DNA from: Aquabacter sp. L1I39
Lineage (GTDB): Bacteria > Pseudomonadota > Alphaproteobacteria > Rhizobiales > Xanthobacteraceae
Length of the DNA: 64,000 bases
Assembly (NCBI RefSeq): GCF_017742835.1
Contig: NZ_CP072392.1
Coordinates: 2,030,385 to 2,094,384, forward strand
Direction of reading: 5' to 3'
Numbering within the stretch: position 1 is the stretch's first letter; each line of letters starts with the position of its first letter. Under the pieces are notes generated by a model that saw only the letters and a program-made list of their open reading frames with translations, was not told the DNA's origin and ran no database searches. A program made the position numbers and the translations under genes. This document shows, one piece after another, positions 1 through 64,000 of this stretch.

Positions 1-1287
1 GCGGGCATGCAGGCTCGCCAGCCCCTCCCGTCGGCGGGCAATGTGGAGGGCCTGGGTGCGCAGATAGCCGGCCCGCGCGGCTTCCATGCGCGAGGACAGG
101 GTGGCGAGCCGATCCGCCCGCCGGCCCGCCAATGCCTGCGCGGCGCGCTCCAGCCGGGCGCAGAGCACCTGCGTGCGCTCGCCGTACCGGTCCAGGCGCC
201 CCCGCAGCACATGGGGCGAAAGTCGCCCATGGGCAGCCTGGAAGCGCAGCCGGTGGGCGCTGGCATTGGCCGACAAGCCGCGCGGCAGGCGGGCACCGGC
301 GAGGTCCAGCCGCTGCCGGCGATCGGCCAGCAGGGTTTCCGCCGTGGGCAGCAGGCGCGAGAGCGCCCGAAACTCTGCCCGCGCCCGCTCCAACTGGCGG
401 CGGGGCGCAGCGCGCAGGCGCGTGGCGAGGCGGTCCAGCCCGTTCAGCAGCTCGGCGCGCACCGGCACCGCCATTTCGGCAGCGGCGGTGGGGGTGGGCG
501 CGCGCACATCGGCGGCGAAATCGATGAGGGTGACGTCGGTCTCGTGCCCCACGGCGGAGATGAGCGGGATCTGGCTCTCCGCCGCCGCCCGCACCACCAT
601 TTCTTCCGAGAAGCCCAAGAGGTCTTCCAGCGAGCCGCCGCCCCGCGCCACGATGAGCACGTCGGGACGGGGCACCGGGCCGTCGGGGGACAGCGCATTG
701 AAGCCACGAATGGCGGCGCTCACCTCGGCGGCGCAGGTGTCCCCCTGCACCCGCACGGGCCAGACGATGACGCGGCGGGGGAAGCGATCCCCGAGCCGAT
801 GAAGAATATCGCGGATGACCGCGCCCGTGGGCGAGGTGACGATGCCGATCACCCGCGGCAGATAGGGCAGCGGCACCTTGCGGCCGACATCGAACAGGCC
901 TTCCAGCGCGAGGCGCGTCTTGCGCTCCTCCAGCATGGCCATGATGGCGCCGGCACCGGCAAATTCCAGCGCCTCGATGACGATCTGGTAGCCGGACTTG
1001 CCGGGATAGGTGGTGAGCCGGCCGATGGCCACCACTTCCAGCCCCTCCTCCGGGCGCACCTTCAGGCGGCCGAACGTGCCCTTCCAGACCACCGCATCGA
1101 GGCGCGCGCCCGCGTCCTTCAGGGAGAAATAGGCGTGGCCGGAGGAATGGGGACCGCGATAGCCGGAAATCTCGCCCCGCACCCGCACATGGCCATAGGC
1201 GTCCTCCACCGTGCGCCGGAGCGCCATGGACAGTTCGGTGACGCTCCATTCGGGCGCGTTGGCGGTAGGCGGGGAGAGGGCAACCAT
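1..1287 (-). CDS. xseA: Exodeoxyribonuclease VII large subunit (3' end outside window)
   Basis: Large subunit of exonuclease VII, which with XseB degrades single-stranded DNA to oligonucleotides in the cytoplasm. Read on the minus strand the frame is open from an ATG at 1287 to the window edge (429 codons, no stop). The N-terminus carries the OB-fold region (residues about 10-110, including EWSVTELS and [20 protein letters not shown]). The catalytic region follows with the family signatures [28 protein letters not shown] and [14 protein letters not shown]. The coiled-coil C-terminal part is Arg/Ala-rich and is cut by the left edge. It is divergent from purD across 131 bp. A long open frame on the opposite strand is an antisense shadow. 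Confidence 0.95.
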
Positions 1288-1418
1288 GGAATCACGGAAC
1301 GGTGGACAACGATGACAAGAGCATAACGCTTTCACCTCTCATGCGGAGAGCGCATTGCCTTTTCTCTTGTTTGCCGGGCCTCAAGCCGATAGCGAAACTG
1401 AAACGGGAGAGATGCCTG

Positions 1419-2675
1419 ATGAATGTTCTGCTCCTCGGCTCCGGTGGCCGCGAACATGCTCTTGCTTGGAAGCTGGCCCAGAGTCCGAACATGGGGCAGT
1501 TCTACGCCCTCCCCGGAAATCCCGGCATTGCCGATTATGCCGAGGTGGTGGAAGGCATTCCCCTCTCCGCCCACGACACCCTGGTGAAGTGGTGCCGCGA
1601 CCATGCCATCGCATTCGTGGTGGTCGGCCCGGAAGCGCCGCTGGTGGCGGGCCTCGTGGACCGGCTGAACGAAGCCGGCATCCTCGCCTTCGGCCCCACG
1701 GCGGCCGCCGCGCGCCTGGAGGGCTCCAAACTATTCACCAAGGAATTGTGCCGGGCTTATGGCATCCCCACCGCCGGCTTTGCCCGCTTCACCTCCCCCG
1801 AGGCGGCCTCCGCCTATGTGAAGGGGGAGCGTCTGCCCATTGTGGTCAAAGCCGACGGCCTGATGGCCGGCAAGGGCGTGGTGGTGGCGCTCAATCTGGA
1901 AGAGGCGGTCTCCGCCATCGAGCAGGTGTTCGCCGCCGGCGGCCAGGAAGTGCTGATCGAGGAATTCATGGAAGGCGAGGAGGCCAGCCTCTTCTGCCTC
2001 GTGGATGGCGAGACCGTGGTGCCCTTCGGCAGCGCCCAGGACCACAAGCGCGCCTTCGACGGCGACCTCGGCCCCAATACGGGCGGCATGGGCGCCTATT
2101 CGCCCGCCCCGGTGCTGACCCCGGAACTGGAAGCTCGCGCCATCGCCGAGATCGTGGTGCCCACCGCCAAGGCCATGGTGAAGGAAGGCGCGCCCTATCG
2201 CGGCATCCTCTATGCCGGCCTCATGCTCACCTCGGCCGGCCCCAAGCTGGTGGAATATAATTGCCGCTTCGGCGACCCGGAATGCCAGGTGCTGATGCCG
2301 CGCTTCACCGGCGACCTCCTGGACGTGCTCGCGGCCACCGCCGCCGGGCGCCTCGCCTCCGTGGACGTCACCTGGTCCGACGAAACCGCCATCACGGTGG
2401 TGTATGCCAGCCGGGGCTATCCCGGTGCCCATAAGACCGGCAACGAGATTGTCGGCCTCGAAGCCGCCGGCGAGGGCGAAGGCGTCATCATCTTCCAGGC
2501 CGGCACCAAGCGGCTCGGCAACAAGATCGTGTCCAATGGCGGGCGGGTGCTGAACGTCACCGCCACCGGCGCCTCCCTGAAGGAGGCACGCGATCGTGCC
2601 TATGCGGCGGCCGAGCGGATCGAATGGCCCGGCGGCTTCTATCGGAACGATATCGGCTGGCGTGCCTTGAAATAG
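1419..2675 (+). CDS. purD: Phosphoribosylamine-glycine ligase (GARS)
   Basis: Second step of de novo purine synthesis: ATP-dependent joining of glycine to 5-phosphoribosylamine in the cytoplasm. The 418-residue product has the usual family length. It starts [20 protein letters not shown] (N-terminal domain), has an ATP-grasp domain in the middle ([14 protein letters not shown], then the [12 protein letters not shown] loop) and the signature [10 protein letters not shown], followed by the small C-terminal domain. The ATG at 1419 was chosen because GGGAGA lies 8 nt upstream and family members begin here; the frame stays open further upstream to 1302 without a better start. The following hydrolase gene begins 59 bp downstream. 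Confidence 0.97.
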
Positions 2676-2734
2676 GCGTACGGGCGAGCGGGACGCAGAG
2701 CCCGGCGCCCTCCATATGGACGCAGGAGGACACC

Positions 2735-3637
2735 GTGCCTGATCTTGCCGATCTCTTTCCCGGCTTTGAGTCCCGCAATGTGGACACCCCCGCCGGGCGC
2801 ATCTTCGCCCGGGTCGGCGGCGAGGGCCCTCCCCTCCTTCTTCTGCACGGTTTTCCGCAGACGGGCGTCATGTGGCACAAGGTGGTCCCCGCTTTGGCCA
2901 AGACCCACCGCCTCGTCATCCCCGATCTGCCTGGCTATGGCTGGAGCGCCGCCCCCGAGCCGGGCCGCGACCACGCCCCCTATTCCAAGCGCGCCATGGC
3001 GGCGGCGCTGGTTCACGTCATGGAAGACCTCGGCCACGCCCATTTCGCGCTCGCTGGTCATGATCGCGGCGCGCGCGTCGGCTATCGGCTGGCGCTGGAT
3101 GCCCCGGGTCGGGTGGACCGTCTGGCGGTGCTGGACATCGTGCCTACCTTGACCATGTGGCACGGCATGGACCGGGCCCGCGCCCTCCAGGTCTATCACT
3201 GGGCCTTCCTCGCCCAGCCCCATCCCTTGCCGGAGAAGATGATCGGCGCCGACCCCGCCTTCTTCCTGGACTGGACCCTGGCCAGTTGGACCGCCGCGAA
3301 GGATCTCTCCGCCTTCGATCCCCGCGCCCACGCCCATTACCGCGCGGCTTTTTCCTCGCCCGACCATATCCGCGCCTGCTGCGAGGATTATCGCGCCGGG
3401 GCCACCATCGACCTCGCCCATGACGAGGCGGACCTGGCCGCCGGCCGGCAAATCGATTGCGAAGTCCTGGCGGTGTGGGGCGCGGCGGGCATTCCCAGCC
3501 GAGGCGTCAGTCCGCTGGACGCCTGGAAGGTGTTCGCCCCCAAGCGCCGGGGCGGCCCGGTGGAGGCCGGGCATTTCATATGCGAGGAGGCGCCCGAGGC
3601 GGTGAGCGCGGCGCTTCAGGACTTCTTCAGCGCATGA
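2735..3637 (+). CDS. Fluoroacetate dehalogenase-type alpha/beta hydrolase
   Basis: Predicted haloacetate/fluoroacetate dehalogenase, hydrolysing haloacetates to glycolate and halide. With the GTG start at 2735 (AGGAGGA 4 nt upstream) the 300-residue protein has the nucleophile Asp110 in GHDRG, Arg111 and Arg114, Asp134, His155-Trp156, Tyr219 and catalytic His280. These are the residues, at the same numbers, that define the Rhodopseudomonas/Burkholderia fluoroacetate dehalogenases: the triad (110/134/280), the carboxylate-binding arginines and the fluoride pocket (155/156/219). That match also supports the start. The oxyanion segment HGFPQTG (38-44) is typical. Epoxide hydrolases share the fold but lack the His-Trp pair. 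No fluoride exporter gene or fluoride riboswitch is adjacent. The last 11 bp overlap the convergent membrane-protein gene. Confidence 0.85.
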
Positions 3638-3995
3638 GGGCGACCCGCCGAGCGCCGCCAAAGCCGACGAGATAGAGCCCGATATAGGTGGCGATGGTCG
3701 CCCCCACCGCGCCGGCCGCCCAGATGCCTGTGGCCAGCAGCCAGTCGATGGGACCGCCCAGGTCTTCCAGCCGCGAACTGGTGATGAACAGCATGAACCA
3801 GATGCCGACGAAGCCGCCGGCAAGGCCCACCAATTCAGACCAAACCAGCCGCCGCGCATCGAGCCCGCGCTCGCGCACCAGGATCATCAAGAGGCCGAGG
3901 GCGCAGGTCACCACGAACAGGACAAGCGGCCAGAAGGTGCGGCCGAGGATTTCCTGGAACACCGCCAGGAACACCATGGGATCAAGGTCTTTCAT
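3627..3995 (-). CDS. Small three-helix membrane protein of the sulfide locus
   Basis: A 122-residue integral membrane protein with predicted helices near residues 18-38, 52-74 and 84-112 and an Arg-rich loop between the first two ([10 protein letters not shown]). AAGGAG sits 6-7 nt before the ATG at 3995. It is the last gene of the SLAC1-SQR-membrane protein series and starts 11 nt after the SQR stop, so co-transcription is very likely. I cannot assign a biochemical function. It resembles the uncharacterised DUF5368-type proteins that I associate with sulfide:quinone oxidoreductase genes, but that family assignment is from memory. A role in anchoring or supporting SQR at the membrane is a guess from context. 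Confidence 0.75.
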
Positions 3996-4006
3996 GGCTC
4001 ACTCCT

Positions 4007-5344
4007 TCAGGCGAGGCCGCGCAGCATGGAAATGTAGGTGGGCTTCAGCGCAATCTCCTTCATGACCCAGGAGATCCACAGCTCCTCCAGCGGCGCGATG
4101 ATGCCGGGGAAGGAGGGGGTAAGGTTGTTCTCGTAGTCGAACTCCACCAGCATGGCCTGGCCGATGCGCGTGATGAGGGGACACGAGGTGTAGCCGTTAT
4201 AGACCGCCGTGGAGGTGCCACCCGTCAGTGTCGCCACCAGATGGTCCAGGGCCACCGGCACTTGCCATTTGACCGAGGCCGCGGTCTTGCCCTTGGGCAC
4301 GCCGGCCACGTCGCCGACACCGAACACGTTGGGGAACCTTTTGTGCCGCAAGGTGGAGCGGTCCACCTCCATCCAGCCGTCGGCCGCGAACGGGCCGGTG
4401 GTCCAGGGCAGCGGCGAGTTGCGCACCGCTGCCGGGGCGCGCATGGGCGGGATGACATTGGTGAAGTCGTAGCCGATCTCCACCGGGCCGTTGGGGGTGG
4501 CGAAGGTGGCAATCTTGCGGCCCGGATCGATGGCCGTCATCACGTGGTTGTAGGCCACCTTCACGCCGCGGTCCTGGAACAGCATGCGCACCTTCTCGGA
4601 GACGATGGGCACGCTGAACAGCGTGGTGTTCTGCGCCGCATAGACCAACTCCGCTTTCCCCCGCATGCCGCGCTGGCGCAGGGTGTCGTCGGTGATGAAG
4701 GTGTATTTGAGCGGCGCGCCCGCGCACTTCATCTCCGTGGCCGGCCGTCCGAACAGGCCGACGCCGCCGGTATCGGCAAAGCGCGACATTTCCTCATAGG
4801 TGGCCGCCGCCTGGTCGGGCCCGGCATAGACCGAGCCGATGCCGTTGCGGCCGATGAGCGCGAGGTCCATGCCGGCAATGCCGCCATAATTGAGCTCGAG
4901 CCCCGTGGCCACCACCAGGAAGTCGTAGGGCACCGCACGCCCGGAGGCGGTGACCAGCTTGTTGCCCACCGGATCGAACTCGGCCACCGCCTCCTCGATC
5001 CACTCCACGCCGCGCGGCACATAGGCGCCGGTCGGCGACACCGAATAGGCGGGCGGCTTCAGGCCGGCCGCGATCAGCGTGAAGCCGGGCTGGTAATAAT
5101 GCTGCTTGCGGGCATCCACCAGGGTGATGGTGGCGCCGGTGAGGCGCTCCGCAAGCCGGGAGGCCGCCGCAAGGCCGGCGGCGCCGGCGCCCGCAATCAC
5201 GATGCGCGCCTTGGTGTCCACCGGGGCGGCCAATACCCGCCCTCCAGCCAGGGCGGCGGCCGCCAGGGCGCCGCCCAGCTTCAGGACCTGGCGGCGGCGA
5301 AGACCCCGTTGTGCGCCCTTTTGGGGATCATGAAATCCAGGCAT
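4007..5344 (-). CDS. sqr: Sulfide:quinone oxidoreductase, type II, with Tat-like leader
   Basis: Flavoprotein expected to oxidise sulfide to sulfane sulfur and pass electrons to membrane quinone. The 445-residue product has an FAD-binding motif GAGAAG (52-57) and the two redox cysteines in MKCAGAPLK (Cys207) and GYTSCPLIT (Cys388). The latter context, followed by an EFDY segment, matches the mitochondrial-type (type II) SQRs rather than the classical phototroph type. An N-terminal LRRRQVLKLGG stretch (15-25) and a hydrophobic Ala-rich segment look like a twin-arginine export signal, placing the enzyme on the periplasmic side. The ATG at 5344 has GGGAG 5 nt upstream; the frame continues upstream but only inside the preceding gene. 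It lies 64 bp downstream of the SLAC1-type channel. Confidence 0.9.
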   Translation of the reverse strand: MPGFHDPQKGAQRGLRRRQVLKLGGALAAAALAGGRVLAAPVDTKARIVIAGAGAAGLAAASRLAERLTGATITLVDARKQHYYQPGFTLIAAGLKPPAYSVSPTGAYVPRGVEWIEEAVAEFDPVGNKLVTASGRAVPYDFLVVATGLELNYGGIAGMDLALIGRNGIGSVYAGPDQAAATYEEMSRFADTGGVGLFGRPATEMKCAGAPLKYTFITDDTLRQRGMRGKAELVYAAQNTTLFSVPIVSEKVRMLFQDRGVKVAYNHVMTAIDPGRKIATFATPNGPVEIGYDFTNVIPPMRAPAAVRNSPLPWTTGPFAADGWMEVDRSTLRHKRFPNVFGVGDVAGVPKGKTAASVKWQVPVALDHLVATLTGGTSTAVYNGYTSCPLITRIGQAMLVEFDYENNLTPSFPGIIAPLEELWISWVMKEIALKPTYISMLRGLA

Positions 5345-5408
5345 GTTTACTCCCTTCGATGGTCGCTTTTTTGCTTTTGGAGCTTGGGCAGCGCTGGCGC
5401 TGCCCCGA

Positions 5409-6401
5409 TCAGGTTTCCGGAGCGACCAGATGGCCCTGCCATGCGGCGCGCAGCGTCGCCGCCGTGACCAAGGCGAGCAGTGCGGTCGCCACCAGGAGGA
5501 CCACCCAGGCGAAAAAGGCCGCCATTGGATCGGGGAAGGCGCGCACATAAAACTGGGTAGCGATGGCGAAGGCGGCGGTCGGGAAGGTCCAGGCCCACCA
5601 CGACACCGCGAATGGAATCTTCACCAGTTGCTGCGCCAGGGTGGCGAGCGCCAGTGCCACCATTGCCGCAAAGCCGAACAGCGCCAGCGCCGCCTCGCCG
5701 AACTGCCCGGTCAGCCGCACCAGGGCGATCAGGGCCACCGAAGGCGGGGCGAGCAGGATGACCAGGCTCGGCCGCAGACGGGGCGGCAAAGGCGGCCCCA
5801 CGATCAGCCGGTAGAGGATGGCCGGCTGGACGATCACCCACAGCAGGACGCCGATGCCGAACAGCATCCAGCTGATGTGCGGGAAGCCCAGGGTGACGCC
5901 CACGGTGGGGGCGAGCACGTTCCCGACCAGGGGAATGAGAAGCGGCGGGGTGAGGGCAGCGGCTTCGCGCGGCGCCGTTACGAGCCCCCGCAGGATCCAC
6001 ACGCCGATTCCCACATGGACGACCACTGCCGTCAGCCACAGGTCGCGTGCAAATTCCGGCAGGTAGCGGAACAAGCCGGCGGACAGAATCATAAGGCCTA
6101 TGGTAAAGGCGCCCGCGAATGCAGACCGCACCGGGTGGCGCAGATCTTCGCGGAGCGCTTCGGGATGTTGAGCGGCGCGGACAAGGTGAAGCAAGGTGAC
6201 CAGCAGCCAGGTGACAAGGGCTGCAGCCAGAAGCGCTTCCCCCACCAGGGCCGGCGCACCGAGCACATGCGCTGCCTCCCGCCAGGCAAGACCGCCACCG
6301 CCAAGTCCCATGGGCGCCGCGAACAGGGGCAAGGGCAGATGGGCAAGGCTCCCTCTCCCTGCGGCATGGGCCGCCTGGGGGGTCGCAGACGTCGGCAGCA
6401 T
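5409..6401 (-). CDS. SLAC1/TDT-family anion channel or exporter
   Basis: A 330-residue membrane protein of the SLAC1/TehA (tellurite-resistance/dicarboxylate transporter) family, with about ten hydrophobic helices starting with a FAAPMGLGGGGLAW segment like the first helix of TehA-type channels. Family members move small anions: sulfite in fungal SSU1, nitrate or chloride in plant SLAC1, malate in yeast. The ATG at 6401 is supported by AAGGAGGA 9 nt upstream. The gene is first in the operon with sqr and divergent from a sulfide-sensing repressor, so export of a sulfur anion (sulfite, hydrosulfide or another sulfide-oxidation product) is the best contextual guess. The substrate cannot be read from sequence. 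Confidence 0.85.
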   Translation of the reverse strand: MLPTSATPQAAHAAGRGSLAHLPLPLFAAPMGLGGGGLAWREAAHVLGAPALVGEALLAAALVTWLLVTLLHLVRAAQHPEALREDLRHPVRSAFAGAFTIGLMILSAGLFRYLPEFARDLWLTAVVVHVGIGVWILRGLVTAPREAAALTPPLLIPLVGNVLAPTVGVTLGFPHISWMLFGIGVLLWVIVQPAILYRLIVGPPLPPRLRPSLVILLAPPSVALIALVRLTGQFGEAALALFGFAAMVALALATLAQQLVKIPFAVSWWAWTFPTAAFAIATQFYVRAFPDPMAAFFAWVVLLVATALLALVTAATLRAAWQGHLVAPET

Positions 6402-6537
6402 GGCGGCATTCCTCCTTCGGCATGGCCCGGTCCGGGCACATGGCGCCTCCCCCTGCAGTGCGGAAGGCTGGACCCTGGTGAGGCCAGGAAGCTGCAGGCA
6501 CGGAACGCCTTCTTTACGTAACATTCAATTCTGTTAA

Positions 6538-6553
6538 ATTCAATACTATGAAT
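6538..6553. promoter_or_regulatory. SqrR/BigR-type operator ATTC-N8-GAAT
   Basis: The 146-bp space between the channel gene and the repressor gene holds ATTCAATACTATGAAT at 6538-6553, an exact ATTC-N8-GAAT palindrome, the form described for the sulfide/persulfide sensor SqrR. It spans the repressor's own ATG (6548-6550), so binding would block both start codon and transcription start. A second ATTCAA half-site lies at 6523-6528, 15 bp away. The local stretch is strikingly AT-rich compared with its surroundings. Confidence 0.75.
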
Positions 6554-6913
6554 GTCTCAGATCTACTCCCCGCTGCGGAACGTGCGGCCGAACTCATGCG
6601 CAGCCTGTCCCATCCACAGCGCCTTCTGGTGCTCTGCGCCCTTGCGGAGACGGAGAAATCGGTGGCGACGCTGCGGGAGGAACTGGGCATCGGGCAGGTG
6701 CCCATGTCGCAGCAATTGATGCGCCTGCGCGCCGATGGCCTCGTGGAGGCGCGGCGCGAGGGCGTTTCCATGGTCTACCGCATCGCCCGGCCCGAAGTGG
6801 CGGTGATCGTCCAGGCCCTGCACAAGGCGTTCTGCGCCGAGACCTGCGTCGAGATGCCCGAGGTGACGGACGATGCGGGGGGGACGGCCGGGCGGCCGGC
6901 GGAGCGCGGCTGA
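6548..6913 (+). CDS. ArsR-family sulfide/persulfide-sensing repressor (SqrR/BigR type)
   Basis: A 121-residue winged-helix repressor of the ArsR family. Cys30 (in LLVLCALAE) and Cys96 (in HKAFCAETC) are 66 residues apart, the same spacing as the redox pair Cys41/Cys107 of SqrR and Cys42/Cys108 of BigR, which form a disulfide or polysulfide link on exposure to reactive sulfur. Cys100 is an extra cysteine. The recognition helix lies around VPMSQQLMRLRADGLV. The gene is divergent from the SLAC1-sqr-membrane protein operon, which it probably represses together with itself. No Shine-Dalgarno sequence is visible before the ATG at 6548, so translation may be leaderless; a later start at Met17 (6596) is possible. 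The Gly/Pro-rich C-terminal 20 residues look unstructured. Confidence 0.88.
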   Translation: MNVSDLLPAAERAAELMRSLSHPQRLLVLCALAETEKSVATLREELGIGQVPMSQQLMRLRADGLVEARREGVSMVYRIARPEVAVIVQALHKAFCAETCVEMPEVTDDAGGTAGRPAERG

Positions 6914-6972
6914 CGGGAAGCGAGCACGGGCGCGGCGCCTTTATGCGCCGGCGTCACCGGGGCAGCGGGGGG

Positions 6973-7401
6973 TCAGCGCCGGTCCTTGAAGAAATTGCGC
7001 AGCACCTCGGCGGCCTGCCGCTCGGCGATGCCGCCATAGACTTCCGGGGCATGGTGGCAGGTGGGCTGGCTGTAGAAGCGCGGGCCGCTGTCCACCGCGC
7101 CCCCCTTGGGATCGGCGGCGCCATAATAAAGCCGGCGGATACGCGCGAAGGAGATGGCCGCCGCGCACATGGCGCAGGGCTCCAGCGTCACATAGAGATC
7201 GCAGTTCACCAGCCGCTCGGCGCCCAGCGTGGCCGCGCCTGCGCGCAGCACCTGCATCTCCGCATGGGCGGTGGGATCTGAGTTTTCACGCGTGCGATTG
7301 CCGTCGCGGGCGATCACCGTGGAGCCACGCACCAGCACCGCCCCCACCGGCACCTCGCCCCGCGCGGCGGCGGCACGGGCCTCGGCCAGCGCCATCTGCA
7401 T
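6973..7401 (-). CDS. tadA: tRNA-specific adenosine deaminase
   Basis: Deaminates adenosine 34 to inosine in the anticodon of tRNA-Arg(ACG), an essential modification. The 142-residue protein has the zinc/proton-shuttle motif HAE (His46, Glu48) and the zinc ligands Cys76 and Cys79 in PCAMC, in the usual order and at the usual length. The ATG at 7401 gives MQMALAEARAAAARGEVPVG, aligning with the family start; a GTG 15 nt upstream (7416) with GGAG before it would add five residues and is an equally possible start. Divergent from rluB. Longer open frames on this strand running into rluB are antisense shadows. Confidence 0.93.
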   Translation of the reverse strand: MQMALAEARAAAARGEVPVGAVLVRGSTVIARDGNRTRENSDPTAHAEMQVLRAGAATLGAERLVNCDLYVTLEPCAMCAAAISFARIRRLYYGAADPKGGAVDSGPRFYSQPTCHHAPEVYGGIAERQAAEVLRNFFKDRR

Positions 7402-7470
7402 GAAAGTCTCGCCCACGCCGACGCTCCAGCCACCTCGTCTCGCCGCACGGATCGTGCTATCGCCCTCTCC

Positions 7471-9480
7471 ATGCCCCGTACACAGCCTCCCCGCAAGGAC
7501 AAGAACCGCGTCCCGCGCGTCAAAACCGCGCTGCCGCCCGCCCAAACCAAGGACGCCGAGCGCGTCGCCAAGGTGATCGCCCGCGCCGGTCTCGGCTCGC
7601 GGCGCGAGATCGAGGACTGGATCCTGGAAGGGCGGGTGGCCGTCAACGGCACCGTCCTGACCACCCCTGCCTTCACCGTGACGGCGGAGGACGCCATTAC
7701 CGTGGACGGCGCGCCCCTGCCGGAGCGTGAGCGCACGCGCCTGTTCCTCTACCACAAGCCCCGCGGCGTGGTGACCACCAACAAGGATCCGGAAGGGCGC
7801 ACGACACTCTTCGAGATCCTGCCCAAGGGCCTGCCCCGCCTCGTCAGCGTCGGCCGGCTCGACTTGAATTCCGAAGGCCTGCTGCTGCTCACCAATGATG
7901 GCGGCCTCGCCCGGGTGCTGGAATTGCCGGAGACCGGCTGGCTGCGCCGCTACCGCGTGCGCGCCAAGGGCGAGATCGACCAGGCCCAGCTCGACGGCCT
8001 CATCAAGGGCATCACCGTGGAGGGCGTGGAATACGGCCCCATCGAGGCGACCCTCGACCGCGTGCAGGGCGCCAATGCGTGGATCACGGTGGCCCTGCGC
8101 GAAGGCAAGAATCGCGAGGTGCGCAATGTGCTGGGCGCCCTCGGCCTCCTGGTGAACCGCCTGATCCGCGTCTCCTACGGCCCGTTCCAATTGGGCGAGG
8201 TGCCGGAAGGCGGCATCGAGGAAGTGCGCACCCGCATCCTGCGGGACCAGATGGGCGCCGAGATCATCGCAGCCTCCGGCGCGGACTTTGACGGCCCCAT
8301 CCTGGATCAGCCCGTGGAACCGCCCGCCCGCCGCGTGCGCACCGAGGCGGCCGAGGACGCGGGCGAGGAGCGCCGTCCCACCCGCCGTGGCCCGCCCCGC
8401 CGCGCCGAGCCCGAGCCGGAGCCGCGGGGCCGCGCCCGTCGCCCGCGTGGCGCAGCAGAGGAGACCACCGCCTTCCGCGTGCGTAGCCGCCGGGGCGAGG
8501 AGGAGCGCGAGTTGGAAAGCCGTGGCACCGTCTCCGACCGCAAGGGCCGCGAGATCAAGGTGGAGCGCGTGGTGAAGCCGCGCGAGGAGCCCCGGCGGGG
8601 CAAGTCCGCTGACGGTCGCCCGCCTCGCAAGGGCGGCCAGCGCGGCTTGGACGATGCGCGGGGCGAAAAGCCCCGCTTCGGCCGAGGTCGCCCCGGCTTC
8701 AGCCGTGATGAAGGGGAATTTGGCGGCCGTCCCGCCCGGGGCGGGGCCCGGCCGCCCCGCCGCGACGAGCGCCCCCGCTCGGAGGGGGATGATGTGGGCT
8801 TCCTGCCGCGCGGTCCCCGCGCCGGTGCCGAGCGCGGCGAGCGTCCCGCCCGTCCCTTCCGCGAACGCTCTGAGCGTCCCGAGAGCGGCGCCCGTCCGCC
8901 CCGTGCCGGTGGCCGCTTCGGCGGGGACCGGGAAGAGCGCGGCGAGCGTCCCGCCCGTCCCTTCCGCGAACGGTCGGAGCGTTCCGAAGGCGGCGCCCGT
9001 CCGCCTCGTGCCGGTGGCCGCTTCGGCGGGGACCGGGAAGAGCGCGGCGAACGTCCCGCCCGTCCCTTCCGCGAGCGCTCCGAGCGCCCCGAAGGCGGCG
9101 CCCGCCCGCCCCGTTCTGGTGGCCGCTTCGGCGGTGACCGGGAGGAGCGTGGCGAACGCCCGGCCCGTCCCTTCCGCGAACGCTCTGAGCGTCCCGAGGG
9201 GGGCGAACGGCCCCAGCGGTCCGGTGGATTCCGCTCCGGTGGACGGGACGACGGCCCGAAGGGCTTCAAGGGCGGCGCCGGCAAGCGGCCGTCTTATGGG
9301 GAGGATCGTCCGCGCGGCCCGGCCGGGCCTGGCAAGGGCGGCCCCAAAGGCGGGCCGAAGGGCCGTCCCTCCGGCGGCTTCAAGGCTGGCCCCAAAGGCG
9401 GCGGCAAAGGTGGCCCGAAGGGCGGGCCCGGTGGCTCAGGCCCGCGCGGCCGGTCGTCCAGTCCCCGCAGCCGGGGCTGA
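7471..9480 (+). CDS. rluB: 23S rRNA pseudouridine synthase RluB with long repeat tail
   Basis: Pseudouridine synthase of the RsuA/RluB/RluE/RluF group, acting on 23S rRNA near the peptidyl-transferase centre. Residues 28-85 form an S4 RNA-binding domain (VAKVIARAGLGSRREIEDWI). The catalytic domain follows, with the nucleophile Asp131 in VGRLDLNSEGLLLLTNDGG. The core ends near residue 260. About 400 further residues are an Arg/Gly/Pro/Glu-rich, low-complexity tail containing four copies of a 35-residue unit (residues about 456-590) and ending in Gly-Pro-Lys-Gly repeats. The tail is very basic and likely binds RNA or ribosomes. Total length of 669 is more than double the bacterial core enzyme. 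No clear ribosome binding site precedes the ATG at 7471. Confidence 0.93.
   Translation: MPRTQPPRKDKNRVPRVKTALPPAQTKDAERVAKVIARAGLGSRREIEDWILEGRVAVNGTVLTTPAFTVTAEDAITVDGAPLPERERTRLFLYHKPRGVVTTNKDPEGRTTLFEILPKGLPRLVSVGRLDLNSEGLLLLTNDGGLARVLELPETGWLRRYRVRAKGEIDQAQLDGLIKGITVEGVEYGPIEATLDRVQGANAWITVALREGKNREVRNVLGALGLLVNRLIRVSYGPFQLGEVPEGGIEEVRTRILRDQMGAEIIAASGADFDGPILDQPVEPPARRVRTEAAEDAGEERRPTRRGPPRRAEPEPEPRGRARRPRGAAEETTAFRVRSRRGEEERELESRGTVSDRKGREIKVERVVKPREEPRRGKSADGRPPRKGGQRGLDDARGEKPRFGRGRPGFSRDEGEFGGRPARGGARPPRRDERPRSEGDDVGFLPRGPRAGAERGERPARPFRERSERPESGARPPRAGGRFGGDREERGERPARPFRERSERSEGGARPPRAGGRFGGDREERGERPARPFRERSERPEGGARPPRSGGRFGGDREERGERPARPFRERSERPEGGERPQRSGGFRSGGRDDGPKGFKGGAGKRPSYGEDRPRGPAGPGKGGPKGGPKGRPSGGFKAGPKGGGKGGPKGGPGGSGPRGRSSSPRSRG
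8836..9240 (+). repeat. In-frame tandem repeat, 105-bp unit, about 3.9 copies
   Basis: Direct repeats with a period of exactly 105 bp (35 codons): unit starts fall at 8836, 8941, 9046 and 9151. Each encodes the order ERGERPARPF-RERSERPE-GARPPR-GGRFGGDRE. Units differ mostly at third positions and in a few residues (Ser/Glu after SER, Ala/Ser before GGR), and the last unit degrades into GGERPQRSGG. The repeat lies wholly inside the rluB coding frame, so copy number can change without a frameshift. Confidence 0.95.
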
Positions 9481-9492
9481 TCGGGGGCGGCC

Positions 9493-10041
9493 ATGCGGAT
9501 CGTCGGCGGTTCCCTGCGCGGGCGGGTGCTGAAAGCGCCCGCCACCAACGCCACGCGCCCCACCACGGACCGGCTGCGGGAAGCCCTGTTCAATGTGCTC
9601 GCCCATGCCTATGGGGACGCGGCCAACGGCGCGCGGGTGCTGGACCTGTTCGCCGGCACTGGCGCGCTGGGCATCGAGGCGCTCTCGCGCGGCGCTTCCT
9701 TCGCCCTGTTCGTGGAAGAGGCGCTGGAGCCGCGCGCCCTCATCCGCACCAATGTGGAGACGCTGGGGCTGACCGGCGTCACCCGCATCTTCCGGCGCGA
9801 CGCCACCCGCCTGGGCGACTGCCCGGCCGGGGATGCTTATGGCCTCGTCTTCTGCGACCCGCCTTATGGCAAGGGCCTCGCTGAACAGGCGCTCGCCTCC
9901 GCGCGCCTGGGCGGCTGGCTTGCCCCCGAAGCGCTGGTGGTGGTGGAGGAAAAGGCCGGCGCCTTCACGGTGCCCGAGGGCTTCACCGAATTGGAGCGCC
10001 GGCGCTATGACGAGACGGAACTGACGTTCCTGTCTGCCTAA
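9493..10041 (+). CDS. rsmD: 16S rRNA (guanine-966-N2)-methyltransferase
   Basis: Methylates G966 of 16S rRNA in the 30S subunit. The 182-residue protein starts MRIVGGSLRGR, has the SAM-binding motif VLDLFAGTGALGIEALSRGA and the N-methyltransferase catalytic motif DPPY in VFCDPPYGKGLAE, all at family positions. It begins 12 bp after rluB, so the two rRNA-modification genes probably share a transcript. The convergent aminotransferase gene ends 21 bp beyond its stop. Confidence 0.95.
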   Translation: MRIVGGSLRGRVLKAPATNATRPTTDRLREALFNVLAHAYGDAANGARVLDLFAGTGALGIEALSRGASFALFVEEALEPRALIRTNVETLGLTGVTRIFRRDATRLGDCPAGDAYGLVFCDPPYGKGLAEQALASARLGGWLAPEALVVVEEKAGAFTVPEGFTELERRRYDETELTFLSA

Positions 10042-10062
10042 CCCTGCCTGTCTGCCTGAACC

Positions 10063-11241
10063 TTACTCGGCCGCCAGGAAGCGGCCGATGCGCTCCACCG
10101 CCTCGCGCATGTCCGCTTCCGAGCCGGCATAGGAAAAGCGCAGGAATTGCTTGCCCCGGAACGGGTCGAAATCCACGCCCGGTGTCACCGCCACATGCAC
10201 GGCATCCAACAGCCGGGTGGCGAAGGCGGCGGAATCGCCGGTGAAGCGCGAGACATCCGCATAAAGATAGAAAGCGCCGTCCACGGGCAGGAAATGGTCG
10301 AGCCCCACGCGCGGCAGGCCCTCGGTCAGGATGCGCCGGTTCACCTCATAGCCGTGCTTGACCGCGTCCATCTCCGCCCGCCCGTCGAACGCCGCCTCGG
10401 CGGCGATCTGGGACAGGGTGGGCACCGAGATGGACAGGTTCTGCTGCAGACGCTCCATGGTGCGCGAGAAGCCCGGCGGCACCACCATCCAGCCCACGCG
10501 CCAGCCGGTCATGCAGAAATATTTGGAGAAGGAGTTGATGACCACCGCCTCCTCCGACAGCTCCACCGCGCTCACCGCCGGGAAGGCATAATCAAGGCCG
10601 TGATAGATCTCGTCGGAGACGAAGCGCAGGCCGAGATCCTTGGCACAGTCCATGAGCGCGGCCAGGGCGGGCCGGTCCATCATGGTGCCGGTGGGGTTGG
10701 CGGGGCTCGCCACCAGCACGCCCTTGAGCGGCTTCTGGCGATGGGCGGCCAAGAGCGTCTCCGGCGTCAGGGCGAAGCGGTCCTCCGCGCGGGTCTCGAT
10801 CAGCACCGGCTCGCAGCCGAGCGCGGAGAGCACGTGGCGATAGGGTGGATAGCCGGGCGCGGCGATGGCCACCCGGTCGCCCGGCTCGAACAAAGCCAGG
10901 AAAGCGAGAATGAAGCCCCCCGACGAGCCATTGGTGACGACGATCCGCTCCGGGTCCACCGCCGTGCCGTGCACCTCGCCATAATGGCGGGCGATTCGCG
11001 CCCGCAGCGTGGGAATGCCCAAGGCAGCCGTATAGCCCACCTGCCCCGCCTCCAGCGCGGCGGCAGCGGCGCGCCGAGCCGTGAGCGGCGCGGGCGCGGC
11101 GGGCTGTCCCACCTCCATATGGATCACCCGCCCCCCGGCGCTCTCGATCCGGGCCGCATGCGCCATCACGTCCATGACGATGAAGGGCGCCACCTGGGAG
11201 CGGGCGGCGGGCGAGAAGGGGGGCTTGGAACGCAGGGACAT
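10063..11241 (-). CDS. PLP-dependent aminotransferase (class I/II)
   Basis: A 392-residue fold-type I aminotransferase. Lys240 in the SFSKYFCMTGWRVGW context is the PLP lysine; ASPANPTGT (179-187) and SDEIYHGLDY (209-218) carry the Asn, Asp and Tyr that hold the cofactor. The N-terminal MEVGQP segment fits the aspartate/aromatic aminotransferase subgroup. The ATG at 11241 fits the usual family start; the frame upstream is open but non-conserved. The gene stands alone between convergent rsmD and a divergent protease, so its substrate is not indicated by context. Confidence 0.88.
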   Translation of the reverse strand: MSLRSKPPFSPAARSQVAPFIVMDVMAHAARIESAGGRVIHMEVGQPAAPAPLTARRAAAAALEAGQVGYTAALGIPTLRARIARHYGEVHGTAVDPERIVVTNGSSGGFILAFLALFEPGDRVAIAAPGYPPYRHVLSALGCEPVLIETRAEDRFALTPETLLAAHRQKPLKGVLVASPANPTGTMMDRPALAALMDCAKDLGLRFVSDEIYHGLDYAFPAVSAVELSEEAVVINSFSKYFCMTGWRVGWMVVPPGFSRTMERLQQNLSISVPTLSQIAAEAAFDGRAEMDAVKHGYEVNRRILTEGLPRVGLDHFLPVDGAFYLYADVSRFTGDSAAFATRLLDAVHVAVTPGVDFDPFRGKQFLRFSYAGSEADMREAVERIGRFLAAE

Positions 11242-11482
11242 GAGGACGTGATCCTTGCGCGGGGTGCGGCGCCGTCGTGTCGCCGCATTCGCGCGGTGGT
11301 TACAGGGGTCGCCCCAACGTGATGCGGGGGCGCATTGACCCATGGGGCCGGGCCGTGTTCCTTCGCGGGAGAACCTGTGCTTGGTAGCCTGCAAGCGCCG
11401 GTCCGCCAAGAGAGGGGACACAGGGCGGTGCAGAGCAACGCACCGGACCTGCCCCAGTCATAAGGAATGAGCGTACGGACCG

Positions 11483-12952
11483 ATGACGGTGGTGTGGAGC
11501 CTCATCCAGCGCATGACCCGGCGCACGCCGGTCGAACCATCCGGTGATGGCGCCCCGGCGCGTGCCCGCGGACACAAGGCCGGCATGTTCGCCGTGGCCC
11601 TGGCCTTTTTCGCCGCCGTGGGGCTGCCACTGAATGAGGCGGCGGCCCAGGCCCGGCCCAAGCTCATCCGCGACGCGGAGACCGAGAACCTGCTGCGGGA
11701 CTATATCCGCCCCATCCTCAAGGTGGCCGGGCTGACGCAGCAGAATGTGGACGTGGTGCTGATCGGCGACAAATCGTTCAACGCCTTCGTCGCGGACGGC
11801 AAGCGCATTTTCATCAATGTGGGCGCGCTCATGGATGCGGAGACGCCCAACCAGATCATCGGCGTGCTCGCCCATGAGATCGGCCACATCTCCGCCGGCC
11901 ATCTGGTGCGCATGCGCGAGCAGATCGCCGGCGCCCAGACCATGGCCATTGCGGCCATGCTGCTGGCGGGCGCGGGTGTCGCGGCGGGCGCGGCGGCCGG
12001 CGCCAGTTCCAATGCGGTGAGCGGGGCGGCGGCAGGCGCCATGACGGCGCCCCAGGAAATGATTCGCCGCTCGCTGCTGAGCTACCAGCGGGGCCAGGAA
12101 TTGGAGGCGGACCGGCTTGCGGTAAAATACCTCACCGCCACCCAACAATCCGCCAAGGGCATGCTGGAGACGTTCGAGCGCTTCCAGAGCGATCAGCTCT
12201 TCCTCTCCCAGCGTGTCGATCCCTATCTGCTCAGCCATCCCATGGCCCGCGAGCGCATCGCGGCACTGGAGCAGCTGGCCAAGGCCAGCCCCTATTACAA
12301 CACCAAGGACCCGCCCGAGCTCCAGGCCCGCCATGACCTGATGCGCGCCAAGCTGGTGGGCTTCATGGAGCGGCCGGACGGTGTCGCGCGCCGCTATCCG
12401 CCCACCGACACCTCGCTCGCCGCCCAATATGCCCGCGCCATCTCGGCCTATCGCTTCGGCAATGTGAACGAGTCCATCGTCAAGATCGACGCGCTGATCG
12501 CCCGCCAGCCGAACAATCCCTATTTCATCGAGCTGAAGGGCCAGGCGCTGCTGGAAGCCGGTCGCGCCGGCCAGGCGGTGGCCCCGCTGCAGCAGGCGGT
12601 GCGCATGACCAATGGAAACCCCTTGATCCGTGCCATGCTGGGCCAGGCGCTGGTTGAATCCGGCAACCCCGCTCATACGGACGAGGCCATCCGCGAACTG
12701 TCCTTCGCCACCCAGCGCGACCCCAATTCCGCCATCGCCTGGCGCTCGCTCGCCACCGCCTATGGCCGCAAGGGGGACCTGGCCAATGCGGACCTTGCCT
12801 CCGCGCAAGGCTATATGGCGGCGGGCGAGTTCCGTACCGGCCAGGAACTGGCCGCCCGCGCCCGCCAACGCTTCAAGCCGGGGACGCCGGGCTGGCTGAA
12901 GGCCGACGACATCCTCAACTTCAAGCCGCCCGCCGCGACGGCGCAGCGCTGA
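11483..12952 (+). CDS. Periplasmic M48 metalloprotease with TPR tail (BepA-like)
   Basis: A 489-residue secreted zinc protease. A hydrophobic signal segment lies at residues 33-55 (ending AAAQA), the zinc-binding HEIGH at 131-135, and the third ligand in the ELEADR motif near 206-211. A Gly/Ala-rich segment (about 157-187) sits between them. The C-terminal half (about 300-480) contains tetratricopeptide-like helices, as in BepA/YfgC, which maintains outer-membrane proteins and the LPS translocon. The stop TGA overlaps the start of the next gene (TGATG), implying translational coupling with the DsbA-like protein, another envelope-folding factor. An alternative start is Met11 (11513). Confidence 0.9.
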   Translation: MTVVWSLIQRMTRRTPVEPSGDGAPARARGHKAGMFAVALAFFAAVGLPLNEAAAQARPKLIRDAETENLLRDYIRPILKVAGLTQQNVDVVLIGDKSFNAFVADGKRIFINVGALMDAETPNQIIGVLAHEIGHISAGHLVRMREQIAGAQTMAIAAMLLAGAGVAAGAAAGASSNAVSGAAAGAMTAPQEMIRRSLLSYQRGQELEADRLAVKYLTATQQSAKGMLETFERFQSDQLFLSQRVDPYLLSHPMARERIAALEQLAKASPYYNTKDPPELQARHDLMRAKLVGFMERPDGVARRYPPTDTSLAAQYARAISAYRFGNVNESIVKIDALIARQPNNPYFIELKGQALLEAGRAGQAVAPLQQAVRMTNGNPLIRAMLGQALVESGNPAHTDEAIRELSFATQRDPNSAIAWRSLATAYGRKGDLANADLASAQGYMAAGEFRTGQELAARARQRFKPGTPGWLKADDILNFKPPAATAQR

Positions 12953-13761
12953 TGATGCCCCTTTCCGACCATAACCGTTTTCTCATGGAGACCTCGATGC
13001 TGCCCCGTCCCGGCCTGCGTGCCGCCCTCGCCTTCGCCGCCGCCTTCGGGACGCTGGCCACCCTTTCTGCCCCCGCCGCCGCCTTCACCGATGCGGAGAA
13101 GGCCGAGATGGGACCCATCATCCGCGACTATCTGATCAAGAACCCGGAAGTGCTCCAGGAGGCCATCGCCGAGCTGGAGAAGCGCCAGGCCGCCAGCGAG
13201 GCGAAGGACCGCCTCCAGGCGGTCACGCAGATGAAGGACCTCATCTTCAACAGCCCGCGCGGCGTGGTGGTGGGCAATCCCAAGGGCGACGTCACCCTGG
13301 TGGAATTCTTCGACTACAATTGCGGCTATTGCCGCAAGGCGCTGACCGACATCGAGCAGCTCATCAAGGCCGACCCCAAGCTGAAGGTGGTGCTGCGTGA
13401 ATTCCCGGTGCTCGGCCAGGGCTCGGTGGAAGCCGCCCAGGTGGCGGTCGCCGTGCGCATGGTGGCGCCCGACAAATACATGGCCTTCCACCATGCCCTG
13501 CTCTCCGGCCGCGGCCAGGCCGACCGCGCCAAGGCCATCGCCGCCGCCAAGGAAGTGGGCATCGACACTGCCCTCATCCAGAAGCAGGCCACCTCGCCCG
13601 AGCTGAACGCCACGCTGGACGAGAGCATGAAGATCGCCCAGGCGCTCGGCCTCAACGGCACGCCCTCCTTCGTGGTGGGCAATGACGTGGTGATCGGCGC
13701 GGTGGGCTATGACAAGCTCAAGGACGCCGTGGACCAGGCCCGCAAGCAGGCCACCAACTGA
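12952..13761 (+). CDS. DsbA-family periplasmic thiol-disulfide protein
   Basis: A 269-residue secreted thioredoxin-fold protein. A signal peptide ends around residues 42-45 (APAAAF). A helical N-terminal extension (about 46-100, TDAEKAEMGPIIRDYLIKNP) is typical of ScsC/Com1-type DsbA proteins and may mediate oligomerisation. The redox motif CGYC is at 124-127 and the cis-proline loop is GTPSF near residue 224. Translation overlaps the M48 protease gene by one base. Met12 (12985) is a possible alternative start that still leaves a full signal peptide. It probably oxidises or isomerises disulfides of envelope proteins. Confidence 0.88.
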   Translation: MMPLSDHNRFLMETSMLPRPGLRAALAFAAAFGTLATLSAPAAAFTDAEKAEMGPIIRDYLIKNPEVLQEAIAELEKRQAASEAKDRLQAVTQMKDLIFNSPRGVVVGNPKGDVTLVEFFDYNCGYCRKALTDIEQLIKADPKLKVVLREFPVLGQGSVEAAQVAVAVRMVAPDKYMAFHHALLSGRGQADRAKAIAAAKEVGIDTALIQKQATSPELNATLDESMKIAQALGLNGTPSFVVGNDVVIGAVGYDKLKDAVDQARKQATN

Positions 13762-13790
13762 CCGGCGCCGCAAAGCCTGTGCATCATTCC

Positions 13791-13830
13791 CGCCCCGCGC
13801 CGGCCGATGCCCGCGCGGGGCGCTTTTCTT
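13791..13830 (+). terminator. Rho-independent terminator after the DsbA-like gene
   Basis: A perfect 10-bp GC stem (13791-13800 with 13813-13822) and 12-nt loop is followed directly by CTTTTCTT. It lies 29 bp beyond the DsbA-like stop, so it ends the protease-DsbA transcript before aroQ. Confidence 0.8.
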
Positions 13831-13950
13831 AAGGCGCGCGACCCCTTATAAACGCGCGGCCCGAAGAGCCGGCGCCGGCATGTTGCCGCGACGTCTTCCC
13901 CTCGGCGGCCGCGCGATGTGAGCGCGGCGCCATGGACCCGACCGCACCGG

Positions 13951-14388
13951 ATGCCCGATACCGTCCACGTCCTCAACGGACCCAACCTGAACCTGCTCGG
14001 CACGCGCGAGCCCGGCATCTATGGCGCCGCGACTTTGGCCGACATCGAGGTGCTGTGCCGGCAGGCCGCCGCCAGCCACGGCCTGGACCTGGTGTTCCAC
14101 CAGACCAATCATGAAGGCGTGCTGGTGGATCAGATCCACGCGGCGCGGGGCAGCCTCGGCGTGGTGCTGAATGCGGGCGCCTACACCCACACCTCGGTGG
14201 CGATCCGGGACGCCATCGCGGCAGCCGCCGTGACGACGGTGGAAGTCCACCTGTCCAACGTGTTCGCGCGCGAGCCGTTCCGGCACCATTCCTATCTCTC
14301 GCCCGTGGCGCGTGGTGTCATCTGCGGCTTCGGCCCGCAGAGCTATGTGCTGGGCATCGCGGCGCTCGCAGCGCAGCGTCCGGCCTGA
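13951..14388 (+). CDS. aroQ: 3-dehydroquinate dehydratase, type II
   Basis: Third step of the shikimate pathway: dehydration of 3-dehydroquinate to 3-dehydroshikimate. The 145-residue size is standard for the dodecameric type II enzyme. Signatures are [18 protein letters not shown] (active-site Arg and Tyr loop), [17 protein letters not shown], and the VEVHLSN and His-containing segment after it. The ATG at 13951 was chosen because the conserved sequence starts directly after it; an open stretch upstream is not conserved. It precedes accB-accC as in many alphaproteobacteria. Confidence 0.95.
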
Positions 14389-14463
14389 CCATGCTTGACA
14401 TTCAGAACTGACCAGTCCTCAAGGAGCCCCGCGCGGCCGCTCGCGCCGCACGATCGCATAGGC

Positions 14464-14940
14464 ATGATGAAGAATCCCAAATCCCCGATCGACACCGCCC
14501 TCGTCCGTGACATCGCCCAGCTCCTGTCGGAGAGCGACCTGACGGAAATCGAGGTCCAGCAAGACGCGCTGCGCATCCGTGTGGTGCGCGCCCCGGCCCC
14601 CGTGGTGCAGCAGGTGGCCCCTGCCGCCGTTGCGGCGCCCGCCGCTCCTGCGCTGGCCACCTCCGAAGCCGCCGCTGCCGCCAGCCCGGCCGACTTCTCC
14701 AAGCACCCCGGCGCGGTCACCTCGCCCATGGTCGGCACCGCCTATCGCTGCCCTGAGCCGGGCGCGGCGCCGTTCGTGGACGTAGGTTCCACCGTCCGCG
14801 AAGGCCAGACGGTTCTCATCGTCGAGGCCATGAAGACCATGAACGCCATCCCGGCCCCGCGCTCCGGCACCGTCACCAGGATCCTGGTGGAGAACGGCCA
14901 GCCCGTGGAATATGGCGAGCCCCTGCTCGTCATCGAATGA
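14464..14940 (+). CDS. accB: Biotin carboxyl carrier protein of acetyl-CoA carboxylase
   Basis: Carries biotin between the carboxylase (AccC) and transferase (AccAD) half-reactions that make malonyl-CoA. In the 158-residue product an N-terminal helical region (10-40) and an Ala/Pro-rich linker (44-75) precede the biotinyl domain (about 83-158), whose target is Lys124 in the conserved EAMKTMN. The tandem ATGs at 14464 and 14467 are both possible starts; a TTG-initiated extension to 14395 is not conserved. It lies 93 bp upstream of accC and is presumably co-transcribed with it. Confidence 0.95.
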
Positions 14941-15033
14941 GCGACGGCGCGCCCCGAGGCGCGCGTCACGGACGGGCCGGCGCCTCCTGCCGGCCGTCGG
15001 CAGATTGAGTTTACGCGAAGGCTAACCGCGCCG

Positions 15034-16389
15034 ATGTTTCAGAAAATCCTCATCGCCAATCGCGGCGAGATCGCGCTGCGCATCCTGCGGGCCTGCAAGG
15101 AGCTCGGCATCGCCACCGTCGCTGTGCACTCCACGGTGGATGCGGACGCCATGCATGTGCGCCTCGCCGACGAGAGCGTGTGCATAGGCCCCCCGCCCGC
15201 CCGCGACAGCTATCTGAACATCCCCTCGCTGCTCGCCGCCTGTGAGATCACGGGCGCGGACGCGGTGCATCCCGGCTACGGCTTCCTGGCCGAGAATGCC
15301 CGCTTCGCCGAGATCCTGAACGACCACAACATCCACTTCATCGGCCCCAAGGCGGAGCATATCCGCATCATGGGCGACAAGATCGAAGCCAAGAAGACCG
15401 CCCAGCGGCTGGGCATTCCGGTGGTGCCCGGCTCGGAGGGCGGCATCCACTCGGACGAGGAGGCCCACAAGGTCGCCGCCGAGATCGGCTTCCCGGTGCT
15501 GGTAAAGGCCGCCGCCGGCGGCGGCGGGCGCGGCATGAAGGTCGCGCTCACCGCCGAGGACCTCTCCGCGGCGCTGTCCACCGCCCGCTCGGAGGCCAAG
15601 GCCGCCTTCGGCGACGATGCGGTCTATCTGGAAAAGTATCTGGGCAAGCCGCGCCATATCGAGGTGCAGGTGCTCGGTGACGGACGCGGCCATGCCATCC
15701 ATCTGGGCGAGCGCGACTGCTCGCTGCAGCGCCGCCACCAGAAGGTCTGGGAAGAGGCCCCCTCCCCGGTCATCACCGCCGCCCAGCGCGCCGAGATCGG
15801 CGAGACCGTGGCCAAGGCCATGCGCGAGATGAAGTATCTCGGCGTCGGCACGGTGGAGTTCCTGTACGAGAACGGGGAATTCTACTTCATCGAGATGAAC
15901 ACCCGCATCCAGGTGGAGCATCCGGTCACCGAGATGGTCACCGGCATCGACCTGATCAACGAGCAGATCCGCGTCGCCGCCGGCGAGCCCTTGACCCTCA
16001 CCCAGAAGGACGTGGTGATCGAGGGCCATGCCATCGAGTGCCGCGTGAATGCGGAGCACCCCACCACCTTCCGCCCCTCGCCCGGCCGCATCACCCATTA
16101 TCACGTGCCCGGCGGCCTCGGCATCCGCGTCGACAGCAATGCCTATCAGGGCTACGCGATCCCGCCCAATTACGATTCACTGGTGGGCAAGCTCATCGTC
16201 CACGGCAAGACCCGCGACGAATGCCTGATGCGTCTGCGCCGGGCGCTGGACGAGTTCGTGGTGGATGGCATCGACACCACCTTGCCGCTCTTCCGCACCC
16301 TGGTCCGCACCAAGGACATTGCCGAAGGCCAGTATGACATCCACTGGCTGGAGCACTTCCTCGCGCAAGGCGAGGGCAAGGGGATCTGA
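15034..16389 (+). CDS. accC: Acetyl-CoA carboxylase biotin carboxylase subunit
   Basis: ATP-dependent carboxylation of AccB-bound biotin. The 451-residue protein starts MFQKILIANRGEIALRILRA, has the ATP-grasp glycine loop KAAAGGGGRGMK, the catalytic region ERDCSLQRRHQKVWEEAPSP, the metal-binding EMNTRIQVEHPVTEMVTG, and the C-terminal domain. The length is normal. In relatives accB-accC is usually followed by aat on the same strand; here two ABC transporter genes lie on the opposite strand immediately downstream, with aat beyond them. Confidence 0.97.
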   Translation: MFQKILIANRGEIALRILRACKELGIATVAVHSTVDADAMHVRLADESVCIGPPPARDSYLNIPSLLAACEITGADAVHPGYGFLAENARFAEILNDHNIHFIGPKAEHIRIMGDKIEAKKTAQRLGIPVVPGSEGGIHSDEEAHKVAAEIGFPVLVKAAAGGGGRGMKVALTAEDLSAALSTARSEAKAAFGDDAVYLEKYLGKPRHIEVQVLGDGRGHAIHLGERDCSLQRRHQKVWEEAPSPVITAAQRAEIGETVAKAMREMKYLGVGTVEFLYENGEFYFIEMNTRIQVEHPVTEMVTGIDLINEQIRVAAGEPLTLTQKDVVIEGHAIECRVNAEHPTTFRPSPGRITHYHVPGGLGIRVDSNAYQGYAIPPNYDSLVGKLIVHGKTRDECLMRLRRALDEFVVDGIDTTLPLFRTLVRTKDIAEGQYDIHWLEHFLAQGEGKGI

Positions 16390-16627
16390 GGTTGATCTGA
16401 GGTGGGTCTGCGGAAGGCGGTGCGGGCATCGCGCCCGCAATCCCTCGGCCCGCCATCCGTTGCTCGGACGCGCCGCCGGCCTCAGCAGGCGGCGCGAGGC
16501 CAAGGCTCAAGCGCGGCCGCACGGACCGGAGGACGGCTCAGGCGAGGCCAAGGGCAGGACGGACAGCATCCGCGATGCGCCGCCGACGCGCCCGCCGCGC
16601 GGGGATGCGCCATCTCCCGCGGCCCGA

Positions 16628-16646
16628 CCGGGGCCTTCGGCCCCGG
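16628..16646. terminator. GC hairpin between accC and the ABC genes
   Basis: Perfect 8-bp stem (16628-16635 with 16639-16646) with a TTC loop, in the 281-bp space between the convergent accC and ABC ATPase genes. No T-run follows on either strand, so it may be a weak or Rho-assisted terminator. Nothing else is recognisable in this gap. Confidence 0.35.
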
Positions 16647-16670
16647 CACCTCAGCCGGCCTGCGGACCGC

Positions 16671-18002
16671 TCACTCTTCCTCTTCGAGGCTGAACTGCTT
16701 CAGCTTCTCGTCATAGACGAAGGTCTCGCCATAACGGCCCCAATTGACCACGGCGAGCAGCGATTCCTCGGCGAAATCCTCGGACATGTGGTCTTCCAGC
16801 TCGTCCGCGAAGCGCGACCACGGGGCCTTGTGACTGGGACGCTCCTCCAGCACCCGGCGGATGTGCGCGGCCAGCGGCACATGGGCAAGGAGATGGTCCG
16901 CGAACAGGCGCTTGCGCGCCTCCACTTCCGCGCCCACGAATTCCCGACCTGCCTCGGTGATGAGGATGTCACCGGCGGCGATCTCCGCGAACCGCAGCAT
17001 CTGAAGTGCCTCGGCCACCGGGAACAGGCTGTCGGCGGGCATGTGCAGGCTGTCGGCCAGCTCCGGCAGGTCCGCCTTGCCGTTATAGGGCGGGTCCGCC
17101 AGCTCTTCGAGAAGGCCGGCCAGGATGTTGGTGGAGATGGGCTGGAGGTGCGAGGTGAGCGTCGCCGCCTCCTGCTGGAGATGGTCGTGGCCCTGCAGCG
17201 CCGCGCCGGGGCCGGCCCGGTTGGTCATGCGGGCATAGATTTCCTCCACCAGCGCGCGGAAGTCCGGCGCGAGGCGGTCACGCGGATGCGGCAGGCTGAT
17301 GGGCATTTCATAGGCCACCCGGCCCGGATTGGACGAGAAGATGAGGACGCGGTCGCACATGAGCACCGCTTCCTCGATGTTATGGGTCACGATGAGGATG
17401 GACTTGATGGGCAGGACGCCATCGGTCCACAGGTCGATGATGTCGGTGCGCAGCGTCTCGGCAGTCAGCACATCGAGGGCCGAGAAGGGCTCGTCCATGA
17501 GCAGGAGGCGCGGATGCACCACCAGCGCCCGGGCAAAACCCACACGCTGGCGCATGCCGCCGGACAATTCCTTGGGATAGGCGCTCTCGAAGCCGCCGAG
17601 GCCGATGAGGTCGATGGCCTGCTCCGCCCGGCGCCGCCGCTCCGCCGCGTCCACGCCCAGCGCTTCCAGGCCGATTTCCACATTTTGGAGCACGGTCAGC
17701 CAGGGGAAGAGGGCGAAGGTCTGGAACACCATGGAGATGCCGGGGCACGGCCCGTCAATCTTCTTGCCGCACCAGGTCACCTCGCCCGCATAAGGCGGCA
17801 CGAGCCCGGAAATGATGCGCAGCAGGGACGACTTGCCGGAGCCGGAGCGGCCGAGCAGGCCGACAATCTCGCCTTCCTTGATGGAGAGCGAGACATCGTC
17901 CAGCACCAGGATGCGGTTGTTGTCGCCCTTGCGGTAGGACTGGACCACATGGGAGACGCCGAGCAGCGGTGTATCCGCCGCGGGAGAGACGGTTTCGAGC
18001 AT
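16671..18002 (-). CDS. NitT/TauT-type ABC transporter ATPase with AAA-associated C-terminal domain
   Basis: A 443-residue ATP-binding subunit. The N-terminal ABC domain has Walker A GRSGSGKSS (51-59), Q-loop MVFQTFALFPW, signature LSGGMRQR (146-153) and Walker B LLLMDEP (166-172), closest in style to nitrate/sulfonate/taurine ATPases. After about residue 265 a helical and winged-helix-like C-terminal region matches the AAA-associated C-terminal domain seen in a subset of this family, ending in an acidic LEEEE tail. It follows the fused permease gene with an 11-bp gap. No periplasmic binding protein gene is adjacent, so the substrate (nitrate, sulfonate, cyanate or other) is undetermined. Confidence 0.9.
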   Translation of the reverse strand: MLETVSPAADTPLLGVSHVVQSYRKGDNNRILVLDDVSLSIKEGEIVGLLGRSGSGKSSLLRIISGLVPPYAGEVTWCGKKIDGPCPGISMVFQTFALFPWLTVLQNVEIGLEALGVDAAERRRRAEQAIDLIGLGGFESAYPKELSGGMRQRVGFARALVVHPRLLLMDEPFSALDVLTAETLRTDIIDLWTDGVLPIKSILIVTHNIEEAVLMCDRVLIFSSNPGRVAYEMPISLPHPRDRLAPDFRALVEEIYARMTNRAGPGAALQGHDHLQQEAATLTSHLQPISTNILAGLLEELADPPYNGKADLPELADSLHMPADSLFPVAEALQMLRFAEIAAGDILITEAGREFVGAEVEARKRLFADHLLAHVPLAAHIRRVLEERPSHKAPWSRFADELEDHMSEDFAEESLLAVVNWGRYGETFVYDEKLKQFSLEEEE

Positions 18003-18013
18003 GGTCGGTCTCC

Positions 18014-19756
18014 TCAGTCGAGGCGCAGACGGCGGGCCGCGAAGGTGAACATCGGGCGCCAGAGCGTGCGGTTGAAGGCGATCACATAGAGCGACATGAC
18101 GGCGATGCCGAGGGTCACGCGCGGGAAGTCCGCCGCCGTGGTGGCATCGGCGATATAGGCACCCAGGCCCTCGGCCCTGAGCGTGGTGTCACCCCAGCTG
18201 GCCACCTCGGCGACGATGGAGGCGTTCCAGGAGCCACCGCTCGCGGTGAGCGCACCGGTGACATAATAGGGGAAGACGCCGGGCAGGATCACCTTGGTCC
18301 ACCAGTGCCAGCCCCGGATGTGGAAGGAATTGGCGGCTTCCCGCAGGTCGTTCGGGAAGGCGCTGGCGCCGGCGATGACGTTGAACAGGATGTACCACTG
18401 GGTGCCCAGCACCATGAGCGGCGACAGCCACACATTGGGATCAAGCCCCAGCCGCACGATGGCCACCACCGCAAAGGGGAAGACGATATTGGCCGGGAAG
18501 GCCGCCAGGAACTGGGCGGCCGGCTGGAGGGCAGTCGCGACCTTCGGGCGAAGGCCGATCCACACCCCCACGGGCACCCAGATGAGCGAGGCGAGGAAGA
18601 TCAGCACCGCCACGCGGATGAGGGTCAGAAAGCCCAGCCACACCACATGGCCCACTTCGGCAAGACCCACCTCGCGGCCCACATAGGTCACGACGATGTA
18701 GGCGCCATAGATCGCGCTCGCCACCACCAGCACGGTCCAGATCCGGTCCATGGTGGGGCTCGTCCAGGCGGCCTCCACCTTGCGCGGAACGCGCACGGGG
18801 GAGCGCAACGGCATGCGCGCCGTCACCTTGGCCAGCGCGCCGACAGGGGTGAGGATCATCTGCAGCAGATGCGCCCGCTTGACGAGGTCGAGCACCCAGG
18901 ACTTGGGCGCGGGCCCGCCCGCCGACTGCTCGAACCGGAACTTCTCCGCCCAGGCCACCAGGGGGCGGAAGAGAAGCTGGTCATAGAGCAGGATGATGAC
19001 GAGCATGGCGATCACCGACCAGGCGACGGCGCCGAGGTCCCGGTGGTCGATGGCGGTGGCCACATAGGCGCCGATGCCGGGAAGCGTGATGGTGGTGTCG
19101 CCCACCGTGATGGCTTCCGAGGCCACCACGAAGAACCAGCCACCCGACATGGACATCATGGTGTTCCACACGAGGCCCGGCATGGAGAAAGGCACTTCCA
19201 GCCGCCAGAAGCGCTGCCAGCCGGTGAGGCGGAAGCTGTCCGACACCTCCACCAGGTCGCGGGGCAGCGTCTTCAGCGACTGGTAGAAGCTGAAGGTCAT
19301 GTTCCAGGCCTGGCTGGTGAAGATGGCGAACACCGCCGCCAGCTCCACGCCGATCACCCGGCCGGGGAACAGGTTCATGAAGAACAGCACGGTGAAGGAC
19401 AAAAAGCCCAGCACCGGCACCGATTGCAGGATGTCCAGCACCGGGATCAGCACCATCTCGGCGCGCCGGCTCTTGGCGGCGATGGCGCCATAGACGAAGG
19501 TGAAGATCAGCGAGCAGACGATGGCCGCCAGCATGCGCAAGGTGGTGCGCAGCGCGTATTCCGGCAGCGACCAAGGGTCCAGCGAGATGGGCGTCTGCTC
19601 CATCTCGGCAATCGGAACCAGCGTCTCCTGCGTGGCGTGCGTGATCAGCGCCAGGAAGGCGAAGATGATGGCGAAGGCGAAGAGGTCGAAGGCGCTGAAA
19701 TAGCGGGGGCGCACCGCCGCGGGATCGGGTCTGGAGCCGACAGGCTGGAAGAGCAT
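18014..19756 (-). CDS. Fused double-domain ABC permease (NitT/TauT type)
   Basis: A 580-residue membrane protein made of two binding-protein-dependent permease domains in tandem. The first coupling (EAA) loop is near LPRDLVEVSDSFRLTGWQRF and the second near FPNDLREAANSFHIRGWHWW, separated by a linker around residues 285-340. Each half has about five to six helices, so one polypeptide supplies the whole membrane channel. The ATG at 19756 is taken as start because hydrophobic sequence begins soon after; an upstream start at 19813 would add 19 residues, and neither has a clear ribosome binding site. It is first in a two-gene operon with the ATPase, inverted relative to accC and aat. Confidence 0.9.
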   Translation of the reverse strand: MLFQPVGSRPDPAAVRPRYFSAFDLFAFAIIFAFLALITHATQETLVPIAEMEQTPISLDPWSLPEYALRTTLRMLAAIVCSLIFTFVYGAIAAKSRRAEMVLIPVLDILQSVPVLGFLSFTVLFFMNLFPGRVIGVELAAVFAIFTSQAWNMTFSFYQSLKTLPRDLVEVSDSFRLTGWQRFWRLEVPFSMPGLVWNTMMSMSGGWFFVVASEAITVGDTTITLPGIGAYVATAIDHRDLGAVAWSVIAMLVIILLYDQLLFRPLVAWAEKFRFEQSAGGPAPKSWVLDLVKRAHLLQMILTPVGALAKVTARMPLRSPVRVPRKVEAAWTSPTMDRIWTVLVVASAIYGAYIVVTYVGREVGLAEVGHVVWLGFLTLIRVAVLIFLASLIWVPVGVWIGLRPKVATALQPAAQFLAAFPANIVFPFAVVAIVRLGLDPNVWLSPLMVLGTQWYILFNVIAGASAFPNDLREAANSFHIRGWHWWTKVILPGVFPYYVTGALTASGGSWNASIVAEVASWGDTTLRAEGLGAYIADATTAADFPRVTLGIAVMSLYVIAFNRTLWRPMFTFAARRLRLD

Positions 19757-19960
19757 GATGCGGGTCCGCTGCGAACGGGCTGAAACGCGGACGGCACCGC
19801 AAGGTGGGTCCATCGCGGCCAGTACAGCGCGTTCGTGACAAAATGACTACAGCCTGTTTCCAGTTGCGCTGCCGCTTTCCACCGCAGCTTTGCTGCACCG
19901 CACATTCGAAGGCGCTCCGAGAAGAAAAGCGGCAAAGCGCCACATCGCCGCCCCGCTTGC

Positions 19961-20656
19961 ATGCGCTTTTATGACCCCATGAGCAGGCCGCGCGACAAAA
20001 TCGTCGAAATCACCTCGGACGTGCTGCTGAAGGCCTATGCCTGCGGCATCTTTCCCATGGCCGAAAGCGCCGAGGATCCCGGGCTGTACTGGATCGAACC
20101 GGAGCGGCGCGGCATCATCCCGCTGGATGGCTTCCACGTCTCCTCGCGCCTTGCGCGCACGGTGCGATCCGACCTGTTCGAGGTGCGGGTCGACAGCGAT
20201 TTCGAAGCCGTCATCGCCGGCTGCGCCGCCTCCCAGCCAGGGCGCACCAAAACCTGGATCAATGCCCGTATCCGGGCGCTCTATGGCGAACTCTTCCGCC
20301 GCGGCCATTGCCACACGGTGGAGGTCTGGCGGGACGGGCAGCTCGTCGGCGGGCTCTACGGCGTCCGTCTCGGCGCCGCCTTTTTCGGGGAGAGCATGTT
20401 CCACACCGAGCGGGACGCCTCGAAGGTGGCGCTCGTGCATCTGGTGGCGCGGCTGAAGGCGGGCGGCTTCCGGCTGCTGGACACCCAGTTCGTCACCTCC
20501 CACCTCGCCACCTTCGGCGCCGTGGAGGTCAGCCGGCGGGCCTATCAGCGCCTGCTGGACGAAGCGGTGCGGGCGAGCGCCGACTTCTACTTCTGGCCGG
20601 CGGACTTGGCCGTGCCCGGCGGGGTCGCCTTGCAGTCAATCAGCCAGACGTCATAG
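19961..20656 (+). CDS. aat: Leucyl/phenylalanyl-tRNA-protein transferase
   Basis: Adds Leu or Phe to the N-terminus of proteins starting with Arg or Lys, marking them for ClpS/ClpAP degradation (both genes lie at 31-34 kb). The 231-residue protein carries the family motifs [49 protein letters not shown] and [15 protein letters not shown]. Met7 (19979) is an alternative start. The last 70 bp overlap the convergent DUF2155 gene. In related genomes aat usually follows accC directly. Confidence 0.95.
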
Positions 20657-21282
20657 ATCGGGTGCTCCACGGCATGGAGGCCCGGGCTTGAGGCGAACAT
20701 CCAGCCCGTGAAGATGCGCTTGGCCTCGCCCTTCAAGGTGATTTCGTTCACCTCGGTGAAGGAGGTGGTGTTGGGCGTCTCGGTGGGCGGGCGCGTATAG
20801 CATACGCGCGGCGTCACCTGGAGCGCGCCGAACTGCACGGTCTCGCCGATGGCCGCCTCGAACGAGGTGATGCGCCCGGTGATCTTGTCGAGGCCGGCAT
20901 AGACGGCGGTGGGGTTGGAGATGCGCTCCGCCGAGGGCTGGACCACCACATAATCGTTGCTGTCGCCGGCGGGCGCCTGGCTGCCCGGAGCGACGGGAGG
21001 GGTGGTCACGGGGGTCTGCGGCGCAGCCGGCGGCTGCTGCTGCCCGCTGGGCGGCGGGAGCTGGGCGCCAGGCTGGGCAGTACGGGGCGCGCCGGGCGGC
21101 GGCAATTGGGGATATTGCGGACGGGCAGACTGGCTGGGCGCGGCGGCCGGCGGTTGGCCGACACTTGCCGGCGGCAGCAGCGGTGCCGATTCGATCCCGT
21201 TTCTCGACTGCGCGTAGGCCACCGATCCCGCAGCGAGCAGCGTCGCAATGGCCAGGAACGACGCGGAGCGGGACATCACCAT
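20587..21282 (-). CDS. DUF2155 secreted protein
   Basis: A 231-residue exported protein: signal peptide at about 1-24 ([18 protein letters not shown]), then a Pro/Gln/Ala-rich spacer (about 30-110), then the conserved DUF2155 domain with [38 protein letters not shown] and [27 protein letters not shown]. Function is unknown; proteins of this family are common in Rhizobiales beside the NDUFA12-type gene. The start is taken at the ATG at 21282, with a second ATG six bases on; longer upstream frames are not conserved. Its 3' end overlaps aat tail to tail by 70 bp. Confidence 0.87.
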
Positions 21283-21550
21283 GTCAAAACCATTTCCAGG
21301 GGCCGGCCGCCGGGCGGCTGGATTGCCACGAAGCTGGGGAGGATGGGTCGTCCCGCCGCCGGTCTCCGTTAACACCGCCATTGCGGCCACGGAAGGGCAA
21401 GGAGGCCGGACGCGCCCCATGCATCCGGCCGGAACAGACATGGAGCGGGGGGCGCGCCCCTCCAGGATCAGCGAACCGTCGGGGGACGCAGGGCGCAAGA
21501 ACGCCCGCGCGGCGCAGTGAGCCGTTCAGGCCCCGCGACTCACGCGCCCA

Positions 21551-21994
21551 TCACTCGCCGGGCGTCCAGGCCGAATAGTCGCCCGTGACGCGCGGACGGG
21601 CGCGGCCGGCGAGCACGGAGCCCTTGGGGCGATAGGCGGCGGGGGTGCCGGTGAGGTTGCGGTGGTGCGGCTTCTGCCACGACCGGGGAACATAATTCTC
21701 CGCCGTGGGCGGCACGTCGGTGCGATGGTGGATCCAGCCGTACCAGCCGGGCGGAATGGCGCTCGCCTCGGCATAGCCGTTATAGATGACCCAGCGCCGC
21801 TCGAAGCCGAGAGTGGGATCGACGGCACCGTTGCGGGTGCGGAAATAGCGGTTGCCGAACTCGTCCTGGCCTACGAACTCGCCGAAGCGGCGGGTCCACC
21901 ATGCCGTGCCGATCGTCTGCTTGTTCCACCAGGTGAAAATGTAAAGCAGCAACTCTTTCACGATCCGCGCCTCGCTCGATTTCGGGCGGAACAT
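21551..21994 (-). CDS. NADH:ubiquinone oxidoreductase accessory subunit NDUFA12 family
   Basis: A 147-residue homologue of mitochondrial complex I subunit NDUFA12 (B17.2), an alphaproteobacterial supernumerary subunit. Typical signatures are KELLLYIFTWWNKQTIGTAW, FVGQDEFGNRYFR, ERRWVIYNGYAEASAIPPGW and YGWIHHRTDVPPT. The ATG at 21994 precedes the conserved sequence (MFRPKSSEARI). It lies 268 bp upstream of the DUF2155 gene on the same strand. Expected to sit on the peripheral arm of respiratory complex I, stabilising assembly. Confidence 0.93.
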   Translation of the reverse strand: MFRPKSSEARIVKELLLYIFTWWNKQTIGTAWWTRRFGEFVGQDEFGNRYFRTRNGAVDPTLGFERRWVIYNGYAEASAIPPGWYGWIHHRTDVPPTAENYVPRSWQKPHHRNLTGTPAAYRPKGSVLAGRARPRVTGDYSAWTPGE

Positions 21995-22264
21995 GCCATT
22001 CCCGCGCCCGGGTGTCCACGCCTTCTCGCCGTCGGCTCGCTGTTCCGGTTTCGGCACCGCTGCGTCTATTCAATTTATAGTTGCAATTACAGTGACGCAC
22101 ACCCGTTGCTCTGCCATTCTCGCCAGGCAACCGGACCGTTCCCCCGAGGTCTCGAGGTCGGGGACTGATGGCCGGTATCGACGCCATGGTCGGCGGACGA
22201 CCCCTCAGTCCTGATGAAGGCGTCGGATCGAACGCCGCCCAAAGTCCAACCGGAGGAAAAGACG

Positions 22265-23134
22265 ATGACCGACACGATCGACCCGATCGAAGCCGCTTTC
22301 GAGGCATTTCACGAGAATGCGGACAGCATCGGAACCCAAGTGGCCGCCGCCCTGCTGGCCCATCGCATTCGCGCCCTTCTGACCGCGACGCCATCCTTGG
22401 CGCCGCAACTGGTCGCGAAGATTCCGGCTGATGACCTGTCGCTCTCGCAGCGTGGGAAGAACAGAACCGTTCTCCTTGCCTATCGGGCCGCCTTTTCTGG
22501 TTTGCGTGACGCCTTTTACGACCTTGCCCAGGCGGAGGATGTGTCATCGGCGCAGGCCATTCTCGCGGCGGCCAAGGACGGAGATTCCAGTCTTGGCAGC
22601 GCCTTTGACGCTGAGGTCGCCTATGAAGCCGGGCAGAGCCCCACCGACCTGTTGGCCAACCGCTATCCGGCAACCGAAGCGGGCATCGATGCGGCACTTG
22701 CAGCCTATGCCAAGGTCATTGACCCGGCGCAGGTTACGCCGCCGCGCATATATCCGGCGCCGCCCGCAATGGCGGGAAATGACCTCAGCCTTGCCATCGG
22801 CAACATCCTCGCGGCGAAGCCGGCCTTGATCGACACGCTCATGGGCAAGATGCCCAGCTATGATCAGATGTTGGCTCAGATGGACCCCAACAACACGGAT
22901 GCAGCAAACGACAACGCCTTGATTCAAAAGGGTCGCGGCATGTTTCGGGGCATAGCGGTGGGCTTCGTGACCCTTTGCGAGTCGCACGATCAGGCCGATG
23001 CGCAGATGCTCTACGACAAGGTCAAGGCGATGACGCCCGAAAATTGGGCGGTCGAGTTCGACCATTGGCTGAAGCAGACTTACGGCAAGGGCGCCGCCGA
23101 TTGGCTTGCCGTTGCCAGCGACGGGACAAAATGA
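22265..23134 (+). CDS. Uncharacterised protein, atypical composition
   Basis: A 289-residue, mostly helical, soluble-looking protein that I do not recognise. GGAGGA 7 nt before the ATG at 22265 makes the start convincing. It has no signal peptide or membrane segment. The N-terminal part (MTDTIDPIEAAFEAFHENAD) is acidic; the middle is Ala-rich with PPRIYPAPPAMAGNDLS, and the C-terminus contains two Trp-containing helices (ENWAVEFDHWLKQTYGKGAADW). Codon third positions are visibly less GC-biased than in neighbouring genes. It stands alone between the NDUFA12 gene and a 120-bp palindromic repeat, which with the composition hints at acquisition by transfer. Confidence 0.75.
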   Translation: MTDTIDPIEAAFEAFHENADSIGTQVAAALLAHRIRALLTATPSLAPQLVAKIPADDLSLSQRGKNRTVLLAYRAAFSGLRDAFYDLAQAEDVSSAQAILAAAKDGDSSLGSAFDAEVAYEAGQSPTDLLANRYPATEAGIDAALAAYAKVIDPAQVTPPRIYPAPPAMAGNDLSLAIGNILAAKPALIDTLMGKMPSYDQMLAQMDPNNTDAANDNALIQKGRGMFRGIAVGFVTLCESHDQADAQMLYDKVKAMTPENWAVEFDHWLKQTYGKGAADWLAVASDGTK

Positions 23135-23202
23135 CGGCGACTTGCGCGCGCAGGGGCCAAGACGACCATAGGAGAATGCCCCGCTGAGCGAAGCAGGCTC
23201 CG

Positions 23203-23322
23203 GCTAGAGCGCGATCCGATCAGATTGAATCAATCTGATCGGTGAATCGCCCTCTCACTCATTGAGAGAGAATGCGTGATCCGATCAGCCTGCGGTGCCG
23301 GCTGATCGATGCATGCTCTAGC
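23203..23322. repeat. 120-bp palindromic intergenic repeat with 8-bp terminal inverted repeats
   Basis: The element is bounded by GCTAGAGC (23203-23210) and GCTCTAGC (23315-23322), exact inverted repeats. Inside are three hairpins: a 13-bp perfect stem with one central base (23216-23242), a smaller one with CTCTCA/TGAGAG arms (23252-23270), and GATCAGCC/GGCTGATC arms (23284-23308). It is noncoding, lies between two genes, and resembles the RIME-type mosaic elements of rhizobia. A related copy is at 62374-62423. Confidence 0.8.
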
Positions 23323-23331
23323 AGACGCGCG

Positions 23332-24399
23332 CTAAGGCAGGATCAAAGTGACCACATACACGAAGAACAGCACCAAGTGCACCAGCCCGGTCAGCGTATT
23401 GGTCTTGCCGGTGCCGAAATTCACCACCGACAGCAGCAGCGCCAGGAGGAGCTGAACCCGATCCTCCTGGTCAAGGCCCAGCACGATGGGCCGCTCCAGG
23501 AGGAAGGACATGGCCACCATGACCGGCATGGTGAGGCCGATGGTGGCGAGCGCCGAGCCCAGCGCCGTGTTCACCGCGCGCTGCAACTCGTTGTTCCGGG
23601 CCGCGCGGATGGCGGTGATGGTCTCCGGCAGCAGCAGCATGGCCACCACCACGGCGCCGATGACGGCATCGGGGTCAGCCAGGTTGAGCGGCAGGATCAT
23701 GCGCTCCACGCCATCGGCCACATGGTCCGACAGCATCACCACGCCCAGGAGGCTGACCAGCAGGAAGACCACCGCCCGCAGCGCGGCCGCACCGGAGGGC
23801 CGCTCGTCGTCCTCGCTGTCCCCGTCCAGATAGTCCAGGCGATAGCGGACCGTCTGCATGAAGAGGAAGGACAGATAGAGCAGCACCACCCCCACCATGA
23901 TGAGGGCAATCAGCTTGGGATTGCCGGAGCCGGTGAGGCCGGCGGAGGTCTCGCCCGGCAGGATGAGGCCGATCACCGAGATGGAGATGAGAACGGACAG
24001 GAACCCCGTCACCCCCTGCTGCTGGAAGCCCTGCTGGTAGTGGCGCAGGCTCCCCACCAGAAGGCAGATGCCCACCACCCCGGTCAGCACAAACATGACC
24101 GTGGACAGAACCGCCTCGCGCGGCAGGGTGGGATTGTTGGAGCCGTTCAGCATCAGCGAGGCGAGGACCGACACCTCGATGACGGTCACCGAAAAGGTCA
24201 GCACCAGCGTGCCATAGGGCTGCCCCAGCCGTGCCGAAATGCACTCGGCATGCTTCACCGCCGAGAAGGCGGAGCCCAGCAGCAGGAAGGTGGCCGCCAG
24301 CGCCGCCAGATCGGAAAAGGGCAGTTGAACGATGGGGGCAGCCAGAGCGAGCCCCACCGCCGACAGCGGCAGCACATAGGCATAGGCCGGAATGGCCAT
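23332..24399 (-). CDS. chaA: Calcium/proton antiporter, ChaA/CaCA family
   Basis: A 355-residue inner-membrane cation:proton antiporter of the Ca2+:cation antiporter superfamily. About eleven hydrophobic helices form two related halves. The acidic ion-binding repeats are recognisable as AFSAVKHAECISARLG...SVTVIEVSVLASLM in the first half and LLLPETITAIRAARNNELQRAVN in the second, where Glu residues bind Ca2+ or Na+. The ATG at 24399 (GGAG 7 nt upstream) lies 14 nt after the agmatinase stop, so the two genes are co-transcribed. A GTG immediately before the ATG is an alternative start. Confidence 0.9.
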   Translation of the reverse strand: MAIPAYAYVLPLSAVGLALAAPIVQLPFSDLAALAATFLLLGSAFSAVKHAECISARLGQPYGTLVLTFSVTVIEVSVLASLMLNGSNNPTLPREAVLSTVMFVLTGVVGICLLVGSLRHYQQGFQQQGVTGFLSVLISISVIGLILPGETSAGLTGSGNPKLIALIMVGVVLLYLSFLFMQTVRYRLDYLDGDSEDDERPSGAAALRAVVFLLVSLLGVVMLSDHVADGVERMILPLNLADPDAVIGAVVVAMLLLPETITAIRAARNNELQRAVNTALGSALATIGLTMPVMVAMSFLLERPIVLGLDQEDRVQLLLALLLSVVNFGTGKTNTLTGLVHLVLFFVYVVTLILP

Positions 24400-24413
24400 C
24401 ACCAGGCTCCGGC

Positions 24414-25397
24414 CTAGAGGGAAATGTCGAACCCCTTCGCCTTGCGATCGGCGAGCAGGCACAGATAGCAGGCGGCAAGGCTGGCCCCCGCCAGCGCGGT
24501 GATCTCCGCGTGGTCATAAGGGGGGGAGACCTCCACCACGTCGAAGCCCTTCAGGTTGAGCCCGCCGAACTGGCGCAGGATGGAGATGGCTTCCCGGCTG
24601 GTAAGGCCGCCGCACACCGGCGTGCCGGTGCCCGGGGCAAAGGCCGGGTCGAGGGCGTCGATGTCGAAGGAGACATAGACCGGGGCATCCCCCACCCGCT
24701 CGATCACCCGCCGCGCCACCTCGCGCGGCCCGAGCTCGGCTGCGGTGAAGCCGTCGATGATGTCGATGCCATAGGTCTGGGGCGCGTGGGTGCGGATGCC
24801 CACCTGCACCGAGCGGTCGACGCGGATGAGGCCGTCCTTCACCGCGCGGGTGATCATGGTGCCATGGTCGACCCGGTCGCCGTCATCGTCCCAGGTGTCC
24901 TGGTGGGCGTCGAACTGGATCAGGGCCACCGGCGCGCCGAGCTTGGCCACCAGGGATTTCAGCACGGGATAGGTGAGGAAATGGTCGCCGCCCAACGTCA
25001 CCAGATGGGTGCCACGGGCATGGTGCTGGGCCGCCTGGGCCTCGATGGCGCCGGGAATGGAATGCGCGAGGCCGTAATCAAACACGCAATCCCCCGCATC
25101 GGCCACGTCGAGCCGGGCGAAGGGGTCAAAGCCGAAGGGATAATAGGGATCGCCATCCAGGATGGAGGACGCCGCCCGCAGCGCGCGCGGCCCGAAGCGC
25201 GTGCCCGGGCGGTTGGAGACGGTCACGTCCAGCGGAATGCCCCACACCACCGCCTCGGCCCCGCCGCCATCCTTGGCATACCGCCGACGCAGGAAGGAGG
25301 CCGCGCCGGAATAGTTCGGCTCGGTGGACTGGCCGAAGCGGAAGGTGGAATCGAGGGCCCGGTCGACCGGCCGCGGAAACAGGGGATCAGCGCTCAT
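24414..25397 (-). CDS. speB: Agmatinase (ureohydrolase family)
   Basis: Hydrolyses agmatine to putrescine and urea in polyamine metabolism. The 327-residue protein has the three binuclear manganese motifs of ureohydrolases: [21 protein letters not shown] and [19 protein letters not shown], with the conserved [14 protein letters not shown] near the C-terminus. The ATG at 25397 is preferred over a GTG three codons upstream. Related ureohydrolases (guanidinobutyrase, proclavaminate amidinohydrolase) share these motifs, so substrate is probable rather than certain. It is the first gene of the operon with the chaA-type antiporter. Confidence 0.88.
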
Positions 25398-25523
25398 CAC
25401 ACTCACTCTGCCTTGCCGCGGGCAACCGCAGCACGTGTCGCCGCCGCCGACTTAGCCTTTCCCCCGCGCGCTGGGCAAGAGCGATGCAAGGTCAAGCGTG
25501 GCCTTACACAGAAGCATGGACGC

Positions 25524-26621
25524 TCAGATGGCGTATTCGCCGATCTGGTGGGCCTTGGGTGGCCGGCAATCCACGGCCCCGCCCGCGTCCGGGAACAGCC
25601 GGGCGCGGTCGAACCGCACCGAGACCTTGGTGCCCACAGGCACGCGCACGGCCGGCGCCACATTGGCCTCCACGAGGCCGCCGCCCACTTCCACTTCCAG
25701 GAGGCGGGTGGCGCCGTGGCGGCGGAAGCCGCGCACCACCCCGTCCGCGCCGGGGGTGCCGGCCATGGAGACGGTGATGTCGTGGGGCCGCACGAACAGC
25801 AGCCCTCGCCCTTCCGGTACCGCCTCAACGGGCGCGGCCACCACGTCGCCCCCAGCGCGCACCAGACCTTCGCCCACGCTCACCGGCAGGCGGCTTGAGG
25901 CGCCCATGAAGCCGAACACGTCGGGGGTTGCGGGGCGGTCATAGACATCGTCCGGCGTGCCCACCTGCTCGATGCGGCCCTGGCTCATGACCACCACGCG
26001 ATCGGCCAGTTCCAAGGCCTCTTCCTGGTCGTGGGTCACGAACAAGGTGGTGTGGCCGGTCTGGTCGTGCAGCGCCCGCAGCCAGGCCCGCAATTCCTTG
26101 CGCACGAGAGCATCCAGCGCCCCGAAGGGCTCGTCCAGGAGCAGCACCTTAGGCTCGATGGCGAGCGCCCGGGCGAGCGCCACGCGCTGGCGCTGGCCGC
26201 CGGACAATTGGGCCGGGAAACGGCCGCCATAGCCCTCCAGCTGCACGAGGGCGAGCAGTTCCTCCACCCGGCGGCGGATCTCCGCCTCCGACGGGCGGGT
26301 CGCGCGGGCACGGGAGCGCAGGCCATAGGCGATATTGTCGGCCACGCTCATATGGCGGAACAAGGCATATTGCTGGAACACAAAGCCGATGCCGCGAAAG
26401 CGCACCGGCACCTGCGCCGCATCCACGCCGTCGAACAGGATGTGGCCGGTATCGAGCTGTTCCAGCCCCGCCACCGACCGCAGCAAGGTGGTCTTGCCCG
26501 AGCCGGAGGGACCCAATAGCGCCACCAGTTCGCCGGGCTCGATCTTCAGCGAGATGCCCGACAGGGCGCGATGGGGCCCGAAGGTCTTCACCGCGTCTTC
26601 AATCGTCACCGCGACCGTCAT
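25524..26621 (-). CDS. CysA-type ABC ATPase (sulfate/thiosulfate-like), orphan
   Basis: A 365-residue ATP-binding subunit with Walker A GPSGSGKT (37-44), Q-loop [15 protein letters not shown], signature [15 protein letters not shown], Walker [12 protein letters not shown] and the His-switch [17 protein letters not shown]-type regulatory domain follows from about residue 240 (FVRPHDITV, then [14 protein letters not shown]). The pattern is that of CysA, the sulfate/thiosulfate importer ATPase, but no permease or binding protein gene is nearby. It would have to serve components encoded elsewhere, or be a spare copy. The ATG at 26621 is preferred to an upstream TTG. Confidence 0.85.
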
Positions 26622-26726
26622 GATCCGTCCCGTCAAGAAGCGCGCCGGGCAAGCGCAGGGCGCTGCGTCACCGGCTGAGGCAGGCCTTATGCCACGAACG
26701 GGCGGCCCGGCAAACGCTCGGCCGCC

Positions 26727-28301
26727 TTACCGGGTGAGCGCGCGGCCAAAGAAGACCACCTTGCCGGTGGGGGTGGACAGGTTCATGGCGGCCGGCTCCA
26801 ACGTGACCTGAAGCATGCCGGACATGAGGCCCGCGCGGCCCACCTCCCCCAGCGCGCCGGCAGGGCAGCGGCCAGCTTCAGTGAAGGTGCACAGGGCCCG
26901 TGTGCCATGCGCGTGGGAGACCAGCCACATGCGATAGACCATGCCCGCCGGGGGCGCCTCGTCCAGCTGGCGCACCACCACGTCGCCGGCCTCCGGATCG
27001 AAGGCCAGCACCATCTGGGGATGGGGCGCGGACTTGAGCGGCGCGAACACATCCGGCGGCGGCGGCTGGCGATGCGCCTCCCGATAGGCGACAGCGGCCC
27101 CGCCGATGAGGCCGGCCACCAGCAGCAGCCCCGTGGTCAGCCGCCAGGGATTACCGCCCTCCGATGCCGGTCCGGCGGGAGGCAAGGCTGTGCCTTCCTG
27201 TCCCGTGGGGGCGGGCCGGTCCAGCACGATGTCGAAGGGGCCGCGCGGCGCGACCGGCGGGGGCACCTGCTCGGGAGCGCCTGGCTCGGCCTCTTCCGCG
27301 CGCGGCAGCGCGGACCCAGGCGCTGCGGGACCTGTGTCCTCCGGCAAGGCGGGATCGGACGATACGGGCGCAATCCCCTCCCCTGCCCCTGGCTGGGGTG
27401 CGGGGCGGGGTGCGGACGCAGGCTCGGATACGGTGTCGGGCTCTGGCTCGGGCACCACCCGGTCGTCCCCCGCTGCGGGCGCATCCGCCGCCGCGTCGGC
27501 GCCGCGGGGGGCGGATGCGGATTCGACCGGCGCCTCGGGCTGCATCGGGCGGGCATCGTCCCGGTCCGGCCCGGACGGGACCGCCGGGGGGACCGCTTCG
27601 GCCGCAGGCCGGATTGTGCCATCCGGCGGCGTGGAGAGAAGCACGTCGGCAGGCGTCGGCTGCACGGTCGGCGCCGCGGAGGTGTCGGGCGGTGGGGCCT
27701 CGGGCGATGGGGTGTCCGGCGACGGGATGTCCGGGCGCGGGATATTGGGGAGGACGGGAGCGGCCGCCGCCCCATCAGAAGGCGACGCGCCGTCCAACGC
27801 GCCGGACAGAGGGGGCGCGGGGAGCGCAATCGCCGCCTCTCCTTGCGCAGGCTGGAGCGGTGGCCCCTCGGCGACAGGCACGGGCGCGGGCGCGTCTGCC
27901 GAGCGGACTGCGCCAGGGCTTACGTCCTGCGCCGCCGGCGGGCCGGCGAGCGGCGCAGCCTCCCCTGCCCTCAGGGGAACGGATTGCGCGGTGATCGCCT
28001 CCTCGGCAATCTCAACGCCGTCGGCGGGGGCATCGGAGGGGGCATCGGGCGAGGCTGTTCCCAGGTCCTCCGGTGCCGGCACGGGCAGGGCCGCGAGGAT
28101 GTCGTCCCACAAGCCCTCCGGCGGGCGCACGGCGGGGGAGAGCACATGAAGCGGCGCCAGGCGCTCTTCCCAAAGGCGCACCAGGGCGGCGAAGTCCGGG
28201 TCATCCGCGCGCCGGGCACGGGCCTGCGCGCGCTCGTCTCCATCCAGCGTGCCGAGCACGAAGGTGGCCGCCAGGCGCCGGATATCATCGGGGGCCATCA
28301 T
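26727..28301 (-). CDS. Membrane anti-sigma factor (RskA-like) with very long Pro/Ala-rich linker
   Basis: A 524-residue single-pass anti-sigma factor. Residues 1-75 (APDDIRRLAATFVLGTLDGD) form the sigma-binding N-terminal domain; residues about 387-406 (LTTGLLLVAGLIGGAAVAY) are the membrane span; the periplasmic part matches the anti-sigma-K (RskA) C-terminal domain, with MVYRMWLVS and LEPAAMNLSTPTGKVVFFG. Between them are roughly 310 residues of Pro/Ala/Asp/Glu-rich low-complexity sequence, far longer than the usual linker. The ATG at 28301 overlaps the sigma gene stop (ATGA), so the pair is translationally coupled. It should hold the ECF sigma factor at the membrane until an envelope signal triggers proteolysis. 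Confidence 0.87.
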   Translation of the reverse strand: MMAPDDIRRLAATFVLGTLDGDERAQARARRADDPDFAALVRLWEERLAPLHVLSPAVRPPEGLWDDILAALPVPAPEDLGTASPDAPSDAPADGVEIAEEAITAQSVPLRAGEAAPLAGPPAAQDVSPGAVRSADAPAPVPVAEGPPLQPAQGEAAIALPAPPLSGALDGASPSDGAAAAPVLPNIPRPDIPSPDTPSPEAPPPDTSAAPTVQPTPADVLLSTPPDGTIRPAAEAVPPAVPSGPDRDDARPMQPEAPVESASAPRGADAAADAPAAGDDRVVPEPEPDTVSEPASAPRPAPQPGAGEGIAPVSSDPALPEDTGPAAPGSALPRAEEAEPGAPEQVPPPVAPRGPFDIVLDRPAPTGQEGTALPPAGPASEGGNPWRLTTGLLLVAGLIGGAAVAYREAHRQPPPPDVFAPLKSAPHPQMVLAFDPEAGDVVVRQLDEAPPAGMVYRMWLVSHAHGTRALCTFTEAGRCPAGALGEVGRAGLMSGMLQVTLEPAAMNLSTPTGKVVFFGRALTR

Positions 28302-28834
28302 GATTGCAGGCACGCATCGAGTTCGGCCACCGAGCGCCAGATCCAGGTATTCACCGCATGGGGCGGGGCATCGAGGTAAATGGACAGGGCATCGCGGCTC
28401 CAGCCGTCATAATAGGCCAGGAGCAGCATGCGGCGCCGGTCTTCCGGCAATTGGCCGAGGCAGGTGAGGAGCTTGAGCAAAGCGGGCGGCCGCTCGGGGC
28501 TCGCCAGAGGATCGTCCGCCTCGTCATCCACCTCGAACGGCTCGAAGCCCGTGCCGCTCTCTGCCCGCCCACGGGCAGCATCGAGGGCATGGGCGCGCAC
28601 GCGCGCGGCCATCCGGTCCACCAGGCGGTCCGGCGGGCCGAAGGCGGCCACATCGGCGAAGAGATCGAGATAAAGGGTGCGTGTGGCCGCCCGCGCCGGC
28701 GCCTCGTCCCGTAAGATGCGCAAGGCGATGCCGTACATGCGGGGCGCGGTCGCGTCATAGAGGCCGCGCAAGGCGTCCCGGTCACCGGTCGCCAGCCGCT
28801 CCATCAGCCGTTCCGCATCGAAGGGATCGGTCAC
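28298..28834 (-). CDS. ECF-family RNA polymerase sigma factor
   Basis: A 178-residue group IV sigma factor. Region 2 is at about 20-85 (ALRGLYDATAPRMYGIALRI to AARVRAHALDAARG) and region 4 at about 120-175 (LPEDRRRMLLLAYYDGWSRD, then a helix-turn-helix ending AVNTWIWRSVAELDACL). The GTG at 28834 was chosen because GGGAG lies just upstream and the frame beyond it (TTG at 28867) is not family-like. It overlaps the anti-sigma gene by 4 bp, the classic arrangement. Regulated genes cannot be inferred here; such pairs commonly respond to oxidative or envelope stress. Confidence 0.88.
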   Translation of the reverse strand: MTDPFDAERLMERLATGDRDALRGLYDATAPRMYGIALRILRDEAPARAATRTLYLDLFADVAAFGPPDRLVDRMAARVRAHALDAARGRAESGTGFEPFEVDDEADDPLASPERPPALLKLLTCLGQLPEDRRRMLLLAYYDGWSRDALSIYLDAPPHAVNTWIWRSVAELDACLQS

Positions 28835-29031
28835 GACACTCCCGTCTGGCGCGCGGGCGCCGCTCAAGCCTCAGCCGGTCGGCGCGCGGGACGCCAAACG
28901 ACACGCCATCTGTCATACGCGGACTTGTTCCCGCATGCACATGCCGCATGCAGCGTGGAGCCAGCAGGCCAAGACGCCGCCATGCGCGCACGCGCCCGCC
29001 CCGCCGACAATCCGCCAGGGCCGGGGCCACC

Positions 29032-29427
29032 TCACATACGGGCGGTCTCTCCATGCCGCCAGGCGACGCGGCGGTCGAGGCCCTCGCCGTCGGAACCGCG
29101 TTCCCGCTCACCGGCGGCTTCCGCCAGTTGCAGCTGGGTCTCCGCCTCGTTGAGCACGTCCAGCGCATCGGAGCGCTGCACCCGCAGATCCTGGCACGAG
29201 CGCACCAGATTGTCGCGCCGCTGCCGCGCGGCGGCCGCCACGGGGGGATAGGCGAAATGCCGGGGATCGGTAATGCCGGTCCGCGCCTCCTCGGCCGCGA
29301 TGTCGCGGTCGAGGTCGCTCGCCATGCGCTCGAATTCACCGATCATCGCATCGATCTGGGACAGCCGGCGACGGGCATCCTCGATCTTGAACCGTTTGGC
29401 GCGGATCAGGGGTTCACGCGACTTCAT
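29032..29427 (-). CDS. fliJ: FliJ-like flagellar export chaperone
   Basis: A 131-residue, highly charged, almost wholly coiled-coil protein matching alphaproteobacterial FliJ: it begins MKSREPLIRAKRFKIEDARR and has the conserved FERMASDLDRDIAAEEARTG and DPRHFAYPPVAAAARQRRDN. FliJ normally binds the FliI ATPase of flagellar type III export. The ATG at 29427 coincides with the family start; the longer frame upstream is spurious. In many Rhizobiales fliJ lies divergent from ctrA and next to fliI. Here ctrA is in place, but the gene downstream is an ECF sigma factor and no fliI is present in the window. Confidence 0.8.
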   Translation of the reverse strand: MKSREPLIRAKRFKIEDARRRLSQIDAMIGEFERMASDLDRDIAAEEARTGITDPRHFAYPPVAAAARQRRDNLVRSCQDLRVQRSDALDVLNEAETQLQLAEAAGERERGSDGEGLDRRVAWRHGETARM

Positions 29428-29976
29428 GGAACGCCATACTCCGAAGTGCATCACTGAACGCTGTGGTCCGCTCGGGACCTGTTGGGCGAGCATGGGGCAC
29501 ACCGGTTGCGCTTTCCTTACCGCCACGTCGGGACGGTGGGAAATTTACGCCCGGGCAGCGCGTGGAAACCAATCGTTTACCGCCTTCATTAATGATGCTT
29601 CCACGGTTCGGACGCGGCTCGCGAAACCTCCGGCGCAAGCACTTGCCTTGCGCCTCATGGGTTTTCAGGGCTTTCGATCCCGGTCCGAGCGTGCCGGCAA
29701 AGTGTTACCGCGCACATTCTCGGTTCAGGGTCGACGTCCGATATTTCCGGTCTCGGAAGGGAGTGCGACGTTACGGCGGCACGGGCTTGAAAAAACGTAA
29801 GTGCTTGGAACAGAGTCAGTCTTCGCGTTCATGCACAAAGTTTTTCAAACCGACTCTTGCCCGCATGAATCCTTGTCGGTTATCGATTCATCATACGTAA
29901 CGCGAATCACACTGTCTGTCGGGACCGCGAGGGGCGGCACGCCGCCTTTCGTCTTGGTTCGAGGAAAGGGATTGCC
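29428..29976 (+). promoter_or_regulatory. ctrA upstream region with clustered GANTC sites
   Basis: A 549-bp gene-free stretch between divergent fliJ and ctrA. The part nearest ctrA holds five GANTC (CcrM methylation) sites within 96 bp: 29813-29817, 29852-29856, 29867-29871, 29885-29889 and 29904-29908. In Caulobacter a GANTC site in the ctrA P1 promoter ties transcription to replication. The region is markedly less GC-rich than coding DNA around it. I found no convincing full CtrA box (TTAA-N7-TTAA), and cannot place the -10 and -35 elements. Confidence 0.7.
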
Positions 29977-30678
29977 ATGCGCGTCTTGCTCATCGAGGAC
30001 GACAGTGCGACGGCCCAAAGCATCGAATTGATGCTGAAGTCCGAGAATTTCAACGTCTATACGACCGACCTCGGTGAGGAAGGCGTGGACCTGGGCAAGG
30101 TCTACGAATACGACATCATCCTGCTCGACCTGAACCTCCCGGACATGTCCGGCTTCGAGGTGCTGCGCGCCCTGCGCGTGGCCAAGGTCAAGACCCCCAT
30201 CCTGATCCTCTCGGGCCTCGCCGGCACCGAGGACAAGGTAAAGGGCTTCGGCTTCGGGGCGGACGACTATCTCACCAAGCCGTTCCACAAGGACGAGATG
30301 GTGGCGCGCATCCACGCCATTGTGCGCCGCTCCAAGGGGCATGCCCAGTCGGTCATCCAGACCGGCGACCTGATCGTGAACCTCGATACGAAGACCGTCG
30401 AGGTGGAGGGCACCCGCGTGCACCTCACCGGCAAGGAGTACCAGATGCTGGAGCTCCTTTCCCTGCGTAAGGGCACCACCCTCACCAAGGAGATGTTCCT
30501 CAACCATCTTTATGGCGGCATGGACGAGCCCGAGCTGAAGATCATCGACGTCTTCATCTGCAAGCTGCGCAAGAAGCTGGCGAATGCGTCCGGTGGCAAG
30601 AATTACATCGAGACCGTCTGGGGTCGCGGCTATGTGCTGCGCGAGCCGGTTCCCGGCGCCGAGCGCATGGCGGTGTGA
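29977..30678 (+). CDS. ctrA: Cell cycle response regulator CtrA
   Basis: Master cell-cycle transcription factor of alphaproteobacteria. The 233-residue protein has a receiver domain (1-115) with the acidic pocket IEDD, phosphoacceptor Asp51 in [14 protein letters not shown] and [10 protein letters not shown], then an OmpR-type winged-helix domain (about 125-225) with [20 protein letters not shown] and GRGYVLREP. Sequence and length match Caulobacter and Rhizobiales CtrA closely. In the known pathway CckA and ChpT phosphorylate it and ClpXP degrades it. The upstream GANTC cluster suggests methylation-linked control. A terminator follows 45 bp downstream. Confidence 0.98.
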
Positions 30679-30722
30679 CGCCCAGGCCGCCTTGGCGGCC
30701 GGTTCCCTGGCACCTTTCTCCG

Positions 30723-30756
30723 AAATGGCCTCGCCGGACCCGGCGGGGCCATTTTC
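30723..30756 (+). terminator. Rho-independent terminator of ctrA
   Basis: A 15-bp stem with one G-T wobble (30723-30737 with 30740-30754), starting AAATGGCC and ending GGCCATTT, runs directly into TTTTC. The nominal loop is very short, so the apical pairs probably open. Confidence 0.82.
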
Positions 30757-30758
30757 GT

Positions 30759-30953
30759 ATGAGGCGGTGCTTCGCAGACGATCAGTGGGCGGGCATCACG
30801 GGAGCGCGCTCCTATGAGCTCATTGCCGCAGGCGAGATTTTCCGCCAGCTGGATGCTTTCTGCCGGTCCAATGCCCGCGTGGCTGCCTTGGTGAAGCGGC
30901 GCCTGATCCGGGCGGCCGCCCGCAGCGCCGCGGCGGCAGCGAAAGCCAGCTGA
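30759..30953 (+). CDS. Possible small basic protein (64 residues)
   Basis: An open frame just past the ctrA terminator encoding MRRCFADDQWAGITGARSYE followed by a helical Arg/Ala-rich segment. Third codon positions are strongly GC-biased, as in real genes here, and no better frame exists on either strand. Against it: no ribosome binding site, a start directly at the end of the terminator stem, and no family I recognise. It may be a real small gene or the remnant of a longer one. Confidence 0.35.
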   Translation: MRRCFADDQWAGITGARSYELIAAGEIFRQLDAFCRSNARVAALVKRRLIRAAARSAAAAAKAS

Positions 30954-31037
30954 GCCGCGGCGTCAGCCGCGCCGCACCGGAGGCACATCGCCCCTTCCGC
31001 CCCTCGCGGCGACGGCACCATGGCCGACGCAAAGAAA

Positions 31038-31066
31038 CGGGCGCCCTCCATTCGGACGGGCGCCCG
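31038..31066. terminator. Bidirectional terminator hairpin
   Basis: A perfect 9-bp GC stem (31038-31046 with 31058-31066) with an 11-nt loop. CTTTC follows on the plus strand and GTTTCTTTG on the minus strand, so it could stop transcripts from the small plus-strand frame and from clpA. Confidence 0.65.
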
Positions 31067-31098
31067 CTTTCGTATGAGAAGGCTCAGAGCCGCCTTTG

Positions 31099-31151
31099 AG
31101 AGCATTTCCGAGCGACGTGGATACCCCTTCGCGTGAAGGACATGCGTTAAA
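31099..31151. repeat. Short Rhizobiales-type intergenic repeat
   Basis: A 53-bp noncoding element beginning AGAGCATTTCC and ending GACATGCGTTAAA. Its ends form an imperfect stem (GCATTTCC with GGACATGC) around an inner TTC/GAA hairpin. The wording closely resembles a dispersed element I recall from Bradyrhizobium-type and Methylobacterium-type genomes; this is from memory. It lies between the terminator at 31038 and the clpA 3' end. Confidence 0.5.
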
Positions 31152-31255
31152 CCCAGGCGGCGCGCTGCGGGGTCTCCATGAATTGTTGACGCGCCCTGGG
31201 CCCGGACAGCAAGACACAGGGGGCGAAGCGGCCCTGACGCGGCCGCCGGCCTCCC

Positions 31256-33751
31256 TCAGGCCTTGACCAGCGGCACCTTGGGCACATGGCGCCCGGGGCC
31301 GGCGCCGCCGGAAGACCCGCCGGATTTCGGCCCGGCCTTGGGGCCGGACTTCGGTCCACCCCCGCCGGAGCCGCCCTTCGGCCGGCCCTTGGACGGACCG
31401 CCCTCCTCGCCCTTGCGGCGCGAGGCGCGCTTGGGGGCGGTGGGGGTGACCTTGTCCGGCTTGGGGGTGACAGGCCCGTCCGGGAAGGAGAAGCCGAGCT
31501 TGGACTTGGCGCCCTCGCCCTCCACCACCACCCGCACATGCCCGCCGCCCTTGAGGGCGCCGAACAGAACCTGATCGGCCAACGGGGTCTTGATATATTC
31601 TTGGATCACCCGCCCCATGGGGCGGGCGCCCATCTGCTCGTCATAGCCCCGCTCGATCAGCCAGGAGGTGGCCTCCTCGGACAGTTCGATGGTGACGTTG
31701 CGATCGGCGAGTTGGGCTTCCAGCTGGAGCACGAACTTCTCCACCACCTGGCCGATGATCTCGGGCGAGAGATGGGCGAAGGGGATGACCGCGTCCAAGC
31801 GGTTGCGGAATTCCGGCGCGAAGGTCCGGTTGATGGCCTCCACGTCATCGCCTTCCCGCTTGGTGCGGGTGAAGCCATAGGCTGCCTTGGACAGGTCCGC
31901 CGCGCCCGCATTGGTGGTCATGATGAGGATCACGTTGCGGAAATCCACCGACTTGCCGTTATGGTCGGTGAGCTTGCCGTGGTCCATCACCTGCAGGAGG
32001 ATGTTGAAGAGGTCCGGATGGGCCTTCTCGATCTCGTCCAGCAGCAGCACGCAATGGGGGGTCTGGTCGACGCCATCCGTCAGGAGGCCGCCCTGGTCGA
32101 AGCCCACATAGCCGGGAGGCGCGCCGATGAGGCGGCTCACCGTGTGGCGCTCCATATATTCGGACATGTCGAAGCGCAGCAGGTTCACCCCGAGCACAGA
32201 GGCGAGCTGCTTGGCGACCTCGGTCTTGCCGACGCCGGTGGGGCCGGAGAAGAGATAGGAGCCGATGGGCTTCTCCGGTTCCCGCAGGCCCGCGCGGGCC
32301 AGCTTGATAGAGGCGGCGAGCGCCTCGATGGCCTTGTCCTGACCATAGACCACCCGCTTCAAGGTGCTTTCCAGCGCCGAGAGCACTTCCGCATCGTCCT
32401 TGGAGACGGACTTGGGCGGAATGCGCGCCATAGTGGCGATGGTGGCCTCGATCTCTTTCAGCCCGATGGTCTTCTTGCGCCGGGCTTCGGGCACAAGCAT
32501 CTGCGCCGCGCCGCTCTCGTCGATCACGTCGATGGCCTTGTCGGGCAGCTTGCGATCATGGATGTAGCGGGCGGACAGCTCCACCGCGGCCTTGATGGCC
32601 TCGTTGGTGTAGCGCAGCTTGTGATAGTCCTCGAAATAGGGCTTGAGGCCCTTGAGGATCTCGATGGCGTCCGGAACGGTCGGCTCGGCCACGTCGATCT
32701 TCTGGAAGCGCCGCACCAAGGCGCGGTCCTTCTCGAAATACTGCCGGTATTCCTTGTAGGTGGTCGAGCCCATGCACCGCAGCGAGCCGGAGGCCAGCGC
32801 CGGCTTCAGCAGGTTCGACGCATCCATGGCCCCGCCCGAGGTCGCACCCGCGCCGATGACGGTGTGGATCTCGTCGATGAACATGATGGCGTTGGGATAG
32901 GCCTCGATCTCCTTCACCACCTGCTTGAGGCGTTCCTCGAAGTCGCCGCGATAGCGGGTGCCGGCGAGCAGCGCGCCCATGTCGAGCGAGAAGATGGTGG
33001 CGGTGGCCAGCACCTCCGGCACGTCGCCATTGATGATGCGATGGGCCAAGCCCTCGGCGATGGCGGTCTTGCCGACACCGGGATCGCCCACGAACAGGGG
33101 ATTGTTCTTCTGGCGACGGCAGAGCACCTGGATGGTGCGCTGGATTTCCTTGTCGCGGCCGATGAGCGGGTCAATCTTGCCCTCATTGGCCTTGCGGTTG
33201 AGGTTGACGCAATAAGCGTCGAGCGCATCCGCCTTCTTCTTGGTCTCGTCGCCGGATTTCGTCTCGGTCTCCTCCTCGGCGCCGCGCACGGGGCGGCTTT
33301 CCGACATGCCGGCCCGCTTGGCGATGCCGTGGGAAATGTAGTTGACGGCGTCATACCGCGTCATGTCCTGCTCCTGCAGGAAATAGGCGGCATGGCTCTC
33401 GCGCTCGGCGAAGATGGCGACGAGCACATTGGCCCCCGTGACTTCCTCGCGTCCTGAAGATTGAACGTGAATGACGGCGCGCTGGATCACACGCTGGAAG
33501 CCGGCCGTGGGCTTGGAATCGTCCCCGCCGCGCTGCACAAGATTGTCGAGCTCGGTGTCGACATATTCGACGAGATTTCGGCGCAGCTTGTCCAGATCGA
33601 CATTGCAGGCGCGCATGACCGCGGCCGCGTCCTGGTCATCCACCAGGGAAAGAAGCAGGTGCTCGAGCGTCGCATATTCATGGTGCCGTTCGTTCGCCAA
33701 GGCGAGCGCGCGGTGGAGCGATTGTTCGAGGCTGCGTGAAAACGTTGGCAT
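31256..33751 (-). CDS. clpA: ATP-dependent Clp protease ATP-binding subunit ClpA
   Basis: Hsp100 unfoldase that feeds N-degron and other substrates into ClpP. The 831-residue protein has the N domain that binds ClpS (1-145), AAA+ module D1 with Walker [10 protein letters not shown] and D2 with GPTGVGKTE plus the [19 protein letters not shown] pore segment. The core ends at LGFSFPDG. A basic Gly/Pro/Lys/Ser-rich tail of about 70 residues ([14 protein letters not shown]) then extends past the normal terminus. The ATG at 33751 has GAGG 6 nt upstream. clpS is immediately upstream on the same strand, and aat, which makes ClpS-recognised degrons, is at 20 kb. Confidence 0.96.
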
Positions 33752-33905
33752 CGACACCTCTATCTGGCACGTCGCCCCAACCCCTGCCGGTATGAAGGAT
33801 CCCGGCGCGTGCCCGCTCCGTTAAACTTTGTACCGGCCCGCCCCCCTTGCAAGACCCTCGCGGGTCCCTTTCATCCCATGTGACGACACCAAGCTTGTTC
33901 CAGCG

Positions 33906-34310
33906 TCACTTTTTTTCCATCACACACTGGAGAGGATGTTGGTGTTTGCGGGCAAAGTCCATCACCTGTGTCACTTTTGTTTCAGCGACCTCGTAGGTGT
34001 AGACGCCACATTCCCCCACCCCGTGGTGGTGGACGTGAAGCATGATGGTGTTGGCGGCTTCGCGGTCCTTGTTGAAGAACCGTTCCAGCACGTGCACCAC
34101 GAATTCCATGGGGGTGTAGTCGTCGTTCAGCAGCAGCACGCGATAAAGGCTCGGCCGCTTGGTCTGCGGCTTGGTGCGCGTGATGACGGCTGTGCCGGGA
34201 CCCGTCCCGCCTCCGCGGCGGGGCTTGTCTCCGGCGGCGGTCGGCGGCTGAAGGGTGGCGGCGCCCGAAACGGGCTCGGCTGAAATGGGGTCGCTGTATC
34301 TCATCGGCAT
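33906..34310 (-). CDS. clpS: ATP-dependent Clp protease adaptor ClpS
   Basis: Adaptor that delivers N-degron substrates to ClpA. The 134-residue product has an unstructured N-terminus and the ClpS core: [20 protein letters not shown] (the Asn-Asp pair contacts the substrate N-terminus), [20 protein letters not shown] (ClpA-binding His) and the C-terminal [10 protein letters not shown]. Start is uncertain: Mets at 34310, 34304 and 34364 and an open frame to 34430 are all possible; 34310 fits the short N-terminal tails of relatives. It is 154 bp upstream of clpA, on the same strand. Confidence 0.93.
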
Positions 34311-34508
34311 CTTGCGCGCTGTTCCCGGTGACGCGACCGCGGACGATCTGCCATCTCGGCGCATGCCGGAATAATAGGAATGAAGGCCCGGCTTCGCCAG
34401 ACCACTAAAGCCGGGAAAGCGCAAAATCATGCCTGCGGGCCTCAGCCCGGCAGGCTTCGCGAAAGCCTCGCGGCGTTCACTGGGCTGCGAGGGTTTCGCA
34501 TACTGTTG

Positions 34509-34529
34509 CCGCCCGGGCAGGCCGGGCGG
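34509..34529 (-). terminator. Hairpin downstream of the phasin gene
   Basis: A perfect 8-bp GC stem (34509-34516 with 34522-34529) and 5-nt loop, 17 bp after the phasin stop on the minus strand. No T-run follows, so it may act as a 3' stabiliser or weak terminator. Confidence 0.4.
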
Positions 34530-34546
34530 TCAACGCATGCGGGGCC

Positions 34547-34876
34547 TCACTGGACCTTGGCGAAGACGCCTTCGTAGGGCTTGTAGGCCTGCTTGTAGAG
34601 GTCGGAATAGAGCTCACCGATCTTGGTGCTCTCAGCAACCATCGCCTCGTAGGCGGCCTTGAAATAGCCCTGCTGGATCTCTACGGCCTGATCCAGGGTC
34701 TTGGCGCCGAGGAGCTTCTCCAGGGTGGAGGTGCTCAGCTCGAACGAGCTCTTGGTGTACTCGGCGACCTCGATGGCGATAGCCTGAGCGCCCTTGGACC
34801 ACACGCCGAAGCTCTTCAGCGCCACGTCGACGTTCTCTTTGCCGAGCTTCTGCAGCTCTTCAGCGGACTGAACCAT
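34547..34876 (-). CDS. Phasin (polyhydroxyalkanoate granule protein)
   Basis: A 109-residue helical protein of the phasin family, which coats PHA storage granules. The amphipathic helices run from QSAEELQKLGKENVDVALKS through AQAIAIEVAEYTKSSFELST to IQQGYFKAAYEAMVAESTKI, ending DLYKQAYKPYEGVFAKV. The ATG at 34876 has AAGGAA upstream; a longer frame upstream covers the promoter and is spurious. A clear sigma-70 promoter and a palindromic operator lie 70-120 bp upstream, matching strong, PHA-responsive expression. No PHA synthase gene is in the window. Confidence 0.92.
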   Translation of the reverse strand: MVQSAEELQKLGKENVDVALKSFGVWSKGAQAIAIEVAEYTKSSFELSTSTLEKLLGAKTLDQAVEIQQGYFKAAYEAMVAESTKIGELYSDLYKQAYKPYEGVFAKVQ

Positions 34877-34947
34877 GGGATTTCCTTTCCTCGAGCCGGC
34901 ACCGCCGGCTGCCCTGACAATCGGACAGTTTGCCCTGCCCGATCTGT

Positions 34948-34996
34948 ATAATATGCACCGCAACATAAACGTCAACAATTTTGTGCACCGCACAAA
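34948..34996 (-). promoter_or_regulatory. Phasin promoter with PhaR-like operators
   Basis: On the minus strand, -35 TTGACG (34970-34975) and -10 TATTAT (34948-34953) are separated by 16 bp. A palindrome TTTGTGC-ACC-GCACAAA (34980-34996) lies just upstream of the -35, and a second TGCACCGCA (34954-34962) sits in the spacer, 30 bp from the matching TGCACCGCA at 34984-34992. Both have the TGC-N3-GCA core reported for the PHA-responsive repressor PhaR, so repression relieved by PHA binding is likely. Confidence 0.75.
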
Positions 34997-35152
34997 TACG
35001 GAGGCAGCGGGGTTTACGGCTTGGTAACTGCGGGTTTCTACCCTTGGAAACGGTCACATACCGAACGACACGACCGCGACGACGCGCCGGGCTTGCGGCG
35101 GCGTCGTGCCTTTTTGCCGGCCTGTCCGCCGAACCAAAACGGGACCAGTTTC

Positions 35153-36949
35153 ATGCGTATTGCGCTTGCGAATGGCGCCTTTTCCATCAGGCTTCTCGCG
35201 GCAGTGACGGCGCTTGCCTTCGCCTTCACGGTCGGGTGCGCCGATGCGGCCGATGCCAAGAGCCAGAAGACCTCCCAGAAGCAGACGCAGGCCAGCAAGT
35301 CCAAGAGCAGCAGTTCCAAATCCGCCTCGAAATCCAGCAAGGCCAAGACCGCGCGGGCCCAGGACGACGAGGACGACGACACCCCGACCACGGGTCCGGG
35401 ATGGCGCAGCGGCACCGCAGCGCTGATCGTCGACGCCAATACGGGCAAGGTCCTCTATGAGGAAAACGCCGACACCCAGTTGCACCCGGCCTCCGTCACC
35501 AAGGTGATGACGCTCTACATGCTGTTCGAGCAATTGGAGGCCGGACGGCTTCGCCTCGACAGCCAGTTACCCGTCTCCGCCCGCGCCGCCGCCCAATCGC
35601 CCTCCAAGCTGAATGTGCGCGCCGGATCCACCATCGAGGTGGAGGACGCCATCAAGGCGGTGGTGACACGCTCCGCCAATGATGTGGCCGTGGTGATTGC
35701 CGAGGCCATTGGCGGCGATGAGGCCACGTTCGGCGAGATGATGACGCGCAAGGCCCGCCAGCTCGGCATGACGCGGTCCCAGTTCCGCAATGCCTCCGGC
35801 CTGCCCAATCCGGGGCAACTGACCACAGCGCGCGACCTGGCCACCCTCGGCATCGCCATCCAGGACCGTTTCCCTCAATATTACAAATATTTCTCCACGC
35901 GCACCTTCGTCTATAAGGGCCAGTCGATCGGCAACCATAACCGGCTGCTCGGCCGCGTTGAGGGCGTCGACGGCATCAAGACCGGTTATACCCGCGCATC
36001 AGGCTTCAACCTCTTGACCTCGGTGCACAAGGACAATCGCTTCATCATCGGCGTTGTTCTTGGCGGTTCCAGCGGTCCCTCGCGCGATGCGCGCATGGCG
36101 AGCCTCATCGCCAACAATTATAACCGCGCCTATGCGGGTGCGCGCACAAGCCGCACCATCCAGACGGCCGCGAATGACACGCCGCCCCCGGTGCCCGCCA
36201 TGCGCCCGGCCACGGTGGCCGAGGAGCCCGGACCGGTGGCCCCGCTCCCGGCGCCCCAGCGCCTCGCCTATGCCGCCGACCCGGTGGTCACCGCCGCCAT
36301 TCCGGTACGCCAGACGGTGCAGGCGACGCCCGAACTGATCAAGCCGGTGGCGGTGAAGACCACGGCGATCCAGCGGCCCACCGCCCAGTCGCTCACGGCG
36401 CCCGGCTTCGCCACGCCCGGCACGCACACCCAGGCCTATGCCCAGGCCCCCCAGCCGGCGCCGGCCCAGAAGTTCCAGACCGCCCAGGCGCCTGTCCAGG
36501 CCTTGCCGCACCTGCAGCCCCCGGCGCGCCTGCCAGCCGGTCTCGCGGAAGAAGAGATCGCGCCTCCCGCGCTGGTCTGGGGCGCCCCCGTGCCCTCCAG
36601 CGAAGCGGCGCGGCCCGAGGCCCAACCCGTGCGCACTGCGTCCACCGCGCCGGTTGCCATTCCCACCGCCCGCACCAGCGCAGCGCCTGCCGGCGGCCCG
36701 CCCAAGCCCGGCTGGCAGATCCAGATCGGCGCCTTCAACGGCGAGAGGGAAGCCAAGTCCCGGCTGGATGCCGCCCTCTCCAAGGCCCGCTCTGCCCTTT
36801 CGGGCGCGGCGCCCTATACCGAGAAGGTGACGCGCGGCTCGTCCGACCTTTATCGCGCCCGGTTCGCCGGTCTCAGCGAAAAGAGCGCCAAGGACGCCTG
36901 CCGTTTACTGCAGCGAAATGATTTCGACTGCATGACTATACGCAACTGA
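35153..36949 (+). CDS. D-alanyl-D-alanine carboxypeptidase with SPOR domain
   Basis: Low-molecular-weight penicillin-binding protein (peptidase S11) that trims the terminal D-Ala of peptidoglycan. The 598-residue protein has a signal peptide (about 1-33), a Lys/Ser-rich low-complexity segment (36-66) and an acidic patch (71-76). The catalytic domain carries S114-V-T-K117, S174-A-N176 and K276-T-G278, followed by a long Pro/Ala/Gln-rich linker and a C-terminal SPOR domain (about 520-598, GWQIQIGAFNGEREAKSRL) that binds denuded septal glycan. The SPOR domain suggests recruitment to the division site. The ATG at 35153 is preferred to an upstream in-frame start with no signal peptide. Convergent with the DnaJ-type gene. 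Confidence 0.93.
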   Translation: MRIALANGAFSIRLLAAVTALAFAFTVGCADAADAKSQKTSQKQTQASKSKSSSSKSASKSSKAKTARAQDDEDDDTPTTGPGWRSGTAALIVDANTGKVLYEENADTQLHPASVTKVMTLYMLFEQLEAGRLRLDSQLPVSARAAAQSPSKLNVRAGSTIEVEDAIKAVVTRSANDVAVVIAEAIGGDEATFGEMMTRKARQLGMTRSQFRNASGLPNPGQLTTARDLATLGIAIQDRFPQYYKYFSTRTFVYKGQSIGNHNRLLGRVEGVDGIKTGYTRASGFNLLTSVHKDNRFIIGVVLGGSSGPSRDARMASLIANNYNRAYAGARTSRTIQTAANDTPPPVPAMRPATVAEEPGPVAPLPAPQRLAYAADPVVTAAIPVRQTVQATPELIKPVAVKTTAIQRPTAQSLTAPGFATPGTHTQAYAQAPQPAPAQKFQTAQAPVQALPHLQPPARLPAGLAEEEIAPPALVWGAPVPSSEAARPEAQPVRTASTAPVAIPTARTSAAPAGGPPKPGWQIQIGAFNGEREAKSRLDAALSKARSALSGAAPYTEKVTRGSSDLYRARFAGLSEKSAKDACRLLQRNDFDCMTIRN

Positions 36950-36969
36950 GGAAACGGATTCGCGCGGGT

Positions 36970-37686
36970 TCAGCGATGCTTACGCAAAATGACATCCTTT
37001 GCCTGATTGACGCGAGCCGCAAGATAACCGGAGCCGCCCTGGTCGGGATGGAGCCGCTTCATCAGCGCCCGGTGCGCACTGCGCACCGCGGCCTCGTCCG
37101 CCCCCGGCTGAAGACCAAGGACCTCGTAGGCTTCCTCCTCGGACATCGCGCCGCGGTCCGGCCGGCCCGGATCGGCGCCGCCCCCCCGACCCGCATTGCC
37201 CTGTCCGTCTTCACGCCAGGCGGGCGCCCGGCGGTCGAGATAAGCTTCGAGTAGGGACAGGGACTGCGCATCCACCTGGGCGCGCAGGGCCAGCAGATCA
37301 GGTACCGCAAGGGCATCGAGCGCGGCGCCGGCATGCGCACCGGCCAGGACCTGGCCGCTCATGGCGCCGCTGTCATGGTCCAGCGCCATCTCGAACCAAG
37401 CCGAGCGCACCTTGGAGACGCGGGGCACCTTCGGGCCGCCCAGCCAGGAACCGAACAGGCCCGACAGCCCGCCGCCCGTCCGCCCCAGCAAGGCCAGGCC
37501 GATGCCGGCCAGGGGAATGGCGGCCGCGAACCGCCCCGTCACCAGCATCCCCGCCGCCGCGACGAAGGACAACGTCGCCCCGAGCTTCATGAGGTTCAAG
37601 GACAAGGCCTTGGGATTGGCCTTGGTCCACAGATGCGCCGCATAGAGCAGCACGGCGAGCAGGATCGCGCCGGCGATCAGAGCCAC
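36970..37686 (-). CDS. Membrane-anchored DnaJ-domain protein
   Basis: A 238-residue J-domain co-chaperone tethered to the membrane. Two or three hydrophobic helices lie at the N-terminus (LIAGAILLAVLLYAAHLW; LMKLGATLSFVAAAGMLVTG; AAIPLAGIGLALLG), and the J domain is at about 181-238 with the HPD motif (His213) in MKRLHPDQGGSGYLAARVN. The architecture resembles Tim14/Pam18 and DjlA-type proteins that recruit DnaK to the membrane. The GTG at 37686 was chosen for its AGGAAAGG ribosome binding site 8 nt upstream; an ATG at 37749 would add 21 non-conserved residues. Its partner system is not evident. Confidence 0.82.
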   Translation of the reverse strand: MALIAGAILLAVLLYAAHLWTKANPKALSLNLMKLGATLSFVAAAGMLVTGRFAAAIPLAGIGLALLGRTGGGLSGLFGSWLGGPKVPRVSKVRSAWFEMALDHDSGAMSGQVLAGAHAGAALDALAVPDLLALRAQVDAQSLSLLEAYLDRRAPAWREDGQGNAGRGGGADPGRPDRGAMSEEEAYEVLGLQPGADEAAVRSAHRALMKRLHPDQGGSGYLAARVNQAKDVILRKHR

Positions 37687-37850
37687 GGGGTCCGCCTTTC
37701 CTGGAGCCGGATCGGCCCGGACGCGCTCCGTCCGATCCAGGGCCCGCATTCACCACGTCATCAAAACCCTTCCCGCGCCGGCAGCATCGCCGCCGGGGGC
37801 CAGGACACCTGTCATACATCAGCCAGCCCGCACGGGCGATGGCGCAGCCG

Positions 37851-38564
37851 TCACGACTTCAGTGCCGACAGCAGCAGCCGCGCGCCCTGTTCGCGGCTCG
37901 CCTGGAGGGCCGGCCGCCCCCCCGCCGCATAGGCCGCGACCGCCCGCAGCAGGGAGCGCAACTGATCGCCCGCGCCCGGTTCGAAGCGGCACCAGGCGCC
38001 GCCGGTGAGGCGCGCCATCTCGCGGAACGCCGCCTCCACCCGCTGGTCGTATCCCTCCTGGAAGATGAACAGCTTGAGGCCCATCACGCCCAGGCGCCCG
38101 GCCTTGTGGCACAGCGCGTCGGCATCTTCCTCCAGCGCGTCCCCCACGAACACCGCCGCCTTGAGGCCGGAGCGCTCCACCTCCCCTTCCAGATGGCCGA
38201 GCACCCGGCCGATCTGCGTCTGCCCCCCCTGGCAGGCGATGGTGCCCATCAGCCGCCCGAGCGTCAGGGGATCCTCCACCCAACCGGAGGCTTTGCACTC
38301 GCTGGCACCGCGATAATAGATGAGCTTCACATCGAGCCCGCCGAGATCCGCCGCCGCCGCGAACAGCTCCGCCTGCAGCCCGCAGGCCAGGTCCCAGGTG
38401 GGCTGGCGCGAGAAAGTGGCATCGAGCGCGAAGGCAAGGCGCCCCCGGCCCACCGGACGCGGCACGGTGTGTGTGGCGGCCTTCAGGAAGGCGGCCACGT
38501 CATCGGCGGACGAGGTGCCGGTGGCGGGCAGGCCCTTGCCGTCCTTTCCGTCCTTGCGACTCAT
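37851..38564 (-). CDS. VWA-like domain protein
   Basis: A 237-residue cytoplasmic protein with a von Willebrand factor A-like fold: strand LAFALDATFSRQPTWDLA carries a MIDAS-type Asp48-x-Thr-x-Ser, followed by VKLIYYRG and AAVFVGDALEED. The basic N-terminus (MSRKDGKDGKG) is probably disordered. GGGGAGG 7 nt before the ATG at 38564 supports the start. Similar proteins are found beside J-domain genes in Rhizobiales, as here (the DnaJ-type gene is 164 bp downstream). Function is unknown. The 290 bp between this gene and panC show nothing recognisable apart from the two start regions. Confidence 0.72.
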   Translation of the reverse strand: MSRKDGKDGKGLPATGTSSADDVAAFLKAATHTVPRPVGRGRLAFALDATFSRQPTWDLACGLQAELFAAAADLGGLDVKLIYYRGASECKASGWVEDPLTLGRLMGTIACQGGQTQIGRVLGHLEGEVERSGLKAAVFVGDALEEDADALCHKAGRLGVMGLKLFIFQEGYDQRVEAAFREMARLTGGAWCRFEPGAGDQLRSLLRAVAAYAAGGRPALQASREQGARLLLSALKS

Positions 38565-38854
38565 GTGGCGCCTCCCCGGCACGGAAGAGGTTCGTCGCAA
38601 GGCGGCGGACGGGAAAGCGGGGGGAGGGTCAGGCGATCACGCGGCAGCATGGCGAGAACATAAGCATGCCGCATGCCGGCACCAAGACCGCCTGCGCAGG
38701 GAACGGCTTCCCTCCGACCGCAACGCACACTAGTTTCCGCCCCCGAACGGCCGACCTCGCGCGCTCCGCCTTGGAAAACGCGACGCGGAGAAGCCGGCAC
38801 GGGCAAAGATGCGGCGCGCGCCGGATGGTGATCGGCGCGGCTGGGGAGGATGAA

Positions 38855-39700
38855 ATGGCGGAAAAGCCTCAGGTGGCCGAGACAGTGGCAGCGCTACGCC
38901 AGCATGTGAAGGCTTGGCGCGGGGCGGACGAGAGCGTGGCCCTGGTGCCGACCATGGGTGCCCTCCATGAGGGCCATATGGGCCTGGTGGAGCTCGCCCG
39001 CTCCAAGGCGCGTCGCGTGGTGGTATCCATCTTCGTGAACCCCACCCAGTTCGCGCCCAACGAGGACTTCTCCCGCTATCCCCGCACCTTCGAGGCGGAT
39101 CTCGCCAAATTGGCCGAGGTGGAGGCGGACCTCGTCTATGCGCCCTCCCCCGCCGAGATGTATCCGCAGGGCTTTTCCACCGGCATCGTCATGACGGGAC
39201 CGGCGCAAGGCCTGGAAAGCGACTTCCGGCCGCACTTCTTTTCCGGCGTCGCCATCGTGGTGTCGAAGCTGTTCCTGCAATGCCTGCCGGACTATGCGCT
39301 GTTCGGCGAGAAGGATTATCAGCAGCTGAAAGTGGTCACGCGCATGGCGCGAGACCTCGACCTGCAGCTGGAGATCGTACCGGGCCCCACGGCCCGGGAA
39401 GGCGACGGCCTCGCTTTGTCGTCCCGCAACCGCTATCTGAACCCACAGGAGCGCGCGACGGCCCCCGTCATTCACCGCTCGCTCCTCGCGGCCGCAGAGG
39501 CGATCCGCGCAGGCACTGCGCCCGACGCAGCCATGGCACGGGCGCGCGCCGCCATTTCAGAAGCGGGGCTGAAGGTCGATTATGTGGAGGCCCGGCATGC
39601 GGAGACGCTGGCGCCGCTGAATGGCGCAGGCGGACCCATTCGCCTTCTCGCCGCCGCCTGGCTCGGCACCACGCGCCTCATCGACAATATCGGCGTGTGA
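38855..39700 (+). CDS. panC: Pantothenate synthetase
   Basis: Joins pantoate and beta-alanine with ATP to make pantothenate, the coenzyme A precursor. The 281-residue product has the expected length and motifs: VALVPTMGALHEGHMGLVEL (ATP-binding HxGH type), VVVSIFVNPTQFAPNEDFSR, FFSGVAIVVSKLF, DYALFGEKDYQQLKVV and GLALSSRNRYL. The ATG at 38855 with GGGGAGGA just upstream matches the family start; the open frame further upstream is not conserved. panB is not in the window. Confidence 0.96.
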   Translation: MAEKPQVAETVAALRQHVKAWRGADESVALVPTMGALHEGHMGLVELARSKARRVVVSIFVNPTQFAPNEDFSRYPRTFEADLAKLAEVEADLVYAPSPAEMYPQGFSTGIVMTGPAQGLESDFRPHFFSGVAIVVSKLFLQCLPDYALFGEKDYQQLKVVTRMARDLDLQLEIVPGPTAREGDGLALSSRNRYLNPQERATAPVIHRSLLAAAEAIRAGTAPDAAMARARAAISEAGLKVDYVEARHAETLAPLNGAGGPIRLLAAAWLGTTRLIDNIGV

Positions 39701-39724
39701 GAAGCGGGGCCTCCGGCCGCGTGG

Positions 39725-39919
39725 CTACACGGCGAGAAGGTAGCTGGCGACAAAGCCGGCGACCACCACGATGATGCCCACCACCAGGACGGTCATGATC
39801 CGGCCGGAGCCAACGCCCTGCTTGGCCTTGGGCGCGGGCTTGACCGGTTCTCCCTGCGGCCCCATCCCGTCCGGGGAGTGAAAGGCGCGTTCCTCGCGCC
39901 GTTCCTTGACGTCTTCCAT
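39725..39919 (-). CDS. Small single-pass membrane protein (64 residues)
   Basis: A 64-residue protein with a charged N-terminal half (MEDVKERREERAFHSPDGMG), a Lys/Pro segment (VKPAPKAKQG) and one hydrophobic helix at the C-terminus (TVLVVGIIVVVAGFVASYLL). AAAGGAG 7-8 nt before the ATG at 39919 is a strong ribosome binding site. The tail-anchored layout would place the N-terminal half in the cytoplasm. No function is known to me. It lies between panC and the aap operon and is probably independently expressed. Confidence 0.7.
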   Translation of the reverse strand: MEDVKERREERAFHSPDGMGPQGEPVKPAPKAKQGVGSGRIMTVLVVGIIVVVAGFVASYLLAV

Positions 39920-40009
39920 GGCGTTCTCCTTTCGCAAGGACAACGCCAGCGGGGCCATCTCGTTTCATCCCGTCCCGTGCGGAACGCCCGGGCCGAGGCC
40001 GGCCGGCCC

Positions 40010-40792
<783 letters not shown>

Positions 40793-40803
40793 GCTCGAAC
40801 CCC

Positions 40804-42201
40804 TCAATGGCGGCGGCCGCGGTCGAGACGCTTTTCCAGCATCATCGAATAGCGGGACATGCCGTAGCAGAAGACGAAATAGATGATCCCGGCAAAGCCG
40901 AAGCCCGTGAACACGGTGGTCGGCGTTGCCCAGTTGGGATCGGTGAAGGCGGCGCGCAGCACGCCCAGAAGGTCGAAGATGGACACGATCAGCACCAAAG
41001 TCGTGTCCTTGAAGAGGCCGATGAAGTTGTTGACGATACCCGGGATCACCAGCTTGAGCGCCTGGGGCAGGACCACCAGGCGCATCATGAAGCTGGACCG
41101 CAGGCCGAGCGCCATGGCGCCCTCATACTGGCCCTTGGGGATCGCCTGGAGGCCGCCGCGCACCACCTCGGCCATATAGGCGGAGGCAAAGAGCGTGACG
41201 CCCACCAGCACCCGCAGCAGGCCGTCAATGGTGAAGCGGCCGGGCAGGAACAAGGGCAGCATGTAGGTGGCGAAGAACAGCACCGTGATGAGCGGCACGC
41301 CGCGCCAGAACTCGATGAAGATGATGGAGCTGTACTTCACCAGCGGCAATTCGGACCGCCGCCCCAGCGCCAGCAGGATGCCCAGCGGCAAGGAGGCGAC
41401 GATGCCGGTCACCGCGATGACCAGCGTCACCATCATGCCGCCCCAGCGGCGGGTCTCCACCTCCTGGAGGCCGAAATCCACATCCATCACCAGGAGGACG
41501 AGCCCGAAGACCGCGAACCCCTTCAGCACGCTCTTGGCGGCATCGGAACGTGCGGTTCCGAAGAAGGGCGAGACGGAGGCGACCAGCGCCGCCACCAATG
41601 CCGCCACCACCGCGAACTGCACCCAGAAGGACAGGAACAGCCCGCCCGCCGTGGCGGTGAGGCCGAAATCCAGGCCGAAGCTGCCCAGCACGAAGTTGCG
41701 CATGCTGACATTGCCGCCGGTGAGCAGCACGAAGGCCACCAGCGGATAGATGCCAAAGAAGGCCAGCGCGTTCAGGCGCTTATAGGGCGCCTTTGGCACC
41801 AGAAGCGGCACCAGCAGCACGATGCCGAGCACATAGACGATATTGACCCGCCAGCGCTCCGTCTCCGGGTAGAAGCCGTAGAGGATCTGGTTCCATTTGG
41901 CCCAGATGAAGGGCCAGCAGGCGCCTACGTCCCGGCCCACCGTCTGGGGCAGGCAGGCTTCCCGGTTGGTGCCGGTCCACACCGCGTCGAAGATGAAGAA
42001 GCGCAGCACCGGCGGCACGACGGCGATCACCAAGAGTGCACCGAACAGGGTCAGCAGCACCTGCGAGACCGAGCCGAACAGATGAGCGCGCGCCCACCCC
42101 CAGGCGCCGCGGCTGCTGGGCGGGGCGGGCTCAGGCGCGATGAGCTCGGCGGGAGCCACATAGACGAGGCCCTGGGGGGTGCGGATGTTGGTTGAAGTCA
42201 T
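40804..42201 (-). CDS. aapM: General L-amino acid ABC transporter permease AapM
   Basis: A 465-residue inner-membrane permease. It has about eight to ten helices and an EAA coupling loop [27 protein letters not shown]. The long N-terminal and central segments, including a periplasmic loop with [20 protein letters not shown], are characteristic of AapM, which is longer than ordinary polar amino-acid permeases. It pairs with AapQ to form the channel. It starts 10 bp after the aapQ stop. Confidence 0.95.
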
Positions 42202-42211
42202 GTCCGCCGCC

Positions 42212-43501
42212 TCACCGTTCCACCAGCGCGACGCGCTTGTTGAACCAGCCCATCAACGCCGAGGTGATGAGCGAGATGATGAGATAGACCGCCATGGTGA
42301 TGGCGATGATCTCGATGGCCTGGCCGGTCTGGTTGAGGGTCGTGCCCGCGAAGATGGCGAACAGGTCCGGGTATCCCACAGCCACGCCCAGGGTCGAGTT
42401 CTTGGTCAGGTTCAGATACTGGCTGGTGAGCGGCGGCACGATCACCCGCATGGCCTGCGGGATGATGACGAGGCGCAAGGTCGGCCCCGTGCGCAGACCC
42501 AGCGAATGGGCCGCCTCCGTCTGGCCCTTGGATACGGCGAGGATGCCGGCGCGCACGATCTCCGCGATGAAGCCCGCCGTATAGATGGACAAAGCCAGCA
42601 CCAGGGCGACGAATTCGGGGATGACCCGGATGCCGCCGACGAAATTGAAGCCCTTGAGCTCAGGAAATTCGAAGCTCACGGGAGAGCCGAGCGCAAGGCT
42701 CACCACCAGCGCCGGCAGGACAATGACCGCAAGCCCCACCCAGAAGGTGGGGAATTGCTGGCCGGTGGCTTCCCGCCGCTTATTGGCCCAGCGGGCGATC
42801 AGGAAGACCGCCACCACCGATACCGCGAACACCGCCAGCACGATGTTGAAATCCGGCTCGAACAGAGGCCGCGGCACGACGAGGCCGCGATTGGAGAGGA
42901 ACACGCCGGGCGCCGCCATGCCGGCCGACAGCCCCTTGAACCAGTCGCCAAGGCCGGCAAGGCCGATGGCGTTGGACCAATCGCCGAGAACACCCAGCGC
43001 CGGCTGCGCGCCAAAGCGCCAGCTCTGGCGCGGGCCCGGCATGGTGGAGAGCACCGCCAGGTACCAGAACAGGATCTGGAACAATGGCGGCAGGTTGCGG
43101 GTGATCTCCACATAGGCGGAGGCGAGCGCCTTGATCACCACGTTCTGGGACAGGCGGGCGACGCCCATGAAGAAGCCGATGATGGTGGCCAGGATGATGC
43201 CGATCACCGCCACCAGCAGCGTATTGAGCAGGCCCACCAGGAAGGCGCGGCCATAGCTCATGGATTCCGAATAGGGGATGAGCGTCTGGGTGATGCCGAA
43301 GCCGGCCGAATTCTCCAGGAATCCGAAGCCCGAGGCGATGCCCTGGCGGGCGAGATTGGCCTGCGCATTGGCGAAGAACGACCATGCCATCCAGATCAGG
43401 ATGAGCGCGAGGCTCACCTGGATGACGGCGGATCTGAGCGCCGGGTCGGTCCACGACCAGCGCCGCGCCGGACCTTCGTCCGACCTGCGTACATCTGCCA
43501 T
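42212..43501 (-). CDS. aapQ: General L-amino acid ABC transporter permease AapQ
   Basis: A 429-residue inner-membrane permease, partner of AapM. Two hydrophobic clusters surround a large periplasmic insertion. The coupling loop is AGFIAEIVRAGILAVSKGQTEAAHSLGL, and LTSQYLNLTKNSTLGVAVGYPDLF is typical of AapQ/BztB. The ATG at 43501 has GAGGGG just upstream. It is separated from aapJ by 316 bp, unlike its tight spacing to aapM, so the two parts of the operon may be expressed at different levels. Confidence 0.95.
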   Translation of the reverse strand: MADVRRSDEGPARRWSWTDPALRSAVIQVSLALILIWMAWSFFANAQANLARQGIASGFGFLENSAGFGITQTLIPYSESMSYGRAFLVGLLNTLLVAVIGIILATIIGFFMGVARLSQNVVIKALASAYVEITRNLPPLFQILFWYLAVLSTMPGPRQSWRFGAQPALGVLGDWSNAIGLAGLGDWFKGLSAGMAAPGVFLSNRGLVVPRPLFEPDFNIVLAVFAVSVVAVFLIARWANKRREATGQQFPTFWVGLAVIVLPALVVSLALGSPVSFEFPELKGFNFVGGIRVIPEFVALVLALSIYTAGFIAEIVRAGILAVSKGQTEAAHSLGLRTGPTLRLVIIPQAMRVIVPPLTSQYLNLTKNSTLGVAVGYPDLFAIFAGTTLNQTGQAIEIIAITMAVYLIISLITSALMGWFNKRVALVER

Positions 43502-43817
43502 TTAGCCCCTCGGTCCCGAAATACGCCCCACCCTGCGCCTCTTGCGGGCGCCTGCCGAGGGACGGATTCCTCTGATGTCATAGGTTTGTCTGGCCTGCCC
43601 CGGCGCACCCGCCCGCAGGCCTCACAGCCGGGGCTCTGTGTCCCCTTGGCCGGCTTACGTCTCTTTGGCGACAGCTCCCCGGGCCACTGCTCCGGTCGGG
43701 CCGTGTCTTCCGTCATCGGCGATCAGGTCCGCGCGACACGGGTCGCCGGACCGTCCCGTCCCTCCGCCCCCGCAGCGGGGCGGAACGGCCCGGCGCCGTC
43801 GGCGCCGGGCCTTTTTG
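43502..43817. other. aapJ-aapQ intergenic region, 316 bp
   Basis: No convincing coding frame. It contains the aapQ ribosome binding site and a strong hairpin with T-run oriented to the plus strand (annotated separately). Such spacers often allow higher synthesis of the binding protein than the membrane components. A plus-strand noncoding RNA ending at the terminator is a possibility, but I found only a weak promoter match. Confidence 0.5.
43787..43816 (+). terminator. Strong hairpin with T-run on the plus strand, next to aapJ 3' end
   Basis: A perfect 11-bp stem (43787-43797 with 43801-43811), GTC loop and five Ts (43812-43816), located 1 bp beyond the aapJ stop. By orientation it terminates plus-strand transcription; for the minus-strand aap mRNA the same stem has no T-run after it and would act as a 3' stabilising structure or partial terminator after aapJ. 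Confidence 0.8.
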
Positions 43818-44828
43818 TCAGCGGATCGGCATGCCGTACTGGAGGCCGCCATTGTTCCACAGCTTGTTCTGGCCGCGATTGATGCCGAGCGGGGTGGACG
43901 GGCCGAGATTGCGGTCGAAGATCTCGCCGTAATTGCCCACATGCTTGACGATGCGCAGCGCCCAATCGGTGGTCAGGCCGAGGGCCTCGCCATACTTGCC
44001 GTCCGAACCCAGCAGGCGCTTGATCTCGGGATTGGGCGAATTGACCATCTGGTCGGCATTCTTGGAATTCACGCCCAGCTCTTCCGCATTGAGCAGCGCG
44101 AAATAGGTCCACTTGATGAGGTCGAACCACTGGTCGTCCGCATGGCGCACCAGCGGGCCGAGGGGCTCCTTGGAGATGACCTGGGGCAGGACCATGTGGT
44201 CATTGGCATTGGTGAGCTTGAGGCGCACCGAATAGACCTGGCTCTGGTCGGAGGTGAAGGCGTCGCAACGGCCCGAATCATAGGCCTTCACCGTCTCGTC
44301 GATGGTGGCGAACGCGATCAGCTCGTACTTCATGTTGTGGGAGCGGAAATAGTCGCCCACATTCAGCTCGTTGGTGGTGCCCGTCTGCACGCAGATGGAG
44401 GCGCCGTTGAGATCGTCCACCGACTTGATGCCCAGCGACTTGCGGACCATGAAGCCCTGGCCGTCATAATACATCACGCCGGCAAAGTTGAAGCCGAGCG
44501 TGGTATCGCGGGACATGGTCCAGGTGGTGTTGCGCGACAACACGTCGATGGCGCCGGACTGGAGCGCGGTGAAGCGATCCTTCGCCGACAAAGGCGAAAA
44601 CTTCACCTTGGTGGGATCGTTGAAGATGGCAGCCGCCACCGCGCGGCAGAAGTCCACGTCGATGCCGGTCCAATTGCCCTTGTCGTCGGGATTGGAAAAG
44701 CCCGGCAGGCCCTGGGTCACGCCGCAATTGAGCGCGCCGCGCGCCTTCACGTCGTCGAGGGTGCCGGCTTGGCTCGCGCCGACGCCGAGCGCAAGAAATC
44801 CAGCCGCAGCAAGCAGGATGCGTTTCAC
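43818..44828 (-). CDS. aapJ: General L-amino acid-binding periplasmic protein AapJ
   Basis: A 336-residue periplasmic solute-binding protein for the Aap importer. The signal peptide is VKRILLAAAGFLALGVGASQA with cleavage after SQA. The mature part has the family sequences GVTQGLPGFSNPDDKGNWTG, DVLSRNTTWTMSRDTTLGF, GASICVQTGTTNELN and the C-terminal WALRIVKHVGNYGEIFDRN, RGQNKLWNNGGLQY. The GTG at 44828 was chosen because the signal peptide begins there and AAGGGA lies 6 nt upstream. It is first in the aapJQMP operon, divergent from metC. Confidence 0.95.
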   Translation of the reverse strand: MKRILLAAAGFLALGVGASQAGTLDDVKARGALNCGVTQGLPGFSNPDDKGNWTGIDVDFCRAVAAAIFNDPTKVKFSPLSAKDRFTALQSGAIDVLSRNTTWTMSRDTTLGFNFAGVMYYDGQGFMVRKSLGIKSVDDLNGASICVQTGTTNELNVGDYFRSHNMKYELIAFATIDETVKAYDSGRCDAFTSDQSQVYSVRLKLTNANDHMVLPQVISKEPLGPLVRHADDQWFDLIKWTYFALLNAEELGVNSKNADQMVNSPNPEIKRLLGSDGKYGEALGLTTDWALRIVKHVGNYGEIFDRNLGPSTPLGINRGQNKLWNNGGLQYGMPIR

Positions 44829-45012
44829 GGAAGGTCCCTTCTTTCTGAGCACCTGAGCTTCGTGCCGGTTCGAGGCGCCGTCCCCCGAAGGGGATCGACG
44901 CCGTCGTCCGGGACGTCGTAAGGACACATATCTCATTCTCTCGCGCCCAGGTGGTCAATAGGCTGCCCAGGGTTTAGACAGCACAATCGTGTGGCACCCC
45001 CCGGAGACCCGG

Positions 45013-46191
45013 ATGACGCCTTCAGATCAGCAGCAAGCAAAACGCGCGCCAGCCACGCAGGTGGTCCATCTCGGCCGCGACCCCGAGCGCTTCGACGGCT
45101 TCGTCAATCCGCCGGTGGTGCGCGGCTCCACCGTGCTCTCGCCCACCTATGCGGATCTCGTCGCCCATAACGGCCGCTACACCTATGGGCGGCGCGGCAA
45201 CCCCACCGGCGAGGCGCTGGAGACGGCGCTGAGTGTCCTGGATGGCGCCGACGGCACGGTGCTCACCCCCTCCGGCCTGTCCGCCATTTCCACCGCCCTC
45301 TTGAGCGTGCTCGGGGCCGGCGATCATCTCCTGATGGTGGATACCGCCTACTTGCCCACGCGCACCATTTGCAATGGCGTGCTCAAGCGCATGGGCGTCG
45401 AAGTGACCTATTATGACCCGCTCATCGGGGCGGGCATTGCCGACCTGATCCGCGACAATACCCGCGCCATCTTCCTGGAGTCGCCGGGTTCACAGTCCTT
45501 CGAGATGCAGGACGTGCCTGCCATCGTGGCGGTGGCGCAGGCGCGCGGCATCACCACGCTCATCGACAATACCTGGGCGACGCAGCTTTATTTCAAGCCG
45601 CTGGCACTGGGCGTCGACATCACCATCCAGGCCGGCACCAAATATATCGGTGGCCATGCGGACGTGAATCTCGGCACCATCGCCGCCCGCGGCGCGGCCT
45701 GGCGCAAGGTGAAGCAGACCCATGGGGATCTCGGCCTCTGCGTGAGCCCGGACGATGCCTCCCTCGCCTCCCGCGGCCTGCGCACCATGGCGGTGCGGCT
45801 GGAGCGGCATTGGGCCTCGGGGCTGAAGGTGGCGCGCTGGCTGAAAGAGCAACCTCAGGTGGCGCGAGTGCTCCATCCCGCTTTGGAGGACGATCCCGGC
45901 CATGCCATCTGGAAGCGGGATTTTTCCGGCGCGTCCGGCCTGTTCAGCCTGATCCTGAAGCCGGTGCCGGAAGAGAAGGTGGCGGCCTTCTTCGATTCGC
46001 TGGCCTTGTTCGGCATGGGTTATTCGTGGGGCGGCTATGAAAGCCTTGCCATCCCCTTCGATTGCACCACCTACCGCACCGCCACCAGGTGGGCGCCGGG
46101 GGGACCGGCGGTCCGCCTGCATATCGGCCTGGAAGATCCCGCCGACCTCATGGCCGACCTCGCCCAAGGGCTGGCGCTCCTTCAGGACTGA
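45013..46191 (+). CDS. metC: Cystathionine beta-lyase
   Basis: PLP enzyme that splits cystathionine to homocysteine, pyruvate and ammonia in methionine synthesis. The 392-residue protein belongs to the Cys/Met metabolism family: PPVVRGSTVLSPTY, YTYGRRGNPTGEALETAL, LIDNTWATQLYFKPL and the PLP lysine in ITIQAGTKYIGGHADVNLG. The MetC-type C-terminus has GYSWGGYESLAIP. The ATG at 45013 has GGAG 7 nt upstream. In Rhizobiales it often sits divergent from aapJ, as here; the 184-bp shared promoter region shows no riboswitch I can recognise. A terminator follows 9 bp after the stop. Confidence 0.93.
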   Translation: MTPSDQQQAKRAPATQVVHLGRDPERFDGFVNPPVVRGSTVLSPTYADLVAHNGRYTYGRRGNPTGEALETALSVLDGADGTVLTPSGLSAISTALLSVLGAGDHLLMVDTAYLPTRTICNGVLKRMGVEVTYYDPLIGAGIADLIRDNTRAIFLESPGSQSFEMQDVPAIVAVAQARGITTLIDNTWATQLYFKPLALGVDITIQAGTKYIGGHADVNLGTIAARGAAWRKVKQTHGDLGLCVSPDDASLASRGLRTMAVRLERHWASGLKVARWLKEQPQVARVLHPALEDDPGHAIWKRDFSGASGLFSLILKPVPEEKVAAFFDSLALFGMGYSWGGYESLAIPFDCTTYRTATRWAPGGPAVRLHIGLEDPADLMADLAQGLALLQD

Positions 46192-46200
46192 CCAAGGCAG

Positions 46201-46235
46201 GGCGGCGCTCAGGTTTCCGGCAGCGCCGCCTTTTT
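46201..46235 (+). terminator. Rho-independent terminator of metC
   Basis: A perfect 9-bp stem (46201-46209 with 46222-46230), 12-nt loop and five Ts (46231-46235). The right arm and T-run lie inside the 3' coding end of the convergent LAB_N gene, so one DNA segment serves both as terminator and as codons for the basic C-terminus. Confidence 0.85.
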
Positions 46236-46550
46236 CGCCTTGCGCTCGCGCAGGGCGAACTGAAGGTTGCGGATATAGATGAAGGTGGACAGTGCCTGCC
46301 CGGCAATGAAGACCGGGTCGCGCCGATAGAGCGCATAGACGAGAAGCAGGGTCCCGCCGCCCAGCGAGAAGGTCCAGAAGGCGAACGGCACCACGGACCG
46401 CCCGGCCCGCTCGGAAGCCACCCATTGCACCACGAAGCGCATGGTGAAGAGGATCTGGGCGACGAAACCGAGAATAACCCACCAGTCGAGCTGGGTGACG
46501 AACACGTCGTGGAGATAGTCCCCAACGGCGTTGGCGAGCTCAACGAGCAT
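46209..46550 (-). CDS. Stand-alone LAB_N domain membrane protein (RgtF-like)
   Basis: A 113-residue three-helix membrane protein consisting only of the lipid-A-disaccharide-synthase N-terminal (LAB_N) domain: FVTQLDWWVILGFVAQILFT, MRFVVQWVASERAGRSVVP and FWTFSLGGGTLLLVYALYRRDPVFI. Such proteins accompany GT2 enzymes that charge polyprenyl phosphate, for example RgtF with RgtE in Rhizobium. The ATG at 46550 lies 11 bp inside the GT2 gene. Its exact role is unsettled; flipping or helping to make the polyprenyl-sugar donor has been suggested for the group. Confidence 0.88.
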   Translation of the reverse strand: MLVELANAVGDYLHDVFVTQLDWWVILGFVAQILFTMRFVVQWVASERAGRSVVPFAFWTFSLGGGTLLLVYALYRRDPVFIAGQALSTFIYIRNLQFALRERKAKKAALPET

Positions 46551-47298
46551 CCGGATAGACCCTCACTACCTTGGGCACGCGACGCCGGCGTGTGAGCCAC
46601 CACACCCCCAGGAGATCCACGATCCCCACCCACAGGCGATTCCAGAAGCCGTATTTGGACTGCCCATGCCAACGCGCCCGGTCCACCACCGGGAAGGTCA
46701 GAACATCAAGGCCCTCCCGGCGCACAAGGGCCGGCGTGAAGCGATGGAGAGCATCGAAGAAGGGCAGACGCAGATAGACGTCGCGATACACCACTTTCAG
46801 GCCGCACCCTGTATCGCGGGTTCCGTCCCGCAGCAAGGCGCTGCGCACCGCATTGGCGAGGCGCGACTGAAAGCGCTTGAAGGGCGTGTCTTTTCGGCCC
46901 ACCCGCTCGCCCTGCACCATGCCCGCGCCGGTGCCGGCCTTGTCCAGAAGCTCGATCATCTGCGGGAAATAAGCCGGGTTGTTCTGGCCGTCGCCATCCA
47001 GCAGCAGGAGAATGTCGCCCCGCGCCGCCCACACGCCCGTATCCACGCCCGCCGACTTTCCGCACGGCTTGGCGTGGGTGATGATGAGCATATTGGGCCG
47101 CGTCTGGGCGCAGGAAAGCAGCACCTGGTCGGTGCCGTCGATGGACCCGTCATCCACGAACACCAGTTCGAACGTGCCGGCGGGCAGCGTCGCCTCGATC
47201 TCGTCGATCAACGGCGCCACATTGTCCACCTCGTCGCGCACGGCGATCACGACCGAGTAGCGGGGAGCGGCCGGAGCCAGCGCAGTCTGAACGTTCAA
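46540..47298 (-). CDS. Polyprenyl-phosphate glycosyltransferase, GT2 family
   Basis: A 252-residue GT-A glycosyltransferase like dolichol-phosphate mannose synthase and ArnC/RgtE. The nucleotide-sugar motif is VDDGS with Asp49-Asp50, the metal-binding motif is LLDGDGQNNP (101-103), and QSKYGFWNRLWVGIVDLL is typical near the C-terminus. Expected to transfer a sugar from a nucleotide sugar to undecaprenyl phosphate on the inner face of the membrane. It starts at a TTG (47298) overlapping the PAP2 stop (TTGA), with AGAGG upstream; the GT fold begins directly after, so no later start is reasonable. The sugar is not evident. Confidence 0.9.
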   Translation of the reverse strand: MNVQTALAPAAPRYSVVIAVRDEVDNVAPLIDEIEATLPAGTFELVFVDDGSIDGTDQVLLSCAQTRPNMLIITHAKPCGKSAGVDTGVWAARGDILLLLDGDGQNNPAYFPQMIELLDKAGTGAGMVQGERVGRKDTPFKRFQSRLANAVRSALLRDGTRDTGCGLKVVYRDVYLRLPFFDALHRFTPALVRREGLDVLTFPVVDRARWHGQSKYGFWNRLWVGIVDLLGVWWLTRRRRVPKVVRVYPDAR

Positions 47299-48176
47299 GG
47301 TCTCGCCTCTTCAAGAGCCGATCGTTGGGAAAGGGAATCGCGCGCCACAAGGCGCGCGAGGCGGCGGGCGGAGGGGCCGGGCATGGGCCGGACCCCGCCA
47401 TCTGCGGCGACGGAAAAGACCAGGCGCCGGGCGGCGAAGGCCTTCAGCAGGAAAGAGGAAAACAGGATGGCCAGCGCCCCGCCGGCCAGCACGTCGCTCG
47501 GATAATGCGAGCCGAGCACCACGCGCGAGAAAGCCACCAGCACGGCGACCGCGAACAGCGCCGTGCGTGCACGCGGATAAAGCGCCGCGAGCGCGCAGGC
47601 GGTGGCGAACACCACCGTGCTGTGCCCGGAGGGGAAGCTCGAAAAGCTCGATTGCAGCTTGAACCAATCGAAGGTGAGCACCGCATGGGGGCCCGGCAGA
47701 TGCAGCGCCATATAAGGCCGCGCACGACCGAGCACGTATTTCAGCACCAGGACGAACAGCCCCACCCCGGCAACGCAGGTGAAGACGAAGCCGATGCGGG
47801 CCGCCAGCGCCGCCGCCACCCGCCGGTTCATATCCTTGAGCTCGGGCATGGCGCCCAGCACCACCAGCAGCGCGATGCCCACCGGCCACAGCACCACGCT
47901 GCCAAGGCCGAGATCGGTGATGCGCTCGAACACCCGCACCAGGCCGTGCGGCAATTGCAGGCGCAAGCCCGGAATCAGGGGATCCAGCAGGATCATGGAG
48001 GCGGCGATCAGGCTCACCGCCAGGATCGTCACCGCAAGGGTCTCCACCATTCCGCCGGAGGTCAAGCGTGGCGCCGGCGCCCGCACCTTGCGCGCCCGCG
48101 CATAGGACATTGCGGCACCGAGCCCCGCGAGGGCCTGGCGCAGGAACAGCCCGGCCCGCTGGAGACGCGCCTTCAC
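47295..48176 (-). CDS. PAP2-family membrane phosphatase (LpxE/LpxT-like)
   Basis: A 293-residue six-helix PAP2 (phosphatidic acid phosphatase type 2) protein. The three catalytic motifs are intact: KYVLGRARP (146-154), PSGH (182-185) and SRVVLGSHYPSD (217-228). A basic N-terminus (1-40) precedes the first helix. Homologues dephosphorylate lipid A (LpxE/LpxF), phosphatidylglycerophosphate or undecaprenyl pyrophosphate. The GTG at 48176 overlaps the ArnT-like gene's stop (GTGA). Context with ArnT-like and GT2 genes favours a lipid A or polyprenyl carrier substrate. Confidence 0.88.
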   Translation of the reverse strand: MKARLQRAGLFLRQALAGLGAAMSYARARKVRAPAPRLTSGGMVETLAVTILAVSLIAASMILLDPLIPGLRLQLPHGLVRVFERITDLGLGSVVLWPVGIALLVVLGAMPELKDMNRRVAAALAARIGFVFTCVAGVGLFVLVLKYVLGRARPYMALHLPGPHAVLTFDWFKLQSSFSSFPSGHSTVVFATACALAALYPRARTALFAVAVLVAFSRVVLGSHYPSDVLAGGALAILFSSFLLKAFAARRLVFSVAADGGVRPMPGPSARRLARLVARDSLSQRSALEEARP

Positions 48177-49930
48177 CGGCCGGTCCCCCCGTCGGTCACC
48201 GGCCGGAAGACATAGATCGTCACCTTGCGGCCGCCATTATAGGCAAAGCCTTCCACCGTCCCGGCGGTCTCGTAGCGCAGGCCGATGCGCTCGGCCCGGT
48301 CGGTGAAGAGCGGGCGCATATTGGCGCCAATGAAGGCGAGCGAGCAGGGCTTGGCCTTCAAGAGGTCCGCCGCGTCCACCGGATTGGTGAAGCGGGTATC
48401 CGTGCCCACCAGGAAGGCGAGGCTCGGCTCCTGGTAGGGCACGGTGGCGATGTCGGACGCCGGGCAGCCGCTGGCGCGGGCATATTCGGCGAGGCGCTCG
48501 GAAATCCAGACCCCACGCATGTGCGGCATGAGGATTTGGTAGACGGACGCATAGAGCAGCAGCGCGCCGCCCGCCGCGAGCACAAAGCTCGCCTGCACGC
48601 CCCGGCGCTGGAGGCCGCCGGCCGCGATGGCCAGGAGGAAGATGGAGCCGGCCAGAAGCGGCAGCGCCACCAGCCAATAGATGAGCTTGCCGCCGATCCA
48701 CACATAGGCGCCGAGCGAGCCAACGATCAGCACGCCCGCCAGGATCGGCCACAGAGCCGCGGTGCCCGCGAGACGCCGGTGCACCTGATCGAGCGCGCCC
48801 TTCTCCAGGGCCAGAGCCGCCATCAAGGCAAGCGCGGGATAGAGCGGCAGCACATAATGAGGCAGCTTGGTGGCGGTGATTTCCAGCACGATCCAGGCCG
48901 GCACGATCCAGGCGAGCAGCAGCCGCACCGCCCGCTCGCGCCGATTGCGCCAGGCAAAGGGCACTGCCATGGCCACCAGCACCACCGCCGGCCAGAAGGT
49001 GCCCCACACCGCCAGCAGATAGGTGCCCGGCGGGCCCCAATGGCCCTCTGCCCCATCCGCCACCTTGCCCAGCATGTCGACGCCCACCGCATGCTCGTAG
49101 AAGGCGCCGTTGGTGACGATATAGATGGCCACGAACCAGGGCAGGCACAAAAGCAGGCACCAGACGAGGCCGGGCAGCGGCTTCAGCGGCCGCATGAAGC
49201 CGACCGAGCGGTCGGCGATGGTGAGCGCGAGGATGGGCAGGCCCACGAACAAAGGCGCCATGGGTCCCTTGATGAGGATGCCGGCGGCAAGGCCAGTCCA
49301 GAAGATGGCCGGCAGGCGCCAGCCGCCCCAGCCCGCATCGGGCCGGTCGCGACCGCCCAAATACGCCTTTGTCAGCGCACCCAGCGAGGCCAGGATGGTG
49401 AAGAGCAACACCGCGTCGGTCTTGGCAAGCCGAGCCTCCACCCCCAGCAGCACGCAGGTCGCCATCATGCCGGCCGCCAGGAAGGCGCCGCGCCGGGTGA
49501 GGAGGCTCAGACCCGCCCAATAGGTCAGCAGCACCGCGCCGATGGCGCCCGCGAGCGAGGGCAGCCGGTAATAGGCGATGGTGGTGAGGGCGGTGGGGCC
49601 GACCACAGCCTCGGCGGTGGAGACCGCCGCCGCCTGGAGCCAGTAGATGCCCACCGGCTTCTTGTGGCGTGCCTGCTCCTTGAAGCGGATGTCCACATAA
49701 TTGCCGGTCTCCAGCATCTGCTTGGTGGCCTGGGCGAAGCGCGCTTCGTCCCGGTCGATGGGCGAGATGGAGAAGAAGCCGGGCAGGAAGGCCAGGAGGC
49801 ACAGCAGCACGAGCACGCCCGCAGCCCGCCCGTGAGAGGCGCAGACGCGGTCGAGACCGTTGGCGATACGGTCCGAAGCAGAAGGGCTGGCGGCCATGCG
49901 GTGTCCGCCGGCGGGCTCGGAAAGGGCCAT
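48173..49930 (-). CDS. ArnT-like polyprenyl-phosphate-sugar lipid glycosyltransferase
   Basis: A 585-residue GT-C membrane glycosyltransferase of the ArnT/PMT group. The first periplasmic loop has PIDRDEARFAQATKQMLETGNYVDIRF (catalytic Asp-Glu context) and the next has KKPVGIYWLQAAAV, typical of ArnT; about twelve helices and a C-terminal periplasmic domain follow. Such enzymes move aminoarabinose, mannose or galacturonic acid from polyprenyl phosphate to lipid A or core sugars on the periplasmic side. The ATG at 49930 is taken as start; Met12 (49897) is an alternative, and neither has a clear ribosome binding site. First gene of the overlapping four-gene operon. Confidence 0.88.
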   Translation of the reverse strand: MALSEPAGGHRMAASPSASDRIANGLDRVCASHGRAAGVLVLLCLLAFLPGFFSISPIDRDEARFAQATKQMLETGNYVDIRFKEQARHKKPVGIYWLQAAAVSTAEAVVGPTALTTIAYYRLPSLAGAIGAVLLTYWAGLSLLTRRGAFLAAGMMATCVLLGVEARLAKTDAVLLFTILASLGALTKAYLGGRDRPDAGWGGWRLPAIFWTGLAAGILIKGPMAPLFVGLPILALTIADRSVGFMRPLKPLPGLVWCLLLCLPWFVAIYIVTNGAFYEHAVGVDMLGKVADGAEGHWGPPGTYLLAVWGTFWPAVVLVAMAVPFAWRNRRERAVRLLLAWIVPAWIVLEITATKLPHYVLPLYPALALMAALALEKGALDQVHRRLAGTAALWPILAGVLIVGSLGAYVWIGGKLIYWLVALPLLAGSIFLLAIAAGGLQRRGVQASFVLAAGGALLLYASVYQILMPHMRGVWISERLAEYARASGCPASDIATVPYQEPSLAFLVGTDTRFTNPVDAADLLKAKPCSLAFIGANMRPLFTDRAERIGLRYETAGTVEGFAYNGGRKVTIYVFRPVTDGGTGR

Positions 49931-50190
49931 GCGCGAGGTCAGGTCCGGGTCGTTTCGGGCGCGGGACAATAGCAGAAACGCCCAAGCCGGAAAGTGCACC
50001 CCTCCGGCCGGCCGCAGCCTGCCCCAATCTGGGCGCACACATGGCCGAGCAGCTGGGCGGAAGCAAGGCACAATCTGCCCCACCCCGGGAAGGCGCCGAG
50101 GAACGCGCGAAGGAACGCACCCCGAACCGCGCGGAGGCGCGCGCGGCGCCCGAGGCCCCTCCCCTGCCACCGGGACCGGAAGGGGCGTGG

Positions 50191-50379
50191 CTATTTGGTA
50201 AGGATGAGCTTGCCCTGGGACGTCAGGCGCAGCTGGTAGATGTGCTCGCCATGGGAAATGGTAACCACGCGCGAGGCGGCGAACAGATCGCGGCTGTCCA
50301 TCTGCTCTCCCACCAGCGGAACGGCGCGAGCCTTGCCCTGCGGGGTCCAGGCGGGAGCTTGGTGTTCATGCTTGCTCAT
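50191..50379 (-). CDS. hemP: Hemin uptake protein HemP
   Basis: A 62-residue HemP-family protein. After a short charged N-terminus (MSKHEHQAPAWTPQ) comes the conserved SRDLFAASRVVTISHGEHIYQLRLT and the terminal SQGKLILTK, diagnostic of the family. In several bacteria HemP is needed for expression of heme-uptake genes. The ATG at 50379 has GGAG 9 nt upstream. An Irr-type iron control element lies 60-76 bp upstream. No heme receptor or hmu operon is in the window. The gap to the ArnT-like gene (260 bp) holds no other recognisable feature. Confidence 0.9.
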   Translation of the reverse strand: MSKHEHQAPAWTPQGKARAVPLVGEQMDSRDLFAASRVVTISHGEHIYQLRLTSQGKLILTK

Positions 50380-50438
50380 TTGAACAGCTCCAATATGCAA
50401 TGATCTGCAAATCCAAGGTCATCAGGCTATTGGTGCAC

Positions 50439-50455
50439 TTTAGAAGAATTCAATA
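50439..50455 (-). promoter_or_regulatory. Iron control element (Irr box) upstream of hemP
   Basis: TTTAGAAGAATTCAATA at 50439-50455 matches the ICE consensus TTTAGAA-N3-TTCTAAA at all but two consensus positions. A further TTCTAAT half-site lies about 25 bp further upstream. Such boxes bind the heme-responsive regulator Irr in Rhizobiales, so hemP should respond to iron or heme status. Confidence 0.65.
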
Positions 50456-50783
50456 TTAGGCTTCTTCCTGCACATCCCCTTCTAATACGCTGGGACATGA
50501 AAATCAACGAAGTGTCACATCCGTTATTTTCCCATCCCGTGACGCCAGCTGCTTTGCGCACGGCGGCCCGATCCGCGCCGGAGGAGACGCGGAGAGCCGG
50601 TGTCGGGGCGCAGAATGGTCGCCCGAATCGGGGGAAGGGCCGCCCCTGGCCGGAGGGCCTTGGCTGGACCATGCGTGGGGGGGCGCCGGGCCCAGGGGAG
50701 GCCCGACGGGTGGCAGCCCCCTCACGGAGGCCCTGCCCCTCTGGGGTCGAGACCCGACCTTCGGCGAAGGAACCGGCGCGGGC
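50456..50783. other. Intergenic region between hemP promoter and RND operon end, 328 bp
   Basis: No frame on either strand has credible coding character or a ribosome binding site, and I see no terminator with a T-run. The part nearest hemP is AT-rich (promoter); the rest is GC-rich and featureless. Confidence 0.5.
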
Positions 50784-53700
50784 CTATTCGGCCGGGTGGG
50801 GACTGCCGCCGGCCGCGGCCTCGCCGCTGTCGCCCGCCACGGCCCGCGTCACGCGCCGGTCGATCTTGTCGAGATAGAGATAGACCACAGGCGTGATGTA
50901 GAGGGTGAGGAGCTGGGACACCAGGAGCCCGCCCACCACTGCGACGCCCAGGGGCTGTCGCAGTTCGGAGCCGGCGCCGGCGCCGAGCGCGATGGGCAGC
51001 ACGCCGAAAATGGCGGCCAGCGTCGTCATCATGATCGGCCGGAACCGCAGCAGCGCCGCCTCGCGGATGGCTTCCAGCGCATCCGCCCCCTCGCGCCGTC
51101 GCTCCAGCGCGAAGTCGATCATCATGATGGCGTTCTTCTTCACGATGCCCACCAGCATGACGATGCCGATGATGGCGATCACCGACAATTCCATGCCGAA
51201 CACCATCAGCGTCAGGATCGCCCCGATGCCAGCGGAGGGCAGGCCCGACAGGATGGTGATGGGATGGATGAAGCTCTCATACAGGATGCCGAGCACGATA
51301 TAGATGACCACCACCGCCGCCAGGATCAGCAGCGGCTGGTTGGAGAGCGAATCCTGGAACACCTGCGCGGTGCCCTGGAAGCCGGTGATGATGGTGGCCG
51401 GCAGGGCCGCCTCCCGCTCCACCTCGCGGATCGCCTCCACCGCCTGGCCGAGCGAGACGCCCGGCGGCAGGTTGAAGGAGATGGTGACGGAGGGCTGCTG
51501 CTGCTGGTGGGCGATCTGGAGCGGGCCGACGGTGCGGCGGATGTCGGCCACCGTCTCCAGCGGCACCACGGCCCCCGATGAGGTGCGCAGATAGACGCGG
51601 CTCAAGTCGCTGGCGTCCTGCTGGAAGCGCGGCTGTGCCTCGGCGATGATCGCATACTGGTTGGTGGACGTGTAGAGGGTGGCCACCTGGCGCGTGCCGA
51701 ACTGAGTGTAGAGGGCGTTGCGCAACTGGTCCTCGGTGATGCCGAGCGCCGCGGCCTTGTCCTTGTCCAGATCGATGGTGAGCTGGGGATTGGTGATCTG
51801 GAGGTCGGAGGTCACATCGCGCAATTGCGGCAAAGCGGCGAGGCGCTCCTCCATCTGCGCGGCGCGGGCATAGAGGAGGTCGGTGTCGGAGCTCTGGAGC
51901 GTGTACTGGTACTGGCTCTTGGAGGCGACGCCGCCGATATTGATGTTCTGCACCGGCTGGAAGAACACCTTCACGCCCGGCACCGAAGCCACCCGCCGGC
52001 GCAGATCCTGGATGATCTGGAAGGCACTCTTCTCCCGCTCCGCCCGCGGCTTGAGGGCGATGAACATGCGGCCGGAATTGGTGGTCCGGCTAATGCCGGT
52101 CGCGCCCGCCGTGGAGATCAGGTAGGCGACATTGGGATCGCCGCGCACCGCGGCCGCCACCTTCTTTTGGCGTTCCACCATGGCATCGAAGGACGAGTCC
52201 GTCGCCGCTTCCACCGTGCCGGTGATGAAGCCCGTGTCCTCGGTGGGGAAGAAGCCTTTCGGGATGGCGATATAGAGATAAACCGACAGGCCGATGGTCG
52301 CGAAGGTCACCAGCAGCATGGGGAAACGGTGGCGCAGGACGAAGTCCAGGCTGCGGCGATAACCCGCCAGCCAGGCGTCGAACATGGCCTCGCTCAGCCG
52401 GAAGAAGAAGGGGGGCTTTTTGTGGTGGTCCACCGCCTTCAGCACGCGGGCGCACAGCATGGGCGTCAGGGTGAGCGAGACGAAGCCGGACACCAGGATG
52501 GCGATGGAGATGGTGACCGCGAATTCGCGGAACACGCGGCCCACCACGCCGCCCATGAACAGCACCGGGATGAACACCGCCACCAGCGAGAGCGTCATGG
52601 AGATGATGGTGAAGCCGATCTCCCGCGAGCCAAGGATCGCCGCCTGGAACGGGCGCATGCCGTTCTCGATGTGGCGATAGATGTTCTCCAGCACCACGAT
52701 GGCATCGTCGACCACGAAGCCGACGCACAAGGTGAGCGCCAGCAGCGTCATGTTGTTGATGGAGAAGTTCAGCAGCCACATGGCGCCGAAGGTGGCGACG
52801 ATGGAGATGGGCAGCGCCAGCGAGGGAATGATGGTGGCGCGCACATTGCGCAGGAACAGGAAGATCACGAGCACCACCAGCACGATGGCCTCGAACAGCG
52901 TCTTCTGCACGTCGCCGACCGCGTCGCGGATGGAGACCGAGCGGTCGTTCAGCACCGCGATATTCACCGAGGCGGGCACCTGGGCGCGATAGCCATCGAG
53001 ATGGGCGCGCACCTCGTCCACCACCGCCACCGTATTGGCATCGGGTTGGCGGACCACCGCGAGCACGATGGAGCGCTCGTCATTGAACCAGGAAGCGACG
53101 CGCTCGTTCTCCACGCCATTGGTGACGCGGGCGATCTCGTCGAGCCGCACCGGCGCGCCATTGCGCCAAGCCACCACCAGGCGCCGATACACGTTGGCAT
53201 CGGCCTTGGGCATGCCCATGTCGATGGTCAGGCTCTGGCGCGGTCCCGCCAATTGGCCGATGGGCGTGTTGGAGGCTGCGGCCTCGATGGCGGTCTTGAT
53301 ATCGGAGGCGGAAATGTTGCGGGCGCCGGCGGCGGCGGGGTCCACACGAATGCGCACCGCATATTTCTGCGTGCCATAGATCTGCACCTGCGCCACGCCG
53401 GGCAATTGGGAGATCTGCTGGCCGATGATGGTGTCGGCATATTCATTGACGGTGGAGAGCGGCAGCGTATCCGAGGACACGGCCAGCAGGATCACCGGGG
53501 CATCCGCCGGATTGACCTTCCGGAAGCTGGGCGGGGTCGTCATTTCCGACGGCAATTGCCGCTGCGCCACCGACAGGGCCGACTGCACGTCCAGCGCGGC
53601 ATCGTCGATGTTGCGCGACAGGTCGAACTGCACCGTGATGGAGGTGGAGCCCTGGGTGCTCGACGAGGTGAGCGAGGTGATGCCCGAAATGGTGGAGAGC

Positions 53701-53906
53701 TGACGCTCGATGGGCGTTGCCACCGCCGAGGCCATGGTCTCCGGGCTGGCGCCGGGCAGGGAGGCGGAGATGGAAATGGTCGGGAAGTCCACCCGCGGCA
53801 GGGCCGCCACCGGCAGCAGGCGATAGGCGAACATGCCGGCAACGATCAGGGACACCATCAAAAGGGTGGTGAGGACTGGCCGGCGGATGCAAAGTTCCGA
53901 GAACAT
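50784..53906 (-). CDS. RND multidrug efflux transporter (MdtB/MdtC-like)
   Basis: Inner-membrane proton-driven pump of the HAE1 RND family, exporting drugs or amphiphiles through a tripartite complex. The 1040-residue length, twelve helices in two repeats and large periplasmic loops are standard. The proton-relay aspartates are in GFVVDDAIVVLENIYRH near residue 400; IVKKNAIMMIDFAL marks the second half. It starts MFSELCIRRPVLTTLLMVSL, close to MdtB/MdtC and AcrB-type proteins. It follows the adaptor gene after 3 bp. No outer-membrane channel gene is adjacent. A thousand-codon open frame on the opposite strand is a shadow. Confidence 0.95.
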   Translation of the reverse strand: MFSELCIRRPVLTTLLMVSLIVAGMFAYRLLPVAALPRVDFPTISISASLPGASPETMASAVATPIERQLSTISGITSLTSSSTQGSTSITVQFDLSRNIDDAALDVQSALSVAQRQLPSEMTTPPSFRKVNPADAPVILLAVSSDTLPLSTVNEYADTIIGQQISQLPGVAQVQIYGTQKYAVRIRVDPAAAGARNISASDIKTAIEAAASNTPIGQLAGPRQSLTIDMGMPKADANVYRRLVVAWRNGAPVRLDEIARVTNGVENERVASWFNDERSIVLAVVRQPDANTVAVVDEVRAHLDGYRAQVPASVNIAVLNDRSVSIRDAVGDVQKTLFEAIVLVVLVIFLFLRNVRATIIPSLALPISIVATFGAMWLLNFSINNMTLLALTLCVGFVVDDAIVVLENIYRHIENGMRPFQAAILGSREIGFTIISMTLSLVAVFIPVLFMGGVVGRVFREFAVTISIAILVSGFVSLTLTPMLCARVLKAVDHHKKPPFFFRLSEAMFDAWLAGYRRSLDFVLRHRFPMLLVTFATIGLSVYLYIAIPKGFFPTEDTGFITGTVEAATDSSFDAMVERQKKVAAAVRGDPNVAYLISTAGATGISRTTNSGRMFIALKPRAEREKSAFQIIQDLRRRVASVPGVKVFFQPVQNINIGGVASKSQYQYTLQSSDTDLLYARAAQMEERLAALPQLRDVTSDLQITNPQLTIDLDKDKAAALGITEDQLRNALYTQFGTRQVATLYTSTNQYAIIAEAQPRFQQDASDLSRVYLRTSSGAVVPLETVADIRRTVGPLQIAHQQQQPSVTISFNLPPGVSLGQAVEAIREVEREAALPATIITGFQGTAQVFQDSLSNQPLLILAAVVVIYIVLGILYESFIHPITILSGLPSAGIGAILTLMVFGMELSVIAIIGIVMLVGIVKKNAIMMIDFALERRREGADALEAIREAALLRFRPIMMTTLAAIFGVLPIALGAGAGSELRQPLGVAVVGGLLVSQLLTLYITPVVYLYLDKIDRRVTRAVAGDSGEAAAGGSPHPAE

Positions 53907-53909
53907 GCC

Positions 53910-55088
53910 TCAACTCCCGGCGGTCACCGCCCCGTTGGCGCTTTTCACTTCCACCTTCGTGCCGCTGCGCAGCGCGAGCTGGCCCTCGGTGACCACCACC
54001 TCGCCGCCCTTCAATCCCGCCGTCACCACCGCCTGACCGTCCACCGTGCGCGAGATCTTCACGGGGACCACGGCGGCGGTGTTGTTCTCCACCACGAACA
54101 CGAAGGTGCCATTCTGGCCGCTCTGGATCGCCTCGGCCGGCACCGCCACCATGTTCGGCTCCATCCGCAGCGTGACGGTGACGTCGCCAAGCGTGCCCGG
54201 CCAAAGCCGCTCGTCGGCATTGGGGAAGAGCGCCCGCACCATCAAGGTGCCGGTCTGGGGATCGACGGTGTTGTCGAGCGCCACCACCTTGCCGCCGGTC
54301 ACCTGCTCGTCCCCGCCCTGGAGGCGGAACTGGACCTCGGACGTGCCCATGGTGGCGCGCAATTCGCCCAGATAGCGCTCCGGCACCCCGAAGGCGACGT
54401 AAATGGGCTTGATCTGGCGCACGGTGGCCATGGTGTCGTCCACCCGGATCACCGCGCCGGGACGCACACCGGCAACGCCCACGCGACCGGTGACGGGCGC
54501 CTTGATCTCATAATAGGAGCGCTGGACGCGCAGCGATTGCAGATTGGCCTCGTCCTGCTGGACCACTGCCTTCTGGACGTCGGCGGTGGTCTTGGCGTCC
54601 TCCACCTGGACCTGGGAGACCGCGTTTCGGGCCAGCAGGCCGGAATAGCGGTCCACATCGCGCTGCGCCTTCTCCAGTTGCGCCTTGTCCCGGGACAAGG
54701 TCGCCTCTGCCTGGAGGATCTGGGCGTCGATGTCACGGGAATCGAGCACGAACAGCACGTCGCCCTCGCGCACGGCGGCGCCGTCCTCGAACTTCACCGC
54801 ATCCACCCGGCTTGCCACCCGCGTGCGGATGGTGACGGAGATCATGGGCTCGACAGTGCCCAGCGCCTCCACCCGCAGCGGCATGGCCTTGCGCACGGCG
54901 GTCGCCACCAGCACCGGCACGCCGCGCGTCTGGGGCGGGGCGGCAGCTGTGGTGCCGCCCTTCTTCCAGGGAAGGAACTTGTCCGGCACCAGGCCCTGGG
55001 ACCAGGCCCAGCCTCCGCCCGCAAGCACGGCCATGACGATCACGGCCATTAGGGGCCGCAGGCCCCGCGATGCCTTCCCCGCCGACAT
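53910..55088 (-). CDS. RND efflux periplasmic adaptor (MdtA-like)
   Basis: Membrane-fusion protein linking the RND pump to an outer-membrane channel. The 392-residue protein has an N-terminal anchor (MAVIVMAVLAGGGWAW), then the barrel-sandwich hybrid lipoyl region (VEALGTVEPMISVTIRTRVA and, after the hairpin, YYEIKAPVTGRVGVAGVRPG), an alpha-helical hairpin (about 120-180), beta-barrel and membrane-proximal domains. The ATG at 55088 has GAGG just upstream. It is first in a two-gene operon with the transporter. No regulator gene is adjacent. Confidence 0.93.
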   Translation of the reverse strand: MSAGKASRGLRPLMAVIVMAVLAGGGWAWSQGLVPDKFLPWKKGGTTAAAPPQTRGVPVLVATAVRKAMPLRVEALGTVEPMISVTIRTRVASRVDAVKFEDGAAVREGDVLFVLDSRDIDAQILQAEATLSRDKAQLEKAQRDVDRYSGLLARNAVSQVQVEDAKTTADVQKAVVQQDEANLQSLRVQRSYYEIKAPVTGRVGVAGVRPGAVIRVDDTMATVRQIKPIYVAFGVPERYLGELRATMGTSEVQFRLQGGDEQVTGGKVVALDNTVDPQTGTLMVRALFPNADERLWPGTLGDVTVTLRMEPNMVAVPAEAIQSGQNGTFVFVVENNTAAVVPVKISRTVDGQAVVTAGLKGGEVVVTEGQLALRSGTKVEVKSANGAVTAGS

Positions 55089-55232
55089 AAATCCTCGCGT
55101 CACATGTCCGGGATCGCATGGGACAGATGCCCTGCCCCATGCTGAAATGAACGTTACACGCACCCGATGGCACTGGCGATCACGTTGTCGGGGGGTAATG
55201 CGTTGATTTTTTGTTTCCCTAGCGGCAAAATA

Positions 55233-56444
55233 CTACCGATAATTGTGCAACGCACCACTCAACCGCTCCAGGGCGCCGTCCAGGGTCGCATCGCGCTTTG
55301 CAAAGCAGAAGCGCACGACGGAACGCACCGCGTCCTCGGCATAGAAAGCGGACACCGGAATGGCCGCAACGCCGTGGGTCTTCACCAGATCCAGGCAAAA
55401 GGCCTCGTCGTCGAGCTTCGGGTCGAGGGCGGCGAGGTCCACCGAGAGGAAATAGGTGCCAGCACTGGGCAGCACGTCGAAGCCGAGAGCGGAAAGGCCG
55501 CCCGCCAGCCGGTCGCGCGCCCGCTGCAGATCGGCCCGCATGCCCTCGAAATAGGCATCCTCCTTGCCGAGCCCGTAGGCGACCGCGCTCTGGAGGTTGG
55601 GCGGAGTGGTGAAGGTGAGGAACTGGTGCGCCTTGGCCAGCACCTTCATGATGGGCGGGGCGGCGCAGACCATGCCCACCTTCCATCCCGTCATGCCGAA
55701 GATCTTGCCGGCAGAGCCGATCTTCACCGTGCGCTCCCGCATGCCCGGCAGGGCCATGAGGGGCCGGTGGCGGCGGCCGTCGAACACGATGTGCTCCCAC
55801 ACCTCGTCGCACACCGCAAAGGCATCGAAGCGCACGCAGAACTCCGCCAGAAGCTGCATTTCGGCGTCCGAATGGACGATGCCGGTGGGGTTTTGCGGAT
55901 TGTTGAAGAGCACCAGCTTGGTGCGCGGCGAGAACACCTTTTCCAGCTTCTCCGCCGTGATGCGCCAGGAGGGCGGCTCCAGGCGCACCAGGCGCGCAAT
56001 GCCGCCGGCGCGCTGCACCAGCGGGAGATAGGCGTCATAAAGCGGCTGGAACAGCACCACCTCGTCGCCCGGCTCGATGAGCGCGAAGAGCGCGCCGGCC
56101 AAGGCCTCCGTGGCGCCCGAGGTGATCATCACCTCGCTGTCGGGGTCCAGGCTCAGGCCCTGCCAGTGGCGATAATGGTCGGCCACCGCCCGGCGCAGTT
56201 CCGGCAGGCCCATCATGGGGGGATACTGGTTCCACCCCTCGACCACCGCCTCGGCCGCCTTGGCCCGCACATCCGCCGGACCCGGATCGTCCGGGAAGCC
56301 CTGGCCCAGATTGATGGCCTCGTGGGTGCGGGCCAGACCGGACATCACCTCGAAGATGGTGGTGGGCAGGCCGGAATAGACGGGATTGAAGCTGCGGGCC
56401 GGCGCGGGCGCGGCGGAACGGGGGGCGGTGAGGATATCGGTCAT
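55233..56444 (-). CDS. PLP-dependent aminotransferase (YbdL/KAT-like)
   Basis: A 403-residue class I aminotransferase. The PLP lysine is Lys247 in IGSAGKIFGMTGWKVG; NNPQNPTG (181-188) and CDEVWEHIVF complete the cofactor site. INLGQGFPDDPGP and GWNQYPPMMG resemble methionine/kynurenine aminotransferases (YbdL, KAT) rather than AspC. The ATG at 56444 is supported by family alignment; upstream codons are not conserved. Isolated gene, so substrate is undetermined. Confidence 0.87.
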   Translation of the reverse strand: MTDILTAPRSAAPAPARSFNPVYSGLPTTIFEVMSGLARTHEAINLGQGFPDDPGPADVRAKAAEAVVEGWNQYPPMMGLPELRRAVADHYRHWQGLSLDPDSEVMITSGATEALAGALFALIEPGDEVVLFQPLYDAYLPLVQRAGGIARLVRLEPPSWRITAEKLEKVFSPRTKLVLFNNPQNPTGIVHSDAEMQLLAEFCVRFDAFAVCDEVWEHIVFDGRRHRPLMALPGMRERTVKIGSAGKIFGMTGWKVGMVCAAPPIMKVLAKAHQFLTFTTPPNLQSAVAYGLGKEDAYFEGMRADLQRARDRLAGGLSALGFDVLPSAGTYFLSVDLAALDPKLDDEAFCLDLVKTHGVAAIPVSAFYAEDAVRSVVRFCFAKRDATLDGALERLSGALHNYR

Positions 56445-56527
56445 TGCACTCGGGCTCGTGTCGCCCCCCTCATAGAACCGGAACCGCGCCAATAGAAGGG
56501 CCGGAAGGGCCAAGAGCGCCCCGCGCC

Positions 56528-56827
56528 TCAGGCCGAACGCACCTCCGGGCCGGCCAGCGGGGCGAGAGCCGGGATCAGTTCCTCCTCGGTGACGGTGGCG
56601 AGCGGCTTCAGGAGCTTGGCCGCCTCGGTGCGCCGGCCGGGGCGCATGACCAGGATCACGGTCTCCGCGCCGCCGCAGGCCGGATCGCCGCAGGCGATCT
56701 CGGTGACGGAGACGGTGGCCTCCTCTTCCAGCTGGAGGATCTCGCGGATGCGATCGGCGAGTTTGCGGGCCGCATCCCGCGCCCCCTCCCCGCTCCCGCC
56801 GCGCCCACGCATGAAGAAACGCGCCAT
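56528..56827 (-). CDS. Small conserved-looking protein with Cys pair (99 residues)
   Basis: A 99-residue protein: a Gly-rich basic N-terminus (ARFFMRGRGGSGEG), a helix (AARKLADRIREILQLEE) and a compact domain with SVTEIACGDPACGGAETVIL that has two cysteines five residues apart, then VTEEELIPAL. GGAG 7 nt before the ATG at 56827 supports the start. Similar short proteins with a Cys-x-Asp-Pro-x-Cys pattern occur in Rhizobiales, but I know no function. It starts 37 bp after the K+/H+ antiporter stop, so it is probably in that operon. Confidence 0.7.
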   Translation of the reverse strand: MARFFMRGRGGSGEGARDAARKLADRIREILQLEEEATVSVTEIACGDPACGGAETVILVMRPGRRTEAAKLLKPLATVTEEELIPALAPLAGPEVRSA

Positions 56828-56864
56828 CTTTCTCTCCGTTCGCCCACCCGGCCCCGCGCCCGTT

Positions 56865-58649
56865 TCACACCGGACCACGCACCACGGGACGCCGCAAGCG
56901 CAGGCGCGTCGCCAGGCGCCGGAACCCGAAGGGCGGCACCTCCCCGTCCAGTTGCTCGAAATGCAGGGCGGCCTGGGTCACCCGCCCGCCATCCACCGAG
57001 CGCACCTCGAGCACCGCATGGCCGAGCGCGATGCGCATGCCGCGTGCCGGGCGCTCATCGGCGCGGTCGGCAAAGGCATCCGCAATTGTCATGGGCCGCT
57101 CGGTGTCGCTGACCGGCAGCCCGTAAAGGTCGGCCACGTCGCCCATGCGCACATCGCCCGCGAACGGGAAGGCGGTATCGTCCGCCCACACCATTTCCTC
57201 CTCCACGAAGAAACGGTCAAGCTGGTGCACCCGGCGCGGCGGGGCGAGGATATAGACATAGTCTCCCGTAACCAGCGCTCCCGCCTCCTCCGCGCTCAGG
57301 ATGCGCTTGTCGCGCACCACCAGCACCAGCCGGGCCCAGTCGGGCAGCAAGGCGGAACTGATGGCCAGCGTCTTGGCGGTAACAGGATAGCCGACCAGTT
57401 CGTGCTCGGTCTGGCCCGGCAGGTCGATCTCGAACCGTTGCGGATCGCGCATGGGCTCCGCCAGCGCCACATTCAGGCGCCGGGCCGCCATCACCAGCGT
57501 GGCGCCATGCAGCAGCAGGGAGGCGAGGACCACGATGAAGGCGGTGTTGAAATAGATCTGCGCCGCCGGCAGGTGCGCCAGCATGGGTATGGTGGCGAGG
57601 AAGATGGACACCGCGCCCCGCAGCCCCGCCCAGGAGATGAAGGCCTTCTCCCGCACGGAAAAGCCGAAAGGCGCGAGGCATGCGAACACCGCCGCCGGAC
57701 GCCCCACCAGGAACAGGAAGGCGGCGATGGCGAGCCCGGGGATCACGGCCTCCGCCAGCTTGTGGGGCGTCACCAGCAAGCCCAGCATGGTGAACATGAC
57801 GATCTGGCACAGCCAGCTTACCGTATCGTGGAACGAGATGATGCCCGCGAGCCCGCGCACCGGCCGGTTGCCCAGCACGAGCCCGGCCAGATAGACCGCC
57901 AGGAAGCCCGAGCCATGCAGCATGGCGGTGGCGGCGAACAGCAGCACGGCGGAGGACACCACCATGACCGGCTGCAGCGAGCCCGGCAGTTCCACCCGGT
58001 TGAGGAAGACCGATAGCAAATAGCCGCCCGCGACGCCCACCGCCGTGCCGATGGCCAGTTCGCGCAACACGCCAACGCCCATGGTCCAGCCGGGATTGGC
58101 GGCGCCGGACGAGATCAGTTCCACCAGGATGACCGTCATGACCACGGCCGCCGGGTCGTTGGTGGCCGATTCCACCTCGATCACGGCGCCCACGCGCCGG
58201 CCGAGCTTCAGGCCTTGCGCGCGCACCAGGAACAGGACGGCGGCGGCATCGGTGGAGGCGACGATGGCCCCCACCAGCAGCGCCTGGAGCGGCGAAAGGC
58301 TGAACAGCCAGGCCGCCGGGAACGCCACCAGGACGGCGGTCAGCAGCACCCCCACCGTGGACAGGAGGAAGGCGGGCACCACCGCCCCGCGCATGCTGGA
58401 GGCCCGCATCCGCAGGCCGCCGTCGAACAGGATCACCGCCAGCGAGGCCGAGCCCACCATATAGGTGGCCCAATAATCGGAAAATTGGATGCCGCCCAGC
58501 CCGTCCTCGCCGGCGACGATGCCCACCAGCAGGAAGACCAGCAGGATGGGCGCGCCGAAGCGCGCCGCCACCAGGCTGGAGACCGTGCCCGCCACCACCA
58601 GGGCGGCGCACACCAGCAGGATCAGGTTCGTCAGGAACACCGCATCCAT
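56865..58649 (-). CDS. Potassium/proton antiporter, CPA1 family (NhaP2/CvrA-like)
   Basis: A 594-residue cation:proton antiporter. About twelve to thirteen helices (1-390) contain the ion-binding motif ESATNDPAAVVMTVI. After the membrane domain come a TrkA-C (RCK-type) regulatory segment (about 400-480, LAISSALLPDWARLVLVVR, GDYVYILAPPRRV) and a CorC/HlyC-like domain (about 500-575, GDVADLYGLPVSDTERPMTI), the architecture of NhaP2/CvrA potassium antiporters. These regulatory domains suggest control by ligand or ionic strength. The ATG at 58649 begins the first helix. The 99-residue protein gene follows closely. Confidence 0.92.
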   Translation of the reverse strand: MDAVFLTNLILLVCAALVVAGTVSSLVAARFGAPILLVFLLVGIVAGEDGLGGIQFSDYWATYMVGSASLAVILFDGGLRMRASSMRGAVVPAFLLSTVGVLLTAVLVAFPAAWLFSLSPLQALLVGAIVASTDAAAVLFLVRAQGLKLGRRVGAVIEVESATNDPAAVVMTVILVELISSGAANPGWTMGVGVLRELAIGTAVGVAGGYLLSVFLNRVELPGSLQPVMVVSSAVLLFAATAMLHGSGFLAVYLAGLVLGNRPVRGLAGIISFHDTVSWLCQIVMFTMLGLLVTPHKLAEAVIPGLAIAAFLFLVGRPAAVFACLAPFGFSVREKAFISWAGLRGAVSIFLATIPMLAHLPAAQIYFNTAFIVVLASLLLHGATLVMAARRLNVALAEPMRDPQRFEIDLPGQTEHELVGYPVTAKTLAISSALLPDWARLVLVVRDKRILSAEEAGALVTGDYVYILAPPRRVHQLDRFFVEEEMVWADDTAFPFAGDVRMGDVADLYGLPVSDTERPMTIADAFADRADERPARGMRIALGHAVLEVRSVDGGRVTQAALHFEQLDGEVPPFGFRRLATRLRLRRPVVRGPV

Positions 58650-58797
58650 TCCCGCTTCGTTCCTCCTGCCAGCTGAACCACATGGTCAATTAATCACTGT
58701 AGCCGTTCCGGATCGCGGGGCGTATCGTCCCGCAATGTTCAAGCAGCCTGAATGCGTTCCGCGGGGGAGCGCGGCTGTGCGAACGGAGACAAGAGCC

Positions 58798-59067
58798 ATG
58801 AATATGGCCCCCACGGCTTATGCCTATCTGGTGCGAGCATGCGTTCGCACATCGTCCGGAGCCCTGTTCCAGGAGCCGGACACCATCTGCTTCGACCTGG
58901 ATCTGGCGCTGGCCATGGCGGAAATGGATCGTCTCCATGCGGCCGGTCTCGCCGTTTATGCCATTGATGCGGACGGCGCACCCCTTGCCGAACGGCCCGT
59001 GGTGAGTCACGGCATTCCTCTGCCGCCCGACCTTGCGGCCGGATGGGCCTGCCGCGGCCGGGCCTGA
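58798..59067 (+). CDS. Uncharacterised small protein (89 residues)
   Basis: An 89-residue acidic protein with GGAG 9 nt before the ATG at 58798. It reads MNMAPTAYAYLVRACVRTSS, then a helix (DLDLALAMAEMDRLHAAG), a strand (AVYAIDADGAPLAERPV) and a Pro-rich end. No signal peptide or membrane segment. I do not recognise a family. Codon bias and the ribosome binding site favour a real gene; isolation between two opposed genes gives no functional hint. Confidence 0.55.
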   Translation: MNMAPTAYAYLVRACVRTSSGALFQEPDTICFDLDLALAMAEMDRLHAAGLAVYAIDADGAPLAERPVVSHGIPLPPDLAAGWACRGRA

Positions 59068-59084
59068 CAGCGCCACCCTTTCCC

Positions 59085-59291
59085 TCACATCCGCGACGTG
59101 ACGAACGCGACCGCTTCCGCCGGGGAGGCGACGCGGATCAGCTTGACGTCCTTGCTGCCGCAGAGGTCGCAGCGCAGGCGCGCGCCCTGAGCGGCCCCGG
59201 CCGCGTCGGCGGGCCTCGGCAGGTAAACGTCGGCGGGAGCCAGACCTATGATGGATTTCCGGCGGCAGCGGGAGCATTCGGCGCAGAGCAT
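59085..59291 (-). CDS. Small zinc-ribbon-like protein (68 residues)
   Basis: A 68-residue protein with two Cys-x2-Cys knuckles: CAECSRCRRKS at the N-terminus and LRCDLCGSKDVKLIRV in the middle, the layout of a treble-clef or zinc-ribbon fold. The C-terminal helix is ASPAEAVAFVTSRM. Function is unknown; a nucleic-acid or protein-binding role is typical for such ribbons. It converges on the 89-residue gene with 17 bp between stops. Confidence 0.62.
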   Translation of the reverse strand: MLCAECSRCRRKSIIGLAPADVYLPRPADAAGAAQGARLRCDLCGSKDVKLIRVASPAEAVAFVTSRM

Positions 59292-59477
59292 GCGTCATCA
59301 AGCGGGGCAAAGTTGCGCACAATGAGGCGAGCGGCCGCAGAACGCGGAAAAGGACGGCGCCCCGCACAGTCTTGGCGGAAAGGGCGTGGATCTGGAGCCG
59401 GGCGACGCCCATCCCGCAGTGCAACATGATCCGAGCTATGCTAGAAGGCGGCACTTGCAACATGCGCCGGACTTTGC

Positions 59478-59978
59478 ATGGCCCTGGAGATCGAACGGAA
59501 GTTCCTCGTCGCGAACGATGATTGGCGCGCGAGCGCGGGCGTGGGGGAAATGTTCACGGAGGGCCTGCTGGCCCGGATGGCGCGGGGGAAAGTCCGCATC
59601 CGCCGCAGCGCGCAGATCGCCTGGATCACGGTGAAGGGGCCCAAGCAAGGCATCAGCCGCGCCGAGTTCGAATATGCCATTCCGGTGGCCGATGCGGACC
59701 AGATGCTGGCGGACCTGTGCAATGGCCCCCTGATCGAGAAGACGCGCTTCCGCATTCCCCATGACGACGTGGTGTGGGAAGTGGACGAGTTCGCCGGCGC
59801 GCTGACCGGTCTCGTCATCGCGGAAGTGGAACTGCGCACCGACGACCAACCCTTCCGCCTTCCCGCCTGGGTTGGACGGGAGGTCACCGCCGATGCCAAT
59901 TTCAGCAGCGCCGCCCTGATCCGCCGCATCACCCTGGCGGCCGGCCCGTGTCTGCGGGACGTGAGCGCCGGCCACTGA
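59478..59978 (+). CDS. CYTH-domain protein (triphosphate tunnel family)
   Basis: A 166-residue CYTH (CyaB-thiamine triphosphatase) protein. The defining ExExK motif is at Glu4-Glu6-Lys8 in MALEIERKFLV, followed by alternating charged strands: KVRIRRS, AWITVKGP, ISRAEFEYAIP, EKTRFRIP, WEVDEFAGALTGLVIAEVEL. These line a metal- and phosphate-binding tunnel. Bacterial members hydrolyse inorganic triphosphate or thiamine triphosphate; the specific substrate is unknown. Length is normal for the short bacterial type. Confidence 0.92.
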   Translation: MALEIERKFLVANDDWRASAGVGEMFTEGLLARMARGKVRIRRSAQIAWITVKGPKQGISRAEFEYAIPVADADQMLADLCNGPLIEKTRFRIPHDDVVWEVDEFAGALTGLVIAEVELRTDDQPFRLPAWVGREVTADANFSSAALIRRITLAAGPCLRDVSAGH

Positions 59979-60445
59979 GCGACCGCGCCACCCTTTGGAC
60001 GCCGGGCGCGGCCGCCGGAATCGCATCCGATCTGGCGGCTTTGCCCCGTGTGCGGGGACGTGCGGACCAGCAGGCGGACCGCCCGCCCCCCAGCGATCCG
60101 ACGCGCACCGGGACACGCCGCGCAGGGTCCCAGCCCTGACCGCGCCGACCGGTGCCGTTTCGCTGAAGCCACGGCAAAAAGGGCCGGCGATCCAAGGCTT
60201 TGGCCAGAACCGCGTCCGTGCGCCGGGATCGCCGCGTCCGGCCGCCCGCCGCCCTTGCCGGCGTTGCCCCTCATACCGCCTCCCGCCTTAGACGCGTGCA
60301 GCCCCAAGGCGCCCTTCGCGCACCCATGCCCCGCCCTCCCCCGCCGCGCTTCCTCCAAAACGGCAGGATCCCGCCTTGCTCGCGGCCGCCTGCCGCTGCC
60401 ACACCTGAACAGGCGCGCAGGGGCGTGAGTTGTGGGGTCAGGGCG
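59979..60445. other. Intergenic region upstream of rfbF, 467 bp
   Basis: Gene-free. Open frames here lack ribosome binding sites and family resemblance; the one continuing into rfbF is an upstream extension of that gene. Very GC-rich with several short local hairpins. I found no clear promoter, although the rfbF promoter must lie here. Confidence 0.5.
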
Positions 60446-61219
60446 ATGAAGGCGGTGATACTGGCCGGCGGGTTCGGGACGCGGCTGAGCGAAGAGACGC
60501 TCACCCGGCCCAAGCCCATGGTCGAGATCGGTGGCCATCCGATCCTCTGGCACATCATGAAGATCTATTCCCACCACGGGATCAACGACTTCGTGATCTG
60601 CCTTGGTTACAAGGGCTACATGATCAAGGAATACTTCATCAATTACGCCCAGCACATGTCGGACCTGACGGTCAACCTTCGCAGCGGCACGGTGGACGTT
60701 CACCGCAATGATGCCGAGCCCTGGTCGATCTCCCTGGTGGACACCGGGGAGAGCACCATGACCGGCGGCCGGCTGCGCCGCGTCCTGCCCTATGTGAAGG
60801 ACGATACCTTCTGCCTCACCTATGGGGACGGCGTCGCTGACGTGGACATCACGCGGTCCATCGCCTTCCACAAGGCCCATGGGGGCCTTGCCACGGTCAC
60901 CGCCACCTATCCGCCCAAGCGCTTCGGCTATCTGGAGATCGTCGAGGGCGACGTGCGCACCTTCCGGGAAAAGCCGGACGGCGAAGGCGGCTTCATCAAT
61001 GGCGGCTTCTTCGTGCTGAACCGGGACGTGGAGCGCTATCTGGGCAATGACGACGCCACGCCCTGGGAGCGCGAGCCGCTGGAAGGGCTGGCACGGGACG
61101 GTCAGCTCCACGCTTATGAACATACCGGCTTCTGGCAACCCATGGACACCCTGCGCGACAAGGTCCAGTTGGAGGATTTGTGGGCCAGCGGCAGGGCGCC
61201 CTGGAAGGTGTGGGGGTGA
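60446..61219 (+). CDS. rfbF: Glucose-1-phosphate cytidylyltransferase
   Basis: Makes CDP-glucose from CTP and glucose-1-phosphate, the first step to CDP-3,6-dideoxyhexoses and related sugars. The 257-residue length is exactly typical. Signatures are MKAVILAGGFGTRLSEETLT, RPKPMVEIGGHPILWHIMK, DFVICLGYKGYMIKEYFINY, LTYGDGVADVDI and the C-terminal HTGFWQPMDTLRDK. The ATG at 60446 is the family start. Its stop overlaps the rfbG start by one base (TGATG). Confidence 0.96.
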   Translation: MKAVILAGGFGTRLSEETLTRPKPMVEIGGHPILWHIMKIYSHHGINDFVICLGYKGYMIKEYFINYAQHMSDLTVNLRSGTVDVHRNDAEPWSISLVDTGESTMTGGRLRRVLPYVKDDTFCLTYGDGVADVDITRSIAFHKAHGGLATVTATYPPKRFGYLEIVEGDVRTFREKPDGEGGFINGGFFVLNRDVERYLGNDDATPWEREPLEGLARDGQLHAYEHTGFWQPMDTLRDKVQLEDLWASGRAPWKVWG

Positions 61220-62310
61220 TGGTTCCCGGCTTCTGGCGTGGCCGCCGCGTTCTGGTCACCGGCCATACGGGCTTCAAGGGGGCATGGCTCGCCGCCTGGC
61301 TGGCCCGCATGGGCGCGGAGGTGACCGGTTATGCGCACGCCCCGGCGGGCGAACCGAACCTGTTCGCCCTGTGCCGGCTGGAGACGCGCATCCGCAGCGT
61401 CATCGGCGACATCAATGACCGTCCCCGCCTCGCACAGGCCATGGCGGATGCCCGGCCGGACATCGTGCTTCACCTCGCGGCCCAATCCCTGGTGCGCCCG
61501 TCCTACGAGGACCCCATCGGCACCTTCGCCACCAATGTGACGGGTGTCGTCACGCTGCTCGACGTGGTGCGCCGGACGCCGGGCATTGCGAGCGTGGTCG
61601 TCGTCACCAGCGACAAGTGCTACGATAACCGGGAATGGGTGTGGGGCTATCGGGAGGCGGACCGGCTTGGCGGCCGTGATCCCTACAGCGCCAGCAAGGG
61701 CTGCGCGGAGATCGCCGCCCAGTCCATGCAGCGCAGCTTCTTCAAGCCCTTCACGCCGCAGGGCCATTCCGCCCGCATCGCCACCGTACGGGCCGGCAAT
61801 GTGATCGGCGGCGGTGACTGGTCGGCCGACCGCCTGGTGCCGGACATCGTGCGCGGGTGCCTCGGCCCGGAGGGCGTGGTGCGGCTGCGCAATCCACAAT
61901 CGGTGCGGCCCTGGCAGCATGTGCTTGAGCCGCTCGGCGCCTATCTGATCCTCGCCGAGCGCCTCGCCACCGCGCCGGACGGAGTGGACGAGGCGTGGAA
62001 TATCGGCCCCGATCCGGGTGACGACCGTCCCGTGCGCGAGGTGGCGCAGGCCATGGCGCAAGCCCTTGGAGCAGGACGCATCGACATCGAGACACAGCCT
62101 CACGCGCCGCACGAGGCGCGCCTGTTGCGGCTCGACTGCGCCAAGGCCAAGTCCCAGCTGGGGTGGCATCCGCGCCTGCGCTTTGCCGACGCCATCCGCC
62201 TCACCGCCGACTGGTATGCCGCCTGGCACCGGGGCGCGGACATGGAGGCGATGACGCACGCGCAGATCGATGCCTATGCCGCCGCCCTGGAGGCACCGGC
62301 CTTCGGGTGA
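61219..62310 (+). CDS. rfbG: CDP-glucose 4,6-dehydratase
   Basis: NAD-dependent short-chain dehydrogenase that converts CDP-glucose to CDP-4-keto-6-deoxyglucose. The 363-residue protein has the nucleotide motif VLVTGHTGFKGAWLA (13-26), LAAQSLVRPSYEDPIGTFATNV, the Asp-Lys catalytic context VTSDKCYDNREWVWGY and the Tyr-x3-Lys pair in DPYSASKGCAE. ATG at 61219 overlaps the rfbF stop, so the genes are translationally coupled. The enzymes that would finish the sugar (rfbH/ascC type) are not in the window, so the end product is unknown; O-antigen or exopolysaccharide is the usual destination. Confidence 0.95.
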   Translation: MVPGFWRGRRVLVTGHTGFKGAWLAAWLARMGAEVTGYAHAPAGEPNLFALCRLETRIRSVIGDINDRPRLAQAMADARPDIVLHLAAQSLVRPSYEDPIGTFATNVTGVVTLLDVVRRTPGIASVVVVTSDKCYDNREWVWGYREADRLGGRDPYSASKGCAEIAAQSMQRSFFKPFTPQGHSARIATVRAGNVIGGGDWSADRLVPDIVRGCLGPEGVVRLRNPQSVRPWQHVLEPLGAYLILAERLATAPDGVDEAWNIGPDPGDDRPVREVAQAMAQALGAGRIDIETQPHAPHEARLLRLDCAKAKSQLGWHPRLRFADAIRLTADWYAAWHRGADMEAMTHAQIDAYAAALEAPAFG

Positions 62311-62373
62311 GGCGCGGCCGTCCGGCATCTGGTCGGTGAAGCGCCCCCCATCACTTTGAAAGACACGGATTCA

Positions 62374-62423
62374 CCGAGCAGACGGGATCGCATGGCGATC
62401 CCGTCTGCTCGGATGCGGCTCTA
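62374..62423. repeat. Palindromic intergenic repeat related to the element at 23203
   Basis: A perfect 18-bp stem (62374-62391 with 62395-62412) with a 3-nt loop, between the convergent rfbG and NUDIX genes. Read on the minus strand it begins TAGAGC at the NUDIX stop codon and continues with ATCCGAGCAGA, and just beyond the stem reads GGTGAATCC. The element at 23203 reads TAGAGC, then ATCCGATCAGA, stem, then GGTGAATC. The stem may also serve as a bidirectional terminator, though no T-run follows. Confidence 0.75.
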
Positions 62424-63551
62424 AATGTCCTCGGATGTGCGCGCGACCGCCTTTTTCTTCGCGGGCGCCTTCTTGCCGGCCGCCGTCTTCGCGGGCGGAC
62501 CGCCTTGCGTCGCGGCCTTACCCTTGGGCACCAGCGTTTCGAGGGGCAGGGAGATGTCGCTCTCGCCGGCCATCGCGCCCGCCCCTTCCGGGTCCGGCGC
62601 AGCAAGGTTTGGTAGCGCCTTCCCCTTCTTCGCAGCGGCCTTCTTGGCCTGCGATTTCTTCTCTGGCGCCGTCTTGAGCGGGTCCTTCTCGACCGGCGCT
62701 TTCTTGACCGGCTCTTTTTTGCCGACTCCATTGTCGGCTTCGGCTTTGTTGACCTCTGTCGTCTTTCCTGCCTGCCCGGCCGGCGCGGCCTCCGCCGTCG
62801 CCTTGGCCTTGGCCTTAGGCTCGGCTTTGGCCTTGGCCTTGGACGGGCTTTTCGGCTTCACCTTTCCGGTCGTCTTCGGCTCATCCTTGATCACTTTGGC
62901 CGCAACGGCCTTCGCCTCCACAGGCAGCAGTTTCGCCGGGGCGACGGGCGCGCTGTCGTCCGAAAGCGCCTCGCTCTCCTGTTTCGAATCGGTCGCGACC
63001 GGATTCGCGGCCGCCTTTTTGGATGCGGCCGTCTTCGTCGCAGCCTGTTTGGGCGTGGCCTCTGCGGCCTTGGCCTGTGCAAGGGCTTCCTGCTTGGCGC
63101 GCTTTTCGGCGTGGCGCTCCGCCATCAGGGTTCCGAATTCCAGGATCAGGCTCGCCAGTTCCGGCTCCTGCACCACGGAGGCGGCGGTCTCGATGGAGAA
63201 CCAGAAGCCGACGCGCTGCGAGCGCTCGGGCCACTTCTTCAGATAGCGCTTCACCTTCATGGGGAAGACCATCACGTCGCACAGCACGGAGCGGGTGGCG
63301 GACAGGCGTTTGTCGTAGCGATAGATGCCGAGGGGCGTGCTGGCGATGGAGCCGAGAAGACCGGCTTCCTCATAGGCTTCGCGCGCCGCCGCCTTGTGCG
63401 GGGGGATGCCCTTCATGGGCCAGCCCTTGGGGATCACCCAGCGACGTGTCTCGCGCGACGTCACAAGGCGCAACTGCACCTCGCCATCCTGCCGAACGCG
63501 ATAGGGCAAAGCCGCATATTGGACGCGGTATGTGCCGTTGGTGTCCGCCAT
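62421..63551 (-). CDS. NUDIX hydrolase with long Lys/Ala-rich tail
   Basis: A 376-residue protein. Residues 1-140 form a NUDIX domain of the diphosphoinositol-polyphosphate-phosphohydrolase-like type: RRWVIPKGWPMKGIPPHKAA, REAYEEAGLLG, and YRYDKRLSA. The NUDIX box keeps Gly43 and Arg57-Glu58, Glu61-Glu62, Gly64, but the usual first Glu is replaced by Ile49; the metal-binding glutamates remain. From about residue 145 to the end (over 220 residues) the protein is Lys/Ala/Pro/Glu-rich and histone H1-like, with many AKAKA and KKA runs, likely disordered and possibly nucleic-acid binding. The stop codon lies at the edge of the palindromic repeat. Confidence 0.87.
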   Translation of the reverse strand: MADTNGTYRVQYAALPYRVRQDGEVQLRLVTSRETRRWVIPKGWPMKGIPPHKAAAREAYEEAGLLGSIASTPLGIYRYDKRLSATRSVLCDVMVFPMKVKRYLKKWPERSQRVGFWFSIETAASVVQEPELASLILEFGTLMAERHAEKRAKQEALAQAKAAEATPKQAATKTAASKKAAANPVATDSKQESEALSDDSAPVAPAKLLPVEAKAVAAKVIKDEPKTTGKVKPKSPSKAKAKAEPKAKAKATAEAAPAGQAGKTTEVNKAEADNGVGKKEPVKKAPVEKDPLKTAPEKKSQAKKAAAKKGKALPNLAAPDPEGAGAMAGESDISLPLETLVPKGKAATQGGPPAKTAAGKKAPAKKKAVARTSEDI

Positions 63552-63710
63552 GCCGCGAATCCCGAACCCACCTCTTCTAGGCGCGCAATATCACCTAAGG
63601 GCGCGGCACGATCATGTCGTGGCGGAAAAATATGCAGTCCCAGCGATTGAAAAATGCAAAGGCGACGCCATCCGGGGCGAGGACCAAGTCCCCTCCCCGG
63701 CCGGCGTGGC

Positions 63711-64000
63711 TCAGAGCGCAGTCAGGTCGCTCTGAATGCCCTTGGAGAGCGGCGCGCCGTCATCGAAGGGGGCGAGGGTGTCGATCACCATCTGCCGGTA
63801 GCGCGGCAGGCCCTTATATTCCTGGATGGCGGGGTGAAGGTCGCGCAGCACCCGGTGCAGGCGCTTGCGCCATTTGGGCACGCGGGAGAGCTCCGCCACG
63901 CTGGCCAGATAGCAGCGGATGCCGAACAGGATGGCGTTGGAACGCGGCAGGCGGAACAGGGTCTGCAATTCCACCCGCAGATGCACCTTTTCGGCGACGT
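63711..64000 (-). CDS. DUF3445 protein, C-terminal part (5' end outside window)
   Basis: The frame runs from a stop at 63711 to the right edge without a start that is clearly the true one; a GTG at 63986 is only an internal codon. The visible 96 residues include VHLRVELQTLFRLPRSNAIL and FGIRCYLASVAELSRVPKWR, the C-terminal signature of the DUF3445 (heme-dependent oxidative N-demethylase-like) family as I remember it, then KGLPRYRQMVIDTLAPFDDG. The 159-bp gap to the NUDIX gene shows nothing distinctive. Confidence 0.7.
   Translation of the reverse strand, partial: VAEKVHLRVELQTLFRLPRSNAILFGIRCYLASVAELSRVPKWRKRLHRVLRDLHPAIQEYKGLPRYRQMVIDTLAPFDDGAPLSKGIQSDLTAL

Follow-up and report, generated by a model that had tools for sequence, protein, structure and literature searches.

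A candidate sulfide-responsive operon in Aquabacter sp. L1I39 that couples a SLAC1-type channel to a sulfide:quinone oxidoreductase and a DUF5368 membrane protein

Four genes at 3627-6913 of the window, by which we mean the whole 64 kb stretch of Aquabacter sp. L1I39 DNA analysed here, comprise an ArsR-type repressor and, divergent from it, an operon for a SLAC1-type channel, a sulfide:quinone oxidoreductase (SQR) and a small membrane protein (Table 1). We consider it probable, at somewhat under 0.6, that they constitute a sulfide-responsive detoxification operon, in which the repressor controls a Tat-exported SQR, its DUF5368 partner and a channel for sulfur anions. The divergent layout, the place of each gene and the position of the TDT channel at the head of the SQR operon all agree with the first-pass annotation, to which the operator, the twin-arginine motif of the SQR and the name DUF5368 are additions. 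Gaps of 64 nt and 11 nt separate the three co-directional genes, each of which is preceded by a GGAG-type stretch, as judged by eye. A scan of 3500-7000 for sigma-70-like promoters returned 0 sites and is uninformative for this organism.

Table 1. Features of the four-gene locus, in window coordinates.
Feature	Position	Strand	Details
SqrR/BigR-like ArsR repressor	6548..6913	+	121 aa; Cys30, Cys96
SLAC1/TehA (TDT) anion channel	5409..6401	-	330 aa; first gene of operon; PF03595
Sulfide:quinone oxidoreductase (SQR)	4007..5344	-	445 aa; Cys207, Cys388
Twin-arginine (Tat-type) signal region of SQR	5225..5344	-	residues 1-40, RRRQVLKLGGALAAAALAGG
DUF5368 small membrane protein	3627..3995	-	122 aa, three helices; PF17336
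ATTC-N8-GAAT putative operator	6538..6553	.	overlaps repressor start codon, between divergent genes

In the proposed mechanism, the repressor of a resting cell would sit on ATTC-N8-GAAT and keep its own gene silent together with the operon. On exposure to persulfide or polysulfide, Cys30 and Cys96 would become linked and the repressor would be released, by analogy with characterised homologs. The SQR would fold with its flavin in the cytoplasm and, judging from its signal, leave it through the Tat pathway. On the outer surface of the inner membrane, the enzyme would then pass electrons from sulfide to quinone, a chemistry expected from its family. The DUF5368 protein, as its gene linkage suggests, would be a dedicated integral-membrane partner of the SQR, most likely serving as a membrane dock or as support on the quinone side. 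The channel would provide a passive exit through which the inside-negative potential would drive small sulfur anions out of the cytoplasm. Its cargo is the least certain step: because the SQR appears to be exported, hydrosulfide, subsequently oxidised outside by the SQR, would be the simplest candidate, with sulfite and thiosulfate as alternatives. Against this mechanism counts the fact that H2S crosses membranes without a channel.

The closest solved relative of the SQR was the mitochondrial enzyme SQOR (6mp5, E 5.7e-65), and Cys207 and Cys388, which were confirmed in their annotated KCAGAP and YTSCPL contexts, both align with the cysteines of human mitochondrial SQOR. Across 48 SQRs, Cys207 was conserved in 48 rows and Cys388 in 47, the exception being a broken copy. 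With two catalytic cysteines and no third, the protein is of the mitochondrial type (type II), whose sulfide:quinone activity it is predicted to share. The only NCBIfam SQR model listed for the protein was the type III selenoprotein model, which scored 189.5 bits against a cut-off of 525. A twin-arginine motif was detected with a loose pattern in 48 of 48 SQRs, and a hydrophobic stretch after it was seen by eye. The occurrence of the motif throughout the set suggests that the enzyme is probably periplasmic.

The small membrane protein was identified as DUF5368 (PF17336, 122.2 bits, cut-off 25), and its AlphaFold2 model (pLDDT 87.2) contains helices at residues 6-42, 47-72 and 82-110. In all 47 DUF5368 hits examined, from 46 genomes, it was the next gene after an SQR, and these SQRs were 54-76% identical to that of the window (47/47). 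The pair is found in the cultivated strain Paracoccus denitrificans PD1222 (SQR PDEN_RS23370, DUF5368 PDEN_RS23375). This result agrees with the annotation, which had associated the small protein with the SQR, and the predicted SQR-DUF5368 partnership is well supported by gene order. We did not find DUF5368 in the open-licence literature searched. Cytochrome bd genes lie no more than 5.5 kb from the two genes in 8 of 48 loci.

The channel was matched by PF03595 over residues 21-317 (model positions 1-331) with 159.5 bits, well above the cut-off of 27.9, and among solved structures it resembled TehA (3m72, E 9.4e-21) and SLAH3 (9m7r, E 8e-18). Phe264, a candidate for the gate residue of the pore, was invariant in the 27 rows of an alignment of close relatives and lies in an FxxSWW stretch that aligns with SLAH3. 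To our knowledge, little is established about what bacterial SLAC1/TehA channels normally carry. One possible but doubtful reading is that of a unit for sulfide clearance spanning the membrane, in which the channel would pass hydrosulfide or short polysulfide directly to a Tat-exported SQR held at the membrane by DUF5368, sulfide thus being consumed outside the cytoplasm with a cytoplasmic persulfide sensor in control.

The first-pass annotation had instead suggested export of a sulfide-oxidation product through the channel. In the fuller form of this idea, sulfide is oxidised inside the cell, the persulfide is converted by a dioxygenase to sulfite or thiosulfate, and this product leaves through the SLAC1 channel, which stands in for the TauE of bigR-type operons. 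Yeast Ssu1, which belongs to the same family as the channel, does export sulfite. Single operons are also described that combine a sensor, an oxidising enzyme and a TauE-related sulfite transporter in Xylella and Agrobacterium (available text of PMC5823870), or PDO1, SQR and TauE in Acinetobacter (available text of PMC7315123). However, an SQR with a twin-arginine motif should form its product in the periplasm and not in the cytoplasm, from which the channel would export, and this makes product export less direct. The genome does contain a dioxygenase-like gene (46% to the gene of locus L114), but it is located elsewhere, beside a TauE-type gene. Neither a dioxygenase nor a TauE gene, the combination characteristic of bigR-blh-TauE, was found among the four genes of the locus, and a dioxygenase gene was present within 5.5 kb of the SQR-DUF5368 pair in only 2 of 48 loci. 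Based on these observations, and on a congener in which the channel stands alone, product export was not borne out as written, and we regard it as rather unlikely.

Of the 47 loci found through DUF5368, 9 have a SLAC1 channel within 3 kb of SQR-DUF5368, each time with its strand shared, as compared to a chance expectation of 0.07 within 5 kb when kinship is ignored. The order SLAC1-SQR-DUF5368 was also observed in two Elioraea loci (L042 and L056) and on plasmid p.BB_1 of Pannonibacter phragmitetus BB, where it is annotated in the public record. Just two of the 48 loci, the window and L153/L047, show all four genes in this layout; the repressor of the latter is only 46% identical to the window's, and the 95 nt examined there contain no site with fewer than 2 mismatches. 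No channel was found within 5.5 kb in 38 of 48 SQR-DUF5368 loci, so the pair does not depend on it. Among the loci fetched through the channel, some of which end near it, an SQR of the window's type was found in 3 of 80, all three among the 40 with channels at least 47% identical and none among the 40 with more distant channels.

In the channel tree, the SQR-linked channels fall in two deep clades. The linkage changes 5 times on this tree, at least 3 of these changes being required by branches with good support; the count does not separate gains from losses, and several long-branch rows make it unsure. The L111/G116 channel, which has a stop in frame and yields a piece of less than 220 aa, was left out. 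For the close group, a single origin of the channel-SQR pair, modelled as one clade of the window's channel and those of Elioraea/L047, was rejected (AU p 0.0003). Repeated recruitment of the channel to the SQR is thus likely.

The same site was inspected in the one other Aquabacter genome examined (G677), where the channel is found alone between the same flanking genes, with no close SQR, DUF5368 or repressor. Our first thought was that a whole xenologous cassette had replaced a resident channel, since the two channels are only 59% identical in amino acids while the flanking genes are 85-93% identical in DNA. A clade uniting the channel of the window and those of Aquabacter was not rejected, however (AU p 0.68; the joint tree even scored higher), so such a replacement is no more than possible. 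The site is also compatible with a resident housekeeping anion channel around which SQR-DUF5368 and the repressor have landed, co-transcription being without sulfur meaning, and the 77 of 80 channel-fetched loci without a window-type SQR point the same way. Yet channels from two deep clades are paired in this way, sharing the strand in 9 of 9 cases and above chance, and the gene order recurs in Elioraea and Pannonibacter, which renders this explanation improbable.

The repressor was recognised by PF01022 (28.9 bits) and NF033788 (69.4 bits, over cut-off). The BigR equivalog model NF040642 gave 83.7 bits and did not reach its cut-off of 155, so the protein is not a BigR in the narrow sense; matches over this cut-off were found in 0 of 34 genomes. 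Its best solved relatives were BigR (3pqj) and the ArsR regulator of the 6o8l series. Cys30 and Cys96, confirmed at the annotated spacing of 66 residues, align with the cysteine pair of BigR and are conserved in the best 120 of 663 repressor homologs (the window's own protein included), unlike Cys100.

The putative operator is the sole strict match to ATTC-N8-GAAT within the 64 kb, and this is the sequence recognised by RcSqrR (available text of PMC9774250). Among 18 promoters, from the window and 17 close repressor orthologs, the strict site was located at the -10 position in 10, with one mismatch in the remaining 8; all 17 orthologs thus carry the site (9 strict, 8 with one mismatch). The background rate in random stretches from 24 loci was 29 of 9600 for strict sites and 161 of 9600 for up to one mismatch. 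Genes divergent from the repressor ortholog included an RND pump in 17 of 17 cases, and a distant SQR-like gene faced the ortholog in 11 of 17. In 3 of 48 SQR-DUF5368 loci, as compared to 0.08 expected, a strict site also precedes the SQR signal region by no more than 200 nt. The conserved dithiol, the SqrR-type operator and the 11 orthologs facing an SQR-like gene are consistent with the persulfide-type sensor that had been proposed for the gene set, and its predicted control by sulfur is well supported by sequence. That the repressor answers to a metal, general redox or other non-sulfur signal, with its SQR linkage incidental, would suit its ArsR family and the missed BigR cut-off but is very improbable given the same three observations, with the dithiol at the sensing position in the best 120 homologs.

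The arrangement represents a variation on sulfide defences that are already known, bigR-blh-tauE being the closest design. The SQR of Rhodobacter capsulatus is a target of SqrR, and we know of no SLAC1 channel or DUF5368 described for that SqrR-sqr system; CstR is another sensor known from cst-like operons. As in the window, the bigR operon of Xylella and Agrobacterium places genes for a sulfur-oxidising enzyme and an anion exporter under a dithiol ArsR repressor, which acts at the -10 region (available text of PMC5823870). It differs in its transferase/dioxygenase enzyme and TauE-related exporter, whereas the window has a Tat-motif SQR, DUF5368 and a SLAC1 channel. The Rhodobacter system shares the repressor type and ATTC-N8-GAAT recognition (PMC9774250). 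The cst-like SQR-PDO-TauE operons of Acinetobacter and Staphylococcus likewise combine an SQR with anion export and are governed by a persulfide sensor, but with FisR as the sensor, TauE as the exporter and a dioxygenase within the operon, and DUF5368 is unnamed in the available text (PMC7315123). The Pannonibacter plasmid differs, by product names only, in having an AraC-type regulator before the genes and a cytochrome c peroxidase gene after them. In a survey of sHdrR/SoxR, the targets given for sulfane-sulfur-responsive ArsR regulators include RND pumps and transporters of the TauE and YeeE kinds, and the terms SLAC1, TehA and 'anion channel' are absent from its main text (PMC12423496). A precedent for the repressor, channel, SQR and DUF5368 set was not found in the open-licence literature searched, mostly at listing level. 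The suggestion of a distinct detoxification arrangement holds in part: the pairing of SLAC1 and SQR is real, but it recurs in other genomes, and the combination of sensor, sulfur-oxidising enzyme and anion exporter is known from bigR-blh-TauE (PMC5823870).

Because a SLAC1 channel and DUF5368 are both linked to one apparently exported type of SQR, what they do can be tested directly, cultivated strains included. SQRs of the same clade may act at the outer face of the membrane. If the unit spanning the membrane were true, it would provide a physiological cargo for a bacterial SLAC1/TehA homolog and make DUF5368 an SQR subunit. The gene set thereby offers a concrete route to what bacterial SLAC1/TehA channels carry.

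The four-gene combination is real, and it is recurrent on the DUF5368 side. The gene coordinates bore out the first-pass annotation, which had placed a SqrR/BigR-like repressor opposite a channel, an SQR and a small membrane protein gene, and the latter three are likely to form one operon, judging from the sequence. The DUF5368 protein was predicted to consist of three helices (pLDDT 87 in the structure model), and structural comparison gave no clear match to the predicted structure. A nearby frame at 7471–9480, pseudouridine-synthase-like by eye, has a long Arg/Glu/Pro/Gly-rich repeat tail (8400–9480).

Features of the sulfide-response locus in the window
Feature	Position	Strand	Remarks
DUF5368 small protein	3627–3995	-	domain match
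SQR	4007–5344	-	closest solved relative human mitochondrial SQOR; both cysteines aligned
SLAC1/TehA channel	5409–6401	-	family match over full length; TehA and SLAH3 structures
Candidate operator, ATTC-N8-GAAT	6538–6553		overlaps repressor start codon
SqrR/BigR-like ArsR repressor	6548–6913	+	nearest solved relatives BigR (3pqj) and the 6o8l-series ArsR regulator

Hits to DUF5368 above the cut-off came from 22 of 297 genomes at order level, 13 of 385 at class level and 14 of 198 at family level, each count including the window's own genome. The loci examined comprise 47 hits in 46 genomes, with a marginal hit in the order set (G293, 25.2 bits) excluded. Counted by coordinates from the DUF5368 side, DUF5368 directly followed SQR in 47 of 47 hits, including one broken SQR copy (genome G146), and these SQRs are 54–76% identical to that of the window. 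The linkage appears exceptionless among the loci examined; it upholds the partnership of the two proteins, and DUF5368 may also have the role of supporting SQR that was first ascribed to it. The broken copy (locus L114) adjoins a second DUF5368 gene. A plasmid protein search yielded 22 records with such an SQR, six of which were looked at. Four of these, from Paracoccus denitrificans PD1222, Peteryoungia desertarenae, Pannonibacter phragmitetus BB and Nitratireductor sp. OM-1, have DUF5368 annotated after SQR; in Cereibacter sphaeroides SQR is followed by a short protein without a name, and the stretch after SQR in the Azospirillum lipoferum record carries no annotation. On plasmid 1 of PD1222, a cultivated strain (L249:5809–12030), the pair is convergent with genes for an RND permease, an adaptor and a DUF2892 protein. 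Other genes located up to 5.5 kb from the pair included cytochrome bd genes at 8 of 48 loci, an RND pump at 4, ArsR at 4 and a dioxygenase at 2.

The channel is linked to the pair more sparsely. SLAC1 genes above the cut-off numbered 30, in 24 of the 46 DUF5368 genomes, and nine of these were located less than 3 kb from DUF5368, all on the same strand, as compared to 0.07 expected by chance even within 5 kb (uncorrected for kinship). One of the nine (G116, locus L111), beside the SQR-DUF5368 pair, contains an in-frame stop; together with the broken SQR of G146, this raises the possibility that the set decays in some lineages. The order SLAC1-SQR-DUF5368 is the same in Elioraea (L042, L056) and Pannonibacter phragmitetus BB. 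From the channel side the link is rare, with this SQR at 3 of the best 80 of 93 loci retrieved via the channel. All three belong to the 40 loci whose channels share 47% identity or more (2 of them to the 26 flanked by 3 kb on either side); the 40 with more distant channels have none. With three ArsR queries, the full layout including a divergent ArsR gene was found at two of the 48 loci: that of the window and L153, which by length is the same contig as L047. A tree built from 99 channels places the 10 entries linked to SQR in two deep clades and requires five linkage changes (gains and losses not distinguished), at least three of them forced by well-supported branches. In the close clade, a single group of the window, L047 and Elioraea channels was rejected (AU p 0.0003).

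The AU test did not reject a grouping of the window's channel with those of Aquabacter as one clade. In the other Aquabacter genome compared (G677), the same flanking genes (85–93% nucleotide identity) enclose the channel alone (59% amino acid identity), and the site lacks a close SQR, DUF5368 or repressor. The SQR pair and the repressor may thus have been added to a channel already resident there, or a cassette may have taken that channel's place.

Against the NCBIfam model for BigR the repressor reached 83.7 bits, below the cut-off of 155, and none of the 34 genomes searched had a match above this cut-off; we therefore consider it SqrR/BigR-like and not BigR in the narrow sense. Its 6o8l-series relative is presumably SqrR. 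Cys30 and Cys96, identified in the first-pass annotation, are present and both retained in 120 of the best 120 of 663 homologs (own protein included), among which Cys100 is not conserved. As read from these residues and the promoter, the protein appears to be a dithiol sensor with its own operator. R. capsulatus SqrR is stated to recognise ATTC-N8-GAAT (PMC9774250), and the candidate operator is the sole strict match within the 64-kb window.

Searching 297 genomes of the order (E <= 1e-24) identified repressor relatives in 19 other genomes, 17 of them orthologs (63–73% identical to the window's repressor) and two more distant (47–55%). Of 18 promoters (window and orthologs), 10 carry a strict operator at -10 and the remaining 8 one with a single mismatch, as compared to 29 strict and 161 with up to one mismatch among 9600 random stretches (24 loci, sites themselves included); since the orthologs are related, the 18 promoters represent conservation and not 18 independent gains. 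Neither the two distant relatives nor the L153, L127 and L099 repressors (42–46%) have a site with fewer than two mismatches in the 95 nt examined. The L154 repressor promoter has an operator-like site with one mismatch. An RND pump is among the genes divergent from the repressor in 17 of 17 orthologs (adaptor seen in 16), and 11 of 17 have an SQR-like gene divergently upstream, only 22–25% identical to the window's SQR. These repressors (L229–L245) likely front an RND efflux operon that is linked to sulfide and whose operator is strongly conserved. This suggests that genes for sulfide oxidation and efflux are the usual targets of the clade, and that in the window the repressor controls another SQR and another transporter instead. 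A YgaP-like membrane protein is encoded at 9 of the 17 loci. Elsewhere in the window's genome (C1, approximately 1704 kb; L168:5383–6989), a second SqrR/BigR-like ArsR gene is divergent from Sulf_transp and DUF6691 genes, which we take to be YeeE/PmpAB-like; G677 (C33) has a repressor with nearly the same score.

A loose twin-arginine pattern matched 48 of 48 SQRs (47 loci retrieved via DUF5368 or as the window, plus L042 via the channel; fragmentary L056 excluded). In L116, L217 and L224 it caught an earlier RR, and the proper motif and hydrophobic stretch are also present by eye. Other SQR types nearby lack the motif by eye. SQR-like genes accompanying the orthologous repressors start just ahead of the nucleotide-binding motif, several with longer possible frames, and two distant SQR copies (L109, L110) have an additional N-terminal domain. 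Judging from the motif, SQR would probably be exported via Tat and act in the periplasm.

Persulfide would then derepress the operon, periplasmic SQR would oxidise sulfide with DUF5368 as its membrane partner, and the channel would let hydrosulfide out to the outer SQR, the cargo being the least certain step. Such efflux to an outer enzyme fits the parts best; H2S crosses membranes unaided too. The alternative first proposed, that the channel exports a product of sulfide oxidation, fits the bigR-blh-TauE design (PMC5823870). We consider it less likely: the SQR product should form outside, and a dioxygenase-like gene beside a TauE-type gene is located elsewhere in the genome. At approximately 24.4–26.3 kb on C1 (L248:4906–6819), a metallo-beta-lactamase-fold gene, 46% identical to the Blh-dioxygenase-like gene of L114, is divergent from a TauE/SafE-family gene; this is likely a sulfite-making and exporting pair.

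No description of the combination was found in open-licence papers, covered mostly at listing level, but the scheme of sensor, sulfide-oxidising enzyme and anion exit is already known. The suggestion of a distinct detoxification arrangement would hold for the combination and not for the scheme. RND, TauE and YeeE transporters are reported neighbours of such regulators (PMC12423496), to which SLAC1 would add one more.
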